A stretch of 64,000 nucleotides of DNA from contig JANLFK010000012.1 of the NCBI GenBank assembly GCA_024655945.1, forward strand, positions 1 through 64,000, written 5' to 3'. Shown in pieces: positions 1-64,000 of the stretch. The notes under the pieces were generated by a model. It had not been told where the DNA came from, did no database searches, and saw nothing but the letters and a program-made list of their open reading frames with translations. Positions within the stretch are counted from its first letter, which is position 1. Each line of letters opens with the position of its first letter. The position numbers and the translations under genes are program-made. Origin of the DNA: a candidate division KSB1 bacterium. Its GTDB lineage: Bacteria; Zhuqueibacterota; Zhuqueibacteria; JANLFK01; Oleimicrobiaceae.

Positions 1-83
1 TGCCCTCACCCCCGCCCAACTCCTCCACCAGCCCCACCACGACACCACTGGGAAGGTCTTGCCTGGCCAGGTCAGATTTTCGC
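1..83 (-). other. left-edge sequence, possible start of a further leftward gene
   Basis: On the minus strand this stretch has an open frame reading approximately SGVVVGLVEELGGGEG into the left edge. It has no convincing ATG and no Shine-Dalgarno sequence. It could be the 5' end of another gene of the leftward operon or plain spacer. It is too short to decide. Confidence 0.15.
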
Positions 84-2006
84 CTACGCCGTGCGAAAGT
101 CGATGACCGCCTGGCGGTAGGCCTCCGGATTGCCGATGTCGAAGCGTCGTCCTCTCACCAGATAGCCGGTGAAGCCCTCCTCCCGGCGCAGCGCATCCAA
201 ACAGGGGGTCAGTTGGAACTCACCGCGCTCGCGCACGTTGTGCTTGAGGTTTTCTTGCAAATAGTCGAATATCTTCGGCGACAGCACGTACTGGCCAAAC
301 ACCGTCAGGAAAAGGTTCTCGTCCATGCCATCGACGTGGAGGTGTTCGCGGGCATAGGCGATCTCCGGCTTCTCTGCAAACTCGGTCACGGCAAGGAGGA
401 CATCACGCTCCTGCCAGGTCCCGGTCACGCAGCCGAACTTGTGCAACTCCTCCGCAGGGGTCACCTTCAGGCCCACGACGTTGCCGCCCACCCGTTCGTA
501 GACATCCAGAAGCTGGCGCGCGCACGAGGTGCCCGTGTCGGAGGCATAGATGTGGTCGCCGAGAAGGAGCAAAAAGGGCTCATCTTTGACCCATTCTCGT
601 GCGCAGTACACCGCATGACCAAACCCTTCCTGCGAGTGCTGCGTGACAAACGTCACGCGGTGGCCAAGTTCCAGGATGTAGTCGCTGTATCGTTGATCCT
701 CGCGCGACAGCTTGTTGAAGTGCTCAATGCGGGGCGGCGAGTGGAAGAACTCCTCGAACAGGGGAAGATCGCCCTCTTGCACCACCAGGCACACTTGCTC
801 GATCCCAGCGTTGACCGCCTCCTCGACGATGGCCATGATGATGGGCTTAGCCCGCCCCTGCGCATCGACAATGGGAAAAAGCTCCTTCTTCATGGCCTTG
901 GAGGCAGGGAAGAGTCGCGTGCCAAACCCAGCGGCTGGGATCACCGCCTTGCGCACCTTACGCCCGGCGCGGAGCACCAACTTCAGACAGGGCATGCGCA
1001 GGTCGCGCTCCAAAATCTCGATGACCTTGCCCTGGCTCTCCTCATCCCGCGCCAAGAGCTGTGCCGTCCCATCCCCCTGCGAGCCCACCCCTTTTCCGCC
1101 GAGAATGTACGGTTGAATGGCCGGATAGCTGAGCACCTTGTGCAGCATCGGGGCAGTGAGTTGCGAGGGACACGCCGGCTGCAGATGCCGGTCGAACTCC
1201 TCCTGGGCCTGCTGCATCAGTCGCCCCAAAGCCTCAGCGTCCCCTTGCTCCAGAGCCGCCACCGCTTCGTGGACGATGCGCTTGTTGATCGGCCCCAGGT
1301 ACTCCTGCACGCCCCTCTGCAGCTCGGTATCGGCAAAGGGATAGCACTGGTTCAACTTGGCCAGGATCTCCTTCGTGTCCTTGCCAGCGCACAAATCGAC
1401 GATGACGTAGTAGAGGTCGCGTTTGACCTTCACCTCCCTGACGTCGATGCGCTCCCCGTCGAAGGTCATCAAAATGGGCCTGCTGCCGAAGGCGCATCCC
1501 TGGTCCATGCGGCCGCATCGGGAGGGAGTGGTAATCTCGCCCAGATAGGCGAACTCCATTTCGCCGCGGATGGTCATTTTGAGATCGTAGAGGCGGTTGA
1601 ACGCGCGCGCCACCAACACGCAAATGGCAGCACTTGAGGACAGCCCCTTCTTGATGGGCAGGTCAGTCATGTAGTTGTCGATGACCAGCCCGCGCACCTG
1701 GTAGTGAGTGAGTACCTGGTAGGCAACGCCGGCAGCATAGCTGAAAAAGCCCCCTTTCTCTGCCTCCTCCAGGAGCGCCTCCTTATCCATCGGCACTTCG
1801 AAAGGTCCCTTGCGCGTACCGTCTTCCAAGGTGGCGCGGACGATGAGCTTGGTGGGATGAGGCTCCACGTCCGCATAGATCCCCTGGTTGGTGCCGGTAA
1901 TCAGCGTGTACCCCTTTTCCAAGGCCGCGTTGATGCGGCGATAGCCTCCGGCCCAATCGCTGTGTTCGCCGAACAGGCAGATGCGCCCCGGCACAAAGAT
2001 GCGCAT
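84..2006 (-). CDS. bifunctional GHMP sugar kinase / GalU-type sugar-1-phosphate nucleotidyltransferase fusion
   Basis: A 640-residue cytoplasmic protein made of two complete enzymes. Residues 1-345 are a GHMP kinase: galactokinase-like GEHSDWAGG at 13-21, phosphate-binding GLSSSAA at 121-127 and a glycine-rich motif near 303-313. Residues 353-640 are a nucleotidyltransferase with the GalU-type signature AAGFGTRLFPASKAMKKE at 358-375. From the families, the kinase should make a sugar-1-phosphate and the second domain should convert it to a nucleotide sugar. The actual sugar is unknown. FKP of Bacteroides does the same for fucose but has the domains in the opposite order. I chose the ATG at 2006, preceded by AAGGAAGGAGC, over an ATG 15 codons upstream. 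It lies 53 bp behind the alpha-rhamnosidase gene, probably in the same operon, so rhamnose or another plant sugar is a possible substrate (inference). Confidence 0.85.
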   Translation of the reverse strand: MRIFVPGRICLFGEHSDWAGGYRRINAALEKGYTLITGTNQGIYADVEPHPTKLIVRATLEDGTRKGPFEVPMDKEALLEEAEKGGFFSYAAGVAYQVLTHYQVRGLVIDNYMTDLPIKKGLSSSAAICVLVARAFNRLYDLKMTIRGEMEFAYLGEITTPSRCGRMDQGCAFGSRPILMTFDGERIDVREVKVKRDLYYVIVDLCAGKDTKEILAKLNQCYPFADTELQRGVQEYLGPINKRIVHEAVAALEQGDAEALGRLMQQAQEEFDRHLQPACPSQLTAPMLHKVLSYPAIQPYILGGKGVGSQGDGTAQLLARDEESQGKVIEILERDLRMPCLKLVLRAGRKVRKAVIPAAGFGTRLFPASKAMKKELFPIVDAQGRAKPIIMAIVEEAVNAGIEQVCLVVQEGDLPLFEEFFHSPPRIEHFNKLSREDQRYSDYILELGHRVTFVTQHSQEGFGHAVYCAREWVKDEPFLLLLGDHIYASDTGTSCARQLLDVYERVGGNVVGLKVTPAEELHKFGCVTGTWQERDVLLAVTEFAEKPEIAYAREHLHVDGMDENLFLTVFGQYVLSPKIFDYLQENLKHNVRERGEFQLTPCLDALRREEGFTGYLVRGRRFDIGNPEAYRQAVIDFRTA

Positions 2007-2059
2007 GGCAGTGAGCTCCTTCCTTTCCGTTCGCCTGAATCGAGTCGCCAATGAGCAGG

Positions 2060-4756
2060 CTATGATTCACAATTGAAGCGGTATGAGCCGCTCCCCACCT
2101 GCAGCACCAGTCGGTCTTTGTGCACCCGCGCCGTCGCCACACCCTCCGGCAGACGAGCAGAGACCTTGCCTTTTCGGAGCACGGCCTTGCCGCCCTCCAG
2201 GACGGACGGCTGCTGGCCCAAGAGGGGGAGATGAACCTCGGCCTCAGCCCCGACCGGAATGCGCACACCCACGGTCACTCGCTGGTCGCGGCGCTCCCAG
2301 GCAACCTCTACGGTGCCCAGAACGGTTCGCACGCGGCCGGTGGCAAAGGAAAGGCCAGCGAACAGGTGAGGCTTGACCACGACCTTCTTCCACCCAGGGG
2401 CGGCACAGCGGATGCCGGCGATTGCCCGGTAGAACCAGGCATCCACGCTGCCGAACATGATGTGATTTTGGGAATTCATGCCCCGGTTAGTGAGGTTTTC
2501 CCATCGCTCCCACAAGGTCGTTGCTCCCGCGCGCACCATGTAGCCCCAACTTGGGTAGCTCTCCTGGGAAGCGAGGGTGTAGGCAAGCTCGGCATGGCCA
2601 TTGTCGGTCAGCACGTCGAGCATGTAGCAAGTGCCCAGGATTCCGGTATCCACGTGACTGTCATGCTCGTTGACGATGTTCTGCACCAGCTTTTCCACCA
2701 CCGCAGCCTTCTTCTCGGCCGGCACCATGTCCAGAAACAGAGGCAGGACATTGGACGTCTGATTGGGCAGCTTGTCGATGGGGCTGAGCCTCCTGGCCTG
2801 GTACTGGTCTTCCTCCAAGAACTCGCGATTGAACGCCTCGCGCACCTCCACCGCCAGCCTGTTGTACTGCGCTGCCTCCTGTGCTTTCCCCAGGACCTCT
2901 GCCATTCTAGCCAGCAAAACCACGTCGTAGTAGTAGTACCATGTGGAGGTGAGGTCAAGACCGGTCTTTTTGGGGAAAATGCTCCCCGGCGGACACCAGT
3001 CGCCGTACTTGCCCAAGGAGCGGATGATGTGCCCGTCGGCATTGCGGCGCAGGAACTCTACGTATTTCTTCAGCCGCTCGTAGTGAGTTTCCAGCACCCG
3101 TTGGTCGCCGTAGTAGCGGAACAAGTACCACGCGATGATGTTGTAGGCCGAGCCCCACGCCGGGTCCGCTGGGTATGCCAGCGGCAGGTACGGCGGCACG
3201 ATGTCCGGCACGCTGCCGTCTTCCTGCTGGGCCAACTGGATGTTGCGCAAAAAGTTGGTGTAGAAGGCAGCCATGTGAAAATTGAGGATGGCCTCTTCGG
3301 CGGAGAGATGGGCATCGCCCATCCAGCCGTGCCGCTCATCACGCTGCGGACAGTCCGTAGGGATGCTCATCAGGTTCGAGCGCTGCCCCCAGAGGATGTT
3401 GCGGTGGATCTGGTTGAGCAGCTCATTGGAACACTGGAACTGGCCGGCGGGCGGCACGTCAGAGTGCACCACCCGCCCTTCCACGTCCTCCAGCGTCGAT
3501 ACACCCGGGAACCCGGTCAGCTCGACATAGCGAAAGCCGTGATAGGTGAAGCGAGGCTCGTAGCACTCTAATCCCTCGCCTTTGAGCACGTACACGTCGG
3601 TGGCTTCGGCATTTTGGTTCGGGGCCGTGTTGATCTGTCCTTCAGGAGTTACCAACTCTGCATAGCGCATGCGCACCTCAGTGCCCCTCGGTCCGCGCAC
3701 GCGCAGGCGCGCCCACCCGGTAAAGTTTTGCCCGAAATCGTACACATAGACACCGGGCGCCGGGCTCCACAACGCACAGGCACTACGCGTCGCCGTCACG
3801 CGAATTGGCGGCATCATCTGGGCTGCCAGGGGCGGACCATCCACCGGCACGGCCGCCTCCCAGGCAGCGTCGTCAAAGCCGGGGGCGTCCCAGCCGGGCA
3901 TTTCCAGGCGCCCATCGTACCGTTCGCCGTGATAGATGCCATCCTCCAGCAGCGGGCCGTACCCGACCTTCCAGGAAGGGTCGCTGGCAATGACCATTTC
4001 GCTGCCGTCTTCCAGCCAGATGTGCGCCTGCAGGATGAGGCGCGGATGCCCAAACCCAAAGGCCTTGATGTGTCGTCCGTTGCCCAGGATGACGGCCAGC
4101 GCATTCTCGGCGCCAAGCATGTCGGTGACATCGTAGGTGGCATACAGGGCTATCTTGTGAAAGTCCGTCTGCGGCGGATCGAGCACCTGGTCGCCCACCT
4201 TCTGGCCGTTGAGGCGCAGCTCGTAGTAACCGAGTCCGCACACGTAGACACGCGCCTGGCGCACGCCCGTGGGGAGCCGAAACTCTTTGCGCAAAAAGAG
4301 CGGTCGCGCGTGGAGACCGGCGCTCAGTTCTTTGCCAAAGAGCAGGGGAAGCTTCGTCTGGAATTCCTCCCCATCTCTCTTGCCGATCCAGCTCGCCTGC
4401 CATTCGTGGGGTTGCAAGCCGGTCTCGAAGTACGCCGCATCGCTCCACGGGCTCCCCTGGGCCTGCTCATCCCAATAGCGCACGCGCCAGAAGTAGCGTC
4501 GGCGCGAAGCCAGCGGCGTGCCCTGGTAAACCACGTGGCACGTCTGGTCGCTCTCCACGTGCCCGGTGTCCCACACATCTCCTATGCCGCGCTCCACGTG
4601 GGCGGCGTCGCTGCTCACGATGAGTTGGTAGGCAAGCTGGCGCTGTCCACGACGCACAGGCTCGACCACCCAGGAAAACCGCGGATGGTGCACGTCGATG
4701 CCGATGGGATTGCAGAGGTACTCGCAACGCAGGTCAAGCGGGGCCGTTGGCTTCAT
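2060..4756 (-). CDS. GH78 alpha-L-rhamnosidase
   Basis: An 898-residue protein with the full GH78 layout: N-terminal beta-sandwich domains (residues 1 to about 330), an (alpha/alpha)6 catalytic barrel (about 440-780) and a C-terminal beta-sandwich. The motif DCPQRDERHGWMGDAH near residue 470 carries the catalytic glutamate of the family (the DE pair). GH78 enzymes hydrolyse terminal alpha-L-rhamnose from pectin (RG-I), flavonoid glycosides and similar substrates. No signal peptide is visible, so it probably acts in the cytoplasm on imported oligosaccharides. The ATG at 4756 is preceded by AGCAGGAGC; an upstream in-frame start nine codons earlier has no such site. It is first in an operon with the kinase-uridylyltransferase and has a strong promoter at 4795-4823. 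Confidence 0.92.
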   Translation of the reverse strand: MKPTAPLDLRCEYLCNPIGIDVHHPRFSWVVEPVRRGQRQLAYQLIVSSDAAHVERGIGDVWDTGHVESDQTCHVVYQGTPLASRRRYFWRVRYWDEQAQGSPWSDAAYFETGLQPHEWQASWIGKRDGEEFQTKLPLLFGKELSAGLHARPLFLRKEFRLPTGVRQARVYVCGLGYYELRLNGQKVGDQVLDPPQTDFHKIALYATYDVTDMLGAENALAVILGNGRHIKAFGFGHPRLILQAHIWLEDGSEMVIASDPSWKVGYGPLLEDGIYHGERYDGRLEMPGWDAPGFDDAAWEAAVPVDGPPLAAQMMPPIRVTATRSACALWSPAPGVYVYDFGQNFTGWARLRVRGPRGTEVRMRYAELVTPEGQINTAPNQNAEATDVYVLKGEGLECYEPRFTYHGFRYVELTGFPGVSTLEDVEGRVVHSDVPPAGQFQCSNELLNQIHRNILWGQRSNLMSIPTDCPQRDERHGWMGDAHLSAEEAILNFHMAAFYTNFLRNIQLAQQEDGSVPDIVPPYLPLAYPADPAWGSAYNIIAWYLFRYYGDQRVLETHYERLKKYVEFLRRNADGHIIRSLGKYGDWCPPGSIFPKKTGLDLTSTWYYYYDVVLLARMAEVLGKAQEAAQYNRLAVEVREAFNREFLEEDQYQARRLSPIDKLPNQTSNVLPLFLDMVPAEKKAAVVEKLVQNIVNEHDSHVDTGILGTCYMLDVLTDNGHAELAYTLASQESYPSWGYMVRAGATTLWERWENLTNRGMNSQNHIMFGSVDAWFYRAIAGIRCAAPGWKKVVVKPHLFAGLSFATGRVRTVLGTVEVAWERRDQRVTVGVRIPVGAEAEVHLPLLGQQPSVLEGGKAVLRKGKVSARLPEGVATARVHKDRLVLQVGSGSYRFNCES

Positions 4757-4794
4757 CGTTTGCTCCTGCTGGTCTGTGGGCAACAGTGTACGCG

Positions 4795-4823
4795 AATATA
4801 CGAACTTGTTGGTCTTCAGTCAA
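4795..4823 (-). promoter_or_regulatory. sigma-70-type promoter of the rhamnosidase operon
   Basis: On the minus strand TTGACT (4818-4823) is followed by exactly 17 nt and TATATT (4795-4800). The rhamnosidase start codon is about 30 nt downstream of the expected start site. No LacI-type operator is seen here. Confidence 0.7.
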
Positions 4824-4960
4824 TGGCAATTTTCGGCGGAGCAAGGTCCCGGGGCCGTTCTTCTTCAGGAGTTGACCATTCGTCCTCTCTGTTGCAACCT
4901 GTGGGCCTCCTGCTGAGTATCTGAAAATGGCCATTGTCACACCAACAAGGGGAGGTTGCT

Positions 4961-7333
4961 ATGGACAAGAGGGAAGGACTGCAGAAAATTGCTTTTCTCG
5001 GGACGTGCGTGCCCAGGCAGTGCGGCATCGCCACTTTTACCTACGACCTTTGCCACGCCATCGCCACCCAGTACCCAAAGACCGAAACGCTGATCGTACC
5101 TGTCAACGACGTCGACACTGGCTACCAGTACCCGCCGGAAGTGCGTTTTGAGGTAGAAGAGCAGGACATCGATGACTACCACCGCGCTGCCGACTTTCTG
5201 AATCTCAGCAACTGCGATGTCGTCTCTCTGCACCATGAGTTCGGCATTTTCGGCGGCGAAGCGGGCGCCCACATCCTTGCCCTGCTGCGCTCTCTGCACA
5301 TGCCGGTGGTCACCACTTTACACACTGTGTTGCAGGAGCCAGAGGAAGACCAATTCAGGGTGACGCGCGAATTGGCTGCACTCTCTGCCCGCCTGGTCGT
5401 CATGAGCCAAAAAGGCAGAGAGCTCCTCCAGACGGTTTATCAGGTGCCGCCGGAAAAGATCGACGTCATCCCGCATGGCATTCCGGACATGCCCTTTGTC
5501 GACCCGAATTTCTACAAGGATCAATTCGGCGTTGAAGGGAAATGTGTCCTCCTGACCTTTGGCCTCATTTCGCCCAACAAGGGGATCGAGAACGTGCTCA
5601 AGGCCCTGCCCGATATCGTGGTGGCGGTCCCCAACGTCGTGTACATCGTGCTGGGCGCTACCCATCCGAACCTCATTCGCCGCGAGGGGGAGTCGTATCG
5701 CCTCAGCTTGGAAAGGCTGGCGCGAGAGCTGGGCATCAAGAGGCATGTCATTTTCTACAACCGCTTCGTGGACATTGAGGAGTTGAAGGAGTTCCTGGGC
5801 GCCGCCGACATCTACATCACCCCGTACCTCAACCGTGCGCAGATTACTTCAGGCACCCTTTCGTATGCATTTGGTTGCGGCAAGGCGGTGATTTCCACAC
5901 CTTACTGGCATGCGGAGGAACTTTTGGCCGACGAGAGGGGCGTGCTGGTCCCGTTCAATGACCCTAAGGCGATAGCCCGGGAAGTTGTGGCCCTCCTCCA
6001 GGACGAGCCGCGCCGCCACGCCATGCGCAAGTGGGCCTACATGCTGGGCCGGGAGATGGTGTGGAGCAACATCGCTCATCTCTATGTGGAGTCCCTGCAA
6101 AAGGCGCGGGTCAGCCGCCTGCGCAAGCCACGTCCGTTTCTGGTCAAGACGCTGGACGAGGAGCGCGTGGGCCTGCCCACCAAGCTCGACCATCTGCTGA
6201 AGATGACCGACTCGACTGGCATCCTGCAGCATGCCCGCTTCTCGATCCCCCACTTGGCCACGGGCTACTGCACCGACGACAACGCCCGCGGACTGCTGCT
6301 TGCCGTGCTCTTGGAGGAGGCCGGCGTGCAGCGCCCCGAGGTGACCGAGCTGGCCTTCCGCTGCGCGGCTTTCGTGGAGTACGCCTTCAACGAACGCGCT
6401 CGTCGCTTCCGCAACTTCATGAGCTTTGACCGCCATTGGCAAGAAGAGAGTGGCTCGGACGACTGTCAGGGGCGCGTGTTGTGGGCGCTGGGGGCCTGCA
6501 TAGGCAGGTCCCGCCATCGCCCCTTCCAGATGTGGGCTTTGCCGCTCTTTGAACGCGCGTTGCCGGCGATGCTCGAGCTCACCTCGCCCCGCGCCTGGGC
6601 AACGGCGCTGTTGGGGATCAACGATTATTGCCGCCACTTGCGGGGGGATCGCCGCGTCCACCAGGTGCGCTGCGAGCTCAGTGCCCGTCTTGTGCGCCTC
6701 TACAAGGAGAACGCTGCCCCTCACTGGCAATGGTTCGAGCAGGTGGTGACCTACGACAACGGCAAGCTCCCGCAGGCGCTCATCCAGGTGGGGCGGTGGC
6801 TGCGGGACAAGGAAGCCCTGGACATCGGCCTTGCCTCCCTGCGCTGGCTGGCGGAACTCCAGACGGCCAAAGCGGGCCATTTTGCCCCCATCGGCTCCAA
6901 TGGTTTTTATGCGCGTGGCGGCAAGAAGGCCAGATTTGACCAACAGCCGCTAGAGGCGCAGTCCATGACCGCCGCCTGCTTGGAGGCGTATCTTGCCACC
7001 AACGACCTGTTCTGGTACGATGAGGCCCGCAAGGCATTCGAGTGGTTCCTGGGACGCAACGACCTGGGCTTGCCCGTGTACGATCCCAACACCGGCGGCT
7101 GTCACGACGCCTTGCACGTGGACAGGCTCAACCTCAACCAGGGTGCCGAGTCCACTCTGTCCTTCCTGCTGGCTCTGACGCAGATGCGCCTGGTCGAGAG
7201 CACGCTGACGGCCTTCAACTCGCCCGCTGTCGCGGAGCTCGCCCCACGGGCTGCCCGCCGTGCTCGCAGTAGCAAGTCTGCCCTCGCCAAGGTAGCGGAC
7301 GGGGTTAGGGCTCTGCCAGGAAAGACTGATTGA
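4961..7333 (+). CDS. GT4-type glycosyltransferase with C-terminal alpha-helical (glycosidase-like) domain
   Basis: A 790-residue protein. Residues 5 to about 385 are a GT-B fold glycosyltransferase of the GT4 type: an N-terminal opening with a CGIATFT motif, PHGIPDMPF near 170, the start of the donor domain at LTFGLISPNKGIENV, and the region before YWHAEELL in place of the EX7E motif. Residues from about 405 onward are an all-helical half (motifs TGYCTDDNARG and YDPNTGGCHDALH) that looks like an (alpha/alpha) toroid. Its chemistry is unknown. The real start is the ATG at 4961 behind AAGGGGAGG, ten codons inside the longest frame. It is divergent from the rhamnosidase operon. A role in polysaccharide or storage glycan synthesis is possible. 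Acceptor and donor cannot be read from sequence. Confidence 0.82.
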   Translation: MDKREGLQKIAFLGTCVPRQCGIATFTYDLCHAIATQYPKTETLIVPVNDVDTGYQYPPEVRFEVEEQDIDDYHRAADFLNLSNCDVVSLHHEFGIFGGEAGAHILALLRSLHMPVVTTLHTVLQEPEEDQFRVTRELAALSARLVVMSQKGRELLQTVYQVPPEKIDVIPHGIPDMPFVDPNFYKDQFGVEGKCVLLTFGLISPNKGIENVLKALPDIVVAVPNVVYIVLGATHPNLIRREGESYRLSLERLARELGIKRHVIFYNRFVDIEELKEFLGAADIYITPYLNRAQITSGTLSYAFGCGKAVISTPYWHAEELLADERGVLVPFNDPKAIAREVVALLQDEPRRHAMRKWAYMLGREMVWSNIAHLYVESLQKARVSRLRKPRPFLVKTLDEERVGLPTKLDHLLKMTDSTGILQHARFSIPHLATGYCTDDNARGLLLAVLLEEAGVQRPEVTELAFRCAAFVEYAFNERARRFRNFMSFDRHWQEESGSDDCQGRVLWALGACIGRSRHRPFQMWALPLFERALPAMLELTSPRAWATALLGINDYCRHLRGDRRVHQVRCELSARLVRLYKENAAPHWQWFEQVVTYDNGKLPQALIQVGRWLRDKEALDIGLASLRWLAELQTAKAGHFAPIGSNGFYARGGKKARFDQQPLEAQSMTAACLEAYLATNDLFWYDEARKAFEWFLGRNDLGLPVYDPNTGGCHDALHVDRLNLNQGAESTLSFLLALTQMRLVESTLTAFNSPAVAELAPRAARRARSSKSALAKVADGVRALPGKTD

Positions 7334-7485
7334 CGCGGCGCACCCGAGAATGCCCCCTGAGGTGATCGCGCCACATCGCTCCAAGCCGCTACTCGGTCGC
7401 CGGGGCGTGACCGCGGCTTGGCGCAGCGAGCTCAGGCGAAGGGCTTGCACGGCGGAGGGCCATGGGGTGCCGGGGCAGTTTTTGC

Positions 7486-7514
7486 TTGCGTTTTAGTAAC
7501 CAATTCGCTATATA
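7486..7514 (+). promoter_or_regulatory. probable promoter upstream of GH51
   Basis: TTGCGT (7486-7491), 17-nt spacer, TATATA (7509-7514). It points towards GH51, about 485 bp upstream of its start codon, and lies in the only AT-rich patch of the gap. Confidence 0.5.
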
Positions 7515-7794
7515 CGCGCCAGGAGGGACGCCATTGGAGGGCCAGGGGTGGGGTGAGGCAACCGCTGGCGTATCTCAGGAGCAGGCAGCAGTAGCACCCG
7601 GGGGCTTCTCGGCCTATTGACCAGAGGGATGCTGGGCCCAAAAGTGTTGGGCTTCGAAGCCAAAGGAGCGGGCAGATCCCTGCGCAACGAGGTTGATGCG
7701 GCCAACAATAGGGAATGCGGGGCTGCAGGCTTCTTTGGCGACGTCGAAGCCGAGAGAACCAATCGTGGCCCACCTGCTTGGTTAGGGGCTGGCG

Positions 7795-7833
7795 CCGGAA
7801 GGATGCGGCAGCGGAGTTGCGCAATCCTTCCGG
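7795..7833 (+). other. strong stem-loop in the GH51 leader
   Basis: CCGGAAGGATGCG (7795-7807) pairs with CGCAATCCTTCCGG (7820-7833), giving 13 base pairs with a single bulge and a 12-nt loop. No T-run follows, so it is not a standard intrinsic terminator. It may be an attenuator, a processing site or a stability element. Confidence 0.45.
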
Positions 7834-7998
7834 GTGCAACCGCCCGGGTCATATGGGCGCAAGGCCCAGTCAGCTCACCAGCGTGAATTTGCCGAGGAAA
7901 GAACGCCACCTGTGCTTCAAAGTCCAACATTCAGGAGTTCTTTCAGCCTCCGGCAGTGCAGGGCAAAACCCAAGAACAATTCTCATAGGAGCAAGCCT

Positions 7999-9546
7999 AT
8001 GCGCCTCATGACAGTGCTCCTCGTGTGCGGCACAGTGGGTGTCGGCGGGGTGATTGCCGCAAGCAGGCCAAATAGGATCGTCGTCAACGTGGACCTCGGC
8101 AAAGAGAAGATCAGCAAGTACATCTATGGCCACTTCGCCGAACATCTGGGCCACTGCATCTATGGCGGCCTTTGGGTTGGCGAAGATTCCCCCATCCCCA
8201 ATACGCGTGGCATCAGAAACGATGTGATTGCGGCGCTCAGGGAGATTGCCCCTCCGGTGATACGCTGGCCCGGGGGCTGCTTTGCCGATACTTACCACTG
8301 GAGAGATGGAATCGGGGCCAGAGACCAGCGGCCCTGCATCGTCAATACCACCTGGGGCGGAGTGACGGAGGACAACAGCTTCGGCCCCCACGAATTCCTT
8401 GATCTCTGTGAGCTGCTCGGTGCCGAGCCGTACATCTGCCTTAACGTCGGAAGCGGCACTGTACGAGAAGCAGCGGAGTGGGTGGAGTATGTGAACTCCA
8501 ATGCCCAGAGTCCCATGACGGAGCTGCGCAAGAGGAACGGCCGCCAAGAGCCGTGGAACGTCAAGTTTTGGGCCGTGGGGAATGAGAGCTGGGGATGCGG
8601 GGGCAACATGACTCCGGAGTTCTATGCCGACCTGTTCAAGCAGTTCTCAACCTACTTGCGTTTCGGAAATCTCTATCGCGTGGCGAGCGGGGGAACCGAT
8701 GCCGATTACCACTGGACTGAAGTCCTGCTCCAGAAGACGCAGAAGTACCCGCACCTGATCCAGGGCTACTCCTTTCATTACTACACGTTCTGCCATGGAT
8801 GGGACCACAAGGGCTCCGCCACCGAATTCACCGAGAACGACTGGTTTCACACCATGAAGAACACCCTGCTTATGGAGCAGCGACTCGAACGACACATTGC
8901 CCTGATGGACCAGTATGACCCGGAAAACAGAATCGGCCTGATTGCCGACGAGTGGGGAAACTGGTTCGATGTGGAGCCTGGCACCAACCCTGCGTTCCTT
9001 TTCCAGCAGAACACCCTCCGTGACGCGGTGACAGCGGCACTCTACCTGAACATCTTCAACAACCACGCCCGAAGAGTCAAGATGGCCTGTATCGCGCAAA
9101 CTGTCAATGTGCTGCAGGCGATGTTGCTCACCAGAGGCGAGCAGCTTGTCAAGACGCCCACCTTCTACGTGTTCAAGATGTACAAAGTCCATCAGGACGC
9201 CACCTTGCTGCCAATTGACGTGACATGCCAGGATTATGTGTTCGAGGGCATGGGGCTCCCAAGTCTGACCGCCTCGGCTTCTAGAGACAGCCGGGGCAGG
9301 ATCCACGTGTCTCTCGCCAACATCAATCCCAATAGGGCCCTGGACGTTGAGATCGACTTGCGCGGCCCACAGCGGCCTGCACGTGTGCGAGGAGAAATCA
9401 TCACCTCCCCAGCGATGAATGACTACAATGACTTTGGAAAACCGGAAAGGGTCAACATCAAGCCGTTCTCGGGGTGGCGATTGGACGGGAATACGCTTGC
9501 GATTTCCCTGCCAGGCAAGTCTGTCGTGACATTGGAGCTTGATTAG
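7999..9546 (+). CDS. GH51 alpha-L-arabinofuranosidase, secreted
   Basis: A 515-residue enzyme with a signal peptide (residues 1 to about 21, ending VIAA). The GH51 TIM barrel shows the acid/base glutamate E196 in AVGNESWG and the nucleophile E318 in IADEWGNWF. A C-terminal beta-sandwich closes the protein. GH51 enzymes release alpha-L-arabinofuranose from arabinoxylan or arabinan. The export signal is notable because many GH51 enzymes are cytoplasmic. The ATG at 7999 follows AGGAG; the frame stays open 55 codons further upstream, but that part has no signal peptide at its start and no ribosome site. It faces the GH35 gene at the end of the xylan operon, so it probably supplies the arabinose-removing step of that locus. 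Confidence 0.93.
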   Translation: MRLMTVLLVCGTVGVGGVIAASRPNRIVVNVDLGKEKISKYIYGHFAEHLGHCIYGGLWVGEDSPIPNTRGIRNDVIAALREIAPPVIRWPGGCFADTYHWRDGIGARDQRPCIVNTTWGGVTEDNSFGPHEFLDLCELLGAEPYICLNVGSGTVREAAEWVEYVNSNAQSPMTELRKRNGRQEPWNVKFWAVGNESWGCGGNMTPEFYADLFKQFSTYLRFGNLYRVASGGTDADYHWTEVLLQKTQKYPHLIQGYSFHYYTFCHGWDHKGSATEFTENDWFHTMKNTLLMEQRLERHIALMDQYDPENRIGLIADEWGNWFDVEPGTNPAFLFQQNTLRDAVTAALYLNIFNNHARRVKMACIAQTVNVLQAMLLTRGEQLVKTPTFYVFKMYKVHQDATLLPIDVTCQDYVFEGMGLPSLTASASRDSRGRIHVSLANINPNRALDVEIDLRGPQRPARVRGEIITSPAMNDYNDFGKPERVNIKPFSGWRLDGNTLAISLPGKSVVTLELD

Positions 9547-10114
9547 CAGATTGGGTTGAGGAGCAAGACGCTTCAACACCGTGGAGCACGTGACCGGGCA
9601 GGACGTGCAAGAGAGTGCCTATCATACTCTACTGCTCCGAAAGGACCTCGCTCCAGCCGAAACCGAGGATGCGGGGAGTCGACGGGTGAATGCGTCTTGC
9701 CCTTTGGGCAACTCTTGTCTCGGGCAATGCCCCGGCGTGAGCATCCCTTGCCATTGAGCACCGGTTCTGCCAAGTCGATCCGACCTGCGCACCTGCAACA
9801 GGGTTCGTCATCTGGTCGTGCGCCATCCCGCGCCACGGACCGCTCGCCGACGCCCAGATCTTTCGGTTGATCAAGGCTTGCCGAGCAGCCAGAGCGAACG
9901 CCGCTCCCGCCCGCGGGTTAAATCTGTCGCAGGAGAAAATCGCACTCTTCGCTCCAAAAACCGTACCGAGGGACTTCCGGGCGAACTGGTCAAGCTGCGG
10001 CGCGTTAGAGTTGAGTCGCGTGGGGTAAGCCCTTCTTTCTTTCGGCAGGAGTCGGGACACCAGGGCCTTCTTGTAGGCTACGTTCCCCGAGCACCGCTGT
10101 GTGGCTGAGGGCCT
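9547..10114. other. 568-bp convergent intergenic region
   Basis: Spacer between the convergent GH51 and GH35 genes. I see no gene, no clear hairpin with a T-run and no tandem repeat in it. Confidence 0.4.
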
Positions 10115-11746
10115 TCACCAGTACCGGTACAGGCGTACCCGCTGGATGCCAAACTGGCCAGAGGGGATGCGCAGGTGCCTGCCCTGATGGCTCTCGTCCC
10201 CGTTCAGTCGACGGCGCGGCACAAACCGACCTCCGACGAAGGTCCCTTCATCGATCTGGGCGATCCCCGCAATCTCCCTCGTTCCTTCTGCAAAAGAGAA
10301 GGTGACGAGGATGCCGCTGCCGGCGACGATGAACTCATCAGGAGCTGTCCTGAGGATTAGCCCCCCGACTTCTGGCCAGGAGGTCAGGTTCTCCGGCCGC
10401 CTTGCCCACTTGAAGGTAAAGTCATGCGCCACGCTCAGGGCATAGGGGTCGAAATTGACAACCACTGTCTGTTTGTCCTGGCTCAGCAACACTCCTACCC
10501 GCTTTCCCCGGCCGGCGTGGGCAGGCAAAATCGGAGCCAACTCGCGCAGGAGCCTGTAGGCCTCACGCAATGGGTGCGCGCCTGGATCAGCGATGGACTC
10601 AACAGCAAACGGGGAAAAGCCGAGCGCATCGTGCTGGCCAACAGCATAAAGTGCGTACACGGCCGCCTGGTCTCCTCGATTTGCCTCGGGCACAAATAGC
10701 GGATTTCCGGCGTGGGTGTACTTCTCGCACCAGTTAGCAAAGTCGGCGAAGTAGATATCAGGAGCGAAGAAATCGATCGCCTGAGCACCGGCTCGCCAAA
10801 TGTCCAACAGGTGCGGCACAGGCCCGCCGCTTGGATACTCTCCAGGCCGGTATCCTGGTCTGTTCAGGGCAGCATTGACGAACATGGGAAGAGGGTACTC
10901 CTCTTTGCCGGCTGCCGCGACCTCGTCCACGTACCGGCACAGATGCCAAGCCATAAAAAGCTCCTCGGCCCGCTCTCCCTTGCCGAACACCTCTTCCCAC
11001 GTCCCGGAGGTGCGAAACCCACTGCCTCTCCATAAGTCAATAAGCTCGCGACGCAGGTTTTCACGATGGGAAACCAGGTACTGAATCAATGGGGCGGGGA
11101 CCTCGCTGGCAAACAGAGCGGTTGCCTTCTCCCCGTAGTCCCTTGGGTCAGGTATCATTCCCACCTCGTTTTCTACCTGGACCATGACCACGGTGCGGGC
11201 GTTGCCGTCAACTTTGCGGAGGTGAGCCATCAAGTTGCGGAAGGCACGGGCATCGGCCTCGCGGTTCGCCTCATAAAATGGCGAAAGGATCTCCAGGGGC
11301 CGGCCGCACCGCTCCCGGGCACGCGGGAAGCGATCCGGGTCGGCCTTCACCCAGAGGGGAGCGTAGCAAGACATGCTGTTTTTCCACGAACCGAACCACA
11401 GGAGGACAAGACGGAAGCCGTGCCGACGCGCCTGGACAAGGAGACTATCCACCAACACAGAGTCGTAGACCCCCTCCTGCGGCTCGAGCATTTCCCAATA
11501 CACGGGCGCAAGCACCGTGTTCATGCCCAGCTGTGCGCATTTCGGCCACACAGCCTCCAGTGCCCGCAGGTCGGAGGCCGTGGAATTGCCCAATTCGCCG
11601 CCGAGGATCAGGAATGGTTTATCGTCTACGAGGAGCTGAACAACGCCACCCTGTTTGGCCAGGCGCGGGATTCCGGCTCCACAAACGCTTGCGGCTACCA
11701 CACACATCGACAAGGCTGCCGCAACAACCGTTCGCTCGAGCTTCAT
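10115..11746 (-). CDS. GH35-type beta-galactosidase (DUF5597-like), exported
   Basis: A 543-residue protein with an N-terminal signal peptide (to about residue 23, VCGA). The TIM barrel has the acid/base E194 in QVENEVG and the likely nucleophile E354 in FVPEANRG, the pattern of clan GH-A GH35/GH42-like enzymes. The C-terminal 150 residues fit the DUF5597 sandwich found on such enzymes, including the Cellvibrio japonicus xyloglucan-active Bgl35A. It would remove terminal beta-galactose from hemicellulose side chains. The ATG at 11746 has AGGTGA upstream. It is the last gene of the leftward array, 214 bp after the esterase. The substrate assignment is inference. The family call is fairly secure. 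Confidence 0.8.
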   Translation of the reverse strand: MKLERTVVAAALSMCVVAASVCGAGIPRLAKQGGVVQLLVDDKPFLILGGELGNSTASDLRALEAVWPKCAQLGMNTVLAPVYWEMLEPQEGVYDSVLVDSLLVQARRHGFRLVLLWFGSWKNSMSCYAPLWVKADPDRFPRARERCGRPLEILSPFYEANREADARAFRNLMAHLRKVDGNARTVVMVQVENEVGMIPDPRDYGEKATALFASEVPAPLIQYLVSHRENLRRELIDLWRGSGFRTSGTWEEVFGKGERAEELFMAWHLCRYVDEVAAAGKEEYPLPMFVNAALNRPGYRPGEYPSGGPVPHLLDIWRAGAQAIDFFAPDIYFADFANWCEKYTHAGNPLFVPEANRGDQAAVYALYAVGQHDALGFSPFAVESIADPGAHPLREAYRLLRELAPILPAHAGRGKRVGVLLSQDKQTVVVNFDPYALSVAHDFTFKWARRPENLTSWPEVGGLILRTAPDEFIVAGSGILVTFSFAEGTREIAGIAQIDEGTFVGGRFVPRRRLNGDESHQGRHLRIPSGQFGIQRVRLYRYW

Positions 11747-11960
11747 GCGCTGTCACCTGATGAATTGGAAACGGGACACCCCGCTTCGACCTCCTAAAGA
11801 GTTCTACTCACCGACTGCGCCGGGTGGCTTGCACGTCGCCCGTACGGCCATACTCCCACCCCGTGCCGGCGACGTCACGGGTAATCCCACGGAGTTCGTT
11901 TCCCCCTGACGCAACGGTCCTTGCAGCCTCAACATGGAACACAGGCCACGCTCCGGAGGC

Positions 11961-12896
11961 TCACTGCGCCACAAGTCCGTGCTTGCGCAAGAACTCACGA
12001 ATCTCCGTGAAGCACTCAATCATCGTTTTCCGGTCAAAGCCGCCGTGTTTGCCCCCCGTGACGGTCACCAGCTTATTGGGCACACCGGCTGCATCCAGCG
12101 CAGCATGGAGGCGGGTGGCCTGTGCGTAGGGGACGACGTTGTCTTCACTGCCATGGATGGTGATGATCGGCGGCAGGCCTTTGCGCACGTAGGAAATGGG
12201 CGATACCTCCCGCGCCAACTGCTCACGTTCCCTCATGCTGCCAAACCATTCGATCGCATAGTGCTTGGCGTTAGGCCCTTGGAGCAGCTCCGCCACGTCG
12301 GTGATGCCGTACCAATTGACGATGGCGGCCACCGCCGCTGCCGGTTCCTGTGCATCGCTCCAGCGCATATTGCCATCGGTTGGGCACTGACGGTCGAACT
12401 GAGAATACTGTGGCAACATGCCGGTGATGAGCGCCAGATGCCCGCCGGCCGAGCCTCCGGTCAGCACAAGCTTGCTGCGGTCGATGCCGTACTCTGCGGC
12501 GTGGCTCCACACCCACCGCAGCGCACAGCGGCAGTCTTCCACCGCCGCAGGGGCCAAAGAGTTCCGGGCAATGCGGTATTCGATGTTCACTGCCACCCAC
12601 CCCAAACGCAAATAGGGCAGCAGCTGCAACACATTCCTCTCCTTCTGCCCAGCCACCCATCCGCCGCCGTGAAACAGCAACACCGCCGGCCGCAGCCTTG
12701 ACCGGTCCTTCGATACGTACAGGTCCAGCTTCAGGTCGACATTGTTGGCAGTGTGGTAGGTGATATCAGGTACGATGTCGTACTCACCGGCGACGTAGTC
12801 GACCCAGGGGTCAGCAAGTGGCTGTTGCCCTTGGGCCAGAAGCAATGCACTCCACAGGAGCACGACGATCAACGTGGCGACTCGCGATCGACTCAT
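11961..12896 (-). CDS. secreted alpha/beta-hydrolase, probable carbohydrate esterase
   Basis: A 311-residue alpha/beta-hydrolase with a signal peptide (to about residue 22, LLLAQG). The oxyanion motif HGGGW is at 76-80, the nucleophile S149 sits in GGSAGG, and D252 (HGSEDNV) and H284 (GGKHGG) complete the triad. This arrangement is that of hormone-sensitive-lipase/BD-FAE-like esterases, which are common in xylan loci as acetyl-xylan or feruloyl esterases. The start is the ATG at 12896, directly behind AAAGGAGG; a start 14 codons upstream lacks a ribosome site. It lies 113 bp after GH10 and before GH35. Removal of acetyl or feruloyl groups from arabinoxylan is inferred from context. Exact specificity cannot be read. 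Confidence 0.85.
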   Translation of the reverse strand: MSRSRVATLIVVLLWSALLLAQGQQPLADPWVDYVAGEYDIVPDITYHTANNVDLKLDLYVSKDRSRLRPAVLLFHGGGWVAGQKERNVLQLLPYLRLGWVAVNIEYRIARNSLAPAAVEDCRCALRWVWSHAAEYGIDRSKLVLTGGSAGGHLALITGMLPQYSQFDRQCPTDGNMRWSDAQEPAAAVAAIVNWYGITDVAELLQGPNAKHYAIEWFGSMREREQLAREVSPISYVRKGLPPIITIHGSEDNVVPYAQATRLHAALDAAGVPNKLVTVTGGKHGGFDRKTMIECFTEIREFLRKHGLVAQ

Positions 12897-13009
12897 CAAG
12901 CCTCCTTTTCCCGAGCTGTTCACACAAATCAAACGCATTCGGCAAGTTTTGAGGCAAGCCCTTTCGGTACTGGCGCCTCGTCACGAAAAGGGGGGTGCCT
13001 GCAACCCGC

Positions 13010-14608
13010 CTATTCAAGAACCACCATCCTCCTCGTCTTGGAAAAGCTGCCCGCCGTCATCTTGTAAAAGTAGATGCCGGCCTTTAGCTCCTGGGATGAC
13101 ATCCGAACCCTGTACCTGCCAGCGGGCAGCGTCCTGTTCACCAGTGTCACCACCTCCTGCCCTAACAGGTTGTAGACCTTGAGCTGCACAGGGCACTCCC
13201 GCGCTACGGCGAACTCGATCGTTGTCTCCGGATTGAACGGATTGGGGTAGTTCTGCAACAGTGCAAAATCAGCCTTGCCGGTAGCCGTGCCATCGATTCG
13301 TGAAAAGTAGTCGCCGGTCATAAAGCTTGCCACTGCCGAGTAGTCGCTGCTGCCGTACTGATTGATACCGCACACGCGCCAGAAGTAGCGCTGGTTCGCG
13401 GCAAGCCCAGTGACCTGGGCAACCGTGTCGCAAACCACCGTGTCCGCCACCAGGCTGCCAAACGTGCTCGTCACCGACAACTGAACCCGATACTCTCCGG
13501 CTGTCTCGGACGTGTGCCAAGTGAGCAGCGGATTGCGAGGAACGTTGACCACACCGTTGGGGGAGATGACCAGCGGCGGGAATGGACTGCGCACATACGT
13601 CTTTAGCCACTGCATGGCCGGTCGCTCCCTGCCACTGTAGTCGATCAGAAAGGTATAGGGATGCGCAGTCCACACATCATACTCGTAGTAGCCCCAAAAG
13701 GTCATTCCCTTCACCGCAGGATGATTCCAGAAGATCGGGAAGTAAATCTTGTACTGCTGGAGCTGGACGGTGTTGTCCTGCTCATCGATGTCGAACTCGG
13801 TGATGTAGATGGGGAGTCCCAACGTCGCAAGGCGGTCGAGGTTGGCCTTGATGACGTTGATGTCGTAGACATACGTACTGCCGCGAAACTCAAAGTAGTG
13901 CCCCTGGATGCCGATGCCGTCGATCAGTCCCCTCGCCTTCAGCAAACTGACCAGGTTCATGTACCTTGTCGTCTCTGAGTTTGAATGCAGGATGTTGTAC
14001 TCGTTCAGGAGCAACTTCGCTTGTGGCGGACAGTAGCGCCGCGCAAGCTCAAAGGCGGTAATGACCCAGTCCCACCCCGTCGCCCCGTCTCCCCCGAGCG
14101 CGTTCTTGTATACCGGCGGTGCATGAAAGGGCTCGTTCACGACGTCAACCAATGCCATCTGCGGGTAGCGTTCGCCTATGCGGCGCATCCATTCCTCCAC
14201 TGCCTGCCTCTGCCCTGACGAGTCCAGCGAGGCAATCCATGAAGGCTGCTGCTGCCCCCAGACCAAGGTGTGTTCTTTGAACAGGATCCCCTTGCTCATG
14301 GCGTATTCATAGATGCGATCCAGGTTACTCCAGTTGTACTGACCACGGGTATACTCGACCGATCCCCACTTGCCGTCGTTGCCAGGGGTGATCTGGTTGA
14401 AGTACTTGTCAAAGTTGCGGTAGACGTCGCGCCCGCTTGCCGCGCCGAGGAATTTACTTTTCCCTTGGGCAAGTGGCTGGGCAATAGTCCGCAAGGGGAA
14501 CAGCGCGCAAAGGAAGACAACCACCCCCATCCTCAGTGCCCGACGCCAATGGAACTGCCCGAAACTGTGACGCTTCCAACTGAAACGCGAGCACAAAAGA
14601 AACTTCAT
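13010..14608 (-). CDS. GH10 endo-beta-1,4-xylanase with Fn3-like domain and T9SS tail
   Basis: A 532-residue secreted enzyme. After an extended signal region (hydrophobic about 28-42, cleavage near TIAQ) comes a GH10 barrel with acid/base E159 in VDVVNEPF and nucleophile E271 in ITEFDIDE. A fibronectin-III-like domain follows (about 375-460, YFWRVCGINQYG). The last 75 residues begin LLQNYPNPFNPETTIEF and form the type IX sorting tail ending GIYFYKMTAG...VVLE, so the enzyme is probably displayed or released at the cell surface. The start at 14608 is behind GGGAGG; the frame extends 61 codons further without a signal. GH10 enzymes cut the xylan main chain. It is part of the leftward xylan array. 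Confidence 0.93.
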   Translation of the reverse strand: MKFLLCSRFSWKRHSFGQFHWRRALRMGVVVFLCALFPLRTIAQPLAQGKSKFLGAASGRDVYRNFDKYFNQITPGNDGKWGSVEYTRGQYNWSNLDRIYEYAMSKGILFKEHTLVWGQQQPSWIASLDSSGQRQAVEEWMRRIGERYPQMALVDVVNEPFHAPPVYKNALGGDGATGWDWVITAFELARRYCPPQAKLLLNEYNILHSNSETTRYMNLVSLLKARGLIDGIGIQGHYFEFRGSTYVYDINVIKANLDRLATLGLPIYITEFDIDEQDNTVQLQQYKIYFPIFWNHPAVKGMTFWGYYEYDVWTAHPYTFLIDYSGRERPAMQWLKTYVRSPFPPLVISPNGVVNVPRNPLLTWHTSETAGEYRVQLSVTSTFGSLVADTVVCDTVAQVTGLAANQRYFWRVCGINQYGSSDYSAVASFMTGDYFSRIDGTATGKADFALLQNYPNPFNPETTIEFAVARECPVQLKVYNLLGQEVVTLVNRTLPAGRYRVRMSSQELKAGIYFYKMTAGSFSKTRRMVVLE

Positions 14609-14741
14609 GACAACCTCCCTGCCTAAACACATTTGCCCATGGACCGGATGCGCTGCCCACAACAAGGAATCCACGCGCAAGAGCTGGTTCCCCAATTTGT
14701 GAGCACCCCACAAAGACGGGCACCCGAGCTGGAACGTCATC

Positions 14742-15389
14742 CTACCTGACCACGATTCTCTGCTCCAGCGCCACCAATCGTCCCTTGTCAATACCCCTCT
14801 TCAAAACTTGCGCATAGAGCGATTGTACTTCTTCCAGCGGGAGTGGGCCTTTGACCACAACGTCTATGGTCCCGTCGGCCTGTCGGTCGATGGCCACGGT
14901 AGCCTCCGGGTTGGGCGCTCGTCGATCGCGCATAATCCTGAACTGGTTGAGACACTCCTGCGCACCCGGGCAGAGAGTGCGGACCTCGTAGTGGTATTTC
15001 GCATCTTGGTCGTCATACGACTTGCCGCGCGGCGTTACCAAGCGCAACTTGCCTTCGCTGGCGAGCGTCTCCAGCGCCACTTCGTAGAGCTCCTGCGCCT
15101 GTGCCACCGTCACCTCGCCGAGCGTTACTTCGTCTATGAAGCCGTCTTGGCCATAGTCCACCGCGACAAAGCGCCTACTGATCAGTTCGTTGAAGGACAG
15201 GTCCCTGCCGGCCGCCTGCACAGATCGGATGCGGTAGTGTTCGCCCCTGAACTCGAAGCTACAAAACGCCACAGTGGGACTGGGCTCCTTGCCCGCACAC
15301 GAAAAGAACAGCGCTAAGGTCAAAAGGCCAAGAGCACCGCCCAGGTGCTTTCTGTGCCCCAGACTGGGCCTCAGGGGTCGTCTTTTCAT
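14742..15389 (-). CDS. hypothetical lipoprotein
   Basis: A 215-residue protein that I do not recognise. The N-terminus is basic and then hydrophobic (about 20-32) and ends at a cysteine in LFFSCAG, a plausible though imperfect lipobox. The mature part alternates charged helices and strands and contains two similar segments about 100 residues apart (VTVAQAQELYEVALE and LPLEEVQSLYAQVLK), each following a DG-rich strand (YGQDGFIDEV, RQADGTIDVV). It may therefore be an internal duplication of a small alpha/beta domain. ATG at 15389 with GGGAGG just upstream. It sits 133 bp before GH10 and 71 bp after the beta-helix gene, so it is likely co-transcribed with the xylan genes. Function unknown. Confidence 0.7.
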   Translation of the reverse strand: MKRRPLRPSLGHRKHLGGALGLLTLALFFSCAGKEPSPTVAFCSFEFRGEHYRIRSVQAAGRDLSFNELISRRFVAVDYGQDGFIDEVTLGEVTVAQAQELYEVALETLASEGKLRLVTPRGKSYDDQDAKYHYEVRTLCPGAQECLNQFRIMRDRRAPNPEATVAIDRQADGTIDVVVKGPLPLEEVQSLYAQVLKRGIDKGRLVALEQRIVVR

Positions 15390-15460
15390 TGCCCTCCCGA
15401 CGTTGGAACCACTGCAAAACGGGCGACCTCCCGCAGCTGACACGGTTGCCACCCGTGCGC

Positions 15461-17338
15461 TCAAAACTCCGCGCGCACAGGGGGAAACGCGCCGATGTAG
15501 CCCCTCTCTGTGCCGAGCAACTTTACTACCTCCGCGGGCAGTTTTCGCCCCGGAGGAGCCCCTGGATGCTCCTCCAGGGGCCGGTAGTCGCCCAATTCAA
15601 GGCTCTTGAAAAGCTGTCCGCGATATCCAGACAGATGCCAAGTCTGCACGGCATATTCCGGGTGCGCCTCTTGGAACGAAGCAAATGAGTCGTAGACCAG
15701 GTAGCAACTGTCGGTCTTCTCCGGCCCCCACACGACCAGTGGCAACCTCACGCGCGACGAGGTGGTGACGAACACGTTGTGGTCCATGGCGCGCACCTGC
15801 GAGTCCTTCAGGCGTTCGCACAACGCTGTCGGCTGCCACACGTAGAGCAGCGGACGCTCGAAACCCTCGTTCGCATAAAGCAGGTTGTTCACAAGAACAT
15901 GCCCATGTCGCTTGTCCACGTCAGGCCCGGTACTGGGATGCCAGCCGAATGGGTCGCCGGCCGCACGCCGCGCATTGCGCGAGATGCAGGCGGTACTGTT
16001 TACAAAGGTGTTGTTGTAGATCTGCACATCGGAGCTGTTAAGCACCCACAGCCCGTGGTCGCAATTGACAAACAGGTTCCCTGCACATATTGCCCCTTTA
16101 GAAATCTCAAAGAAGAACCCGTTGTTGCTCGGCCAGGGGCGCTCAATTGGGAACTGGCCCTTCGTGCTTCCGACATTCTCTACCCAATTGTTCAGAAACC
16201 GCCCATCGACGTTGCCCACATCATACCAGATGCCATTGGAATAGGGTAGATCGACAACCAAATTGTCACGGCACGTGACGCGATGACACTGGTTAAAGAT
16301 CTTGACAGCCGCAGGGTAATAGCCTGTTATCCTTTCAATGTTGTTGCGAGTGAAGATGTTCCTTTCGAGGAGCACGTCATTGGAACTCATGATGTACAGG
16401 CCTTCGGTGCTCGTGTCGCTGACGCGGCAGTGTCGAATCGTGAGCGAGTCTCCTTTGAGGTAGGCACCCACGCGGGAACAGTAGGAAATGGTGCAGTTTT
16501 CCAAAAGCGTGCCAACCACGTCTTTGCCGAAGCTCGCTTCATCGGCGGGGCCTTCGGGGAAGGCGCCTTCCACCTCTAAGGCACGAAACGCATATTGCGT
16601 GAAGGTGATGCCTCGTATCTTCGGCCCCCTTCGGTCTGGTTTCTTGCCATGAACCTCTCCTGTCGTCCGCAAGAGCGCGACATCGAACGCGGTGATTTCC
16701 ACTTCCCTGCCTGTGGGGTCGACGCCGATGTAGAGTCTCCCGCTCTCGTAGTCGATGTAGAAGCTGTTCTCGTCGACCTCTCCTTCCCAGCCCGCCGATT
16801 GCAAGAACCTGCCGTCGACAAACACCATGTCGTTGTTGAAGCGGTGCAGCGGCGTCACCTTGCCCTCGCGGTTACGGTTCCACCATTCGGCCGGACGAGA
16901 AGGAAACAGATAGGGCCATTTCGTGACCCAAAGACCGTTACCGAGGCTTTGCCAGTCGGTGGCCACATACGTGCCTTTCAGTATCGGTTGCTCATCGAGG
17001 TAGGGCTGAATGATTATCCCCTGGTTGAAGAGAAGCCTGCCGGTACGGTAGATGCCACCGCGGAGGACGATGGCCTCACCGGTCTTGGCACGTACAATCG
17101 CCGACTCGATAGTAGTGGGTGAGGACAAACTACTGCCGACGGCATCTGCCTTGCCGTCAGGGGCAACGTAGTAGATCCTTCCCTTGACTTGCGGGATGGT
17201 GTAGGACTGCCGCAAGGGGCCATACGGCCCGCCACTGGGCTGAGCCAATAGCGGCACGCCGCAGAAGATGGCCAGAAGCGACAACGTGAAAGTCCTCAAG
17301 CGAAGGTTGAAACAATTGTGGTCACCATGTCCTATCAT
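15461..17338 (-). CDS. secreted right-handed beta-helix protein, possible glycosidase
   Basis: A 625-residue exported protein (signal peptide to about residue 32, PLLAQ). The mature part opens GRIYYVAPDGKADAVGSS with a SAIVRAKTGEAIVLRGGIYR segment, the usual cap of parallel beta-helix (pectate-lyase-like, DUF1565-like) proteins. Repeated coils follow from about 220 to 520 (ENCTISYC, IRHCRVSD, LLERNIFTRNN, IYNNTFVNS). There is no T9SS tail. Beta-helix families that act on xylan exist (GH120 beta-xylosidase, GH141), and the cap resembles GH120 in style, but I cannot identify catalytic residues. ATG at 17338 follows GGGGAGG. It is in the middle of the xylan array, so a hemicellulose side-chain activity is plausible. 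The exact reaction is unknown. Confidence 0.78.
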   Translation of the reverse strand: MIGHGDHNCFNLRLRTFTLSLLAIFCGVPLLAQPSGGPYGPLRQSYTIPQVKGRIYYVAPDGKADAVGSSLSSPTTIESAIVRAKTGEAIVLRGGIYRTGRLLFNQGIIIQPYLDEQPILKGTYVATDWQSLGNGLWVTKWPYLFPSRPAEWWNRNREGKVTPLHRFNNDMVFVDGRFLQSAGWEGEVDENSFYIDYESGRLYIGVDPTGREVEITAFDVALLRTTGEVHGKKPDRRGPKIRGITFTQYAFRALEVEGAFPEGPADEASFGKDVVGTLLENCTISYCSRVGAYLKGDSLTIRHCRVSDTSTEGLYIMSSNDVLLERNIFTRNNIERITGYYPAAVKIFNQCHRVTCRDNLVVDLPYSNGIWYDVGNVDGRFLNNWVENVGSTKGQFPIERPWPSNNGFFFEISKGAICAGNLFVNCDHGLWVLNSSDVQIYNNTFVNSTACISRNARRAAGDPFGWHPSTGPDVDKRHGHVLVNNLLYANEGFERPLLYVWQPTALCERLKDSQVRAMDHNVFVTTSSRVRLPLVVWGPEKTDSCYLVYDSFASFQEAHPEYAVQTWHLSGYRGQLFKSLELGDYRPLEEHPGAPPGRKLPAEVVKLLGTERGYIGAFPPVRAEF

Positions 17339-17882
17339 GTCATGCCTCCCCGGGCTCTCGTCTGCAGCCCAACCGCCGGTGATGACAAGTCGCTATGTCT
17401 ATTTCAACAACAGCATGTTCCTTGTCTTGGCCACCCATCCTACCTGCAGCCTTCATCGGGCAGCTACCCTCGGGAAATCCGACGCAATTCGGCATCCACC
17501 CAGAAAATTTGCGGGGGCGCCGTCTCCTGAGTCACTCCCGGCTCCGGTGCCACCCTGGTCAATCTCTCCACCGGCGGAGCGGTCATCACTCGTCGGACAA
17601 GGTACCGACTATTCCGGTCGCGCATGAACAGTGTCTGCGATCACTTGCCGCCCGCCGCTGCCGTGGCGATGGCCCAATTGAAGCTGCTGTGGTCATCAAG
17701 GCAATCGCCCTCACATGCAGCCTACCACTCCGCGCGCGCCCTTCCGGTCCATGAGCCTGAGACGGCAAGCACCGCGACGGCCACACCCGCCAGACGGGTA
17801 GCGCCCTCTGCCGGTTCGTCTTCGACTAATACGCGCAGAACCTCTCGTCGACCAACGAATCACAACCCACAACCACGTATGC
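17339..17882. other. 544-bp gap within the xylan array
   Basis: Lies between the stop of the second GH10 gene and the beta-helix gene, both on the minus strand. No frame with a ribosome site or recognisable protein is visible on either strand, and I see no promoter matching the TTGACW-N17-TATATT pattern. The gap may separate two transcription units. Confidence 0.4.
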
Positions 17883-19607
17883 TCATCTGACGACTGTCAG
17901 CTTTTGGGTCTCCACACGATCGCCCGCTTTCATGTGACACAGATACGTGCCGCTGGGCAGACTGCTGCCGTCGAATCTCACCACATAGTCACCTGGACCC
18001 TGGAGCTCGTGAACCAACGTAGCGACTTCTTTTCCACGGAGGTCAAAAATCCTGACACATACCTCGCTGGTGAGGAGCAGACGGTAACTAATCGCCGTGC
18101 CCCCTTTAAATGGATTGGGATAGCTCGGCTTGAGGGAGAACTGCCGGGGATATCGCTCGCTGGCCAACCTCACGGCGCTTGCCGGTTGCAGAGCATCCAT
18201 AGAAGCCTTCAGGGCCACGAAAGCAGCCTCAAGGGTATCGGCAGCGGAGGTCGTGTAGGAGTAATTGCGAGTCATCGCGTTCCGCGCCCTGGAAAGCGCC
18301 TCTGCGAAATCCGCCCAGCTTTGAGGTGAAAAGTCCTCCTCCTTCAGAGCAGCGGCCCGAGCCACCAGAGAATCAAGCCCGTTGTAGTAGGTCCCTACAG
18401 CCACTACGGCAAAGAAGGCCGGTTTGCATTGGTTATTGGCATCCCACAGCGACGAAGACTGATTGGTCTTGAAAGTGTACTGGTCGTTGAGGCCATCCTT
18501 GGACACGCTGATGATCTTCCCCCTGCCAGAGAAGTAGCTCCGCTCCACAAAACACTTGAAAAGTTGCCCGTACTGATTGGCCTGCTGGCGCAGCACCTCC
18601 ATCGGTGGCTGGGCGTAGCCTGTGGTGACATCAAGCTCAGTCACCGCCATTTCGTGGCAGATCGGGTCGAACTTCTGGTAAGAGGCAATCCACTGTTCGG
18701 CAGTTGGAGAGGTCAAGGCGTCATGCTCCTGCATGCCGATGCCGTCGAGGTAGCCTGCTGCAAACATCGGGCCGCACAGGCGCACGATTCCGTTTGCTTT
18801 CGCGGCAAGGTGGGTGTTGTAGTCGTTGTAGTAGAGCTTCATTTGCGTTTCGCCATAGGCCAGGCAGTATTTGCGCGTGAGTTCAAATGCCTTCATGATG
18901 TAGCTATTGTCCCCAAAGGTGCGGAACCACTCACTGTCCGTCCTGTCCTGGCCGTTATCTAACACGGCTTCATTGACCACATCCATGGCCGACAGCAACC
19001 CCGGCCAGCCTTCGTGGAGGAGGCGGATGACTTCACGAATGTAGTGTTCCATCCGCTCGGTCATCTTTTCTTTGGTCAGGCGTGGGCCCGCCTCTGAATA
19101 GCCGGAGCGAAAGAAGGCAGCAGGCGTCTGACTGTGCCACACTAAGGTGTGGCCTCTGAAAGTGAACCCCTGCCGCTTGGCCCAGTTAAGTTGCGCAATC
19201 AGGTCGCCATTGAAGCGAATGATCGGGTGCACATCGATCGAATCGCGTGCCGCCTGGCTGGTGGCGTTGTTGTAGGCTGCTGCGCTGGCGGCGATGTCCA
19301 CCGTGTATTGCGGCTTCATGTTGTTGCCGGGGCTCATGCTGTTCATGTGAAACTCTATCAGCTCCCCGCCATGGCGCGCGACCACGGACGACTGGCCCGG
19401 CACGTAAGGGTCATCGGGAAAACCGATGTGCCGATAGGACAGGAGACAGCCGATGTAAAAGTCGTGAGCGTATACTCCCCGCAGCCGGGGAACGTTGGTC
19501 TGTACTGTGTCCACTTGCGCGAACGCATGGAGGTAAAGCAGCAGTACGGCCAACGTCGACCACAACCACTGTCTTGAACGAATTGATGCGGTCTGGTGCG
19601 CGCTCAT
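17883..19607 (-). CDS. GH10 endo-beta-1,4-xylanase with T9SS tail
   Basis: A 574-residue secreted enzyme, distinct from the GH10 at 13 kb. A signal peptide ends near residue 31 (LHAFAQ). The GH10 barrel has RGHTLVWHSQTP at 151-162, acid/base E213 in DVVNEAVL and nucleophile E324 in VTELDVTT. Between about 55 and 130 there is an extra segment before the usual GH10 core. A helical linker of about 85 residues then leads to a T9SS tail (LKPSYPNPFKGGTAISY ... KLTVVR). ATG at 19607 behind AAGGAAGG; an adjacent upstream GTG is also possible. It lies 113 bp after the four-repeat protein, with a strong stem-loop in between. Role: cell-surface cleavage of the xylan backbone. Confidence 0.92.
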   Translation of the reverse strand: MSAHQTASIRSRQWLWSTLAVLLLYLHAFAQVDTVQTNVPRLRGVYAHDFYIGCLLSYRHIGFPDDPYVPGQSSVVARHGGELIEFHMNSMSPGNNMKPQYTVDIAASAAAYNNATSQAARDSIDVHPIIRFNGDLIAQLNWAKRQGFTFRGHTLVWHSQTPAAFFRSGYSEAGPRLTKEKMTERMEHYIREVIRLLHEGWPGLLSAMDVVNEAVLDNGQDRTDSEWFRTFGDNSYIMKAFELTRKYCLAYGETQMKLYYNDYNTHLAAKANGIVRLCGPMFAAGYLDGIGMQEHDALTSPTAEQWIASYQKFDPICHEMAVTELDVTTGYAQPPMEVLRQQANQYGQLFKCFVERSYFSGRGKIISVSKDGLNDQYTFKTNQSSSLWDANNQCKPAFFAVVAVGTYYNGLDSLVARAAALKEEDFSPQSWADFAEALSRARNAMTRNYSYTTSAADTLEAAFVALKASMDALQPASAVRLASERYPRQFSLKPSYPNPFKGGTAISYRLLLTSEVCVRIFDLRGKEVATLVHELQGPGDYVVRFDGSSLPSGTYLCHMKAGDRVETQKLTVVR

Positions 19608-19640
19608 CACTTCCTTCCTTGGGAACAGGTCCGGCCCGAT

Positions 19641-19684
19641 CCGACAGCAGCCTGTCTGCAGGCTGCAGACAGGCTGCTTGTCGG
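19641..19684 (-). other. intercistronic stem-loop (20 bp with one bulge)
   Basis: GCAGCCTGTCTGCA (19647-19660) pairs perfectly with TGCAGACAGGCTGC around a 3-nt loop. The stem continues with CCGACA and TGTCGG across a one-base bulge. It lies between the four-repeat gene and GH10. No T-run follows on the minus strand, so partial termination or mRNA protection is more likely than full termination. Confidence 0.6.
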
Positions 19685-19719
19685 GGCTGCAAAGAGGCGA
19701 ACGACAGAAACGAGGAGGT

Positions 19720-22700
19720 CTACTTCATCAAAGTCAGCTTCCGGGTCTCGGTGTACTCGCCCGCTTTCAGCCTGCACAGGTACACGCCGGAGGGCAGGTT
19801 GGAGGCGTCAAAGTTCACGGAGTAGTAGCCCGCAGTCATCCGGCCATTGACCAGGGTGGTCACTGGTCGACCCAACGCGTCGTGGACCACCAGGCTCACC
19901 TCGCCGTCGCGCGGCAAAGCGAACTGAATGGTGGTCGACGGGTTGAACGGGTTCGGATAGTTCTGCCGCAACGCATACTCGGTAGGCACCATCCGATCCG
20001 GCAACATGGCTACCGCAACCAGCAGCGAATCCGGGATCTGGATCGGTTCGCCCATGTCCACATGCACATCGTACAGCTTCAACGCTTTGGCCGTGGCTTG
20101 GTTGCTGACCCCAAAGTTGATGCTGTTGAACTTGGTCGTCACCAGCGGCACATGCTCATCGCTGACAATGCCGGCAAAGTTGTAGGTGCCGTCTTCCTTA
20201 TGGATGTAATACCTTATCTCGGTCTTCCCCTCGCGCACAGGAGCCAACGAGAAAGCAAAGTGATACAGACCGGGTCCACCCACTGCAGCGGCCGGCAGCT
20301 GTGTGCGTGCCGTAAGCACATAGTGATTCGGGCCGTTGGTGCTAAGCCACCCATAGTCGACCACGGCGCCCACGGTACCCAGTTGGCCAATGCCCTGCCA
20401 GTTGGTGAGCTCGTTGTTGCCACTGTGCGGCAGGAAGAGGTAGCCATTGTGGTGACCTTCCGTGCCCGTCCACGAGTCGCCGACAACAACCCCAGCACTA
20501 TCGCTATGGAAGACGCCAAGCCGCAAGGAGCTCCAGCCTTCAAAACCGCCACCCTCGAACTCCATAGAGCCGGTCACAACGAGGGCCTTGCCGGAGGTGA
20601 GTTTCACTTCTCTGGCGAATCCACCACGAATAGCCGCCCAGCCTGTAGGCGCGCTCGTGCCGGAGATGGTGACGTTGCCGTCCACCTCTCCCGGAGTCAA
20701 GGTCCAGCCACCGGTGCGGCCACCAATGAAGCCCCAGTCCGCGACGTAGAACGGGCTGAACGGCGCCTCGGGGATTTCAATGGGTTCGCCGCGGTCCACG
20801 TACACATCGCGCAGGTACATGCCGCGCAGCTTGGCCGGTTCCTCGCCGGGATCACCAATCATGGCAAAGCAGACGCCATTGAACCGCGTGGTGATCCCCG
20901 TGGTGTCGATGGAGGTCGCCGCCCACCAGTAGCTGTTGTCCTCCTTCACGAAATAGAAGCGAACCTCGTTGCTCCCATCCGGCAGCGGGCGCACCGAAAT
21001 CGCCCAGTTGTACACACCGGCAGTCATCTCCGCGCGGAACGGCTCCTGGCGCACAAAACCCATGGAAAGGTGGCTCATGCCGTACGTGCTGATCCACGCA
21101 CCCCCGCGGACCACGCCGTGGTCACCTCCGCCGCCGGCCGCCCAGTTCGGGCTCTCGTTCACCCCGCTGTGCGGCTGGAATAGGTAGCCATAGGCTCGGC
21201 TCTCGTACCCCGTCCAGAACGCAGAGTCGGTATCCACGTTGACCAGCACTCCGGCACTGTCGTGGTAGAATAGACCCCATCGCAGTGCACCCCACCACTT
21301 TGGATCTGCGCCCACAAACTCAATCTGGCCCGTGACGCGGATCGCATTCTCTGCGGTGGCGGTCACCACCTCCTCAAACCCACCGCGAATGGCTGACCAC
21401 TGACCGGGGATTGGCCCGGTATCGCCGCCGATGCCAGCATTCCCCGCATATTCGCCGGGGATGAACTTCCAACCGGCAGTACGCGTCGGCCCCTTGTTAC
21501 CGATGAAACCCCACTGCGCCACGTAAAACGGCACAAACGGCGCCTCCGGTATCTCTATCGGCGCCCCCCGATCCACGTACACATCCTCAAGATACATCCC
21601 CCGCACCGTCGAGGTGCTCCCACCCTGACCACCATTGATCGCAAAACACACCCCGTTAAACTTCGGCGCGATCGTCGTCGTGTCCCGCGACACCGCACCC
21701 CACCAATAACTGTTGTCCTCCTTGATCAGGTAAAACCGCACCTCCTTGGTCCCATCAGCCAACGGCTGCACCGAAACCGCCCAGTTGTAAACCCCCTCCG
21801 TCATCTCCGCACGCCGCGGCTTCTGATCCACAAAGCCCAACGACAAATTGTTCCCATACGTGCTCAACCACGTCCCGTACCGCACTACCCCATGATCACC
21901 CCCTCCCCCATGCGCCCAGTTCGGACGATCCACTACCCCATTGTGCGGCGCAAACAAATACCCATTGGCGTACTTCTCGTACCCATTCCAGTACGCCGAA
22001 TCAGTATCCACATTCACCACCACCCCCGCACTGTCGTGGTAGAACAACCCCCAGCGCAACGCATTCCACCACTTCGGATCTCCCCCCACAAAGCGAATCT
22101 TCCCCGTCACCCGAATCGCGTTCTCCTGAGTGGCCGTCACCACCTCCTCAAACCCACCACGAATCGCGCTCCACTGGCCATCCAGCAATGCCTGATCGCC
22201 AGCTACCCCCGCATTGCCGGCAAACTCCCCAGGCACAAACTTCCAACCACTGGTACGCGTCGGCCCCTTGTTACCGATGAAACCCCACTGCGCCACGTAA
22301 AACGGCACAAACGGCGCCTCCGGTATCTCTATCGGCGCCCCCCGATCCACGTACACATCCTCAAGATACATCCCCCGCACCGTCGAGGTGCTCCCACCCT
22401 GACCACCATTGATCGCAAAACACACCCCGTTAAACTTCGGCGCGATCGTCGTCGTGTCCCGCGACACCGCACCCCACCAATAACTGTTGTCCTCCTTGAT
22501 CAGGTAAAACCGCACCTCCTTGGTCCCATCAGCCAACGGCTGCACCGAAACCGCCCAGTTGTAAACCCCCTCCGTCATCTCCGCACGCCGCGGCTTCTGA
22601 TCCACAAAGCCCAACGACAAATTGTTCCCATACGTGCTCAACCACGTCCCGTACCGCACTACCCCATGATCACCCCCTCCCCCATGCGCCCAGTTCGGAC

Positions 22701-23154
22701 GATCCACTACCCCATTGTGCGGCGCAAACAAATACCCATTGGCGTACTTCTCGTACCCATTCCAGTACGCCGAATCAGTATCCACATTCACCACCACCCC
22801 CGCACTGTCGTGGTAGAACAACCCCCAGCGCAACGCATTCCACCACTTCGGATCTCCCCCCACAAAGCGAATCTTCCCCGTCACCCGAATCGCGTTCTCC
22901 TGAGTGGCCGTCACCACCTCCTCAAACCCACCACGAATCGCGCTCCACTGGCCATCCAGCAATGCCTGATCGCCAGCTACCCCCGCATTGCCGGCAAACT
23001 CCCCAGGCACAAACTTCCAACCACTGGTACGCGTCGGCCCCTTGTTACCGATGAAACCCCACGTTTGCACCGCGCTCTGGCCGAGCGCCACCGTCTCCCC
23101 CACGGCGACAGCTGCGATCACCAGAGCCACGAACAAGTAGCGAGCTCCTTTCAT
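19720..23154 (-). CDS. large secreted four-repeat protein with T9SS tail, unknown function
   Basis: An 1144-residue exported protein (signal peptide to about residue 26, VALGQ). It consists of four tandem units of about 258 residues, starting at W32, W290, W548 and W807 with the motif WGFIGNKGPTRT (degenerate in unit 4, WGFIGGRTGGW). A T9SS tail follows from about residue 1070 (LRQNYPNPFNPSTTIQF ... KLTLMK). Each unit contains FVGGDPKWWNALRWGLF-like and NGYLFAPHNGV-like strands, a GGGGDHG loop, and ends VYVDRGAPIEIPEAPF. This looks like an all-beta jelly-roll, perhaps carbohydrate binding (inference). Units 1 and 2 are identical at DNA level; units 3 and 4 have diverged. ATG at 23154 behind AGGAGGG. 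It sits between a T9SS beta-helix protein and GH10 downstream of the TonB receptor. I know no function for it. Confidence 0.85.
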   Translation of the reverse strand: MKGARYLFVALVIAAVAVGETVALGQSAVQTWGFIGNKGPTRTSGWKFVPGEFAGNAGVAGDQALLDGQWSAIRGGFEEVVTATQENAIRVTGKIRFVGGDPKWWNALRWGLFYHDSAGVVVNVDTDSAYWNGYEKYANGYLFAPHNGVVDRPNWAHGGGGDHGVVRYGTWLSTYGNNLSLGFVDQKPRRAEMTEGVYNWAVSVQPLADGTKEVRFYLIKEDNSYWWGAVSRDTTTIAPKFNGVCFAINGGQGGSTSTVRGMYLEDVYVDRGAPIEIPEAPFVPFYVAQWGFIGNKGPTRTSGWKFVPGEFAGNAGVAGDQALLDGQWSAIRGGFEEVVTATQENAIRVTGKIRFVGGDPKWWNALRWGLFYHDSAGVVVNVDTDSAYWNGYEKYANGYLFAPHNGVVDRPNWAHGGGGDHGVVRYGTWLSTYGNNLSLGFVDQKPRRAEMTEGVYNWAVSVQPLADGTKEVRFYLIKEDNSYWWGAVSRDTTTIAPKFNGVCFAINGGQGGSTSTVRGMYLEDVYVDRGAPIEIPEAPFVPFYVAQWGFIGNKGPTRTAGWKFIPGEYAGNAGIGGDTGPIPGQWSAIRGGFEEVVTATAENAIRVTGQIEFVGADPKWWGALRWGLFYHDSAGVLVNVDTDSAFWTGYESRAYGYLFQPHSGVNESPNWAAGGGGDHGVVRGGAWISTYGMSHLSMGFVRQEPFRAEMTAGVYNWAISVRPLPDGSNEVRFYFVKEDNSYWWAATSIDTTGITTRFNGVCFAMIGDPGEEPAKLRGMYLRDVYVDRGEPIEIPEAPFSPFYVADWGFIGGRTGGWTLTPGEVDGNVTISGTSAPTGWAAIRGGFAREVKLTSGKALVVTGSMEFEGGGFEGWSSLRLGVFHSDSAGVVVGDSWTGTEGHHNGYLFLPHSGNNELTNWQGIGQLGTVGAVVDYGWLSTNGPNHYVLTARTQLPAAAVGGPGLYHFAFSLAPVREGKTEIRYYIHKEDGTYNFAGIVSDEHVPLVTTKFNSINFGVSNQATAKALKLYDVHVDMGEPIQIPDSLLVAVAMLPDRMVPTEYALRQNYPNPFNPSTTIQFALPRDGEVSLVVHDALGRPVTTLVNGRMTAGYYSVNFDASNLPSGVYLCRLKAGEYTETRKLTLMK
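21479..23062 (-). repeat. exact tandem duplication, 774-bp period
   Basis: Bases 21479-22288 and 22253-23062 read identically (810 bp, overlapping by 36). They encode units 1 and 2 of the four-repeat protein. The edges are sharp: the base before each copy and the base after each copy differ. Codon use inside the copies favours GGG, TTG, CGG, GCG and TTT, while units 3 and 4 use more GGC, CTC and ATC. Confidence 0.92.
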
Positions 23155-23244
23155 CTCACCGCCCTCCTCTTTTGTTTGTGGTGCTGCGCCTCATACGGGT
23201 CTCGATCGAGAAGCCGCAGCAAGAGCTCTTCTCCTTCGCCGCCA

Positions 23245-23286
23245 CGGTTGCCCCTCCCTTTGCGTGCTGCCCGGGAGGGGCAACCG
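23245..23286 (-). other. intercistronic stem-loop (14 bp)
   Basis: CGGTTGCCCCTCCC (23245-23258) pairs perfectly with GGGAGGGGCAACCG (23273-23286) around a 14-nt loop. It lies between the T9SS beta-helix gene and the four-repeat gene. There is no T-run after it on the minus strand. With the stem-loop at 19641 it suggests post-transcriptional tuning of the operon. Confidence 0.6.
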
Positions 23287-23310
23287 CAGACTGACCCGCC
23301 AACGCTCCTG

Positions 23311-25125
23311 CTACTTAAGCAAAACGAACTTCCTCGTCAAGGACACGCCCTCGCCCTCGAGGCGATACAGGTACACACCGCCTGGGAGCTTTGAGCCGTC
23401 AAAGGTGACGGTATGCTCACCAGCAGCTGTCACTCCGTCCACCAACGTGGCCACCTTTTGCCCCAGGCCATTGTACACCGTCAGCCGAATCCGCCCCGCC
23501 GTGGGCAGGGAGAAGGGGATCTTGGTTCTCGGGTTGAACGGGTTCGGGTAGTTTTGGGCGAGTCGAAAGCCTGTGGGCAGAGGGTTCGCGACGGGCGGTT
23601 CCACACTGCTCTGCGGGTCGATGCCCGTGTCCCGCCAGGTCAAGATTCTTGCCCGCTCCTGGTCAGCCTGCGCGCTCCAGCGCTCGTACTGCTCAGGCCA
23701 CCAGTGGTAGAGATCTCCCAGCGGGAAGCCACCCATGGCTGCAGTCTTCAGAGTATCATTCCGGTAAGCCAAGTTCTCCGGCAGAGGCCACGTCTGATAA
23801 TAGCCTGCGTCCGGGTCGTAGGCCCAATTGGTGTCCGCGTTGGTGCTCCACTTGTAGTTCAGAAACACCTTGATGGCCTCCAAGTCGGTAGGTGGCACCA
23901 GAATGCGCGGGTTCAGCGCCGAAATGGGCTTTCCCCTCAGGACTCCGCTGGTCTCCCGCACAAACTCCAGCCCATTGTAAAGACTGTCCATGGTCATATA
24001 CGGGAAACGACTGTCGTCGTTGAAGAAGGCAATGGTCGAGTCGTTGAGCATCGGCATGGGCGCCGGCACCATGTCGACCTCGCGGTTCCTCTTCTTCTCC
24101 TTGCTATACGGGCAGTTTACCATCCAATCGGTGAGCCAATCCTCCAGGTAGTAGGCGTTATGGGCGAACAGGATACGGCGATCTTGCTCGGTGAAGGGCA
24201 CGCTGAATCCGAAGTCCGCGACCTTCCCAATCGCAATCGTACCGCCGAACGGCACTCCCCCACCCAGCTGGGCAGGAATGTATCCGAACATGTAGGTGTT
24301 GACAAAGAGCGAGTTGGTGACGTTCATCTTCCACCACCACCCCGACTCCAAGACGAACATGACCACGTTCATGAAGGTGCAGTGGTTGAAGTAGACTTCA
24401 TCACCGTACTCCCCACCCTCCTGCATGTACACGTAGCCGATGTTGGCGAAGGTGCAGTTCTCGAAGTAGACATAGTCGTTGTGCCAGCCGGTCGTGGCAT
24501 AAGGGAAGGACAAGGCGCGGCCGTAGTACCGCAGGTGGGTGTCGATGCAGTTGCGGAAGTAGCAGTTCTTGAACGTACCTCTGAAGCGTTCCGCGGTAAC
24601 GGTCACGGCCCCACCAGCATTGGGGGGACAAGAAGAGTACTCGAAGACCACATTCTCGAAGATGCCCACTTCCCCCTTGCCAGATGCGTTGGCTACCGGG
24701 TCGTCTTCGAACTGAATAGTTGTCCCTACCTGCGCCCCAGCGGTGTTGGCATAGCGAAGCCAAACGTTCTTCATGGTGAGATCACCGAAGCAGTCGAACA
24801 TGAAGTTGGTGGCGACCCCGCCGCTTGAGGTCCACACGATCTGGGGCGGTGCCTCTTCCTGTTTTCTCCCCACTGGCGGCCCAACGATTTCCAGATGTTC
24901 CCCCTGGGGTACCGTGATGGTGCCGGTGATGATGTAGTAGCCTAACCTCTCCAGCTTAAAGACCGTCCTTGACAGGGTTCCGGCGTTGATCTTCTCCTGA
25001 ACCGCGACGTTCAGATTCCCCTCGCCCGCCAAGTCACTGGCCACGTACACTGTGTCCCTCTGTTGCGCGTAGGACACCGTTGCCAGGACCAGAGTGATGA
25101 CAAACATCATTAGCCAGCGCCTCAT
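23311..25125 (-). CDS. secreted beta-helix-like protein with T9SS tail, next to the TonB receptor
   Basis: A 604-residue exported protein (signal peptide to about residue 20, TVSYAQ). The middle part (about 60-330) has coils typical of a right-handed parallel beta-helix (LTMKNVWLRYANT, FKNCYFRNC, FENCTFANIGYVYM, FNHCTFMNVVMFV). A loop-rich region with WSTNADTNWAYDPDAGYY follows, then the T9SS tail (LAQNYPNPFNPRTKIPF ... KFVLLK). The strong AAGGAGGAG site selects the ATG at 25125; an in-frame start 19 codons upstream has none. It follows the receptor by 99 bp, the position where SusD usually sits, but shows no lipobox and no SusD-like helical repeats. It may be a surface glycan-binding partner of the receptor or an enzyme. 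Function unknown. Confidence 0.8.
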   Translation of the reverse strand: MRRWLMMFVITLVLATVSYAQQRDTVYVASDLAGEGNLNVAVQEKINAGTLSRTVFKLERLGYYIITGTITVPQGEHLEIVGPPVGRKQEEAPPQIVWTSSGGVATNFMFDCFGDLTMKNVWLRYANTAGAQVGTTIQFEDDPVANASGKGEVGIFENVVFEYSSCPPNAGGAVTVTAERFRGTFKNCYFRNCIDTHLRYYGRALSFPYATTGWHNDYVYFENCTFANIGYVYMQEGGEYGDEVYFNHCTFMNVVMFVLESGWWWKMNVTNSLFVNTYMFGYIPAQLGGGVPFGGTIAIGKVADFGFSVPFTEQDRRILFAHNAYYLEDWLTDWMVNCPYSKEKKRNREVDMVPAPMPMLNDSTIAFFNDDSRFPYMTMDSLYNGLEFVRETSGVLRGKPISALNPRILVPPTDLEAIKVFLNYKWSTNADTNWAYDPDAGYYQTWPLPENLAYRNDTLKTAAMGGFPLGDLYHWWPEQYERWSAQADQERARILTWRDTGIDPQSSVEPPVANPLPTGFRLAQNYPNPFNPRTKIPFSLPTAGRIRLTVYNGLGQKVATLVDGVTAAGEHTVTFDGSKLPGGVYLYRLEGEGVSLTRKFVLLK

Positions 25126-25165
25126 GACTTCTCCTCCTTCTGCTGCGTCCACTGTTCTTGTCGCA

Positions 25166-25198
25166 CCAGCGCACCACCCCATTTGCGATGAGCGCTGG
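25166..25198 (-). other. weak intercistronic stem-loop
   Basis: CCAGCGC (25166-25172) and GCGCTGG (25192-25198) form a 7-bp stem with a 19-nt loop between the TonB receptor gene and the next gene. Much weaker than the hairpins at 19641 and 23245. Confidence 0.3.
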
Positions 25199-25224
25199 AT
25201 TCAGCTTCCCCGCGCACCACGGCC

Positions 25225-28200
25225 TCAAATGCGGTAGCGAATGCCCAGGTTTGCCACCAAGCCGTAGTTCTGAACGCTGGTAAATCCGCCAATGGATTTT
25301 TGCGCCGACATGTTCGAACGGCTGTTAAGATTCACCGCATCGAAGAATGCCTCCAAGCCCCACCAGGGCAGTTTCTGCCGCATGGACAGGTCAACACGGA
25401 AGAAATCGTTGGTGAAACCATCCTGCTCGGGGAACGCACCGACATAGCTCACGGAATTGCCCTGGAACACGAACGACAGACGCATCGAAAAACCTTTCAG
25501 GTCGTAGCCGAGGTAGGCGTTGGCCACGTCATTGGGCTGGTAGATCAGCCGGCCTTCGCGGGTGCTGTCGGTGGTGAAAACGAGGAATCTCGGCTCTCGA
25601 GAGCCGGGTTTCCAATTAGGATTGGGGGCAGTCTTCTCATCGCGCAAGGGATACACTGCATCAGAGCTCATATGCGCATAGTTCAAGCCAAGAACCAAGC
25701 CTGACAAGGGTTGAGGCAAGTACCAGAAGTTGGTCTGGAAGTCAAACTCAATGCCCTCCACATGAGCGGGTGAGCGACCGTTGACGTAGGTGTAGAGCCA
25801 TGCGCCGTCCTTGGGCTCCGAGAAGCCTCCCCCTGTAAAGGTGATTCTATAGGATCCCAGAGAATCCAACCCGGCTGGGGCGGTCTTGTGGAGTTTGTAT
25901 TGCGAGTAGTAGGTAAAGTTCTCCACCTTCTTGCGGAAGACCCCCACCGACAGGAGACCCAACTTGCTGCCGTGGAGAGTGAGCTGAGCATCATGGTTGT
26001 AGGCATGGGCAGTCTTCAGCTTAGGGTTGCCCGCCCACACAGCGCCGCCGTCATAGCTTATGGTGAATTTCGGGGACAGCTGATGGTAATCAGGGCGAGC
26101 CAGGCTCTGCGCGTACGCATAGCGTAGGTCAAGCCAGCGGAAGAGTTTCAGCTTTGCCTGTGCCATGGGCAGCCAAAACTCATTGCCGGGGCGGGCCGTC
26201 ACCTCGTCGTAGTATTGCTCCTGGTCTTGCGGACTCCTGGCATCTCTCATGTTGTACGCGGTGTAGTCAGAGGTCACTTTCTCATAGCGAATGCCACCCA
26301 CCAGCGTCAGGGCGCCGACAAAAGGATGGAGCCCAAAGACTTCCCCCACTGGCGGCAAGTTCAGTTCCGCCATCGCGTAGCCTGCTGAGTAGCGCTCCAC
26401 ATAGCTATAGTCGTTCGCCAGCCGCTGGAATATTCCTTCGAACCACCCACCAGCGTTGGTGCCCGTGGACTTGTTGACAAAGTTGGTGTCGGTGCGGAGA
26501 TAGTGCGCCATGGCCAGCGGCAGGGACGGGTCGCCTGCCCAGTAGAATTGCCCGAACTTGTTATCCAAGAAAGCTCCCATGAGCTTCCTGTCGCCCATGA
26601 ACCTTGCTGCAGTAAACATCCCTGTGGATGGATCATAGTCCACCCCGAAGCGACTCACCAGCGTATCCAGCATGGCGTTGTTGATCTGGCTGCCGCGTCT
26701 GAGCTCGCCGTACGGGGTCTCCTGGTCGTTGTTATGGTCACCACGCCGGAACTGCCCGCCGAACTTCAGGTAGCCGTGAAATATTGGACCAACACGAATC
26801 GGCACCCGCAAATTGCTTGAGTACTCCTGGTTGCTCTCCTTGTACGTGCTCGCAAACAGGTTTAGGTTGGTCAGGTAGGTCTTTTCTGGCCCATAGTACT
26901 CCACTTGTGTCTTCAGGTCCTCTGGTTTCTTGTTGATTCCCACTTCCCCCCCTGTGCCACCGGTCTGTCGGTATATCAAGTAGGGGGAGTCGGGCAGACT
27001 GTTCTTTGAGTAGGTGCTGGCGAATTTGAGCTGCAGGGAGAACCGTCGAAAGTCCTGACTGAAGTCCAGGGAGTTGGTCGCCATGTCGATGGTATTTGTG
27101 CCACCTCTGTAGGTAAAGTCGATCCGCCTGTCCAGGTAGTTCAGTACGGTGCGGTGGTCATGAAAATCGGACTGCAGGCGCGCCAAGACGTTGACGGACT
27201 TGAGCGAACCCGACCGGAGGCGGTAGTCGAGAATCAGGTTGGCACCCAGGCGCTTGCGCGTTTCGATGTGACGATTGAGCGCGACGTTGTTCACGCGCAC
27301 GGGCCGATATCCGGTGGTAGTGTCTATGGTGCTGCTGGCCGTGGCATAGGCGGCGCTCATGTTGTCTGAGTTTCGATCGTACTTTTCCAAGTTGCCCAGT
27401 ACATAGACACCAAGCCTCTCGTCGAAGAAACGCTTGCTGGTCGAGGCCACGGCGCGGTAGTTGTCGTAGGTGCCGCTCTTCCTCGTATAGCCGGATTGCC
27501 AGAGCAAGTCATGGTGGAGCTCCGATGGAGCCTCGCGCAACTCCATGTTGACGGTGCCGCCTATAGTGTTCGCGTCCATGTCCGGCGTGAGCGACTTGTA
27601 GAGAGCTATGGTCTTTATCATGTAAGGCGAAATCATGGAGACATCGGTGCTGCGGTCCGTGTTAAGAGTGCCTGCAGTCGTCCCTGGCTGAGAGGCGACG
27701 CCGATCTGGGTGCTGCCGGTGGAGGCGAGCCTCACGCCTTCCAAAGAGACTGCGTTGTATTGCGGAGCAAGACCGCGGATGACCACCTTGTTCGCCTCAC
27801 CAGAGCTAAGGAGGGTGGAGACCCCAGGCAAGCGGCTGATGGCCTGCGCAGCGTTGAAGTCGGGCAGCTCCTGAATGCGCGCTTCCGACACCACATTAGC
27901 GATCTTGTCGGAGGCAAGTTGCTGGGTGATTGCCTGAATCTGCCCTTGCGCTTGTGCAGTGACGACCACTTCTTTGCCCCTCAGCACCACCCGCTCCAAG
28001 GCAAAGTCCTGCCGGATGGTTCCACTGCCGGTCACCATGACGTCAATGTTCACAGTACTGTAGCCTATGTAGGAGACTACCAGGGTGTGCTTGCCAAGGG
28101 GGACGTTGTAGATTGTGTAGTAACCTTCGAGGTCGGATGCGGCACCCATGGTGGTACCCTTGATGAAGACGTTTGCGGATGGCAGAGCTTCTTTGGTGTC

Positions 28201-28356
28201 TTTGTCAAAAACCCTCCCCTTGATTACCGCGGCAGCCATCAGCAGGTGGGGCATGAGCAAAATCAGAAGCAGACACAGGAGGAAGCGGCCCCCCTCGAAT
28301 TGGGCTGATCGCCAGAGAACGTACTTTCCGGAAAAACGAGCAGATTTTCTGGTCAT
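25225..28356 (-). CDS. TonB-dependent outer-membrane receptor (SusC-like, carboxypeptidase-regulatory N-domain)
   Basis: A 1043-residue outer-membrane transporter. A signal sequence (hydrophobic about 25-42) is followed by a carboxypeptidase-regulatory-like domain (IKGRVFDKDTKEALPSANV, about 45-120), a plug (about 150-320, with ISRLPGVSTLLSSGEANKV and VIRGLAPQYNAVSLEGV) and a long beta-barrel ending in the strand LVANLGIRYRI. Its 5' position in the xylan operon suggests import of xylo-oligosaccharides. There is no SusD gene beside it. The start is the ATG at 28356 behind AGGAGAGG; the frame continues 75 codons upstream without a signal. The promoter is about 390 bp upstream and overlaps a LacI-type site, so induction by xylan breakdown products is expected (inference). 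Confidence 0.92.
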   Translation of the reverse strand: MTRKSARFSGKYVLWRSAQFEGGRFLLCLLLILLMPHLLMAAAVIKGRVFDKDTKEALPSANVFIKGTTMGAASDLEGYYTIYNVPLGKHTLVVSYIGYSTVNIDVMVTGSGTIRQDFALERVVLRGKEVVVTAQAQGQIQAITQQLASDKIANVVSEARIQELPDFNAAQAISRLPGVSTLLSSGEANKVVIRGLAPQYNAVSLEGVRLASTGSTQIGVASQPGTTAGTLNTDRSTDVSMISPYMIKTIALYKSLTPDMDANTIGGTVNMELREAPSELHHDLLWQSGYTRKSGTYDNYRAVASTSKRFFDERLGVYVLGNLEKYDRNSDNMSAAYATASSTIDTTTGYRPVRVNNVALNRHIETRKRLGANLILDYRLRSGSLKSVNVLARLQSDFHDHRTVLNYLDRRIDFTYRGGTNTIDMATNSLDFSQDFRRFSLQLKFASTYSKNSLPDSPYLIYRQTGGTGGEVGINKKPEDLKTQVEYYGPEKTYLTNLNLFASTYKESNQEYSSNLRVPIRVGPIFHGYLKFGGQFRRGDHNNDQETPYGELRRGSQINNAMLDTLVSRFGVDYDPSTGMFTAARFMGDRKLMGAFLDNKFGQFYWAGDPSLPLAMAHYLRTDTNFVNKSTGTNAGGWFEGIFQRLANDYSYVERYSAGYAMAELNLPPVGEVFGLHPFVGALTLVGGIRYEKVTSDYTAYNMRDARSPQDQEQYYDEVTARPGNEFWLPMAQAKLKLFRWLDLRYAYAQSLARPDYHQLSPKFTISYDGGAVWAGNPKLKTAHAYNHDAQLTLHGSKLGLLSVGVFRKKVENFTYYSQYKLHKTAPAGLDSLGSYRITFTGGGFSEPKDGAWLYTYVNGRSPAHVEGIEFDFQTNFWYLPQPLSGLVLGLNYAHMSSDAVYPLRDEKTAPNPNWKPGSREPRFLVFTTDSTREGRLIYQPNDVANAYLGYDLKGFSMRLSFVFQGNSVSYVGAFPEQDGFTNDFFRVDLSMRQKLPWWGLEAFFDAVNLNSRSNMSAQKSIGGFTSVQNYGLVANLGIRYRI

Positions 28357-28735
28357 GGCAATTGCCTCTCCTGTTTTCCGGTCGTGACTGTTACCCATGG
28401 CACCATGGCTCGGCCTCCGTTGCCTTGGAAGCAGAGTAGCCGAAACGCAGATACCACCGTCGCCGACTCGCGATGTGCTCCCACGGAGGTCGTCTTCCCA
28501 TGGCGCTGCCAAAGCTGTTGAGAATTCCTGATGGACTGCTATGAGAAAGGCTGTACGGGCCAGGTTGTTCTGCGGCCCCATTGGAGAGAAACGCAGAGGA
28601 AGGATTGCTAAGAATGCGGTTCATGGCTCACAATATCCTTAGCTCGTTAGCAGATGCCCTGGAAGCACCCCAGGCTCGCATCTCGTCTTCGACAGCTACA
28701 GCCGGATATTGTCACAGCAGTGAGGACAGACTCAC
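28357..28735 (-). other. long 5' leader of the TonB receptor operon
   Basis: About 380 nt between the mapped promoter and the receptor start codon. The reading frame in phase with the receptor has no signal sequence or ribosome site and is probably untranslated. I see no recognisable riboswitch fold. Confidence 0.4.
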
Positions 28736-28750
28736 TTGAACCAGTTTCAA
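28736..28750. promoter_or_regulatory. LacI-type operator at the xylan operon promoter
   Basis: TTGAACCAGTTTCAA, an imperfect palindrome with arms TTGAA/TTCAA, overlaps the downstream edge of the -10. A half-site, GGTTCAA (28763-28769), lies in the spacer of the same promoter about 20 bp away. It matches the sites at 32737, 38482 and 38708. Confidence 0.65.
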
Positions 28751-28777
28751 TATAACAAAAGCGGTTCAAAATGTCAA
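28749..28777 (-). promoter_or_regulatory. promoter of the TonB receptor / xylanase operon
   Basis: On the minus strand, consensus TTGACA (28772-28777), 17-nt spacer and TATATT (28749-28754). The LacI-type site directly follows the -10, so bound repressor would block polymerase. Confidence 0.8.
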
Positions 28778-28846
28778 GAAGAATTTTTGCCTCCTACTCC
28801 TTTTCTGTCGCGATCGCCTCTCCGGCATGGCGTGCGACCCCCTCTG

Positions 28847-30244
28847 CTATGCCGCCGGTGCCGCTTCGCGCCGCTCCGCCAAGTCCCTCTCGATCTTCTG
28901 CATCATCTTGTTGGTCAGCGGGTAGAAGAGCATCACTCCCCCGCCGAGGATGCCCGCTAAGGCGGGATAGACACTCATCAATAGGAGGATGCCATCCAGT
29001 GCCCTGCCCGTCTGGGGTTGGTTCGCCACGAACCCATAGTGAGCGAGGATCCATCCCACCAGCGCACCCCCCAGCGTAAGCCCGAGCTTGAGGGCAAAGA
29101 GAGAGGCGGACATCACCAGTCCCGTGGCCCGGCGCCTGTTTTTCCACTCCGAATAGTCTGCCGTGTCGGTGTACATGGCCCATTGCAGAACCGACACGGG
29201 TCCCAAACAGAACGACAACACAAGATTCAGGCCATAGACCAGCGGGAGCTGATGCGGCTCGAGCAAGCGGAACAAGGCGCAGCACACCCCGCTGAGAATC
29301 AGGAAACCCGCGTAAGCATTCTTCTTGTCGAACACTTTGGCAAACCACTTCGTCAGTATCGCGCCGATGATGGTCACGATGGTACCCGACAACAGGAATG
29401 AGGAGGTGAGCGTCTCAAAAGAAAGAGAAATGGGCTTTCCCAGAACGATGTACTGCTGGTTCTGGATGTAGTACTTGAAAAAGTACGGGATAGAACTGTT
29501 GCGCATGACGATATAGACGAGTTGGAACACGGTCGCTATAGCCACCAGCACCCAGGGTCTGTTACCGAACAGGTCGCGCAGGTCCTGGAAGAAATCAGAC
29601 TTTTGCCCCTTCGGCGGATACACACGTTCCTTCGTCGAGGCAAAGGTGAGGATGAAAAGCACCACCGCCAATGCCGACAGACACCCCATCGCGCGCTGCC
29701 ATCCTGCCGCCTCGTTGCCGTGACCGAGGTATTTCACCAGCGACATGGTCGCCGCCTGGACGATGAACCCCCCTACGAACGCCGCCACAAACCGGTACGA
29801 GGAGATTTCGGTCCGTTCCAACGAGTTAGGGCTGATGACGCCCATGAGTGCCGAGTAAGGAACGTTGATTGCCGTGTAAATCATCAGCATCACGGTGTAG
29901 GTTGCATAGGCGTAAATGAGCTTTCCCGGGGCGCTGAGACCAGGTGCGGTGAAGGTGAGCACCCCCATGACGCCAAATGGTATCGCAAACCATAGCAGGT
30001 AGGGCCGAAACTTCCCCCACCTCGTCTGCGTGCGGTCGGCAATCATGCCCATCAAGGGGTCGTTGACGGCATCCCAGATGCGGGTGACCAGGAACATGGT
30101 GCCAATCGCAGCCGCCGGCAGGCCCGCCACGTCCGTGTAGAAATACATCAGGAAAAGCATGAAGCTTTGGAAGAACAAGTTGGAGGCGGTGTCTCCCAGG
30201 CTGTAGCCGATCTTCTCCCGCACCGAAAGCCTTGTCTGTTCCAC
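28847..30244 (-). CDS. GPH-family sugar:cation symporter
   Basis: A 465-residue inner-membrane protein with about 12 hydrophobic segments and the signature of the glycoside-pentoside-hexuronide (MelB/XynP/YicJ) family: an N-terminal GYSLGDTASN, then RIWDAVNDPLMGMIADRT with the acidic pairs used for cation coupling. It would move xylosides or other oligosaccharides from periplasm to cytoplasm with Na+ or H+. The start is a GTG at 30244 preceded by CAGGAG. It follows the GH3 gene by 50 bp on the same strand, so the two form one unit: import and intracellular hydrolysis. The substrate (xylo-oligosaccharide) is inferred from the neighbours. Confidence 0.9.
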   Translation of the reverse strand: MEQTRLSVREKIGYSLGDTASNLFFQSFMLFLMYFYTDVAGLPAAAIGTMFLVTRIWDAVNDPLMGMIADRTQTRWGKFRPYLLWFAIPFGVMGVLTFTAPGLSAPGKLIYAYATYTVMLMIYTAINVPYSALMGVISPNSLERTEISSYRFVAAFVGGFIVQAATMSLVKYLGHGNEAAGWQRAMGCLSALAVVLFILTFASTKERVYPPKGQKSDFFQDLRDLFGNRPWVLVAIATVFQLVYIVMRNSSIPYFFKYYIQNQQYIVLGKPISLSFETLTSSFLLSGTIVTIIGAILTKWFAKVFDKKNAYAGFLILSGVCCALFRLLEPHQLPLVYGLNLVLSFCLGPVSVLQWAMYTDTADYSEWKNRRRATGLVMSASLFALKLGLTLGGALVGWILAHYGFVANQPQTGRALDGILLLMSVYPALAGILGGGVMLFYPLTNKMMQKIERDLAERREAAPAA

Positions 30245-30294
30245 AGTCGACTCCTGCGCTCGTTCCCTGCAGTCCTGCTCTGCCTAAGCGGCGG

Positions 30295-32631
30295 CTATTT
30301 CACCTCGGCCGGAATGACGTGCAACGTCACCTTTGCCAAGTCCTCATCGCGTGAAGAGTTGCCCACCATGATCTCAAAATCGCCCGGCTCCACCGTGCAT
30401 TGTTTGTCGATATTGGTGAAGGCTAACTGCTCGAAGCCGACGGGAAATTCCACGGTGACGCGGCCACCAGGTTCAAGATGTACCCGGCGAAAACCCCGCA
30501 ACTCCTTGACCGGGCGTGTTACCGAACTCACCATGTCCCGCACGTACATCTGCACTACTTCGTCCCCGGCGCGGCGCCCGGTATTGGCCACGTCCACAAA
30601 GACCCTTGTCGATTCGCCCACCCGGATGGTGCTCCTTTCCAAGCGCAGGTTGGTGAAGCTAAAGCTCGTGTAGCTCAATCCATACCCGAACGGAAACAGC
30701 GGGGTAACGTCATCGAAAAGGTATCCCCGGCGAGCGGAGGGCTTGAAATTGTAGTAGCACGGGATGTGTCCCACCGAGCGTGGGAAAGAAATCGGCAGCT
30801 TTCCTCCGGGGTTGTAGTCACCAAAGAGCACATCCGCCACGGCATACCCTGTTTCCTGGCCCAAGTACCAGCACTCCAGAATCGCTGGCACATGCTGGGC
30901 GATGAAGTTGATGGATTTGGGGCGGCCGTTGAACAGCACTACCACCACGGGCTTCCCGGTGGCAAGCAGCGCCGCCGCCAGTTCATTCTGCCTACCCAGC
31001 AGGTCCAAGTTGGTTCTATCGCCTAAGTGGCTCCTGCTCCACGCCTCTCTGGCTGTCTGCTCATTACCTCCCAATGCCAAAATGATTACATCTGCATCCT
31101 TGGCCACTCGTACTGCCTTGCGGATAGCCCGACGGTCCTCCTCAGGGTCTGGCAGTCTCACGACATCCTCCTGCCACGATCCCCCCACCGTTATCTTGCA
31201 GCCTTCACTGTAGACGACCCTACATCTGCCCCCCATCTTCTGCCGGATTCCCTGCAGCACGGAGGCATAGTACTTGGGTGTGCCACTGTAGCCGCCGAGT
31301 AGAACCCAGTCGGCGTTAGGCCCGATGACAGCTATGGTACTGCCCGGCTTTGGTTGCAGGGGCAAGAGGTTTCCGTCATTCTTGAGCAGAATGATGGCCT
31401 CCCGCGCGGCCTGCAGCGCCACCTCCCGGTCGTTTTCCAACTTCCGTTCGACACGCCCTGGCTCGACAGGCACGAAGGGGTTATCGAACAAACCCATGAT
31501 GAACTTGTAGCGCAGCATCTGGCCGACCAGCTCGTCAAGGACTTGTTCCTTTAGCCGTCCCTCCCTCACCAAATCTAACAGAAACGGATAGCAATCCATG
31601 TCAGGCAGTTCGATGTTGACGCCGGCCATGGCTGCCAGCAAGGCGGCCTCTTTCTTGTCGCCGGCAACGAAATGGCCGAGAGCCTGGTCACGACGATGCA
31701 ACTCAGTGATGGCGTAGTAGTCAGAGACAACAAATCCCTGGAACCCCCATTCCTCACGCAGTACCTCGCGCAACAGCCATCCATTTGCATGGGAGGGAAC
31801 GCCGTCAATCTCGTTGTAGGAGGCCATCACGCTGGCCACCTTGGCCTTCTGCACCACTTCTCTGAATGGGTAGAGGAACACATCGCGCAACAGCCTCTCG
31901 GAGAGGTTGGCCGGCGCACAGTTGATGCCCGACTCTGGCTGGCCGTGTGCTGCAAAGTGCTTCAGCGTGGCCATCACGTGCCGGTTGTCCTTGAAGGAAC
32001 CGTCCCCTTGTAGGCCGCGCACAACCGCAAGTCCCATCTGGGCCACCAAGTGCGGATCCTCGCCGAAGGTTTCTTCAACCCGGCCCCAGCGCGGGTCGCG
32101 CGCCACATCCACCACCGGGGCCAACACCTGGTGAGCGCCGCGCATGCGCACGTCTTCGGCCACTGCCGCAAAGACCTCCTGCACCAAATCCGGGTCGAAG
32201 GTCGAGGCAAGAGCGATGGCCTGTGGGTAGCTGGTAGCCTCCCGAGCCACCAACCCGTGCAGCGATTCTTCGTGGAAAACGACCGGGATCCCCAGGCGCG
32301 TTTCTTCTACGAAGAACTTCTGGATGGCGTTGGACAGTTCCATCATCTCACGCGGTGTCAGCCCCCCGCGTGAATCGCTTAGCCTTGCGATCTGCCCAAT
32401 GCCATGCCTCAGGTGTGTCCGCAGCCCTTCAGGGCTCAGGTTTCCCTTTTCGTCAAAGAGGTGACTCGCCTTCGCGCTCCAGATGCAAAGCATCTGCGCG
32501 ACCTTTTCTTCGAGGGTCATTCGCCCAAGGAGGTCTTTGACGCGTTCATCCACGGACAAGGCGGCGTCCTGGTAGGGTAGGCGAGTGTGTCTAACTGCTG
32601 CGCTTGGGGAAGAAGGGCTATCCTTTGCCAT
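30295..32631 (-). CDS. GH3 beta-xylosidase / beta-glucosidase, cytoplasmic
   Basis: A 778-residue GH3 enzyme without signal peptide. The N-terminal barrel has DVARDPRWGRVEETFGEDP and LKHFAAHGQPESG, with nucleophile D304 in GFVVSDYYAI. The C-terminal alpha/beta-sandwich begins near 415 (VIGPNADWVLLGGYSG), and a fibronectin-III-like domain ends the protein (SYTSFSFTNLRL onward). GH3 enzymes of this architecture remove non-reducing beta-xylose or beta-glucose. With a GPH symporter 50 bp downstream and xylanases nearby, beta-xylosidase activity is the better guess. The ATG at 32631 has only a weak GGAAACGAG upstream. Transcription probably starts at the 32750-32778 promoter, which carries a LacI-type site. 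Confidence 0.92.
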   Translation of the reverse strand: MAKDSPSSPSAAVRHTRLPYQDAALSVDERVKDLLGRMTLEEKVAQMLCIWSAKASHLFDEKGNLSPEGLRTHLRHGIGQIARLSDSRGGLTPREMMELSNAIQKFFVEETRLGIPVVFHEESLHGLVAREATSYPQAIALASTFDPDLVQEVFAAVAEDVRMRGAHQVLAPVVDVARDPRWGRVEETFGEDPHLVAQMGLAVVRGLQGDGSFKDNRHVMATLKHFAAHGQPESGINCAPANLSERLLRDVFLYPFREVVQKAKVASVMASYNEIDGVPSHANGWLLREVLREEWGFQGFVVSDYYAITELHRRDQALGHFVAGDKKEAALLAAMAGVNIELPDMDCYPFLLDLVREGRLKEQVLDELVGQMLRYKFIMGLFDNPFVPVEPGRVERKLENDREVALQAAREAIILLKNDGNLLPLQPKPGSTIAVIGPNADWVLLGGYSGTPKYYASVLQGIRQKMGGRCRVVYSEGCKITVGGSWQEDVVRLPDPEEDRRAIRKAVRVAKDADVIILALGGNEQTAREAWSRSHLGDRTNLDLLGRQNELAAALLATGKPVVVVLFNGRPKSINFIAQHVPAILECWYLGQETGYAVADVLFGDYNPGGKLPISFPRSVGHIPCYYNFKPSARRGYLFDDVTPLFPFGYGLSYTSFSFTNLRLERSTIRVGESTRVFVDVANTGRRAGDEVVQMYVRDMVSSVTRPVKELRGFRRVHLEPGGRVTVEFPVGFEQLAFTNIDKQCTVEPGDFEIMVGNSSRDEDLAKVTLHVIPAEVK

Positions 32632-32736
32632 CTCTCGTTTCCGTAGTCTGCACCTTCAGGATGAATAACCACAGTTTCACGAGACGCGCACGGACGACTG
32701 CTACCGGCTTCGAACAACCCAGGCTCTTAACCAGCG

Positions 32737-32750
32737 TTGAACCGGTTAGA
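32737..32750. promoter_or_regulatory. LacI-type operator upstream of GH3
   Basis: TTGAACCGGTTAGA has a perfect AACCGGTT core and one good arm. It lies immediately downstream of the -10, the same placement as at the TonB receptor and GH8 promoters. Confidence 0.65.
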
Positions 32751-32778
32751 ACATAAGAAGAATGCTTCAATAAGTCAA
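32750..32778 (-). promoter_or_regulatory. promoter of the GH3-symporter unit
   Basis: On the minus strand TTGACT (32773-32778), 17-nt spacer, TATGTT (32750-32755). A half-site-like TTGAAGC lies in the spacer, as at the xylan operon promoter. Confidence 0.72.
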
Positions 32779-32956
32779 GAGAAAAATCACCTGAGCTCTA
32801 ACTTTTTCACCTCCAGCACTGCGTGGCAAGGTCAAAGCAGCATCAGGTGGCCTGGACCCAGGTTCCCCGTGCGTTGCCGTCGTCTGCAGCCATCTGTTCT
32901 TGCCACAAGGTGGAAAGCAGAGTCCTCCCGGCCCAACACCCCCGATCGCGCACGGC

Positions 32957-33988
32957 TCAGGAACGAGCTGCAACGGTGCGCACGAGCGCAAGAATGTTCT
33001 CCGTCTTGACCCCAGGTGGCATGCCACCACCACAAGAGACGATCACCCGCGCTTTGTCCGTGAGGCTATTAAGAAGGCCCGCGGTGGCCACTTCCACCTG
33101 CTGGGGCGTGCCATTGGCCAGCACGTCCCTGGGCGGGATGTTGCCAAGCAACGTCACTTTGCCCCCTGTGAGTCGCTGAAGTTCGCAAAGAGAAACATCA
33201 AATCCCATGTTGAACAGGTTGACGCCCATTTCCGCCAGGTAGGGGGCCGAAACCCCGCACGGCGCGTCATTGTGGAAGAACCTAATGGCAACATCGTGGG
33301 CGAACAACTCCTTGAAGCGCGGTAGCGCAAAGCGACGGAACTCTTCCTCGCCGATGAGCCCTACGATGTCGTCGAGGAGGAATATGCCATCGATGGTGGG
33401 AAAAGTCTCCCGCTGCAGGTGCAACCAGTCCTTGAGGAAGCTTGTAATCTTGTCCAGCAGCTGTTCTGTTTTCTCCGGCTCGATCATCATGGTCGTGAGG
33501 AACTCGGTGGTCCCCATGAGGTGCGCAGCGATGTTCAACGGGCCACGCGCCACGGAAAAGTAGACGCAATGGCCATGGCCGCGCAACTTCGGTTCTGCCA
33601 GCTTGAGGCGATTTAACACAAAGGGCAGCAGGCCATCAGTCCTGGGGTTCGGTTGGGGAAGCGCCTCCAGGTCCGCAATGGAAGCCAGCACCTTATGGGC
33701 ATGAGGGAACTCCTTTTCGGGAAAGGAACACCGGGCGCCAAAAGCAGAGGGCTCGGTGCACATGCCGAACTCGGCCCAAAAACCGGGAAGGAACAATACA
33801 TCGGGGAAATCGTTCGCTGCCTTGAGGTTGGCGGCGAACCACAATTCGTCGTTGGAGAAGTAATCAAGGATCCGCATCCCGTACCAGTTGGGCAACCAAG
33901 GGCTGTCGATAATGAACCCCACGGGCAGCGGAGTGAATACTTTCCCTGCCACCACCTGCTTGAGCATTTCCCATTGCTGCTCTGTCAC
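32957..33988 (-). CDS. uroporphyrinogen decarboxylase-superfamily protein (MtaA/CmuA methyltransferase-like)
   Basis: A 343-residue cytoplasmic protein of the URO-D fold. Instead of the heme-enzyme signature it has a likely zinc-binding set: H and C in FFHNDAPCGVS and a late cysteine in VSCGGGMPPGV. This resembles the H-x-C...C arrangement of MtaA/CmuA-type methyltransferases. Other visible landmarks are FYFSVARG-like VYFSVARGPLNIAAH and LLGNIPPRD. From the family it may transfer methyl groups to or from a corrinoid. The start is uncertain: GTG at 33988 has GGAGAAGAA before it, while the ATG at 34045 lacks a ribosome site. It follows GH115 by 143 bp, so it may act on 4-O-methylglucuronate or be a cobalamin-linked side function. 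That link is speculative. Confidence 0.7.
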   Translation of the reverse strand: MTEQQWEMLKQVVAGKVFTPLPVGFIIDSPWLPNWYGMRILDYFSNDELWFAANLKAANDFPDVLFLPGFWAEFGMCTEPSAFGARCSFPEKEFPHAHKVLASIADLEALPQPNPRTDGLLPFVLNRLKLAEPKLRGHGHCVYFSVARGPLNIAAHLMGTTEFLTTMMIEPEKTEQLLDKITSFLKDWLHLQRETFPTIDGIFLLDDIVGLIGEEEFRRFALPRFKELFAHDVAIRFFHNDAPCGVSAPYLAEMGVNLFNMGFDVSLCELQRLTGGKVTLLGNIPPRDVLANGTPQQVEVATAGLLNSLTDKARVIVSCGGGMPPGVKTENILALVRTVAARS

Positions 33989-34131
33989 TTCTTCTCCATC
34001 AGGTGCCGAGAGGACGCCAGCATTCCCCCGCGCAGCGGATGGCATTCGCAGTTGCTGCGCTCATCCACACAGCGCGGAGAGCCCCGTCCTTGCCGGGATT
34101 CTTTCTCGAGCTGATCTGCCCCCATGTCATC

Positions 34132-37083
34132 TCACTCGGGACCAGCGCTCCGGTGGCAGCTCTCCGGGGGCCCCAGGTAACTTGCTTTGACGTCGCCAGT
34201 CTCCAGCACAAGCCTCTGAACCACCACTCCTGGGTCAACCATCCACAGCTTCAGGACATGCTGGCCCGGCTTGTCAATGGCATGCAAAGAGGTGCAGACG
34301 GTGAGGTTGTTGCGCACCGACGCTTCCCAGTCCTGGAAGGTCCGCCCTTCATGCATGTTGATAACTTGCACCGGTTGCTCGTCGAAGGACACTGCATAGC
34401 GTAGACCGCCGTCACCGTAGAAATCCAGGGTCGGCGACAAATAGGTTTTCACCTTTACTTGGCCACTCGAGAAAAAGTGCACGGCATATTCCAGCCTGGG
34501 ACTATCGCCTCCCGCGACTTGCGGCGGCGCAGTCACCGGGAAGGGCGTCATTGCAGAGAGCGTCCTCCCCAAGTCTGGGATCCGCTGCCACTTCACCCCT
34601 TCACGCGCCACGGTCTTCGTGTAGTGTTCGGCCTCGATGGCAACATAGCCATTGCTTTCAACAAAGCCCTGTACCGCCTCTGGGCGCGGCTCAGACGGAT
34701 TATGGACCGGAGCGAGAACCACCACCTTTCCCTCCGGACCAGAGACCGTTATCCGGGCACGGTGCCTGCCGACGGGTACCCTGTCCCAATCGACGCTGAC
34801 CCACACGCGCACTTCGGTTGCAACCCGTCCCTTGTGTGGCTTGACCTGCAGCCACTTCTCGCCAGCACGAACCGAGAACTGAAACGGTTCCTTCCCACGA
34901 TTGAACACCTCGATGTAGTATGTTTGCTTATGGAAGGGATCGAACTCCGGCAGCACCGCTGTGTCCTTGTCTGCTGGCCACCAGCTCTCTGAGCCTTCGA
35001 CGGCCACCCCCATTTCGCCCCTTTCTTGCACGCGGATCTCCTGGACCTCGGGCATGATGTTGGTCTCCGGTTGCTGCCAGGAGGTGTAGCCAATGTGGGT
35101 CTGATCCATCATGTGGTTCCACTTCCCATTGGCCAGGATTTTATTGTAGTAATGCGTAATCTCCGCATCCCTGTTGAACAGCTCTCGAGCCCTTTGCGCC
35201 AGTGCGTTTGTCGCTGCTCGCCCCTGGCGTGCATAGAGGTGGTTCTTCCCCACGGTCACATAGAGCTCGTTCAGATTGGCACACGCCTCAATGGGATGGA
35301 GGACCAGCTGGTAGAACGCGTCACGGTATTCCTCCGGAAGGGTCTGATACAGCCTGCGCGCCTTCTGTTCCAACGCCGCATAGTCGGCAACCACTCTTTC
35401 CGCCTCGCGGAAATTGACGAGGCTGTAGGTAGAAACCGAGAGCAGTTCAGGCTTGCGACGGGAGTTGTAGGTGGTGTATCTGGTGATGAGCTGGCCGATC
35501 TCCGCCGCATGCTCCAGCCCAAATTGTTCTTCCGCCCAATGCCGGGTGTATTCAGGCAGCTCCTCGGCGGAAATGCGTTCCGGATCCCAGGCGTAATTGA
35601 GGAAGAAGCTTACGGGAAACTCCATTGGCTTGATGTCCCCCACGTTCACGATCCAGATTTGTCGGGCACCGTGCTCGTAGGCGAGATGCATCTGTTCCCA
35701 CACCCGGGCGACTTGATTCGTGTTGAGCCATTTGTAGTTGCGCGGGCCGCCCACATAGTCGTAGTGGTAATAGATGCCGTAGCCGCCCGCTCGCGGCGGT
35801 GCGTCGGGCTTCGGAAGCCGTCGGATGTTTCCCCAATTGTCGTCGCACAAGAGGAGCGTCACGTCGTCCGGCACGCGCATCCGCCGGTCGTAGTACTCCT
35901 GGACCTCTTTGTACAGCGCCCAGACCTGCGGGATAGTGGAGGCGGGCTTTCCTGTCACTTCCTCGAGAATCCGCCGTTGGTCGCGCACGATGCGCTCGAG
36001 CAACGCGATGTTTGCCTCCTCCGTCATTGGCTCGTCGCCGTCGCCCCGCATGCCGATAGTCACGATGCTTTCGTAGGAACCCATGCGGCGGATGCCCTCT
36101 CGCCAGAACTGCTGCAGTTTGGCCTCATTGAGCTCATAGTTCCACGGACCCGAACCATACCGGCGCCACTCATCGTGAGCACGCATCATCGGTTCGTGAT
36201 GCGACGTGCTGATCACCACCCCGTACTCGTCCGCCAGCTCGGGATTCTTGGCATCGTCGTCGTAGAACGCTCGTCCCCACATTGCCGGCCAAAGGAAATT
36301 TCCCTTTAGCCTCAGGATCAATTCGAAGACCTTCTCGTAGAAGCGATGGTTAAAGCCTCCGAACTTTTCGTACGCCCAACCCGAGAGCGCCGGCGCTTCA
36401 TCGTTGATGAAGATGCCCCGGTACTTCACTTTCGGACCCATCTCCACAAACGGTCCAGGCAGGACGTAGACGGCCTCCTTCCTCTTCGGGGGAACGTCTG
36501 CCCACCAGTACCATGGCGAAACGCCCATCTGCGCGGATAGATCAAAAATGCCGAAGATGGTCCCCCGCTTGTCGCTGCCCGCGATGACCAGGGCCTGAGC
36601 CACTCCGGGGAGCGGCTCCTCGACCACCTTGAGGAGAAACGCCTCCCAACGACCCTTGATCACGGTGGCGTCAATCTTTCCTTCAGCAGCCAATCTGTCG
36701 ACCAGCGGTGACTCTCCCAGAGTGCCCACCACCACAACGGCGGCGGTGCGCGGGATAGTGTCCAAGACCATTGCTGCCTGACACCCGCTCACCCGCTCGA
36801 TGTCGCCCTGAAAATGCTTGAGCACCCTGAGGACTCCCGGGAACTCCTGCCTACTCGCTATGAGGGGCGCTGCCTCCCCTTCCTTAACCAGCGGAAACCT
36901 CCCCTTGCCTTGCTCGATAGTGACATAAGGGGGGCTCTTCCAAGCTCCGCACAGCCCCTGCTGAAAGGGGAAGAGGACTATCGCAACCGCGAAGCAAGCG
37001 GCCAGCAACCTGGCATCAAGCCCTCGTGCGTTTCCGGCATTCTCACCACGTCCCGCTCTCCTAAGTGCTCTCAAAGTGCGCAT
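34132..37083 (-). CDS. GH115 xylan alpha-1,2-glucuronidase, exported
   Basis: A 983-residue protein of the GH115 family, which removes (4-O-methyl-)glucuronic acid from internal and terminal positions of xylan. A signal sequence is at about 30-50 (ACFAVAIVLFPFQQGLCGAW). Then come the N-terminal domain (about 55-190), the TIM barrel with FINDEAPALSGWA and GNFLWPAMWGRAFYDDD, the region ISTSHHEPMMRAHDEW, and GMRGDGDEPM, and C-terminal helical and beta-sandwich domains. Length and motif order fit the family. The start is the ATG at 37083 after GGAGGGAG. It is the second gene of the GH8-GH115-methyltransferase unit, 54 bp after GH8, under the operator-bearing promoter at 38495. Confidence 0.93.
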   Translation of the reverse strand: MRTLRALRRAGRGENAGNARGLDARLLAACFAVAIVLFPFQQGLCGAWKSPPYVTIEQGKGRFPLVKEGEAAPLIASRQEFPGVLRVLKHFQGDIERVSGCQAAMVLDTIPRTAAVVVVGTLGESPLVDRLAAEGKIDATVIKGRWEAFLLKVVEEPLPGVAQALVIAGSDKRGTIFGIFDLSAQMGVSPWYWWADVPPKRKEAVYVLPGPFVEMGPKVKYRGIFINDEAPALSGWAYEKFGGFNHRFYEKVFELILRLKGNFLWPAMWGRAFYDDDAKNPELADEYGVVISTSHHEPMMRAHDEWRRYGSGPWNYELNEAKLQQFWREGIRRMGSYESIVTIGMRGDGDEPMTEEANIALLERIVRDQRRILEEVTGKPASTIPQVWALYKEVQEYYDRRMRVPDDVTLLLCDDNWGNIRRLPKPDAPPRAGGYGIYYHYDYVGGPRNYKWLNTNQVARVWEQMHLAYEHGARQIWIVNVGDIKPMEFPVSFFLNYAWDPERISAEELPEYTRHWAEEQFGLEHAAEIGQLITRYTTYNSRRKPELLSVSTYSLVNFREAERVVADYAALEQKARRLYQTLPEEYRDAFYQLVLHPIEACANLNELYVTVGKNHLYARQGRAATNALAQRARELFNRDAEITHYYNKILANGKWNHMMDQTHIGYTSWQQPETNIMPEVQEIRVQERGEMGVAVEGSESWWPADKDTAVLPEFDPFHKQTYYIEVFNRGKEPFQFSVRAGEKWLQVKPHKGRVATEVRVWVSVDWDRVPVGRHRARITVSGPEGKVVVLAPVHNPSEPRPEAVQGFVESNGYVAIEAEHYTKTVAREGVKWQRIPDLGRTLSAMTPFPVTAPPQVAGGDSPRLEYAVHFFSSGQVKVKTYLSPTLDFYGDGGLRYAVSFDEQPVQVINMHEGRTFQDWEASVRNNLTVCTSLHAIDKPGQHVLKLWMVDPGVVVQRLVLETGDVKASYLGPPESCHRSAGPE

Positions 37084-37137
37084 GACAGGCTCTCCCTCCT
37101 GGATTCTCAGCCCCCTTCGGGCAAGCACACAGGGGAA

Positions 37138-38439
37138 CTACCTTCCCGAACACTCTTGAATGGGCTTGCCTCTCAGGTCATAAATGCGAAAGTTGCCGCT
37201 CACTTGCAGCATGGCCAACAGGTAGAGCACACCGTCATAGTATCTGCCCGGCCCTCGCGGCACAGGCATGTCCCAGAGTTCTTGCACAAACTGCTTGCGC
37301 TGCCTTCCCGTTGCTGCCAGCGCAGCGGCGCCATTCATGGCAACTAGGCCAGGACTGTGCTCACCAGAGAGCTTTTTGCCCTCCAAGGTATAGAGGTTGC
37401 CATACCTGCCGATCCCCTCAGCAAGAAAGAAGTTGAGTAACCTGTCGCTTTGGGCAACCGCCCAATCGTCCCTGCCAAACCACACATAGTCCATGGCGAC
37501 ATTCATTCCCACCCGCCAGGCATCATAGCGAAAGTCCCTGTGGCCGCCGCCCCAAGGTGGGTCGTGGGGAGAACCGTCGAACAGCGCATAGTCGGGGAAC
37601 AGTCCGGTGACGGGATGCGCAGCGCGCCTCAGGAACTGCCTGCTCGTCTCGGCGACCTCGCACCAGAATTGGTTCTCCCTCCTTGCCCACCTGCCCCACA
37701 GCTCGTAGAAGTGCGGCACGTGGTAAGAGGGGTCGGTGAAATCGTCGGCATTGCCCACCGGCACAAAGACCACCTGTTTGTGCCTTCTGCTGAACATGGT
37801 GGTCACCACATCGACCCTGTCAGAGGAATCCGCCTTACTCAACATCGCATCGAGGATGGCCTGGGCCTCCGCCTCGTAGTTGTACATGCCGTCGCCATTT
37901 CCCCAGCGAGCGGCGGCAAAGAAGAGGGCCATCACAAACCACTCCTCGCCGTCGGAAGCAGCATTGGAATCGATCACCGCACCGGTGGTCTGACAGTGCC
38001 ATGCGAAATAGCCGCGGCGAGGGCCTCCCTTGTGCTGCATGTAGGTCTTGGCCCACTTCCAGAGGCGATCGAATTCCTCCTTCTTGTCCAGTTGCACGCT
38101 GACCATCATGCCATAGGACATGCCTTCTGTGCGGACGTCCTGGTGCCAGACGTCCAGAATGTACGCCATGTCCGGCTCCACGGGGTAGTAGATGCGTTCG
38201 CTGTCGTCCCGGCCGTAGAAAAGTTGCTGGAAGGCCGCCGCTATTTTGGCCTCGATTTCTGCTTCGGTCTTGCCCAGGAGGGTCGCGAAGAGGTTGGGAT
38301 AGAAACCGGAGAAGTAGGCGCCCGAACGGGCACATGCCCCCTCTTCCGCGCGCGCCACAATGCCCCGAGGCAGGCAACTGAACGACAGCAGGGCAATGAC
38401 CATCAAGCTCGTACGCAGGATTTTCTCCTTCTGGGCCAC
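37138..38439 (-). CDS. GH8 xylanase / reducing-end xylose-releasing exo-oligoxylanase
   Basis: A 433-residue GH8 enzyme, an (alpha/alpha)6 barrel with general acid E105 in DVRTEGMSYGMM and catalytic aspartate D306 in FRYDAWRVG. The fit is better to the Rex-type oligoxylanases (GH8 subgroup with GVIDSNAASDGEEW-like segment) than to cellulases. It would remove xylose from the reducing end of short xylo-oligosaccharides. The N-terminus (residues 8-30) is hydrophobic with LLSFSC, giving either a signal peptide or an atypical lipobox, so it is probably periplasmic. The start is GTG at 38439 with GGAGG eight bases upstream. It heads the GH8-GH115 operon, directly behind a LacI-controlled promoter. 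Confidence 0.88.
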   Translation of the reverse strand: MAQKEKILRTSLMVIALLSFSCLPRGIVARAEEGACARSGAYFSGFYPNLFATLLGKTEAEIEAKIAAAFQQLFYGRDDSERIYYPVEPDMAYILDVWHQDVRTEGMSYGMMVSVQLDKKEEFDRLWKWAKTYMQHKGGPRRGYFAWHCQTTGAVIDSNAASDGEEWFVMALFFAAARWGNGDGMYNYEAEAQAILDAMLSKADSSDRVDVVTTMFSRRHKQVVFVPVGNADDFTDPSYHVPHFYELWGRWARRENQFWCEVAETSRQFLRRAAHPVTGLFPDYALFDGSPHDPPWGGGHRDFRYDAWRVGMNVAMDYVWFGRDDWAVAQSDRLLNFFLAEGIGRYGNLYTLEGKKLSGEHSPGLVAMNGAAALAATGRQRKQFVQELWDMPVPRGPGRYYDGVLYLLAMLQVSGNFRIYDLRGKPIQECSGR

Positions 38440-38481
38440 GAGGACAGCCTCCAGTTCGGTCTACGCCGGGTTTGGTAGCAC

Positions 38482-38495
38482 TTGAATCGGTTCAA
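38482..38495. promoter_or_regulatory. LacI-type operator at the GH8 promoter
   Basis: TTGAATCGGTTCAA (minus strand TTGAACCGATTCAA), the best palindrome of the set. It shares its last base with the -10 of the GH8 promoter. Confidence 0.75.
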
Positions 38496-38523
38496 ATGTA
38501 ATCAACAACCCGGAAAAAGTCAA
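38495..38523 (-). promoter_or_regulatory. promoter of the GH8-GH115 operon
   Basis: On the minus strand TTGACT (38518-38523), 17-nt spacer, TACATT (38495-38500). The start codon of GH8 is about 55 nt downstream. Confidence 0.75.
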
Positions 38524-38667
38524 GCAGAAAATCGCCTCACACGGGGCTTTTTCTCCGCTGGGCACGCTGATGTTCCCTGACAACCAAGTGACTTCAGGCC
38601 CCAAGGGTTCCGAGACCGCCTGCCTCGATGACCTCTCCTTCATCGCGCTTCATTGGCCACATTCCGG

Positions 38668-38696
38668 TTGATTTTTGTTGCGGAAAGAACTATATT
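38668..38696 (+). promoter_or_regulatory. promoter of the LacI-family gene
   Basis: TTGATT (38668-38673), 17-nt spacer, TATATT (38691-38696). The operator at 38708 lies just downstream of the expected start site. Confidence 0.65.
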
Positions 38697-38707
38697 TATG
38701 CGAAACT

Positions 38708-38721
38708 TTGGAACGTTTCAA
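38708..38721. promoter_or_regulatory. LacI-type operator in the regulator's own leader
   Basis: TTGGAACGTTTCAA is palindromic at 12 of 14 positions. It lies 27 bp before the regulator's start codon and 11 bp after its -10, suggesting autoregulation. The centre (ACGT) differs from the other sites (ACCGGT-like), so it may be a weaker site. Confidence 0.5.
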
Positions 38722-38748
38722 CTGAGCAAGTCTGACAGGGAGACCCAG

Positions 38749-39780
38749 ATGGAAAGAGTGACAATTGAGGACGTTGCCAAGCGGGCGGGAGTGTCGAAGG
38801 GAACCGTCTCTGCGGTCATCAATGGCAGGAACACTGTTCGCGCAGAGACCAGGGAGCACGTCCTCAAGGTTATGAAGGAGCTCAACTTCCGACCCCGCGG
38901 TGTGGCCAGGAATTTGAAGAACGGTGAACTGGACAAGAGCATCGGTATCATCATCAAGGACTTGAGCTATCCTTTCTACACCACCATCGCACTGGGCGCC
39001 AGGGAGTACGCAAACCGCAGGGGATACTCAGTTGTGGTCACCAGCTCAGAGAACGACCACGAATGCGAGAAGAAGTACACCCACCTGTTCTCGGCAAAGG
39101 ACATCAAGGGGGCAATCATTGCGCCGCTGGTCGAAGGGACCGCGGAAATCGAGCACCTCTTCAAGCTGAAAATGCTCAACTACCCATTCGTCCTTCTGGA
39201 GGACGTCAAGGGCATTCAGGCGAACGTGGTGGCCATTGACAACATCAAGGCCATCAAGAAGGCAGTCAAGTACCTGATCGAGATCGGCCACACGAGGATC
39301 GTCCACTTTGCCGGCCCCCCACAGTCGTCCCACACGCACGAGCGCATCGACGGCTTCCGCCAAGCCTTTAGCGAGAGCCCATTGGTCTTTCGCGATGACA
39401 TGGTCGTTTCCATCGGTTCCCGGCATGAAGAGAGTTACGGGAACACTCTCCGCTATTTCAAGAGCCGGCAGCCCCACGAGTATCCCACGGCCATCGTGTG
39501 CTTCAACGACCAGCAGGCGCTGGCGGTGATGACCGCCCTGCGGGAGCTGAATATCCGGGTGCCAGATGATATCTCAATTGTCGGGAACGACGACATCTAC
39601 TACGCCAGTCTCTACCCGGTCCCGCTGACTACGATCAGGGCCCCGCAGTACGAAATAGGGAGAAAGGCAGCCGAGATCCTCATCCGGAACATCGAGTCTC
39701 CAACGGCCTTGCCACCCGAGAAAGTGGTGCTCGAAACGGATTTCATCGTCAGGGAATCAACAAAGCCGCTTCGACCGTAG
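38749..39780 (+). CDS. LacI-family transcriptional regulator
   Basis: A 343-residue regulator. Residues 1-60 are the LacI helix-turn-helix and hinge (VTIEDVAKRAGVSKGTVSAV, then TREHVLKVMKELNFRPRGVA), and residues 65-340 are the periplasmic-binding-like ligand domain (SIGIIIKDLSYPFYTTIALG onward). The ATG at 38749 has AGGGAG before it; an ATG 32 codons upstream would put the operator inside the gene and is rejected. It lies divergent from GH8, 310 bp away, and palindromic sites of the LacI type occur at its own promoter and at three xylan promoters. It is probably a repressor released by a xylose-containing sugar (inference). A terminator-like hairpin follows it. Confidence 0.92.
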   Translation: MERVTIEDVAKRAGVSKGTVSAVINGRNTVRAETREHVLKVMKELNFRPRGVARNLKNGELDKSIGIIIKDLSYPFYTTIALGAREYANRRGYSVVVTSSENDHECEKKYTHLFSAKDIKGAIIAPLVEGTAEIEHLFKLKMLNYPFVLLEDVKGIQANVVAIDNIKAIKKAVKYLIEIGHTRIVHFAGPPQSSHTHERIDGFRQAFSESPLVFRDDMVVSIGSRHEESYGNTLRYFKSRQPHEYPTAIVCFNDQQALAVMTALRELNIRVPDDISIVGNDDIYYASLYPVPLTTIRAPQYEIGRKAAEILIRNIESPTALPPEKVVLETDFIVRESTKPLRP

Positions 39781-40116
39781 CTGGCAGCCAAGGGGAGGGA
39801 CCAGGGAAAACCTCGCCTTTTTGTTCGAGTCAGAGCGTGCAGCGGAAAGCCCGAGCCGGCAGAAGGCGGCGCGTTAGCGGGGATTCGTGCAGGAGCAATT
39901 CCTCCCCAATGCTCGTGCGATCGCTGCGAACAGCTAAGGCTCCACCCCGCTCTGTCGGGTCTTTTCTCTGCTCTTGGAGGAGCTTTCTTGTTGCCGGCTC
40001 TCCCCGCGGGAACAACAGCCTGCGACCCAGGGGTTGTCTTGCGAACGGCGCAACCCACCGGTCGTCGCCTGTCTGCCGCGCCATCCACGGTCCGAGGGCA
40101 CGACTTGGAGCCACTG
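39781..40116 (+). other. 336-bp spacer between the regulator and GH43
   Basis: Contains a probable terminator (39792-39822). No gene and no LacI-type operator are visible. A partly paired TTGTT...AACAA segment lies near 39990-40015. I do not see a convincing promoter for GH43. Confidence 0.4.
39792..39822 (+). terminator. probable intrinsic terminator of the LacI gene
   Basis: GGGGAGG (39792-39798) pairs with CCTCGCC (39811-39817), six of seven positions, and TTTTT follows directly. It is placed 12 bp after the stop codon. Confidence 0.5.
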
Positions 40117-41727
40117 ATGAGAATCGCCAATCTCCTCACCTTCTGCTGTCTGTTGACGCTGTCGCTTTCCTGCCAGGAACACGTTGCGCGTACCGCCCAC
40201 AATCCCATTCTCCCTGGGTTTCATCCCGATCCCAGCATCTGTCGAGTGGGAGACGACTACTTCCTGGTGCACAGCACGTTCGAGTATTTTCCTGGTGTGC
40301 CTGTGCAGCACAGCAAGGACCTGGTCCACTGGCGCCTCATCGGCTACGCCCTCACCAGAAAGAGCCAGCTCAATCTCGACGGTGTGAGAGCCTCGGGCGG
40401 GATCTATGCTCCGACCATCCGGTACCATGACGGGACTTTCTACGTGGTAACCACCTGCGTGGACTGCGGCGGCAACTTCTACGTAACGGCAAAGGACCCG
40501 GCCGGACCCTGGTCAGATCCTGTGTGGCTTGACCAGGAGGGGATTGATCCTTCCCTCTTCTTCGATGAAGATGGCACGGCCTACTATTGTCGCCAGGAAG
40601 GGGGACGCCACGGCCACATCCTGCAGCGAACCATGGACCTGCAGACCGGCACCCTGGAGGGCGAACCACGCAACCTCTGGGCTGGGACTGGGGGCATCTG
40701 GCCTGAGGGGCCACATCTCTACCGCATCCACGGCCTGTACTACCTCATGATCTCCGAAGGCGGGACAAGTTACGACCATTGCGTCACCATGGCCAGGAGC
40801 AATTCCCCTTGGGGACCTTTCGAGCCTCATCCGCAGAACCCGATCCTCACCCATCGCCACCTCCCCGACCACCCCATCCAGGCGGTGGGGCATGCCGACC
40901 TGGTGGAGACTCCGGACGGGTGGTGGCTGGTGTGTTTGGGGTTCAGGCCGCAGGGTGGCCGATTCCACCACATCGGCCGCGAAACGTATCTTGTCCGGGT
41001 GACCTTTGCCAAGGACGGCTGGCCGGCCGTGGGCAACAATGGCACGGTGGACACCGTGTTCGTGGCACCCAAGCTGAAGCCGCACGTGTGGGAGGTTCCG
41101 CCATCGCGCGTGGAGTTCGACGAGCCCACGCTGGACTTCCGCTGGAACTTTGTCCGCAACCCCGACTCGGCGAACTACTCCCTCAGCGCGCGTCCAGGGT
41201 TCTTGCGGCTGTACGGCGCTGCGGCCAGCCTGACCGACCGCGCTTCCCCGACCTTCGTGGGCATTCGTCAAACAGACTTGCGTTGTCGCGTCGCCACGCG
41301 GCTGGAATTCAGCCCTCGCTCTGAAAATGAGGAAGCAGGGCTTGTGGTCCGGCAGAACGACAAGTACCACTACGACCTTTTCGTCACCCGCAAGGCCGCC
41401 AGGCGGCAAGTTGCCTTTCGCAAGGTCCTCGACGGCCAAGTCATTGAGCCGATTGCGTTCACCGACCTGCCAGAGGGAGCGGTGGCCCTGCAGATCGAGG
41501 CCGAGCCGCTCTGCTACCGCTTTGCCTCTGTGTCCGTGGAAGGCCAAAGAACCGTCCTCGGCGAGGCATTGACGCGGGACCTCTCGGTTGAGCGGATCGG
41601 ATTCAAAGACGGCATGTGCTTCACGGGCGTCTATTTCGGGCTCTACGCCACCGGCAACGGCCGAGCCTGTTCTGTGCCTGCCGATTTCGATTGGTTCGAA
41701 TATCTGGGTTTCGATCCGAAGAACTGA
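40117..41727 (+). CDS. GH43 beta-xylosidase / arabinofuranosidase lipoprotein
   Basis: A 536-residue lipoprotein: signal peptide ending in LTLSLSC with C19 as lipidation site. The five-bladed GH43 propeller has base D38 (HPDPS), pKa modulator D144 (GIDPSLFFDEDG) and acid E197 (GIWPEGPH). The C-terminal beta-sandwich (from about 350, DFRWNFVRNP) is that of large GH43 beta-xylosidases, which also recognise xylo-oligosaccharides. It would trim xylose or arabinose at the membrane. ATG at 40117 has GGAG upstream; the frame runs 43 codons further without a signal. It lies in the same direction as the regulator, separated by a likely terminator, and is followed by a strong terminator. Confidence 0.9.
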   Translation: MRIANLLTFCCLLTLSLSCQEHVARTAHNPILPGFHPDPSICRVGDDYFLVHSTFEYFPGVPVQHSKDLVHWRLIGYALTRKSQLNLDGVRASGGIYAPTIRYHDGTFYVVTTCVDCGGNFYVTAKDPAGPWSDPVWLDQEGIDPSLFFDEDGTAYYCRQEGGRHGHILQRTMDLQTGTLEGEPRNLWAGTGGIWPEGPHLYRIHGLYYLMISEGGTSYDHCVTMARSNSPWGPFEPHPQNPILTHRHLPDHPIQAVGHADLVETPDGWWLVCLGFRPQGGRFHHIGRETYLVRVTFAKDGWPAVGNNGTVDTVFVAPKLKPHVWEVPPSRVEFDEPTLDFRWNFVRNPDSANYSLSARPGFLRLYGAAASLTDRASPTFVGIRQTDLRCRVATRLEFSPRSENEEAGLVVRQNDKYHYDLFVTRKAARRQVAFRKVLDGQVIEPIAFTDLPEGAVALQIEAEPLCYRFASVSVEGQRTVLGEALTRDLSVERIGFKDGMCFTGVYFGLYATGNGRACSVPADFDWFEYLGFDPKN

Positions 41728-42193
41728 AAGCTCGGGACGACGTTTGGCCCGGCAGCCTTGTTCAAAGCAAAGCTGGGCAGGCAGGCTTCGCCAAGCGCGG
41801 AGCGCAAGGCCCTTTTCCCCGGGGGCCAGTGAGCACTTGCTTTGCCGCGAGTTGCTCCGAGGGGGGCGAGCTGGAGAGCTCTCCAGACGAGCTCGTTTTT
41901 CTCCTTGACATTGGCAGCTCTTTTCGCTGCATTGGCGCAAAGGCTACGAGTGTATGGCAAGCGGCGCATCACCATGTGACATGCCTGCGGCTGCTTCGCA
42001 CGAGCGGCGGGGGGCGTCTTCCGTTTCACCCGTTGGGCGACATGGGAGCCTGCCGGCGAGGAGAGCACAGCTTGCCGAGGAGCCAAAGCTGCTTGCCCGA
42101 ACATGCTCAGCACATGCGTGACTTCCCGCGGGACGTTCCTCTGAAACGCCTGGCGCTGGGCCGAAAAGGACGCTGGGGCCGCATGGTAGCCTG
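41728..42193 (+). other. 466-bp gap after GH43
   Basis: Holds the GH43 terminator (41867-41900) and, just after it, a perfect TTGACA (41905-41910), but without a good -10 at the right distance. No gene is seen on either strand. Confidence 0.4.
41867..41900 (+). terminator. intrinsic terminator of GH43
   Basis: Contains the perfect 16-nt palindrome CTGGAGAGCTCTCCAG enclosed by CGAGCT (41867) and AGCTCG (41890-41895), followed at once by TTTTT. Confidence 0.6.
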
Positions 42194-44098
42194 ATGGCTC
42201 GCGACGCTGGCAGTGGCCTTTGCCTGAGGGGCAGTTATCATGCTCGCGCTACCACCAAGGTCGCCCTCAGCTGCGCACCCAAGCCCAAGGAGGCCATTAC
42301 GCGCAAGCCGTACTTCCTCCGTCCTGGTGTAGCGTTTTCCCAGGGTCTGTTCTTGCTCCTCGCACTTGGCGCATCGCAAGGATTTGCCCAGTTTGCCGTG
42401 GTATCCACAGCGCCGACCAACGGCGCCACCAACGTCGACACAGCAGCCACGTTCCTGATTACGTTCAACGCCCCGCTGGACACCTCGGCCCGTTTCGCCT
42501 GGCCCCCTGACTTTTATCTCGGTCTGTGGATGGTGCCCGAGCCAGGCGAACCCGATTCCATCACGCTCAGCCCAGACCTGCGGACCGTGCGCATCCACAA
42601 TCTACACCTGTGCCCTGACACTCGCTACTTCCTTGCCGTGCTCGGCGCACGCAGCGCTACCGGCGCCGCGTTGCAGTTGCCGGTCGTGGTCACCTTCACC
42701 ACTGGAAGCACCTTGCCCACGGCTACCGTGAGCGGCACCATCGCGCTCCCCGGAGGTGATCCGTCCGGGACCGTGGTGGCTCTTTTCTCGGACCTTTTTT
42801 CCGGCGACGCGCAGGCCATGGCGGTGGTCCCCACCTCCAACGGCGCTTGTACGGTGCAAAATGTGCCCTCTGGGAGGTATTGGCCAGTGGCTCACAAGGA
42901 TGTGGACCACAGCGGCGACTTCGACCCGAATCCCGCAGTGGACTTGCTGGCCGTCTACGACCCTAATGGCGACGGCGTGGTCGACAGCCTGGTGGTCGGC
43001 GAGGGGGCAAATGTCACTGGCGTGGATATGACGCTTTCGGCCGTCACGCCCCTCACGGCCAGGCAGCGCTACGACGCTGCCGCCGCTCTGGTAGGAGAAT
43101 GGTCAGCCGACGCTCATCTTGTTTGGGTGGCCGCCGCAGACCTGTCGCCATCCGGCACCTCGCCCCTCTGGCTCTACCTGTTTTTCTCCAGGCAAGAGCA
43201 AAAACTGCATGGCATCATGGCCAGCTCCTTCTTTTTGGCGCCTTTCTCGTGGGAGGAAGAGGCTCCGGACATCACTGCCTTGCCGGAAAACTGGGTCGAC
43301 AGCGACGTGGCGGCCGCTTCCGCTGAGGCAAACGGTGGCGAAGCTTTCCGGCAAGCGGTTCCCGATGCGCACATCACTGCCTTCCTGAGCCACTTTGAGC
43401 TCCCGGGCACACCCAAGCTCGCAGGCTTGCACCAAGCTGGTCAAGCTGTTCGGGGCGAACCGGCGCAAAGGCGCGGCCTCTGGCAGGCAGGAGCTGCATC
43501 CCTGCAATTGAGCGCATCGCACAGGCCCTTGCAACGCGGCAAGGTCAACCTGCTGGCGACCAGTGCCCCTGTGTGGGCGCTCATGTACATGTCCGAGAGC
43601 ACAGGCGACCTCTGGATGGCATTCATAGATGCCGAAAGCGGGCGCTTGCTGTTCTCCTGGCCACCGCCCTTGCGCACCACTACCGCACGCTTTAGCCTCT
43701 CCCTTGCTGAGCAGGCGGCCTTAGCGTGGGCACAGGATGCACAACTGGTGTTCTTGGGCACGCACCTCGGCAGCCTCACTCCCTCTGGCGAGGCCGAAAT
43801 GTGGTTGTACGCCTACCACTCTGCTTCTCGCGACTCCTTGCGGGCGTTCATCTTCTATGCAGGTATGCCGGTGTGGCAGGGCGAGGCGCCGCCCCTGTTC
43901 TACACAGGGCCCCTGCCTGCCAACTGGGTGGATAGCGATGTGGCCGCCTTTGTGGCCGAGAGCAATGGCGGCAGCGCCTACCGCGCCACGCAAAGCGATG
44001 TGTGGGTAGACGCGGGCCTGGTGCGCGGGGCTGTCCCTGGGCCCCGAACCTCCCTGTCTGGTTCATTCACTACCTCTCCTCCACTGCGGAGGAGATGA
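42194..44098 (+). CDS. secreted protein with Ig-like domain and duplicated unknown domain, frameshifted before its T9SS tail
   Basis: A 634-residue frame. After a long N-terminus with a hydrophobic signal (about 50-65, FLLLALGASQGFAQ) comes an Ig-like (Big_5-type) domain (STAPTNGATNVDTAATFLIT). A carboxypeptidase-regulatory-like segment follows with a dockerin-like DHSGDFDPNPAVDLLAVYD. Two copies of an unknown domain are next, marked by ENWVDSDVAAASAEANGG and ANWVDSDVAAFVAESNGG. The frame goes wrong near 44030 and stops at 44098, while the continuation (PNLPVWFIHYLSST) and the T9SS tail are in the next frame up to 44493. One missing base would restore a protein of about 765 residues. It could be a real mutation or a sequencing error. 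Start uncertain; no good ribosome site. A decayed copy lies at 56.2 kb. Confidence 0.65.
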   Translation: MARDAGSGLCLRGSYHARATTKVALSCAPKPKEAITRKPYFLRPGVAFSQGLFLLLALGASQGFAQFAVVSTAPTNGATNVDTAATFLITFNAPLDTSARFAWPPDFYLGLWMVPEPGEPDSITLSPDLRTVRIHNLHLCPDTRYFLAVLGARSATGAALQLPVVVTFTTGSTLPTATVSGTIALPGGDPSGTVVALFSDLFSGDAQAMAVVPTSNGACTVQNVPSGRYWPVAHKDVDHSGDFDPNPAVDLLAVYDPNGDGVVDSLVVGEGANVTGVDMTLSAVTPLTARQRYDAAAALVGEWSADAHLVWVAAADLSPSGTSPLWLYLFFSRQEQKLHGIMASSFFLAPFSWEEEAPDITALPENWVDSDVAAASAEANGGEAFRQAVPDAHITAFLSHFELPGTPKLAGLHQAGQAVRGEPAQRRGLWQAGAASLQLSASHRPLQRGKVNLLATSAPVWALMYMSESTGDLWMAFIDAESGRLLFSWPPPLRTTTARFSLSLAEQAALAWAQDAQLVFLGTHLGSLTPSGEAEMWLYAYHSASRDSLRAFIFYAGMPVWQGEAPPLFYTGPLPANWVDSDVAAFVAESNGGSAYRATQSDVWVDAGLVRGAVPGPRTSLSGSFTTSPPLRRR

Positions 44099-44493
44099 CC
44101 CTGTTTGTGGACGCTCAGACTGGCAACCTGGTCACCGACGTGGAGGACGGGGAACAGGCTACCCAGACGGTGGGGGCCTTCGCCCTGCTGCCGAACTATC
44201 CCCATCCCTTTAATCCCGTCACAACGATCGAATACCACGTCAAGCAGAGGTGTCGCGTCCGACTGGAGGTGCTCGACCCGCTCGGCCGCAGAATCGCCAC
44301 CGTCCTTGACGAGGAGCAGCAGCCGGGCGCGCACCGCGTTCACTTCCATGGGGGAGATCTGCCTTCAGGCGTCTACCTCTGCAAGCTCCATATGCAACAA
44401 TTTGCGGCGGTGCGCAAAATGGTGATTACGCGCCGAGCTCATGCCCTGTCGGCCAAAAGTTGGCGGCTGGAGCGTCGGATAAGCCCACCATGA
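44020..44493 (+). pseudogene. out-of-frame 3' end of the preceding gene, T9SS tail
   Basis: This frame continues the interrupted gene. APNLPVWFIHYLSST aligns with SAPVWALMYMSES of the first domain copy, and LLPNYPHPFNPVTTIEYHV to KMVITRRA is a complete type IX sorting tail. It is not an independent gene, because the sequence has no signal and no ribosome site of its own. Confidence 0.65.
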
Positions 44494-45113
44494 TCATTGA
44501 CAGGCCGCGTGCGCTCAGTTCCCACCCCGCGAGCTGCGGTGGCGAGGCGGCACGTTGCAAGCGGAAGGTGGCCAACCGGGCTTGGACGACTCGCACGCTG
44601 TCGAGGGAAGGGGGCCGGTCGCAGCTTGACACGCATCGCGGAAACCGGTGGTCTCTGCCGACTCGCCGCACTAGCGACTGAAACATGCATCGGGCGTGAG
44701 TGGACGCTGAGAACGGGGCTCTTGGGCTGAGGCACAAAGAGAGGGGCAGAGTAGACCGGGTCGCCTCCTGAAACGCAGGGCCAGCCCGAAGCGTCATGAG
44801 GCGCCGGCTGGCCGCTTGCTCAGGGCGCCAGGGATCATGCGGGGGCTCGCGCGCGTGGCAGTATTGGCTCCCGGCAGCCAGGGCTGCGCGCGGCAGAGCC
44901 CTGCCCGACTTGAGGAGATTGTCGGCAACCGACGGTGTTCGCGAAACAGGAACCATTCGCGCCGCGCGGGGGACGTCAGGTCCTGTCTGCGTCCCCCGCG
45001 GCAAGGGGCGTGTGTTTGCTCTTTTCTGCTCGCGGAGAGCCCACGCTGCGGAAGCGGCTCATTTCCATCTCATCAGCGCCAGTCGCTTGCGGCCGAGGAG
45101 GAAACACTAAGCC
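44494..45113. other. 620-bp gap
   Basis: No gene, clear promoter, repeat or terminator seen. Open frames on both strands lack ribosome sites and are rich in Arg, Ser and Pro, as expected of GC-rich noncoding sequence. Confidence 0.35.
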
Positions 45114-46295
45114 ATGGTGAACGTGCTCACAGACGTTGTCCTTACGGTCACCGGATTCCAGCTGGTTTCGTTGGCTGTGGTGCTGGCCGCGCAAAAGAAC
45201 GGCCGGCTCACCCCGCGTCTGTTCCTCATGGCCTTTCTGCTCACGAAAGCCTTGCTCATCGCGCGGTGGTTTGTCTTCCGCTTCGGGATTGTGCAGCACA
45301 GCGAGCCCGACTATCTGTTTCGACTCAGCAAGGCGGGGTTCTTCCTGCTCGCGCCGCTGCTTTTCCTGTACGTGCGGGCTTTGTGCTACAAGGACTTTAG
45401 AGTCGCCGCCAAGACTTCTTTGCATTTCATCCCGTTCTTCGTCGTGCTTCTCTGCACCTTGGGCGCAATGTGGTGTTAGAATGCAGACAGTGCGGCGACG
45501 TGGTACGGCAAGCTCTTTGTCTCCCGGTTTGGCGAGGCGTTCTGGGGCCTGAACCTCGTGCAGATTCTCGGCTACATCACCGCCATGCTCTACACCGTGC
45601 GCGGTTATCGTCAAAGGATACGGAGTGTCTACTCCACCGTTCACCAAATAGACCTGAGCTGGCTCCTCTCACTGCTCGCGCTCATTTCCTTGCATTGGCT
45701 CTTCGTGGCCTCTCGCGCAACCTTGACTGCCCTTGGTGTTCCTGAAGGCAACCTGACTGGGATAATCGACTTGTACTCGATAGCCATCTTCTTGGTCTTC
45801 ACCACCCTTCTTGTTTTCAAGGGCACGGCGCAATTGAAGCTTTTTGCGAGCGTAGAAGAAAAACCAAAGTGCTCCGCGTACAGGTTGACCAAGGCGCAAA
45901 TGGAACGGTATGCAGAGCGGCTCAGGCGGTACATGGAAGCAGAGAAGCCGTACTTGTGTCCGTCCCTGACCATCGACAAGCTCTCCCAAATGTTGTCGAT
46001 CCCGCGCTGGCATCTTTCGCAGGTAATCAACGAGGTGTTCTGCCAGAACTTTTTCACCTTTGTCAATTCCTATCGAGTCGAGGAGGCCAAGCGACATCTG
46101 GTGGGCGCCAACCCTCGGCCGAAGACGGTGTCGGAAGTGCTGTATGAGGTGGGCTTCAATTCCAAGTCAGTGTTCAACGAGGTGTTCAGGAGGCACACGG
46201 GACTCACACCCACCCAGTACAGGCGTGTGCACAGCCTGCGCAATTCCACACACCCCGGCTCCGCGAGCCACCTTCCCCGTGCAGAAACTGCATAG
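45114..46295 (+). CDS. membrane-anchored AraC-family regulator interrupted by one in-frame TAG
   Basis: One frame of 393 codons with a single TAG at 45477-45479 and no shift of phase. The N-terminal half has several hydrophobic helices (DVVLTVTGFQLVSLAVVLAA, HFIPFFVVLLCTLGAMW, and after the stop LNLVQILGYITAMLY and DLSWLLSLLALISLHWLFVA). The C-terminal 110 residues are an AraC DNA-binding domain (LTIDKLSQMLSIPRWHLSQV and VSEVLYEVGFNSKSVFNEVF, then HTGLTPTQYRR). Such proteins are membrane-anchored regulators. ATG at 45114 has GAGGAGGAAAC upstream. With the stop it would give a 121-residue membrane stub and perhaps a separate product from a GTG at 45558. The stop may be a nonsense mutation or a sequence error. 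Target genes are unknown; the T9SS protein downstream is a candidate. Confidence 0.8.
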
Positions 46296-46336
46296 AACTC
46301 CTGTCCCCGCATAGAAACCCTTTCTCCGCGCAGAAA
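46275..46336 (+). promoter_or_regulatory. three direct repeats CYCCGYRYAGAAA, possible AraC-type binding sites
   Basis: CCCCGTGCAGAAA (46275), CCCCGCATAGAAA (46305) and CTCCGCGCAGAAA (46324). Spacing is 30 and 19 bp. They straddle the regulator's stop codon and precede the T9SS protein at 46465. AraC proteins commonly bind direct repeats, hence the suggestion. Confidence 0.3.
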
Positions 46337-46342
46337 AATAGT

Positions 46343-46381
46343 CCGACTTTCTAAAGTCGGGCGACGAGCGGGCTTTTTCTT
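46343..46381 (+). terminator. possible terminator after the AraC-type gene
   Basis: CCGACTTT (46343-46350) and AAAGTCGG (46353-46360) form a perfect 8-bp stem. A T-rich run (CTTTTTCTTTCT) starts about 12 nt later, further away than in a classical terminator. Confidence 0.35.
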
Positions 46382-46464
46382 TCTACATTTGTGCTGCCAA
46401 ATGGCACGATCCCGAGGCCTCGGCGGCCTGCGCATCCTTATCATCGCGGAGAGGAGGTAGTCAG

Positions 46465-48561
46465 ATGAAAGTCCATCGCACCTTCTTGCTATTGCTAGGC
46501 GTATTGGTCAGCGCAAGTGGGCCCGTGGTCACCGTGTCGCCCGTCGGGGCGCAGGAATCCCATATCTTTCTGCACTATCTGGGACACAGCTCTTTCGTCA
46601 TCGCCTTCGACAACGGAATACACGTGTTGACCGACTACGGTACCTCCAACGCGTACGGCTATCCCAGCCCCATTTACAGCATTGCGACCCTTCGCCCGGA
46701 CATGGTCACCTATTCGCATCGACACGAGGACCATTGGGACCCCCGCCGTCAACCGGATAGCGTCAGCTATGTCCTGACGGACTTTAACACGCTGCGCCTT
46801 GGCGAGCTCTGCATTGGACCTGTGCGGGTGGCGGAGAGTTCCGTGGCACAGAAGGACAACAGCGCTTTCATCTTCACCTGGAAGGGATTCACCCTCGTGC
46901 ATCTTGGCGATGCGCAGGCGAATATCATGAACATCGCAAACCCGGCAAACCGCAACTACCTCCGGCAGGTCTTGCCCGCGCGCATCGACTTGCTTCTCAT
47001 GCCCATCGAGGGCGTGAACACGTTCATCCCGGAGGCGGAGGCGTTCATTGACTCTCTCCGCCCAAGGAAGGTGATCCCGATGCACTATTGGAGCAAGCAA
47101 TACGAGTCAGAGTTCTTGGCCTATTTGGAAGAGCAATGTCTCTCTGCCGGAAAGGAGTATCAGATCGAACGTCACGCCGGAGCCAAGTACAGCGTGGCGA
47201 CCTCAGACATGGGCATCTTGCCGACCACCGTCATCAGTCTGAGCCCCTTCCCCTTTTCTGACTTTACTCTGCCCGACATCCGTGTCGATCAGGTGACGGT
47301 GGCTGACCAGGCCGGCAACAACAATGGTCGCGCCGACGCGGGAGAAACGGTGCAGTTGGTGGTAACCCTCCGCAACCTTTGGGTCGACGCCACGAACGTC
47401 ACTGCAAGCCTCAGCACCGCCGGTGCGGACGTCCAGCTCGGCAACATCACCTCCTTCTTTGGCAACATAGCCCCTGAAGAAAGGACATCTAACGACGCCA
47501 ATCCGTTCTCCCTTTCGGCGCACGCCAACGCCAGCCCGCACTACGGCACGTTCTACTTGGACATAGGCGCCAACCGCGGCTATGCGAAGGTCGACAGCTT
47601 CCGTCTGGTCATTGGCACGCCGACTGTGCTCCTGGTTGACGATGATGATGGACAGGCCTACCAGGAGGTCTACGCCAACATCTTCATCCCGGATGTTTGG
47701 GAAGTTGCCGCCAACGGCTGCCCGGCACTGGAGCTGCTCAAGGCGCATGAGGCAGTCGTCTGGCTCACCGGCGATGATCGGAAAAACAGCCTCACCGCCG
47801 AGGAGCAATCAGTTCTTGCTGCCTTCTTAGAGCAGGGCGGAAGGCTGTTGCTCTGCGGACAGAACATCGCGTACGACCTGGGTGGGGACGGCTCAACAGC
47901 GGACTCGCTCTTTCTTGCTGACTACCTGTGCACGGTGTTCGCCGCTGATAGCTGCAACGCCACGGCGGCTGTCGGGGTCGTGGGGGACCCGATCGGCGGC
48001 GGCATGGTCGTTGGCTTAGCCAAGACGCCGGCGGGTGAAGGACACCGCACGGCACCTGACGTCATCCAGGCCCTGCCCCCTGCGACGCCCACTCTCAAGT
48101 ACGTACCGGGGAACGCGCCTGCCGGCCTGAGATACGAGAAGCCTAACACCGGCGCCCGTCTGGTCTATCTGGCATTTGGCGTAGAAAAGGTCACCGGCCC
48201 CAAACCCACTGTGGCGTCCGAGCTGGTGGAAAGGATTCTCCGTTGGCTTACGGGCAGCACATCCGTGGAGCCGGCAGAGGGCATGGATGACCTGCCGAGG
48301 CTCTTCTTCCTGGGACAGAACTACCCAAACCCTTTCAACCCAACGACGACCATTGGCTATTCGCTTCCTCACCCAGCGTTCGTGACGCTGAAGCTCTACA
48401 ACGTGCTGGGCGAAGAGCCGCTGACCCTGGTCGAAGGCTCACAGGCTGCGGGGCAACATGCTGCTATTCTCGATGGCAGGGAGCTCCCCAGCGGTGTCTA
48501 CGTATACCGGCTGCGGGCCGGCACCTTGGAGGTCACCAACAAGTGCCTCTTGCTCAGATGA
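46465..48561 (+). CDS. secreted metallo-beta-lactamase-fold protein with T9SS tail
   Basis: A 698-residue exported protein (signal peptide to about residue 30, PVGAQ). Residues 33-245 are a metallo-beta-lactamase fold of the UlaG-like type, with the metal motif HRHEDH at 85-90 and later VHLGDAQ and VIPMHYW supplying ligands. Next is a beta-sandwich (about 270-385, NNNGRADAGETVQLVVTLRN, CARDB-like). Residues 390-600 resemble a ThuA/GATase-like alpha/beta domain (VLLVDDDDGQAY, GGRLLLCGQNIAYDL). The T9SS tail begins LGQNYPNPFNPTTTIGY. ATG at 46465 has GGAGAGGAGG upstream. The catalytic substrate is unknown; hydrolysis of a phosphoester or lactone at the cell surface is possible. It follows the AraC-type regulator and has its own ribosome site. 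Confidence 0.85.
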   Translation: MKVHRTFLLLLGVLVSASGPVVTVSPVGAQESHIFLHYLGHSSFVIAFDNGIHVLTDYGTSNAYGYPSPIYSIATLRPDMVTYSHRHEDHWDPRRQPDSVSYVLTDFNTLRLGELCIGPVRVAESSVAQKDNSAFIFTWKGFTLVHLGDAQANIMNIANPANRNYLRQVLPARIDLLLMPIEGVNTFIPEAEAFIDSLRPRKVIPMHYWSKQYESEFLAYLEEQCLSAGKEYQIERHAGAKYSVATSDMGILPTTVISLSPFPFSDFTLPDIRVDQVTVADQAGNNNGRADAGETVQLVVTLRNLWVDATNVTASLSTAGADVQLGNITSFFGNIAPEERTSNDANPFSLSAHANASPHYGTFYLDIGANRGYAKVDSFRLVIGTPTVLLVDDDDGQAYQEVYANIFIPDVWEVAANGCPALELLKAHEAVVWLTGDDRKNSLTAEEQSVLAAFLEQGGRLLLCGQNIAYDLGGDGSTADSLFLADYLCTVFAADSCNATAAVGVVGDPIGGGMVVGLAKTPAGEGHRTAPDVIQALPPATPTLKYVPGNAPAGLRYEKPNTGARLVYLAFGVEKVTGPKPTVASELVERILRWLTGSTSVEPAEGMDDLPRLFFLGQNYPNPFNPTTTIGYSLPHPAFVTLKLYNVLGEEPLTLVEGSQAAGQHAAILDGRELPSGVYVYRLRAGTLEVTNKCLLLR

Positions 48562-50260
48562 CGCCGCGCGCATCTGTAGGGGGCCGGCCCATGTCGCCCC
48601 TCTTCTCCCCTCAGCCGTTCCGGCAAAGCTTTGGGCTACCTGAAGGGGGAACAGAGCTCCGGGTGCACGTGCGCCGTTTTTCTGCCTGAGCACCTGCTTG
48701 TCGCCCGGTTCTGCCATCGGCGGCAGGCCGCGGGAAGAGCAGTGTGGGGAAGGCAAGACCACATGGCGACGCACTACGGTGAGGCCACGGTCCTGGGGCG
48801 AAGCAGCCGCAGCCTCTTAGCGGGCCCTTATCCCGGTACGGCAGGGCCTGACAAAATCGTCTGGACAGCTCATCAACGCTCGGGTTCGGTGGCCTGTGTA
48901 GCAATCAAGTGCAACAAGATCCCGCTCACACGGCCGTCCCAAGCAGGACTTCAACATGGGTCCTGCGTGGCGCGAGGACGACGCCATGGATTGCCAGGTC
49001 CACTGACGCCCGGCACCGCACTTGCCGCGCCTCGAGCGTTGCACCAAACCCCTGATCAGACTCCTTCAGGACCAGAAAATGCGCCCTCTCTCGCCGTGGG
49101 GCCAGACGCCGGTTCCTAAACGCCGACGACGGACTGAGGCGACTCTCTGGAAACCCTATGACTGCCCCGCCGAAGAGTTCCTCGCTCGCCCCGCCCGCCT
49201 GGGCTCAGATGCCACCATCACGCGGAGGTTTGCGCCCCCGCGCCAAAGTGAAAGGGCCATGTCTTGCGCATGCTTGCCTGCCTCTTGGCGGGAGAGATCC
49301 AGTGCAGAAGGAGCAAGGTTTTTGCCAATCCTTTGCCAATGCTGCCGTGCCGGCAGGGCTTGGTTCTCCCCTTGCATGACCCCCGTATCAAAGGGGGATC
49401 CTTCTGGTCTGCAGGAACGCCGCCCACGTGCGCTCTGCTTCTGCCACAACGGAAAGTCCCCTGGGAGGTCACTACACCGCCGGCCGATATCCTGCCGTTC
49501 CTGCAGTTGGTTGCACCAGGAGACGTGGCCGACATGCGCATGACCGCCCCTGTCGGCGAAGACCGCTGGTCGGAAGAACTTGTGCCTTCTCGGGGGGCTG
49601 CGCAGGCCTGAGCTGGCGCTCCCCACGGTAATCGGCTCTGGCCGGCAGGGATCCATCGCCGGGTGAACACCGGCGTTGGCGGAGCGCGAAGAAAGGACGT
49701 TGGCAGCGTCCACCAAAAAATGATTGCCAGTAGCTCGATTTTGTTATACATTTGGCAAAGAACACTGGCCACGGGACGTTAGCCTCAGGACGTGAGACAT
49801 ATGGTGAAGGGCCCGCCGAGCGACTTGGGTCAAGTTCCACAGACGCGTCGGCTTGCAGGCGGGCGGTGCAAAGATCGAAGCCGGCAAGAGCCCGCCCGGC
49901 ACTTGTGTCCCTCATCCGGTCCGTCCGGCTGGGTAGCCCGCCGAAGAAGCAAGTGCTTTGGGAGCCGCTCATCTTCTCAGGAGTCGCTGCCGAGGCCGGG
50001 GATTGGGACGCGGAAGTCTGGGTATCGCGCGCGGATTGAGGAGGCCGCGGAGCTGTGGCATGTCCCTGGATGCATGAGGTCGCACATGACACAAACCGGA
50101 CCTGTCCTTCTCAGGACGACATTCCTGTCCCGGGTGTCTGAAGCGTCCTCCTCCTCCTATTCTCCTCAAAGCCGCGGCCAACGCTGCCCGCGCAGTGGCT
50201 TCGCCCTGCGCAGCCCGAGGTGACGTTACCGGCCCCCTTTCATCGAGGAAGCACAAGCGC
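48562..50260. other. 1.7-kb region without a recognisable gene
   Basis: Open frames up to 186 codons exist on both strands (for example 49156-49716 minus), but none has a ribosome site, a hydrophobic or motif-bearing stretch, or a family I recognise. The only clear signal is the Bacteroidota-type promoter at 49724-49754. A GACCCCC...GGGGGATC stem is near 49379-49403. The region may be a decayed gene island. Confidence 0.4.
49724..49754 (+). promoter_or_regulatory. Bacteroidota-type promoter upstream of tamB
   Basis: TTG at 49724-49726, 20 nt, then TACATTTG (49747-49754), matching TTG-N19-21-TAnnTTTG. The overlapping TATACA could also act as a -10 but with only 15 nt to TTGCCA. It points to the tamB gene, about 500 bp away. 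Confidence 0.5.
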
Positions 50261-53200
50261 GTGAGATTACCTAGAAGAAGACTTCTTGTCCGTCGGGTCC
50301 TGGCTGCACTCGGCCTGCTCGCCGGCGTGCTCGGCCTGTGTTTGGTCCTCCTGAGCTGCCCCCCAGGCGAAGCTGTTCTCCGCAAGGTGGTGGAAGCCCG
50401 CATTTCCAGCGCTCTGGGCCTTCCAGTCGCGGTGGGAGAACTGGAAACCAACCTCGTCTCTCGGCTCCAGCTTGGCAATGTGGCCATCCGGCCTGAAAGC
50501 GCCCCAGACGCGGGAACTCTCCTCAGATTGCGCTATGCCAGAACTGACTACAAGGTTCTGGCGCTGTGCAAGGGGCAGCTCCTGCTGAAGAGAGTCGAGC
50601 TCGATGGCCTAATGGTCCGCCTGAGGCGGGACAGCCTCGGGACCTTCGACCTACCACTGAGAGTCCAGCCGGAGCAACCACGGCGCGGCGTTGCCGGCGG
50701 CGGCATCAAGGTCAAAGTGGAGCGCCTCGACCTAACCAATTCAGCCCTGTGCCTCGAAGACCTGCGCACGTCGGGCCGACTGGCCGCCACGAACCTTGCC
50801 ACGCATCTGACCAGGCTGGAAGAGAACCGCTATCTGTGCACGATGGAAATTGATTCCCTCGGCGCGCTCTACCGCGAAGAGCCCCTCCTCACTGGCGACT
50901 TGAAGCTGGAGGGAGAATGGAGCCCGGAGCGTGCCTTCCTCTCTGGATTGACGCTGCACCTTCCCGGCCTGACACTCGCTGGCAAAGCCCAGGCGGTCTT
51001 GGGACAGGGGGCCAAGCTCAACGGCAAGTTCGAGTTAGGCGGCGAGCTCGGGCCTTTGGCGCAGGCTCTGGCCAAGGCGACAGGAAGCGGCTGCAGCCAG
51101 CTCGCCGGAGAGCTGCGCAGTACCTTTGACCTCGGGGGAACCCTGCGAATACCCGCGCTCCAGGCTTGCATAGACATCCGCTCTGCCTCAATAGGCAATC
51201 TCAAGGATGTAGACCTGAGGCTCAACGCAACCTGGCAAGAAGACACTCTGAACCTGCAACAAATGCACATGGATCTGCTGGGCGGCTATGTATCCTGCTC
51301 TGGTGTCATGACCCGACATCCGGCGTTACGACACCAGTTTGTCCTCCAGGCCGAAGACCTCGACTTGGCGCTATTGGCTCGATGGCTGTACGGCGAAGGT
51401 GCCAAGCTGAGCGGCAAGCTGGGCGCGCAACTGCAGTGGCGAGGAGTCGGTACCGCCCTTGATAGCGTGCGCGCCACGGGAAGCCTCCTGGCCGCTCTCC
51501 TTCGCTTCGGCCCCGAGCCAATGCCAGGGCTCTCTCTGCAGCTAAGGCTGAACCGAGGGATCGGGCAGTTTCTGCTCAAACAAGGGGAGACAGAGATAGC
51601 GGCACAGACCACGCTGCGCGGTTCTCGTCTGCAGGGTACTTTTTCTGGCTCTGTTAGCGACGTCGGCTTGCTGACCAGACTCGGCAATGTGGGGGAGCTT
51701 TCCGGTGAACTCGCCATTGCTGGTACCGTGGACGGCACCATCACCTCACCGAAGCTGCATGCCAGCCTCGCCGGACGACAACTCACCTTTCGCAACCTCC
51801 CCATGGACACCCTGGGCGCCGAAATCGCCGTCACCGGCCACGGGGTGGAGTTGCTTGCCCTGTTCATCAGGGGAGCGCTGTCCCCCATCGATGCGGACCG
51901 GCCGCCGCTCCATCTTTCCGGTCTGACCGGGAACCTTTTCTACCAGGCCGGCGCCCGGGGGCCGCTCACCAGCCCTCGCGGGAATGTGCTCATAAGACTG
52001 CAGGACACGGCGTTCACAGGCTACCGGTTCGACCATGCAGAGATCGCGCTCTCAACAGCGGAAGGGGAGCTGCGGCTGGACCGGTTGCGCCTGCGGACGG
52101 ATTCCCTCTCGGTGGATGGGCGCGCCACCTACCAAATGACCGCACGCAAAGGAGACGCGACGATCAACCTCTGCATCGTGCCACTGCAGGCCACGCAACC
52201 GAGTCCTGAGCCCGAGTCCGTTCTGGAATCAATGCAGTCGCTGACAGAAGGCCGCTCCGTGGGCACGATCGATGCGAATTTCTCTGCGCCGAGCAGCCAC
52301 CAGTGGTCAGCGTCCGTGCACGCCAAGGGCGTGAGCATCGGCGACCTCCTGGTGCTCGCACCCAGGAACCTCGATCTCGGCGGTCTGCTGGACCTTGACT
52401 TGAAAGTCGGACAAAACCGCGATGTCCCGACAGGGGAGCTTCGGTTCTTGGTCCGCGAACCAAGGTACGCAGCCAGCCGACTGGATTCCCTGCGCGGCGA
52501 GGTAGTGCTGACCGGGAACAGATTGACTGCCCCGATGTTGGAGCTTGCAGTCGGGGGGCAGTCGACCCGCGCCACAGTGACGATTGCACCCGTACACCCG
52601 GGAGTGCGGGGCCGCTGGTGGACATCCGCCAGCAGGATTTCTGCCCACGTGCAGGGAGAGGGATTCAACGTGGCTTCACTAAATCCGTTGCTCCCGGCCA
52701 CCATATCGTTGTCAGGCCAGGCTGCCGGCGACCTGCGCTGCGAGGGCTCGGTAGCGCATCCGCGCTTTCGCGGCTCTCTGCGCCTGACTGAGGGCGGCGT
52801 GACCAGAGCAACCGACAGAGTTCTGGCCACCGGGGTTGACCTCCTCGCGGTCTTGCAAGATTCCACGCTGCTTGTCGAACTGGTGAAGGCCCGGGTTTTC
52901 GGGGCGCCTGCTCATTTCCACGGGCGAGTTACCAGCAGGTGGGGGAAGGCATATGACTTTGACCTTCGTGGGACCATAGCAGACTCCGGGCAGATTCGTG
53001 CCGAGGGCACCGCCCGGCACGACTCATTGTGGGGTCGCCTCCAAGCGGAGCGGCTCAATCTCTCTCTGCTGCAGCCCTTTGTGGGGACAACGGAAGGCCT
53101 GCGCGGCGTCTGCTCTGCGGAGCTTGCCGCGCGAGGCCCAATGCGCACCCCCGAAATTGAGGGCACCGTGGCAGTGGGCGGGGTCTCTTTGCGCCTGCCG

Positions 53201-54346
53201 CAGCTCCAGGAACAGGTGGACCAGGGCCTAGTGCGGCTGGAGTTTCACCAAGACGCCGTGCACCTGGACACTCTGTTCGCCAGGATTGACGGTGGCACCC
53301 TCTGCGGGTCGGGCTTCCTGCGGCACACTGCAGGCACGCTCGACGACATCAATGTGCAAGTCAGGCTCGACAATCTAAGAATCGCGCGCGCGAACGTGGC
53401 CGACGTGACGGTGAGCGCTGCCCGCTTGAACTACAGAAAGGAAAGCGGCTACTACCTGCTTGACGGTGATGTAGTGCTGGGCGAATCTCGGCTTCGCTAT
53501 CGATTCACACCCCAGTCCTTGGTGGCACTCGCGCGCTCCACACCACGGCCCAGGCCGGAGCTGCCGACCCTCCTGCGGCAGACGCGTCTGAATGTGCGGC
53601 TACGCGAGAGCGAAAAGCTTTGGATCGACAACAACCTGGCGCGCTTGCGGCTGCTCTCCGAGTTGAGCCTGCAGGGCAGTGCAACGCAACCCAACATATC
53701 CGGGCGACTGCAGGCGCGCGAGGGATACATCCTCTACCTCGACCGCAAGTTCGAGGTCAAGAGAGGGGTGCTGGACTTTGTCGATCCGGTTCGTACGAAC
53801 CCCCTCGTCGATCTGGAGGCCCAGGCATTGCTGAAGAGCCATCAGACGCTGGAGCGCAAAGACTACACGATCACCCTTTCCGTCAAGGGGCCTTTGGACC
53901 AGACCGTTATCGATCTCTCCTCTGACCCTCCTTTGGACAGAGCTGACATACTTGCCCTGCTGACCTTGGGCGCCAGACGCCAGCAGCTGACGGCCAAGGG
54001 CCCAGACACAGGCCTAAGTGACGTCCTGCAACAACGACTGGCAACTCTGTCCAGTCAACGCCTTTCCGGTTACGCGACCAGCAAGGTAAGCACTCTCTTC
54101 GGTCTACAGGAAATGAGCATTGAAGGCAATCTGTTCAGGTTTGGGCGCGAGTGGGGCCCGCAATTAGTCGCCTCCAAGAAGGTAACAGGCCGTATGAGCA
54201 TTACATACAGAACAACCGTGGGTCATCTCAATGACCAGAGCATCCGTTTGGACTATCGCCTCTCCAGGCACCTGTCTGTCCAAGGCCAGACAGACCAGGG
54301 CGGGCGCTCAGCGCTCGAATTGAAGTACAGCTTAGGGTTCAGATGA
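50261..54346 (+). CDS. tamB: TamB-like translocation and assembly module protein (DUF490)
   Basis: A 1361-residue protein anchored by one N-terminal membrane helix (about 12-32, VLAALGLLAGVLGLCLVLL). The body is a long repetitive beta-rich groove with AsmA-like strands. The C-terminal region (about 1060-1361) is the DUF490/TamB domain, with the characteristic DLSSDPPLDRADILALLTLG. TamB proteins bridge the periplasm and work with an Omp85 partner in outer-membrane protein insertion or lipid transport. Its TGA stop overlaps the ATG of the Omp85 gene, so the two are translationally coupled. The start is uncertain: GTG at 50261 with GAGGAA ten bases upstream is my choice; a GTG at 50195 has no such site. 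Confidence 0.87.
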   Translation: MRLPRRRLLVRRVLAALGLLAGVLGLCLVLLSCPPGEAVLRKVVEARISSALGLPVAVGELETNLVSRLQLGNVAIRPESAPDAGTLLRLRYARTDYKVLALCKGQLLLKRVELDGLMVRLRRDSLGTFDLPLRVQPEQPRRGVAGGGIKVKVERLDLTNSALCLEDLRTSGRLAATNLATHLTRLEENRYLCTMEIDSLGALYREEPLLTGDLKLEGEWSPERAFLSGLTLHLPGLTLAGKAQAVLGQGAKLNGKFELGGELGPLAQALAKATGSGCSQLAGELRSTFDLGGTLRIPALQACIDIRSASIGNLKDVDLRLNATWQEDTLNLQQMHMDLLGGYVSCSGVMTRHPALRHQFVLQAEDLDLALLARWLYGEGAKLSGKLGAQLQWRGVGTALDSVRATGSLLAALLRFGPEPMPGLSLQLRLNRGIGQFLLKQGETEIAAQTTLRGSRLQGTFSGSVSDVGLLTRLGNVGELSGELAIAGTVDGTITSPKLHASLAGRQLTFRNLPMDTLGAEIAVTGHGVELLALFIRGALSPIDADRPPLHLSGLTGNLFYQAGARGPLTSPRGNVLIRLQDTAFTGYRFDHAEIALSTAEGELRLDRLRLRTDSLSVDGRATYQMTARKGDATINLCIVPLQATQPSPEPESVLESMQSLTEGRSVGTIDANFSAPSSHQWSASVHAKGVSIGDLLVLAPRNLDLGGLLDLDLKVGQNRDVPTGELRFLVREPRYAASRLDSLRGEVVLTGNRLTAPMLELAVGGQSTRATVTIAPVHPGVRGRWWTSASRISAHVQGEGFNVASLNPLLPATISLSGQAAGDLRCEGSVAHPRFRGSLRLTEGGVTRATDRVLATGVDLLAVLQDSTLLVELVKARVFGAPAHFHGRVTSRWGKAYDFDLRGTIADSGQIRAEGTARHDSLWGRLQAERLNLSLLQPFVGTTEGLRGVCSAELAARGPMRTPEIEGTVAVGGVSLRLPQLQEQVDQGLVRLEFHQDAVHLDTLFARIDGGTLCGSGFLRHTAGTLDDINVQVRLDNLRIARANVADVTVSAARLNYRKESGYYLLDGDVVLGESRLRYRFTPQSLVALARSTPRPRPELPTLLRQTRLNVRLRESEKLWIDNNLARLRLLSELSLQGSATQPNISGRLQAREGYILYLDRKFEVKRGVLDFVDPVRTNPLVDLEAQALLKSHQTLERKDYTITLSVKGPLDQTVIDLSSDPPLDRADILALLTLGARRQQLTAKGPDTGLSDVLQQRLATLSSQRLSGYATSKVSTLFGLQEMSIEGNLFRFGREWGPQLVASKKVTGRMSITYRTTVGHLNDQSIRLDYRLSRHLSVQGQTDQGGRSALELKYSLGFR

Positions 54347-56142
54347 GGCGCTTCGTCGTATCACAACTTGTCTTGCTGAGCTGGCTCCTTTCAGGAGCGG
54401 CTATCTGCTTGGGGGCGACGAAGGACGCTCGGAGGTTGGGGATCGGCTCGCTTCGGTTCGAAGGCACCCACGCATTCAGCGCTGCGCAACTGCGCCGCAT
54501 AGTGGTTTCTCGCCCCACATCCTTTCTCCGACGTTCGTACTTCTTCCCAGAGGTTTTCCAAGAAGACGTGAAAACCGTCGAGCTTTTCTACCGTCAACAT
54601 GCCTATCTCCAGGCACAGGTAACCGGCCAGCTGGCGCGGGTGGACTCTGCCCGGGGCGTGGTCCATCTGGAAATCCACGTGGACGAGGGCCAACTGACCC
54701 GCGTAGAAGGAGTGAGCGTCTTCGAAAACCAGGTGTTCAGCGACGAAGTGCTGCTTGCAAAGATCGACATCCGAGCAGGGGAGCCGTTCCAGGCCAACAA
54801 GGTGGAGGCGGCAACGCTCTCGTTGCTGACCTTCTACGCCAATAACGGCTACCTGGACGCAGAAGTCACTCCGGAGGTGCGCCTCGACCATGAGACCCAC
54901 CGTGCCCTGATCGATTTCCGCGTACGGGCCAAGGCAAGATGTACCATCGACCAAGTCCGCCTTGTGGGTTTAGAAAAGACTCGGCCCAGGGTTGTGCTCA
55001 GAGAATTGGAGTTCAAACCTGGCGATGTGGTGGAGTACTCGCGTCTGCTCTCATCACAGCGCAAGCTGTACCTCACCGGTCTGTTCCGAGGAGTGTTCGT
55101 TCGCCCGCAACCGGCCGCCAGTGGCGACTCAACAAGACGTGACATCCTGGTCGACCTTAAGGAGAATGACTCGGGGGAATTCACCGTAGCCTTCGGCTAC
55201 GAATCGGTAGAGAGGTGGCGGGGCCGAGTAGAAATAGCCAACAGCAACTGGCGCGGCACGGCGCGCAAATTCGCTCTGGCCTCGCGCGCGAGCTTTGTCA
55301 ATCGCGGCCTGGAGATGTCATTCACTGAACCGAGGACCTTTGGCACACCGCTGCGCACCGACGTGAACCTCCTCGCCGAGCAGCTGCAGGAACCAGGCTT
55401 CGATATCCGCCGGGTTGCCAATACAATCAGACTTGGTCGCCCTTTCGCTGCCCGGTCTTCGCTTGTCTTGACCTTCAAGAACGAAATAGCCGAGCTATCC
55501 CACATTCGCGTCACGCTGGCCCCGGAAAGAAGGCGAACCGTCATCAGGGGCTTGAAGCTCACGGCGGTGCACGACACCCGCGACAACATGTTCAACCCTA
55601 CCTCTGGCATCCTACTCGAATGGAGCAATGAGTTTGCCGGGCTGTTTCTGCGGGGGACGGATAGCTTCGTGCGCTCAACAGGTCGCATGAAGTGGTTCCA
55701 CGCAGTGGGCGCTTCGACCGTCATTGCCACTGGCGCAGAACTCGGCTGGATGGACACGCCAGGTGGCATGCAAAAGATACCGCTGCACGAGCGCTTCTAC
55801 ACCGGAGGACCCAACTCTCTCCGCGGTCTGGCCTACCGGAAGGCCGGCCCATTGGATGCAAGAGGATTGCCCTTGGGTGGCAGGTTGAAGCTCCTCGTCA
55901 ACGCTCTGGAAGTGCGTCAGGCGCTGTACAAGTCTGTAGGTGCGGTGGTCTTCGCCGAGGCCGGAAACGTCTGGTCTGCCCCGCAAGAGTTCAAGCTCTC
56001 CGACCTGCGGCCTACGGTGGGGGTGGGGCTGCGGCTGAACACCCCAATCGGTCTGGCGCGACTTGACTACGGGGTCAACATGGACCGCCACGCTGGAGAG
56101 CGGAGAGGGATGCTCTATTTCAGCATGGGCCATGCCTTTTGA
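54343..56142 (+). CDS. Omp85-family outer-membrane assembly protein (TamA/BamA-like)
   Basis: A 599-residue outer-membrane protein. A signal peptide (to about residue 25, CLGAT) is followed by three or four POTRA-like domains (about 30-270, with VFSDEVLLAKIDIRAGEPF and VVLRELEFKPGDVVEY) and a 16-strand-type Omp85 barrel (about 275-599). The barrel contains the conserved loop-6 motif GGPNSLRGLAY (R494) and ends in the strand MLYFSMGHAF with a terminal phenylalanine. Its start overlaps the tamB stop by four bases (ATGA). With tamB just upstream, a TamA role is more likely than the essential BamA, though this cannot be proved from the window. Confidence 0.9.
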   Translation: MRRFVVSQLVLLSWLLSGAAICLGATKDARRLGIGSLRFEGTHAFSAAQLRRIVVSRPTSFLRRSYFFPEVFQEDVKTVELFYRQHAYLQAQVTGQLARVDSARGVVHLEIHVDEGQLTRVEGVSVFENQVFSDEVLLAKIDIRAGEPFQANKVEAATLSLLTFYANNGYLDAEVTPEVRLDHETHRALIDFRVRAKARCTIDQVRLVGLEKTRPRVVLRELEFKPGDVVEYSRLLSSQRKLYLTGLFRGVFVRPQPAASGDSTRRDILVDLKENDSGEFTVAFGYESVERWRGRVEIANSNWRGTARKFALASRASFVNRGLEMSFTEPRTFGTPLRTDVNLLAEQLQEPGFDIRRVANTIRLGRPFAARSSLVLTFKNEIAELSHIRVTLAPERRRTVIRGLKLTAVHDTRDNMFNPTSGILLEWSNEFAGLFLRGTDSFVRSTGRMKWFHAVGASTVIATGAELGWMDTPGGMQKIPLHERFYTGGPNSLRGLAYRKAGPLDARGLPLGGRLKLLVNALEVRQALYKSVGAVVFAEAGNVWSAPQEFKLSDLRPTVGVGLRLNTPIGLARLDYGVNMDRHAGERRGMLYFSMGHAF

Positions 56143-56157
56143 TCATCCGCTGGCGCC

Positions 56158-56705
56158 TCCTTTTTCCGGTCTTCTGTCGGAGATGCGGCAGCCATGTTGG
56201 TGGGCTGTGGTACCACCGCCCCTCGTGCTGGGCTATGTGCGCCGCCGCAGGTAGTGGGCACTGGCGCTCAAGGACGACGGCGGCAGCGGCGATTCCGACC
56301 CCAATCCGGCAACGGCTCTTGTCGCCTGTCTACGACGGTGATGGCAATGGCGTGGTCGACGACCCGCTGGTCAGCACCTGGGCAACCGGCCCCGGGGCGA
56401 ACGTGGCGCTTTCGGCCTTCGCAGCCCTCCCCGCCAGGAAGCCTTACTCTGCTGCCGCGCGGGTGTGAAGCTGGCCAACAGATGCCGACTTCGCCCGGGG
56501 AGTTCCCTCAGACCTCTCGCCTTCTGACACATGTCCACTCAGGCCCTATCTTCGTTCTTCGAGGCAGGAGAAAAATCTTCGTGGCACCACGACCAGGCCC
56601 TCCTTGCTAACTCCCACCATCGGGGACGAGGAAACTTCGCACTCCGCATCCCTGCCGGGCAACTGGATCGCCAGCGCTCCCACCGCCCCTGCGGCGGCCC
56701 CAAAG
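56158..56705 (+). pseudogene. decayed partial copy of the 42-kb Ig-like T9SS gene
   Basis: About 540 bp corresponding to 42790-43320 of the gene at 42194. Matching stretches include GCGGCGATTCCGACCCCAAT, the segment around GGCGTGGTCGACGACCCGCT, and CTGCCGGGCAACTGGATCGC, which match the DHSGDFDPNP, DGVVDS and PENWVDSD parts. Several frameshifts and stops break it, and both ends are missing. It lies between the Omp85 stop and the end of the serine hydrolase gene. Confidence 0.65.
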
Positions 56706-56716
56706 GGTACCTTTGC

Positions 56717-58786
56717 TCACCGGAGCCTTTGCAGCCTTTCCCACGCGCTCTCATAGGTCGGGTCCAGCTCGATGGCCTGGCGCAGATAGCCACGCGCACG
56801 GCGCAGGTGAAGCTCTGCCAGGCCGTCATAAAGTGTGGCCTCTCCTGGGTACTCGGCGATGGCAATCTCAAGGAGCGTCAACGCCTCCGCCAGCTTGCCG
56901 GCTTCTGCCAACCGCGCCGCCATTTCGCCCACGGCGGAAGGCACCAGGCGCTCTCGCTCTCTGTCCCTTTCCTTTGCTTTGCGCAGGCTCTCCTGAGCCT
57001 TCGCATTTTCGGTAGAACAAACTTCTGCCAAACATTTCATCAGCCACGGCCGTGCTACCCCAGGGTAAAACTCCACGCCCAGTTGCGCCGCACGCGCCGC
57101 CTCGCGAGCCTGTCCCCGAAGGGCATAGTGTTCCACGAGCTTGCCGATTTCTGCGGCAAAGTCGGGGTAGACTCTCGCTCCCGCAAAGCACCTTCGCAGA
57201 TTGGCTTCGAGGTAATTCAGGTCAACAGAGGGGGCGGTGACCATTTGCCTCACCATAGGAGTCCAAGTCTTTGCCCACTCTTCTGCCCAGGCGCGCACGA
57301 GCTGCACCAGCTCAGGAGGCAAGTTGCAGCAGCCAGGCCGATCCTCGCCGGCCCGGGCATAGTCAGCGAAAAAGAGCAATGGCCCCTCTCGGTGGTATCG
57401 CGATAGTGCCTTGTCTCCACAGCGCGTTGCCAGCACCTGCGCCATGTGCGACCCGACGACCACAAAAGGTTCCCCAACCACCGGGTGCCGTCCCTCCTGG
57501 AGTTTGCGCCTGGTCCCTTCGTAGTTTCGGCGCAAAGAATCGAGACAGACCCAGCGACGCACGTAGTCAAATGCCTGCACCAGAGAGGCAGGGTCGGCAG
57601 TTACCGGGCATCCGTAGCGTTCACAGTAAGCCAAGCCGTAGTCAAAGATCTCCTGCAAAGCGCTGTACAACGCCCTCTCGACGGGTGAAGCGAGGTAGGC
57701 GCGGGCACGCCGCTCGTCGAGGAGCAGTTGGATCAGTCGCTCCGCATAGGCCAAAGGGTCACCGCCCTCAAAGTTGTAGGCAAGCGCCAAGGCGAAGTTC
57801 AGCCGCGGCAGACGGAACAGCAGCGTGCGCGTCTCTGGTTGCCCCCCGGTGTGGTACACGCAAAAGTGCCCGTTGAACGGCCGCACCACCCACCCCATGC
57901 CATAGTCCGTATAGCGCCCTCCGCGCGTCACCATGCAGGTGTACATGGCTGCGAGGCTCTCCGGACTGAGCATTTTTCCGCTGTCAAGACCACGGGCGTA
58001 CTTGAGAAGGTCCAGGATGGTGGAGCGTGTGCCGCCGGCGGCAAACCGACTGCTGACGTCCACGAATTCTGAGTTACGCAGCTGACCATCGACGAGGCGA
58101 TAACCTCGCGCACGGTTGGGGATTATCTCCTCCGGATCGTCCATGCGCGTATCGACCATGCCCAGTGGCTGCCAAAGATGCGTGCGCAGATAGTCACCAT
58201 ACCTTTGCTTCGCCGCACCCTCGATCACGCCGCCAAGAAGGTTGTACCCGTAACTGCTGTAGTGGTAGCTTGTGCCCGGTTCCGCCACCAGGTCAAACTG
58301 TGCGAAGATCTCAATGGCCTCACGGGTATCCTTGTGCTCCTTGATTCTTCCTTCCACCTCGTAGTTCTTGTAGTGACTGATGCCACCCAGGTGGCCCAGG
58401 AGTTGGCGCACGGTAATCGGCCATGGCTTGCGCGGAAAGTAGGGGACATAGCGCTGAACCTCAGCATCCAAATCGACCAGCCCACTTTCTGCAAGTTGCA
58501 AGATGGCCACTGCGGTCATGGACTTGGTGACTGAGGCCAGACGGTAGGAGGTCTGCGGCGTCGCAGGTGTGCGGTTCTCCACATCCGCGTAACCAAAGCC
58601 GTCCGCCCATGTGAAGTCGTCCTTGTAGAAACCTACCGAGAGACCCGGGATGCCGTCCGCAGCCATCTGCTGTTGGACAAACTCACGGTAGGCGCGTAAG
58701 GCCTGTTCATACTGCCCCTGGCCCTTTGCAGCGACTGCTGCACCAATCGTGAGCATCACCAGGAGCGTGCACCATGCTCGGCGCAT
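56717..58786 (-). CDS. exported beta-lactamase-family serine hydrolase with C-terminal helical (TPR-like) repeats
   Basis: A 689-residue protein with a signal peptide (to about residue 24). Residues 28-380 are a class C beta-lactamase/penicillin-binding-like domain with SxxK at 85-88 (SVTK), YSSYGYNLLG near 178 in place of YxN, and HTGG near 320 in place of KTG. Residues 390-600 are helical without a recognised motif, and 600-689 have TPR-like repeats (AEAGKLAEALTLLEIAIAEYP, GYLRQAIELDPTYESAW). Such enzymes hydrolyse esters, D-amino acid peptides or beta-lactams; the substrate here is unknown. ATG at 58786 follows GGGAGGAAG; the frame extends 31 codons upstream without a signal. It stands 52 bp from the dehydratase gene on the same strand. 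Confidence 0.87.
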   Translation of the reverse strand: MRRAWCTLLVMLTIGAAVAAKGQGQYEQALRAYREFVQQQMAADGIPGLSVGFYKDDFTWADGFGYADVENRTPATPQTSYRLASVTKSMTAVAILQLAESGLVDLDAEVQRYVPYFPRKPWPITVRQLLGHLGGISHYKNYEVEGRIKEHKDTREAIEIFAQFDLVAEPGTSYHYSSYGYNLLGGVIEGAAKQRYGDYLRTHLWQPLGMVDTRMDDPEEIIPNRARGYRLVDGQLRNSEFVDVSSRFAAGGTRSTILDLLKYARGLDSGKMLSPESLAAMYTCMVTRGGRYTDYGMGWVVRPFNGHFCVYHTGGQPETRTLLFRLPRLNFALALAYNFEGGDPLAYAERLIQLLLDERRARAYLASPVERALYSALQEIFDYGLAYCERYGCPVTADPASLVQAFDYVRRWVCLDSLRRNYEGTRRKLQEGRHPVVGEPFVVVGSHMAQVLATRCGDKALSRYHREGPLLFFADYARAGEDRPGCCNLPPELVQLVRAWAEEWAKTWTPMVRQMVTAPSVDLNYLEANLRRCFAGARVYPDFAAEIGKLVEHYALRGQAREAARAAQLGVEFYPGVARPWLMKCLAEVCSTENAKAQESLRKAKERDRERERLVPSAVGEMAARLAEAGKLAEALTLLEIAIAEYPGEATLYDGLAELHLRRARGYLRQAIELDPTYESAWERLQRLR

Positions 58787-58838
58787 ACTTCCTCCCTCTT
58801 TCACTGCAATAGTAACCGCGAGCCTAAAGGGCCTATCT

Positions 58839-59810
58839 CTACGAGTCCGCCTGAGGCAGCAGCGAGGCACAGAAGGCACTCATGTCTACATTGCCTCCCG
58901 AGAGGATAATGCCAACCCTCTTGCCTGCCACCTTGGCGCTCCCGGAAAGCGCCGCGGCCAAGGCAACTGCCCCTGAGGGCTCCACCACCAGCTTCATCCT
59001 CTCGAAGAGCAAGCGCATGGCCTGCACAATTTCCTCCTCGCTGACCAGCACGATGTCGTCCACCAACTCGCGAATGATGGGAAAGGTCTTATCCCCCAGG
59101 TTCGCACGCAGGCCGTCGGCGATGGTGGCAGGATGCTGATTCGTGACGATGCGCCCTTCCCGTAGCGATCGGAAGGCATCATCGGCATTGCGCGGTTCGC
59201 AGCCCAGGACCTGCACCTGCCGCCGCAAGCCTCTCGCCGCGAGGGCCGTGCCGCTCAGCAAACCACCCCCGCTCACCGGCGCCAGCACCATGTCCAGATG
59301 CTCGACTCCCTCCAGGAGCTCCAGCGCTGCCGTCCCCTGACCGGCGATGATGCGGTGGTCGTTGTAGGGATGAATGAGGGTTGCACCTGTTTCTGCAATG
59401 ATGCGGGCTGCAGCCTCCTGGCGCGCCTCCATGCTGGGCGAGCAGAAGGTAATGCGGCCACCGTAGGCCTTGACTGCCGCCACCTTGACCGTGGGCGCAT
59501 TCTCCGGCATGACGATGTGCGCGACGATTCCCCTGAGACTGGCGGCCAGGGCCAGTGCTGCCGCATGATTTCCGGAGGAATGGGTCACCACGCCAGGAGA
59601 AGCCTCCTCGGCCCCCAAGGCCAGCACCGCGTTGGTGGCACCGCGAATCTTGAACGAGCCACTGCGCTGCAGGTTTTCGCACTTGAAAAACAGCTCGGCA
59701 CCCACCAGTTTGTCTAAGCTGCGGCTCCTGACCACCGGGGTGCGATGGATGTGAGGCGCAATCCGCGCGTGCGCCTCTCTGATATCTGCAAGGGAAGGTC
59801 GTTCGCTCAC
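58839..59810 (-). CDS. PLP-dependent threonine/serine dehydratase (ammonia-lyase) family
   Basis: A 323-residue fold-type II PLP enzyme. The PLP lysine is K54 in SFKIRGA, the substrate loop is SSGNHAAALA at 78-87, and a glycine-rich phosphate loop SGGGLLSG follows. There is no C-terminal ACT domain, so it resembles catabolic threonine dehydratase or serine racemase rather than allosteric IlvA. It would convert L-threonine or L-serine to the 2-oxo acid and ammonia. I chose GTG at 59810, which has GGAG upstream and leaves 31 bp to the previous gene; an ATG at 59873 would overlap that gene by 32 bp. It is co-directional with the aldo/keto reductase. Confidence 0.87.
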   Translation of the reverse strand: MSERPSLADIREAHARIAPHIHRTPVVRSRSLDKLVGAELFFKCENLQRSGSFKIRGATNAVLALGAEEASPGVVTHSSGNHAAALALAASLRGIVAHIVMPENAPTVKVAAVKAYGGRITFCSPSMEARQEAAARIIAETGATLIHPYNDHRIIAGQGTAALELLEGVEHLDMVLAPVSGGGLLSGTALAARGLRRQVQVLGCEPRNADDAFRSLREGRIVTNQHPATIADGLRANLGDKTFPIIRELVDDIVLVSEEEIVQAMRLLFERMKLVVEPSGAVALAAALSGSAKVAGKRVGIILSGGNVDMSAFCASLLPQADS

Positions 59811-59841
59811 CTTGTCGCTCCGCGCTTGTGCGTTGAGGGCC

Positions 59842-60813
59842 TCACCACGCGTACGCCTCGGGCGCTGGGCCACCGGGACCCGGCCAGATCTCGTCTAACT
59901 GGGCGAGGTCTGCGGCGGAAAGTTCAATCTCCAAGGCACGCATGGCAGAGGCCAGCTGGTCCACGGTTCTCGGCCCGATGATGGGCGAGGTCACGGCCGG
60001 GTTGTGCAGCAACCAGGCCAACGCCACGGCAGCAGGCGGTTCCCCACGCTGAGCGCAAAAGGCCTCGTACCTCTCCACCCGCACCCTGTACTTGCCCAGC
60101 GCCTTCTTGATATCGTCCTTGGCGCGGCGCCCCTCCACCGATTCGTTGAGAACGCCGGCTAACAGCCCCCCAGCCAGCGGACTCCACGGAAGGAGGCCTA
60201 CGCCTAAGGCGCGACACATGGGGATCATCTCCAACTCGATGGCGCGCACCGTCAAGTTGTACTTGCTCTGCTCAGAAACGATGCCGAACAGATGGCGCTG
60301 CGCGGCCACGGCGTTCGCGTACACGATGTGCCAGGCGGCAAAGTTGCTGCTCCCCACGTACAGGACCTTGCCGGCCTGAAGGAGCTGTTCCATGGCCTGC
60401 CATATCTCCTCCCACGGCGTCTCCGGGTCGACGTGGTGCATCTGATAGAGGTCAATGCGGTCGGTGCGCAGCCGTCGCAGGCTATCCTCACAGGCGCGGC
60501 AGATGTGGTAGGCAGAAAGGCGGCCGTCGTTCGGGCCTTCCCCCATCTTGCCAAAGACCTTGGTGGCGAGCACTATCTGGTCGCGGCGACCAGGGCGCTG
60601 CGCGCACCACGAACCAATCATCTGCTCCGTGACACCCTCGCCAAGTTTCCACCCGTACACGTTGGCCGTGTCGAAGAAGTTTATCCCCAGCTCAAAAGCC
60701 TTGTCCATGATGGCAAAGCTCTCGCGCTCGTGGGCGTACGGCCCAAAGTTCATGGTGCCAAGGCAAATCCTGCTGACCTTCAGTCCACTGCGACCCAGCT
60801 TGACGTACTCCAT
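59842..60813 (-). CDS. aldo/keto reductase
   Basis: A 323-residue TIM-barrel oxidoreductase with the family's catalytic tetrad visible: D48 and Y53 (FDTANVYG), K85 (LATKVFG) and H126 (LYQMHHVD). The NADPH-binding end (SPIIGPRTVDQL) is also typical. It resembles the YajO/YdjG and potassium-channel-beta groups, which reduce sugar-derived or toxic aldehydes. ATG at 60813 is preceded by AGGAGGAGGG. A clear promoter lies at 60852-60880. The gene probably leads a short unit with the dehydratase and perhaps the serine hydrolase. Physiological substrate unknown. Confidence 0.92.
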   Translation of the reverse strand: MEYVKLGRSGLKVSRICLGTMNFGPYAHERESFAIMDKAFELGINFFDTANVYGWKLGEGVTEQMIGSWCAQRPGRRDQIVLATKVFGKMGEGPNDGRLSAYHICRACEDSLRRLRTDRIDLYQMHHVDPETPWEEIWQAMEQLLQAGKVLYVGSSNFAAWHIVYANAVAAQRHLFGIVSEQSKYNLTVRAIELEMIPMCRALGVGLLPWSPLAGGLLAGVLNESVEGRRAKDDIKKALGKYRVRVERYEAFCAQRGEPPAAVALAWLLHNPAVTSPIIGPRTVDQLASAMRALEIELSAADLAQLDEIWPGPGGPAPEAYAW

Positions 60814-60851
60814 AACCCTCCTCCTCTTGTTTCGCTGACCGGTCTGCGCAT

Positions 60852-60880
60852 AGATTAGGAAATTCGTGGGTAAAAGTCAA
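60852..60880 (-). promoter_or_regulatory. promoter of the aldo/keto reductase unit
   Basis: On the minus strand TTGACT (60875-60880), 17-nt spacer, TAATCT (60852-60857), about 40 bp before the start codon. Confidence 0.65.
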
Positions 60881-60891
60881 GAACAAAACGC

Positions 60892-60918
60892 TTGCATCTC
60901 TGCCACAAAATGTATAGT
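60892..60918 (+). promoter_or_regulatory. possible promoter of the GH13 gene
   Basis: TTGCAT (60892-60897) and TATAGT (60913-60918) with a short 15-nt spacer. TATAGTTTG also resembles the Bacteroidota -7 element. It lies about 45 bp before the GH13 ribosome site. Confidence 0.4.
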
Positions 60919-60968
60919 TTGCCTTGAGCAAGCGGTGCCGAGACCCTACAACCCAGGAGGACGATGCG

Positions 60969-62960
60969 ATGAACGCTCCGCGCCGAGCCAAGCCATTGGC
61001 GCACAGGTCAGCTCGACATCTTCAGACGCACCTGCGGGCCACCGTTGCCGCCGTGCTGCTCGTGCTCTCCATGGGATGCGGCCCGCAGCACGGTCCACGG
61101 CATGCCCCACTGGTGCAGGCGGAGCGTGCCTCCCACTGGCACGAAGGCATCGACTGGAGAGATGAAGTGACTTACTTTCTGCTCATCGACCGCTTCTGCG
61201 ACGGGGACACGAGCAATAACCGCGGTCGCGTCCTGGCCAGCCACCGCCTATGGGATGGCGATCCAACACACCTTGCCTGGCTCAAGACTTACCAAGGGGG
61301 CGACCTGCAAGGGGTGATCAACAAGCTCGACTATCTTCAGCAACTGGGTGTGACCGCCATATGGCTGTCACCCGTATACGACAACAGCGACTCGTCTTTC
61401 ATGGGCTGGTGGGCTTACCACGGCTACCAGCCCGTCGACTTCTTTTCCGTGGAGGAGCATTTTGGCACGCTGGAGCTCTTGCGCGAGCTGGTCAACAAGG
61501 CACACCGCCGAGGGATGAAGGTCATCTTGGACATTGTCTGCAATCACGTCGCGCCCGACCACCCCTGGGTCGCCAATCCGGATAACTGGCAGCGACGCGG
61601 CTTCCGGCATTGGTTCCATCCCCACAGCGGCAAGGACGCCTCCACCAGCATCAACGACTGGCAGGACCAGGCGCAATTGGAGACGCGCGAGTTGCACGGC
61701 ATGCCGGACCTTGCCCAAGAGAATCCCCACGTGTACGAGTTTCTCCTGGACATGTCCAAGTACTGGATCGAGCAGACCGACTGCGACGGCTTTCGCCTGG
61801 ATGCGGTGAAGCATGCGCCAAAGGCCTTCTGGCGCAAATACTGCGACGACATCCATCGCTTTGCGGGGCCCGACTTTTTGCTCTTAGGCGAGGTTTTCGA
61901 GGGCAGCGTCGATTACCTTGCGGAATACGCGGACCTGGGGTTCAACGCCCTGTTCGACATTCCCCTCTACTACACCCTCAACCGCGTCTTTGCTCAGGGC
62001 GCCTCTGTGGGCCTCCTAAGCTCCCACGTGCGGACCAACCAGGCACGATCCGGGAAGATGCTGCTCTCTCCGCTCATCGATAATCACGACGTTGCCCGCT
62101 TCAGCCATTGGGCAGGGGACGATGCCAAGCGGAAGCTTTCCCTGGCCCTCACCTTTCTTCTGACCCACGAGGGCCTGCCCATGCTCTACTACGGCACCGA
62201 GGTGGCCTTGGAAGGGGCGGCGCCGGTCAACCCCTCCACCGGCGAGAGCCAGGACTACTTGAATCGTCTGATGATGCCGTGGGAACGAGTCACAGGAAGG
62301 GACGCGGATCTGGTGGCGCACTGCCGCCGGCTACTGCAGTTGCGCCGCGCCTCTCTTGCCCTGCGGCAAGGTGTGACCGTGGACCTGTACGTGGACCATG
62401 GCGTGTACTGCTACCTGCGCGCCCTCCCCGAGGAGGAGGCAATGGTGGTGCTGAACACCTCGAGCTACGAAGAAGTCAGGTCCATTCCTTTAGCAGGCAC
62501 TCTTTTTTCCGGACACCGGGAGTTGGTGGACGAGCTCTCGGGCCGGAGCTGGCCGGTGAGCGACGACTCCCTCCGTCTCACGATGGCGCCGCGCAGCTCG
62601 TACCTCTTTCGCGCTGTTGCCCCTGCCGGCAGAGCCGCACCAGTTCACCTGCTCCCGCACTGCCCGTTCACCGAACGTTTGACCAAGGACTTTCGAGCCG
62701 TGCGCTTTTCCTGCCGAACAGCGAGCCCCGCAAGATCCGTGGCAGTGGCTGGCGACTTTAACGGGTGGAATCCCGTTGCTCACCCTATGGAAGCCGAGGA
62801 CAGTTCTCGGACTGCGTGGAGCCTGGTCATGCCCTTGCGCGAGGGGCGCTACCGGTACAAGTTCGTGATTGACGGCTCCGTGTGGATCCACGATCCGGCT
62901 GCCCAGTCCCAGGAGCTGGACCCCTACGGCGGGCTGAATTCCGTGGTGGTCGTGCGGTAG
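60969..62960 (+). CDS. GH13 alpha-amylase-type lipoprotein with C-terminal glycogen-binding-like domain
   Basis: A 663-residue lipoprotein: signal ending VLLVLSMGC with the cysteine near residue 36. The GH13 barrel shows nucleophile D278 (DGFRLDAVKH), acid/base E308 (LLGEVFEGS) and D374 (IDNHDVAR). The beta-sandwich of domain C follows, and the last 90 residues are a CBM48/AMPK-like domain (VAVAGDFNGWNPVAH, YRYKFVIDGSVWIHDP), which is unusual at the C-terminus. It would hydrolyse alpha-1,4-glucans, perhaps at the outer membrane. ATG at 60969 with AGGAGGACG upstream. Its stop is five bases from the stop of the convergent dehydrogenase gene. Confidence 0.9.
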   Translation: MNAPRRAKPLAHRSARHLQTHLRATVAAVLLVLSMGCGPQHGPRHAPLVQAERASHWHEGIDWRDEVTYFLLIDRFCDGDTSNNRGRVLASHRLWDGDPTHLAWLKTYQGGDLQGVINKLDYLQQLGVTAIWLSPVYDNSDSSFMGWWAYHGYQPVDFFSVEEHFGTLELLRELVNKAHRRGMKVILDIVCNHVAPDHPWVANPDNWQRRGFRHWFHPHSGKDASTSINDWQDQAQLETRELHGMPDLAQENPHVYEFLLDMSKYWIEQTDCDGFRLDAVKHAPKAFWRKYCDDIHRFAGPDFLLLGEVFEGSVDYLAEYADLGFNALFDIPLYYTLNRVFAQGASVGLLSSHVRTNQARSGKMLLSPLIDNHDVARFSHWAGDDAKRKLSLALTFLLTHEGLPMLYYGTEVALEGAAPVNPSTGESQDYLNRLMMPWERVTGRDADLVAHCRRLLQLRRASLALRQGVTVDLYVDHGVYCYLRALPEEEAMVVLNTSSYEEVRSIPLAGTLFSGHRELVDELSGRSWPVSDDSLRLTMAPRSSYLFRAVAPAGRAAPVHLLPHCPFTERLTKDFRAVRFSCRTASPARSVAVAGDFNGWNPVAHPMEAEDSSRTAWSLVMPLREGRYRYKFVIDGSVWIHDPAAQSQELDPYGGLNSVVVVR

Positions 62961-62965
62961 GCGCG

Positions 62966-63997
62966 CTACTGCAGGTAAATAACCGACTTGATGATGCCCG
63001 GCTCGTAGGCGGCAGCGGCGGCGAAGGCGCCGGCCGCTTCGCCAAGGGGGTACTCATGAGTGACCAAGGCGAGGTCGTGGAGCTGCCCGGCGAGCAACGC
63101 TATCGCTTCGGGCAGGCAAGCGTTCTGCCGCCGCACATTCATGATGCTGAAGTCCTTGCGGCGGAGAAGGTTGATGTCAAAGCTCACCTTGTTGGTGCGG
63201 GGAATGCCAACGATGGCCAGCTTGCCGCCCGGCGCCAGCAGCCGAAGGGCCTGGTCAAGAGCCGCTTGTTCACCGCAGCATTCGGCCGCCACTTCCACGC
63301 CTCCCGGCACCGCTCCCAGAATTTCTCTGACCACGTCCGTGGCTGGGCTTCCCGTCCATTCGGCACCCAGGCGCATGGCAGCCTCGCACCGCCACTGCAA
63401 GGGGTCTGTGACGCAGATGCTTCTCACGCCTTTGACCGAGGCCACGGCCAAGAGACAAAGGCCAATGGCGCCCGCACCCAGGATGGCCATCGTGTGCGGG
63501 GGATTGCCACCCAGCAGGCGGAGGGTATGCAGGGCAATGGCAAGGGGCTCTGCCAACACGCCCTGGCGCAGGTTCACCTGAGGTGGGAGCGGATAACAGC
63601 AGCTCTCCGGCATCACCAGGTACTCGGCCATGCAGCCGGGAGGGCCTCCCGGACTTCCCAGAAAGCGCAGCGCCCGACAGGTGTTGGCCCGCCCGGCGCG
63701 GCACTGGTCGCAACTACCGCAGACCAAGGCGGGGTCCAGCACGACGTTCTGTCCGGGTCGCAGTCTGCGCACCCCGTCGCTCACCTCCACCACCTCCGCC
63801 GTACCCTCACGGCCCACAATCATCGGGAAATGCACCTTCTGGTCGCCGATTCGGCCATCCCGATAATAGTGGAGGTCCGAGCCACAGATGCCGCCGTAGG
63901 CCATGCGCAAGAGCACCTGGCCAGGCTCGCGGAGCCACGGCCGAGGAACGCTGCCCACTTCCACGGTGCGCTGCCCCGTCAAGAGCACCGCGTGCAT
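62966..63997 (-). CDS. zinc-type medium-chain alcohol dehydrogenase (sorbitol/threonine dehydrogenase-like)
   Basis: A 343-residue MDR-family oxidoreductase. C38 (GGICGSDLH) is the first catalytic-zinc ligand, C93, C96, C99 and C107 (CGSCDQC...C) bind the structural zinc, and GAGAIG at 174-179 binds NAD(P). The usual GHE motif reads GREG at 62-65, so the histidine ligand is replaced by arginine (R63). This may alter or abolish zinc catalysis. Best relatives by pattern are L-iditol/sorbitol 2-dehydrogenases and related polyol or sugar-acid dehydrogenases. The ATG at 63997 is three bases from the window edge, so its ribosome site is outside; the start suits the family. Confidence 0.85.
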   Translation of the reverse strand: MHAVLLTGQRTVEVGSVPRPWLREPGQVLLRMAYGGICGSDLHYYRDGRIGDQKVHFPMIVGREGTAEVVEVSDGVRRLRPGQNVVLDPALVCGSCDQCRAGRANTCRALRFLGSPGGPPGCMAEYLVMPESCCYPLPPQVNLRQGVLAEPLAIALHTLRLLGGNPPHTMAILGAGAIGLCLLAVASVKGVRSICVTDPLQWRCEAAMRLGAEWTGSPATDVVREILGAVPGGVEVAAECCGEQAALDQALRLLAPGGKLAIVGIPRTNKVSFDINLLRRKDFSIMNVRRQNACLPEAIALLAGQLHDLALVTHEYPLGEAAGAFAAAAAYEPGIIKSVIYLQ

Positions 63998-64000
63998 GTG

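Follow-up and report, generated by a model that had tools for sequence, protein, structure and literature searches.

Glycan uptake in FCB bacteria has mostly been described through the SusC/SusD systems and lipoprotein SGBPs of Bacteroides. Among these, BACOVA_04391 (PDB 3ORJ) from the PUL-XylS of B. ovatus is a non-catalytic surface protein that comprises three beta-sandwich domains and binds xylan (PMC4491172), and its gene adjoins that of the surface GH10 enzyme BACOVA_04390 (PMC4491172; PMC8002723). In Cytophaga hutchinsonii, the SGBP-B-like surface protein CHU_1279 binds cellulose and is reported to be essential for the use of this polymer (PMC12016534).

The window analysed here, a 64,000-nucleotide stretch of a candidate division KSB1 genome (contig JANLFK010000012.1), contains a xylan locus conserved from this KSB1-class genome to Ignavibacteriota, Balneolota and Fidelibacterota. 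SusD (PF07980) gave no match in the window genome, the control genome being positive, and the two surface proteins of the locus, a predicted beta-helix protein and a protein of four repeated units, carry no lipoprotein anchors. The four-unit protein is probably (at a probability of about 0.7) a non-catalytic, multivalent cell-surface protein that is anchored by the type IX secretion system (T9SS), captures xylan and feeds a TonB receptor.

Repeated units and sorting tail of the four-unit protein

The gene of the four-unit protein (19720..23154, minus strand) encodes 1144 aa counted from the ATG. The product starts with a hydrophobic, signal-peptide-like segment without cysteine (23080..23154, minus strand; hydropathy maximum 2.33 over 15 residues). 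It is followed on the same strand by three units of the inner type, namely unit 1 (aa 32-289, 22288..23061), unit 2 (aa 290-547, 21514..22287) and unit 3 (aa 548-806, 20737..21513, the unit used for structure modelling), by unit 4 of the C-terminal type (aa 807 to about 1050, 20005..20736), and by a type IX secretion (type A) sorting domain (aa 1066-1140, 19735..19959). The earlier note had described four units of about 258 residues with a conserved WGFIGNKGPTRT start and a GGGGDHG loop. Four tandem units are present, with lengths of 258, 258, 259 and about 245 aa and starts at aa 32, 290, 548 and 807, and both motifs are confined to units 1-3, while unit 4, which begins with WGFIG at aa 807, has WGFIGGRTGG and GQLGTVG. 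The loop is not a conserved feature of the family, as only one of its glycines is kept across the alignment (86%).

Units 1 and 2 do not differ at a single nucleotide (100% identity) and lie in an exact 810-bp duplication with a spacing of 774 bp; direct repeats of 300 nt in this gene were also picked up by independent repeat finding. An assembly effect on this exact duplication is conceivable; the contigs of the sister species break within the unit repeat. Unit 3 shares 75% identity with units 1 and 2, and unit 4 shares 44% with unit 3, both far beyond chance. No second gene with units was found elsewhere in the host genome. Two plus-strand ORFs overlapping the gene (19678-21183 and 21892-23394) were rejected as frame shadows of a high-GC repeat because it is the minus frame that has homologues.

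The sorting tail that the earlier note had read in the sequence is confirmed by matches to TIGR04183 (39.8 bits, cut-off 23, E 3.2e-10) and PF18962 (Por_Secre_tail; 34.3 bits, cut-off 27, E 2.9e-8), so that the protein has the C-terminal domain, above curated cut-offs, that defines T9SS type A cargo. The translocon is represented in the host genome by SprA_N above its cut-off (E 1.5e-44). The tail together with SprA points to type IX surface anchoring, and the tail is found in place of a lipoprotein anchor, for which the signal segment has no cysteine. The protein would be exported via Sec and cross the outer membrane through the type IX system, the sorting tail probably holding it at the outer membrane.

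A family of units with a predicted lectin-like fold

Searches of Pfam with the whole protein and 44 units, of NCBIfam, and of the PDB by sequence and by profile revealed no credible match to any unit; weak single matches, such as PUS7L_N and RVT_3, were discarded as chance. This agrees with the earlier note, in which no known family had been recognised, and none of the 44 units has a confident match to a CBM or glycoside hydrolase family in Pfam or NCBIfam. The family HMM of the L-type (legume) lectins proper did not match the units either. A literature search found no paper describing the unit family, which is no proof of absence. The unit is a previously uncatalogued lectin-like domain, forming a compact family that has no curated model, and many 'hypothetical T9SS proteins' could consequently be named at once.

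The AlphaFold2 model of unit 3, built with 44 natural sequences, is all beta, with a pLDDT of 93.1 and a pTM of 0.91. In the VIA comparison, which is silent on known lectin or CBM structures outside the VIA list, the best solved matches were the thrombospondin C-terminal lectin-like domains (Z 12.3, rmsd 3.5, 179 aligned residues), and legume lectins and galectins matched at Z of about 10-11. Foldseek agrees on the fold with modest TM-scores (0.29-0.49), and identity in the structural alignments with L-type lectins and the thrombospondin domain is about 3-12%. The unit is thus predicted to be a concanavalin A-like/L-type-lectin beta-sandwich, the model superposing on solved concanavalin A-like members at the level of the fold only. 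The jelly-roll proposed in the earlier note is in keeping with this prediction, and the shared fold alone does not demonstrate sugar binding by the units. Predicted viral structures searched with the unit yielded only generic jelly rolls (TM 0.2-0.5), and no units were found in a scan of viral contigs or by tblastn against plasmids.

Aromatic residues are near-invariant at eight positions of the 44 aligned units (W1, W15, W39, W100, Y110, W140, Y168 and Y195), as is the arginine R78. D203 is the only near-invariant acid and the sole acidic column above 80% in the alignment (A4), and no histidine is near-invariant. No conserved catalytic-acid pair was found in this alignment-based comparison. 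A single near-invariant acid argues against an ordinary two-acid hydrolase, other chemistry being still conceivable.

A search of 60 related genomes with a single unit as query detected relatives in 17. The A4 profile, built from the 44 units, found units in 19 of 82 genomes from the window's phylum. It found them in 8 of 395 genomes in a sample of the phylum group to which a Melioribacter genome belongs, and in 5 of 245 from that of a Neomarinimicrobiota genome. The named loci belong to Ignavibacteria, Melioribacter, Balneolaceae, Neomarinimicrobiota, 'Bacteroidetes' and candidate division KSB1, with one KSB1 genome (G054, locus L025) belonging to the window's own class. The family is therefore scattered over FCB phyla, as far as searched, and its description in the earlier note as a module of FCB bacteria holds within that range.

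The genes contain two to four units, four being the commonest number. In a tree of 93 units, a single branch with support of 100/100 separates the 28 tail-adjacent units from the 65 inner ones, a split that none of 500 shuffles reproduced as cleanly, so that the inner and C-terminal types predate the spread of the gene over these phyla. The C-terminal unit is a distinct and anciently separate type, which may serve as a cap or base beside the anchor. Inner units multiply within lineages, as seen in the identical first two units of the four-unit protein and in closely similar neighbouring units in L023, L029, L032, L091 and L031; such lineage-by-lineage multiplication may have changed avidity.

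Gene order of the xylan locus and contents of the unit-gene slot

The four-unit gene follows a TonB-dependent receptor gene (25225..28581, minus strand), whose SusC-like product has a carboxypeptidase-regulatory-like N-terminus, and a gene for a 623-aa predicted right-handed beta-helix protein with a T9SS tail (23311..25182, minus strand), and it precedes the gene for a GH10 xylanase with a T9SS tail (17883..19610, minus strand). These are the neighbours named in the earlier note. The second GH10 xylanase with a T9SS tail is encoded at 13010..14791 (minus strand), and these two GH10 genes, both in the xylan locus, are the only ones found in the host genome. Upstream of the receptor gene lies a promoter-like site, TTGACA-17-TATATT with an extended -10 (28749..28777, minus strand; 11/12 positions), which is a consensus match only, the total of 5 such sites in the region being equal to the shuffled mean. 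The rest of the window encodes GH3, GH115, GH8 and GH43 enzymes, an alpha-L-arabinofuranosidase, a feruloyl-esterase-like protein and a GPH symporter, as expected of a glucuronoarabinoxylan locus.

The order TonB receptor, 623-aa T9SS protein, unit gene is found at 24 of the 27 loci readable upstream (the window and 23 others), the only exceptions being L096, L103 and L121, the last of which lacks both partner genes. At these 24 loci the unit gene thus has the position of an SGBP gene, directly after an outer-membrane transporter and a surface partner. Enzymes acting on xylan usually follow, and GH10, GH8, GH43, GH30-like, GH2, GH3 or esterase genes surround the unit genes. A GH10 gene like the downstream one of the window (63-73% identity) stands directly after the unit gene or one gene further on in L023, L024, L027, L031, L097, L099, L101 and L105, while other loci have GH8, GH10 of another type, GH30-like, GH2 or a GH35/DUF5597-type gene instead; L091, L119 and L121 have no GH10 within the stretch read. 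In the 82 genomes of the phylum, strong homologues of the 623-aa protein are present in 16 of 19 unit-bearing genomes versus 2 of 63 others (p 3e-12). For GH10 the corresponding counts are 17 of 19 and 29 of 63 (p 0.001); kinship is ignored in both comparisons. A congener of the host (G002) has neither units nor GH10 nor the 623-aa protein.

The partner of an SGBP would be SusD; in this locus the partner is the predicted beta-helix protein. The solved structure nearest to its model (pLDDT 80) is the C-terminal part (residues 426-747) of 7dmk, a large PL6 enzyme (Z 29.6). The protein resembles PL6 alginate lyases in the predicted structure of their second, C-terminal part and differs from them in its low identity (17%), its T9SS tail and the lack of a PL6 match in Pfam; the Pfam Beta_helix matches to the 623-aa proteins are weak, save for one orthologue just over the cut-off. 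Gene order suggests that it acts as the partner of the receptor. More distant copies adjoin other receptors (L034 and L092), and may indicate a wider SusD-like partner family.

Several other genes of the locus deserve mention. A short TGA-interrupted stretch at 17494-17688 (minus strand) is similar to a portion of the 623-aa partner (35% identity, E 7.8e-6) and is perhaps a decayed copy. The gene at 15461-17338 (minus strand) encodes a right-handed beta-helix protein without a T9SS match, kept at 60-69% identity in L023, L094, L095, L097, L099 and L100; the product could be a GH141-like beta-helix xylan enzyme. A 240-aa protein without a Pfam match (14742-15464, minus strand) is kept at about 40% in the L023 and L097 loci. 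Among the GH3 and GH115 genes lies a gene of the uroporphyrinogen decarboxylase family (32957-34045, minus strand), and L120 has a relative of it ahead of the receptor gene; that it takes part in transferring the methyl group of 4-O-methylglucuronate would be a guess.

Many unit proteins contain additional N-terminal modules. Those of L026, L027, L090 and L107 match CBM_4_9 with scores above its curated cut-off; that of L103 passes the cut-off of Mann_GBD_bact, a galactose-binding-like module, and has relatives in L105 and L106. A further module (A6), unnamed and about 170 aa long, with only weak hints of CBM30 and DUF5125, occurs in L028, L029, L033, L093, L107, L119 and L120, and profile comparison showed no relationship between it and the unit. 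No convincing divergent units were found within the N-terminal extensions, and no catalytic domain was recognised in the same chain among the relatives whose extensions were scanned. One genome (G052) has the same operon, with a receptor, a 623-aa protein and a GH10 enzyme that are 57%, 61% and 61% identical to those of the window, and the unit-gene slot is occupied there by an unrelated FG-GAP/UnbV and FN3 protein with a T9SS tail (L126:7001-9964). The slot thus takes surface proteins of varied origin without a recognised enzyme domain, and the N-terminal carbohydrate-binding modules are exchangeable among relatives.

Proposed function and relation to known systems

The place of the unit gene in a gene set common to several phyla suggests that the protein holds plant xylan at the cell surface, beside an enzyme that cuts it and a channel for uptake. 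Carbohydrate binding by the units is favoured from this context, the neighbouring genes pointing to xylan as the ligand. The four lectin-like beta-sandwich units would form a multivalent arm keeping xylan close to the co-secreted GH10 enzymes, and the oligosaccharides released could then pass to the TonB receptor; the beta-helix protein is likely a second surface component, in the place that SusD has in Bacteroides. Binding, the xylan ligand, the lack of catalysis and the hand-over to the receptor are what we infer from these data; at about 250 aa, individual inner units lend themselves readily to expression and testing. More tentatively, the receptor, the T9SS beta-helix protein as partner or lid and the T9SS lectin array in the role of an SGBP may together represent a SusD-independent capture and import system of several FCB phyla.

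The earlier note had also considered that the units might degrade glycans, which is disfavoured because they have no conserved acidic pair and no recognised catalytic domain is fused to them. The concanavalin A-like fold is used by several hydrolase and lyase families, the four-unit protein is co-encoded with xylan enzymes, and D203, R78, Y110, Y168 and Y195 are near-invariant and could serve a novel glycoside hydrolase or lyase with this fold acting on xylan or a side chain. However, with one acidic column above 80% the usual acid pair of hydrolases is not seen, nor is any histidine near-invariant; the N-terminal partner modules are binding modules, and three or four near-identical catalytic copies per chain would be unusual, which makes an enzyme in each unit unlikely.

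We also regard it as improbable that the protein serves for attachment or as a scaffold, organising a surface complex by binding another protein (the receptor, the beta-helix protein or the GH10 enzyme) instead of a glycan. The tighter coupling of the units to the 623-aa protein and receptor than to GH10, the separate conserved type of the C-terminal unit and the integrin-like FG-GAP and FN3 domains of the L126 replacement would fit such a protein, but the lectin-like fold and the carbohydrate-binding N-terminal modules of orthologues point to a glycan, and a number of inner units that varies is easier to explain by avidity for a polymer than by a fixed complex. A repetitive T9SS surface protein with a lectin fold might also be a general adhesin, for example in biofilms or cell contact, that stands in the xylan operon by chance; a gene order kept in many distant genomes and co-occurrence with xylan enzymes are unexpected of a chance neighbour, and this explanation is very improbable.

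In predicted fold the unit resembles L-type lectins and the thrombospondin C-terminal lectin-like domain, while no family HMM matches it. The four-unit protein would work like the SGBP BACOVA_04391, with which it shares (predicted) beta-sandwich domains in line, a GH10 neighbour and a place in a transporter locus. However, BACOVA_04391 is a lipoprotein working with SusC/SusD, whereas the four-unit protein has no lipobox, bears a T9SS tail and comes from a genome in which no SusD was detected, and no sequence similarity was found between it and BACOVA_04391 or PDB chains; it is not filed with the BACOVA_04391 family because anchor, partner and sequence differ. Its likeness to CHU_1279 is one of role, with no homology claimed: CHU_1279 is reported to be bimodular and to belong to a cellulose cluster (PMC12016534), unlike the four-unit protein, and it provides a precedent, in a cellulolytic specialist of the Bacteroidetes, for binding proteins that are needed in the use of a polymer.
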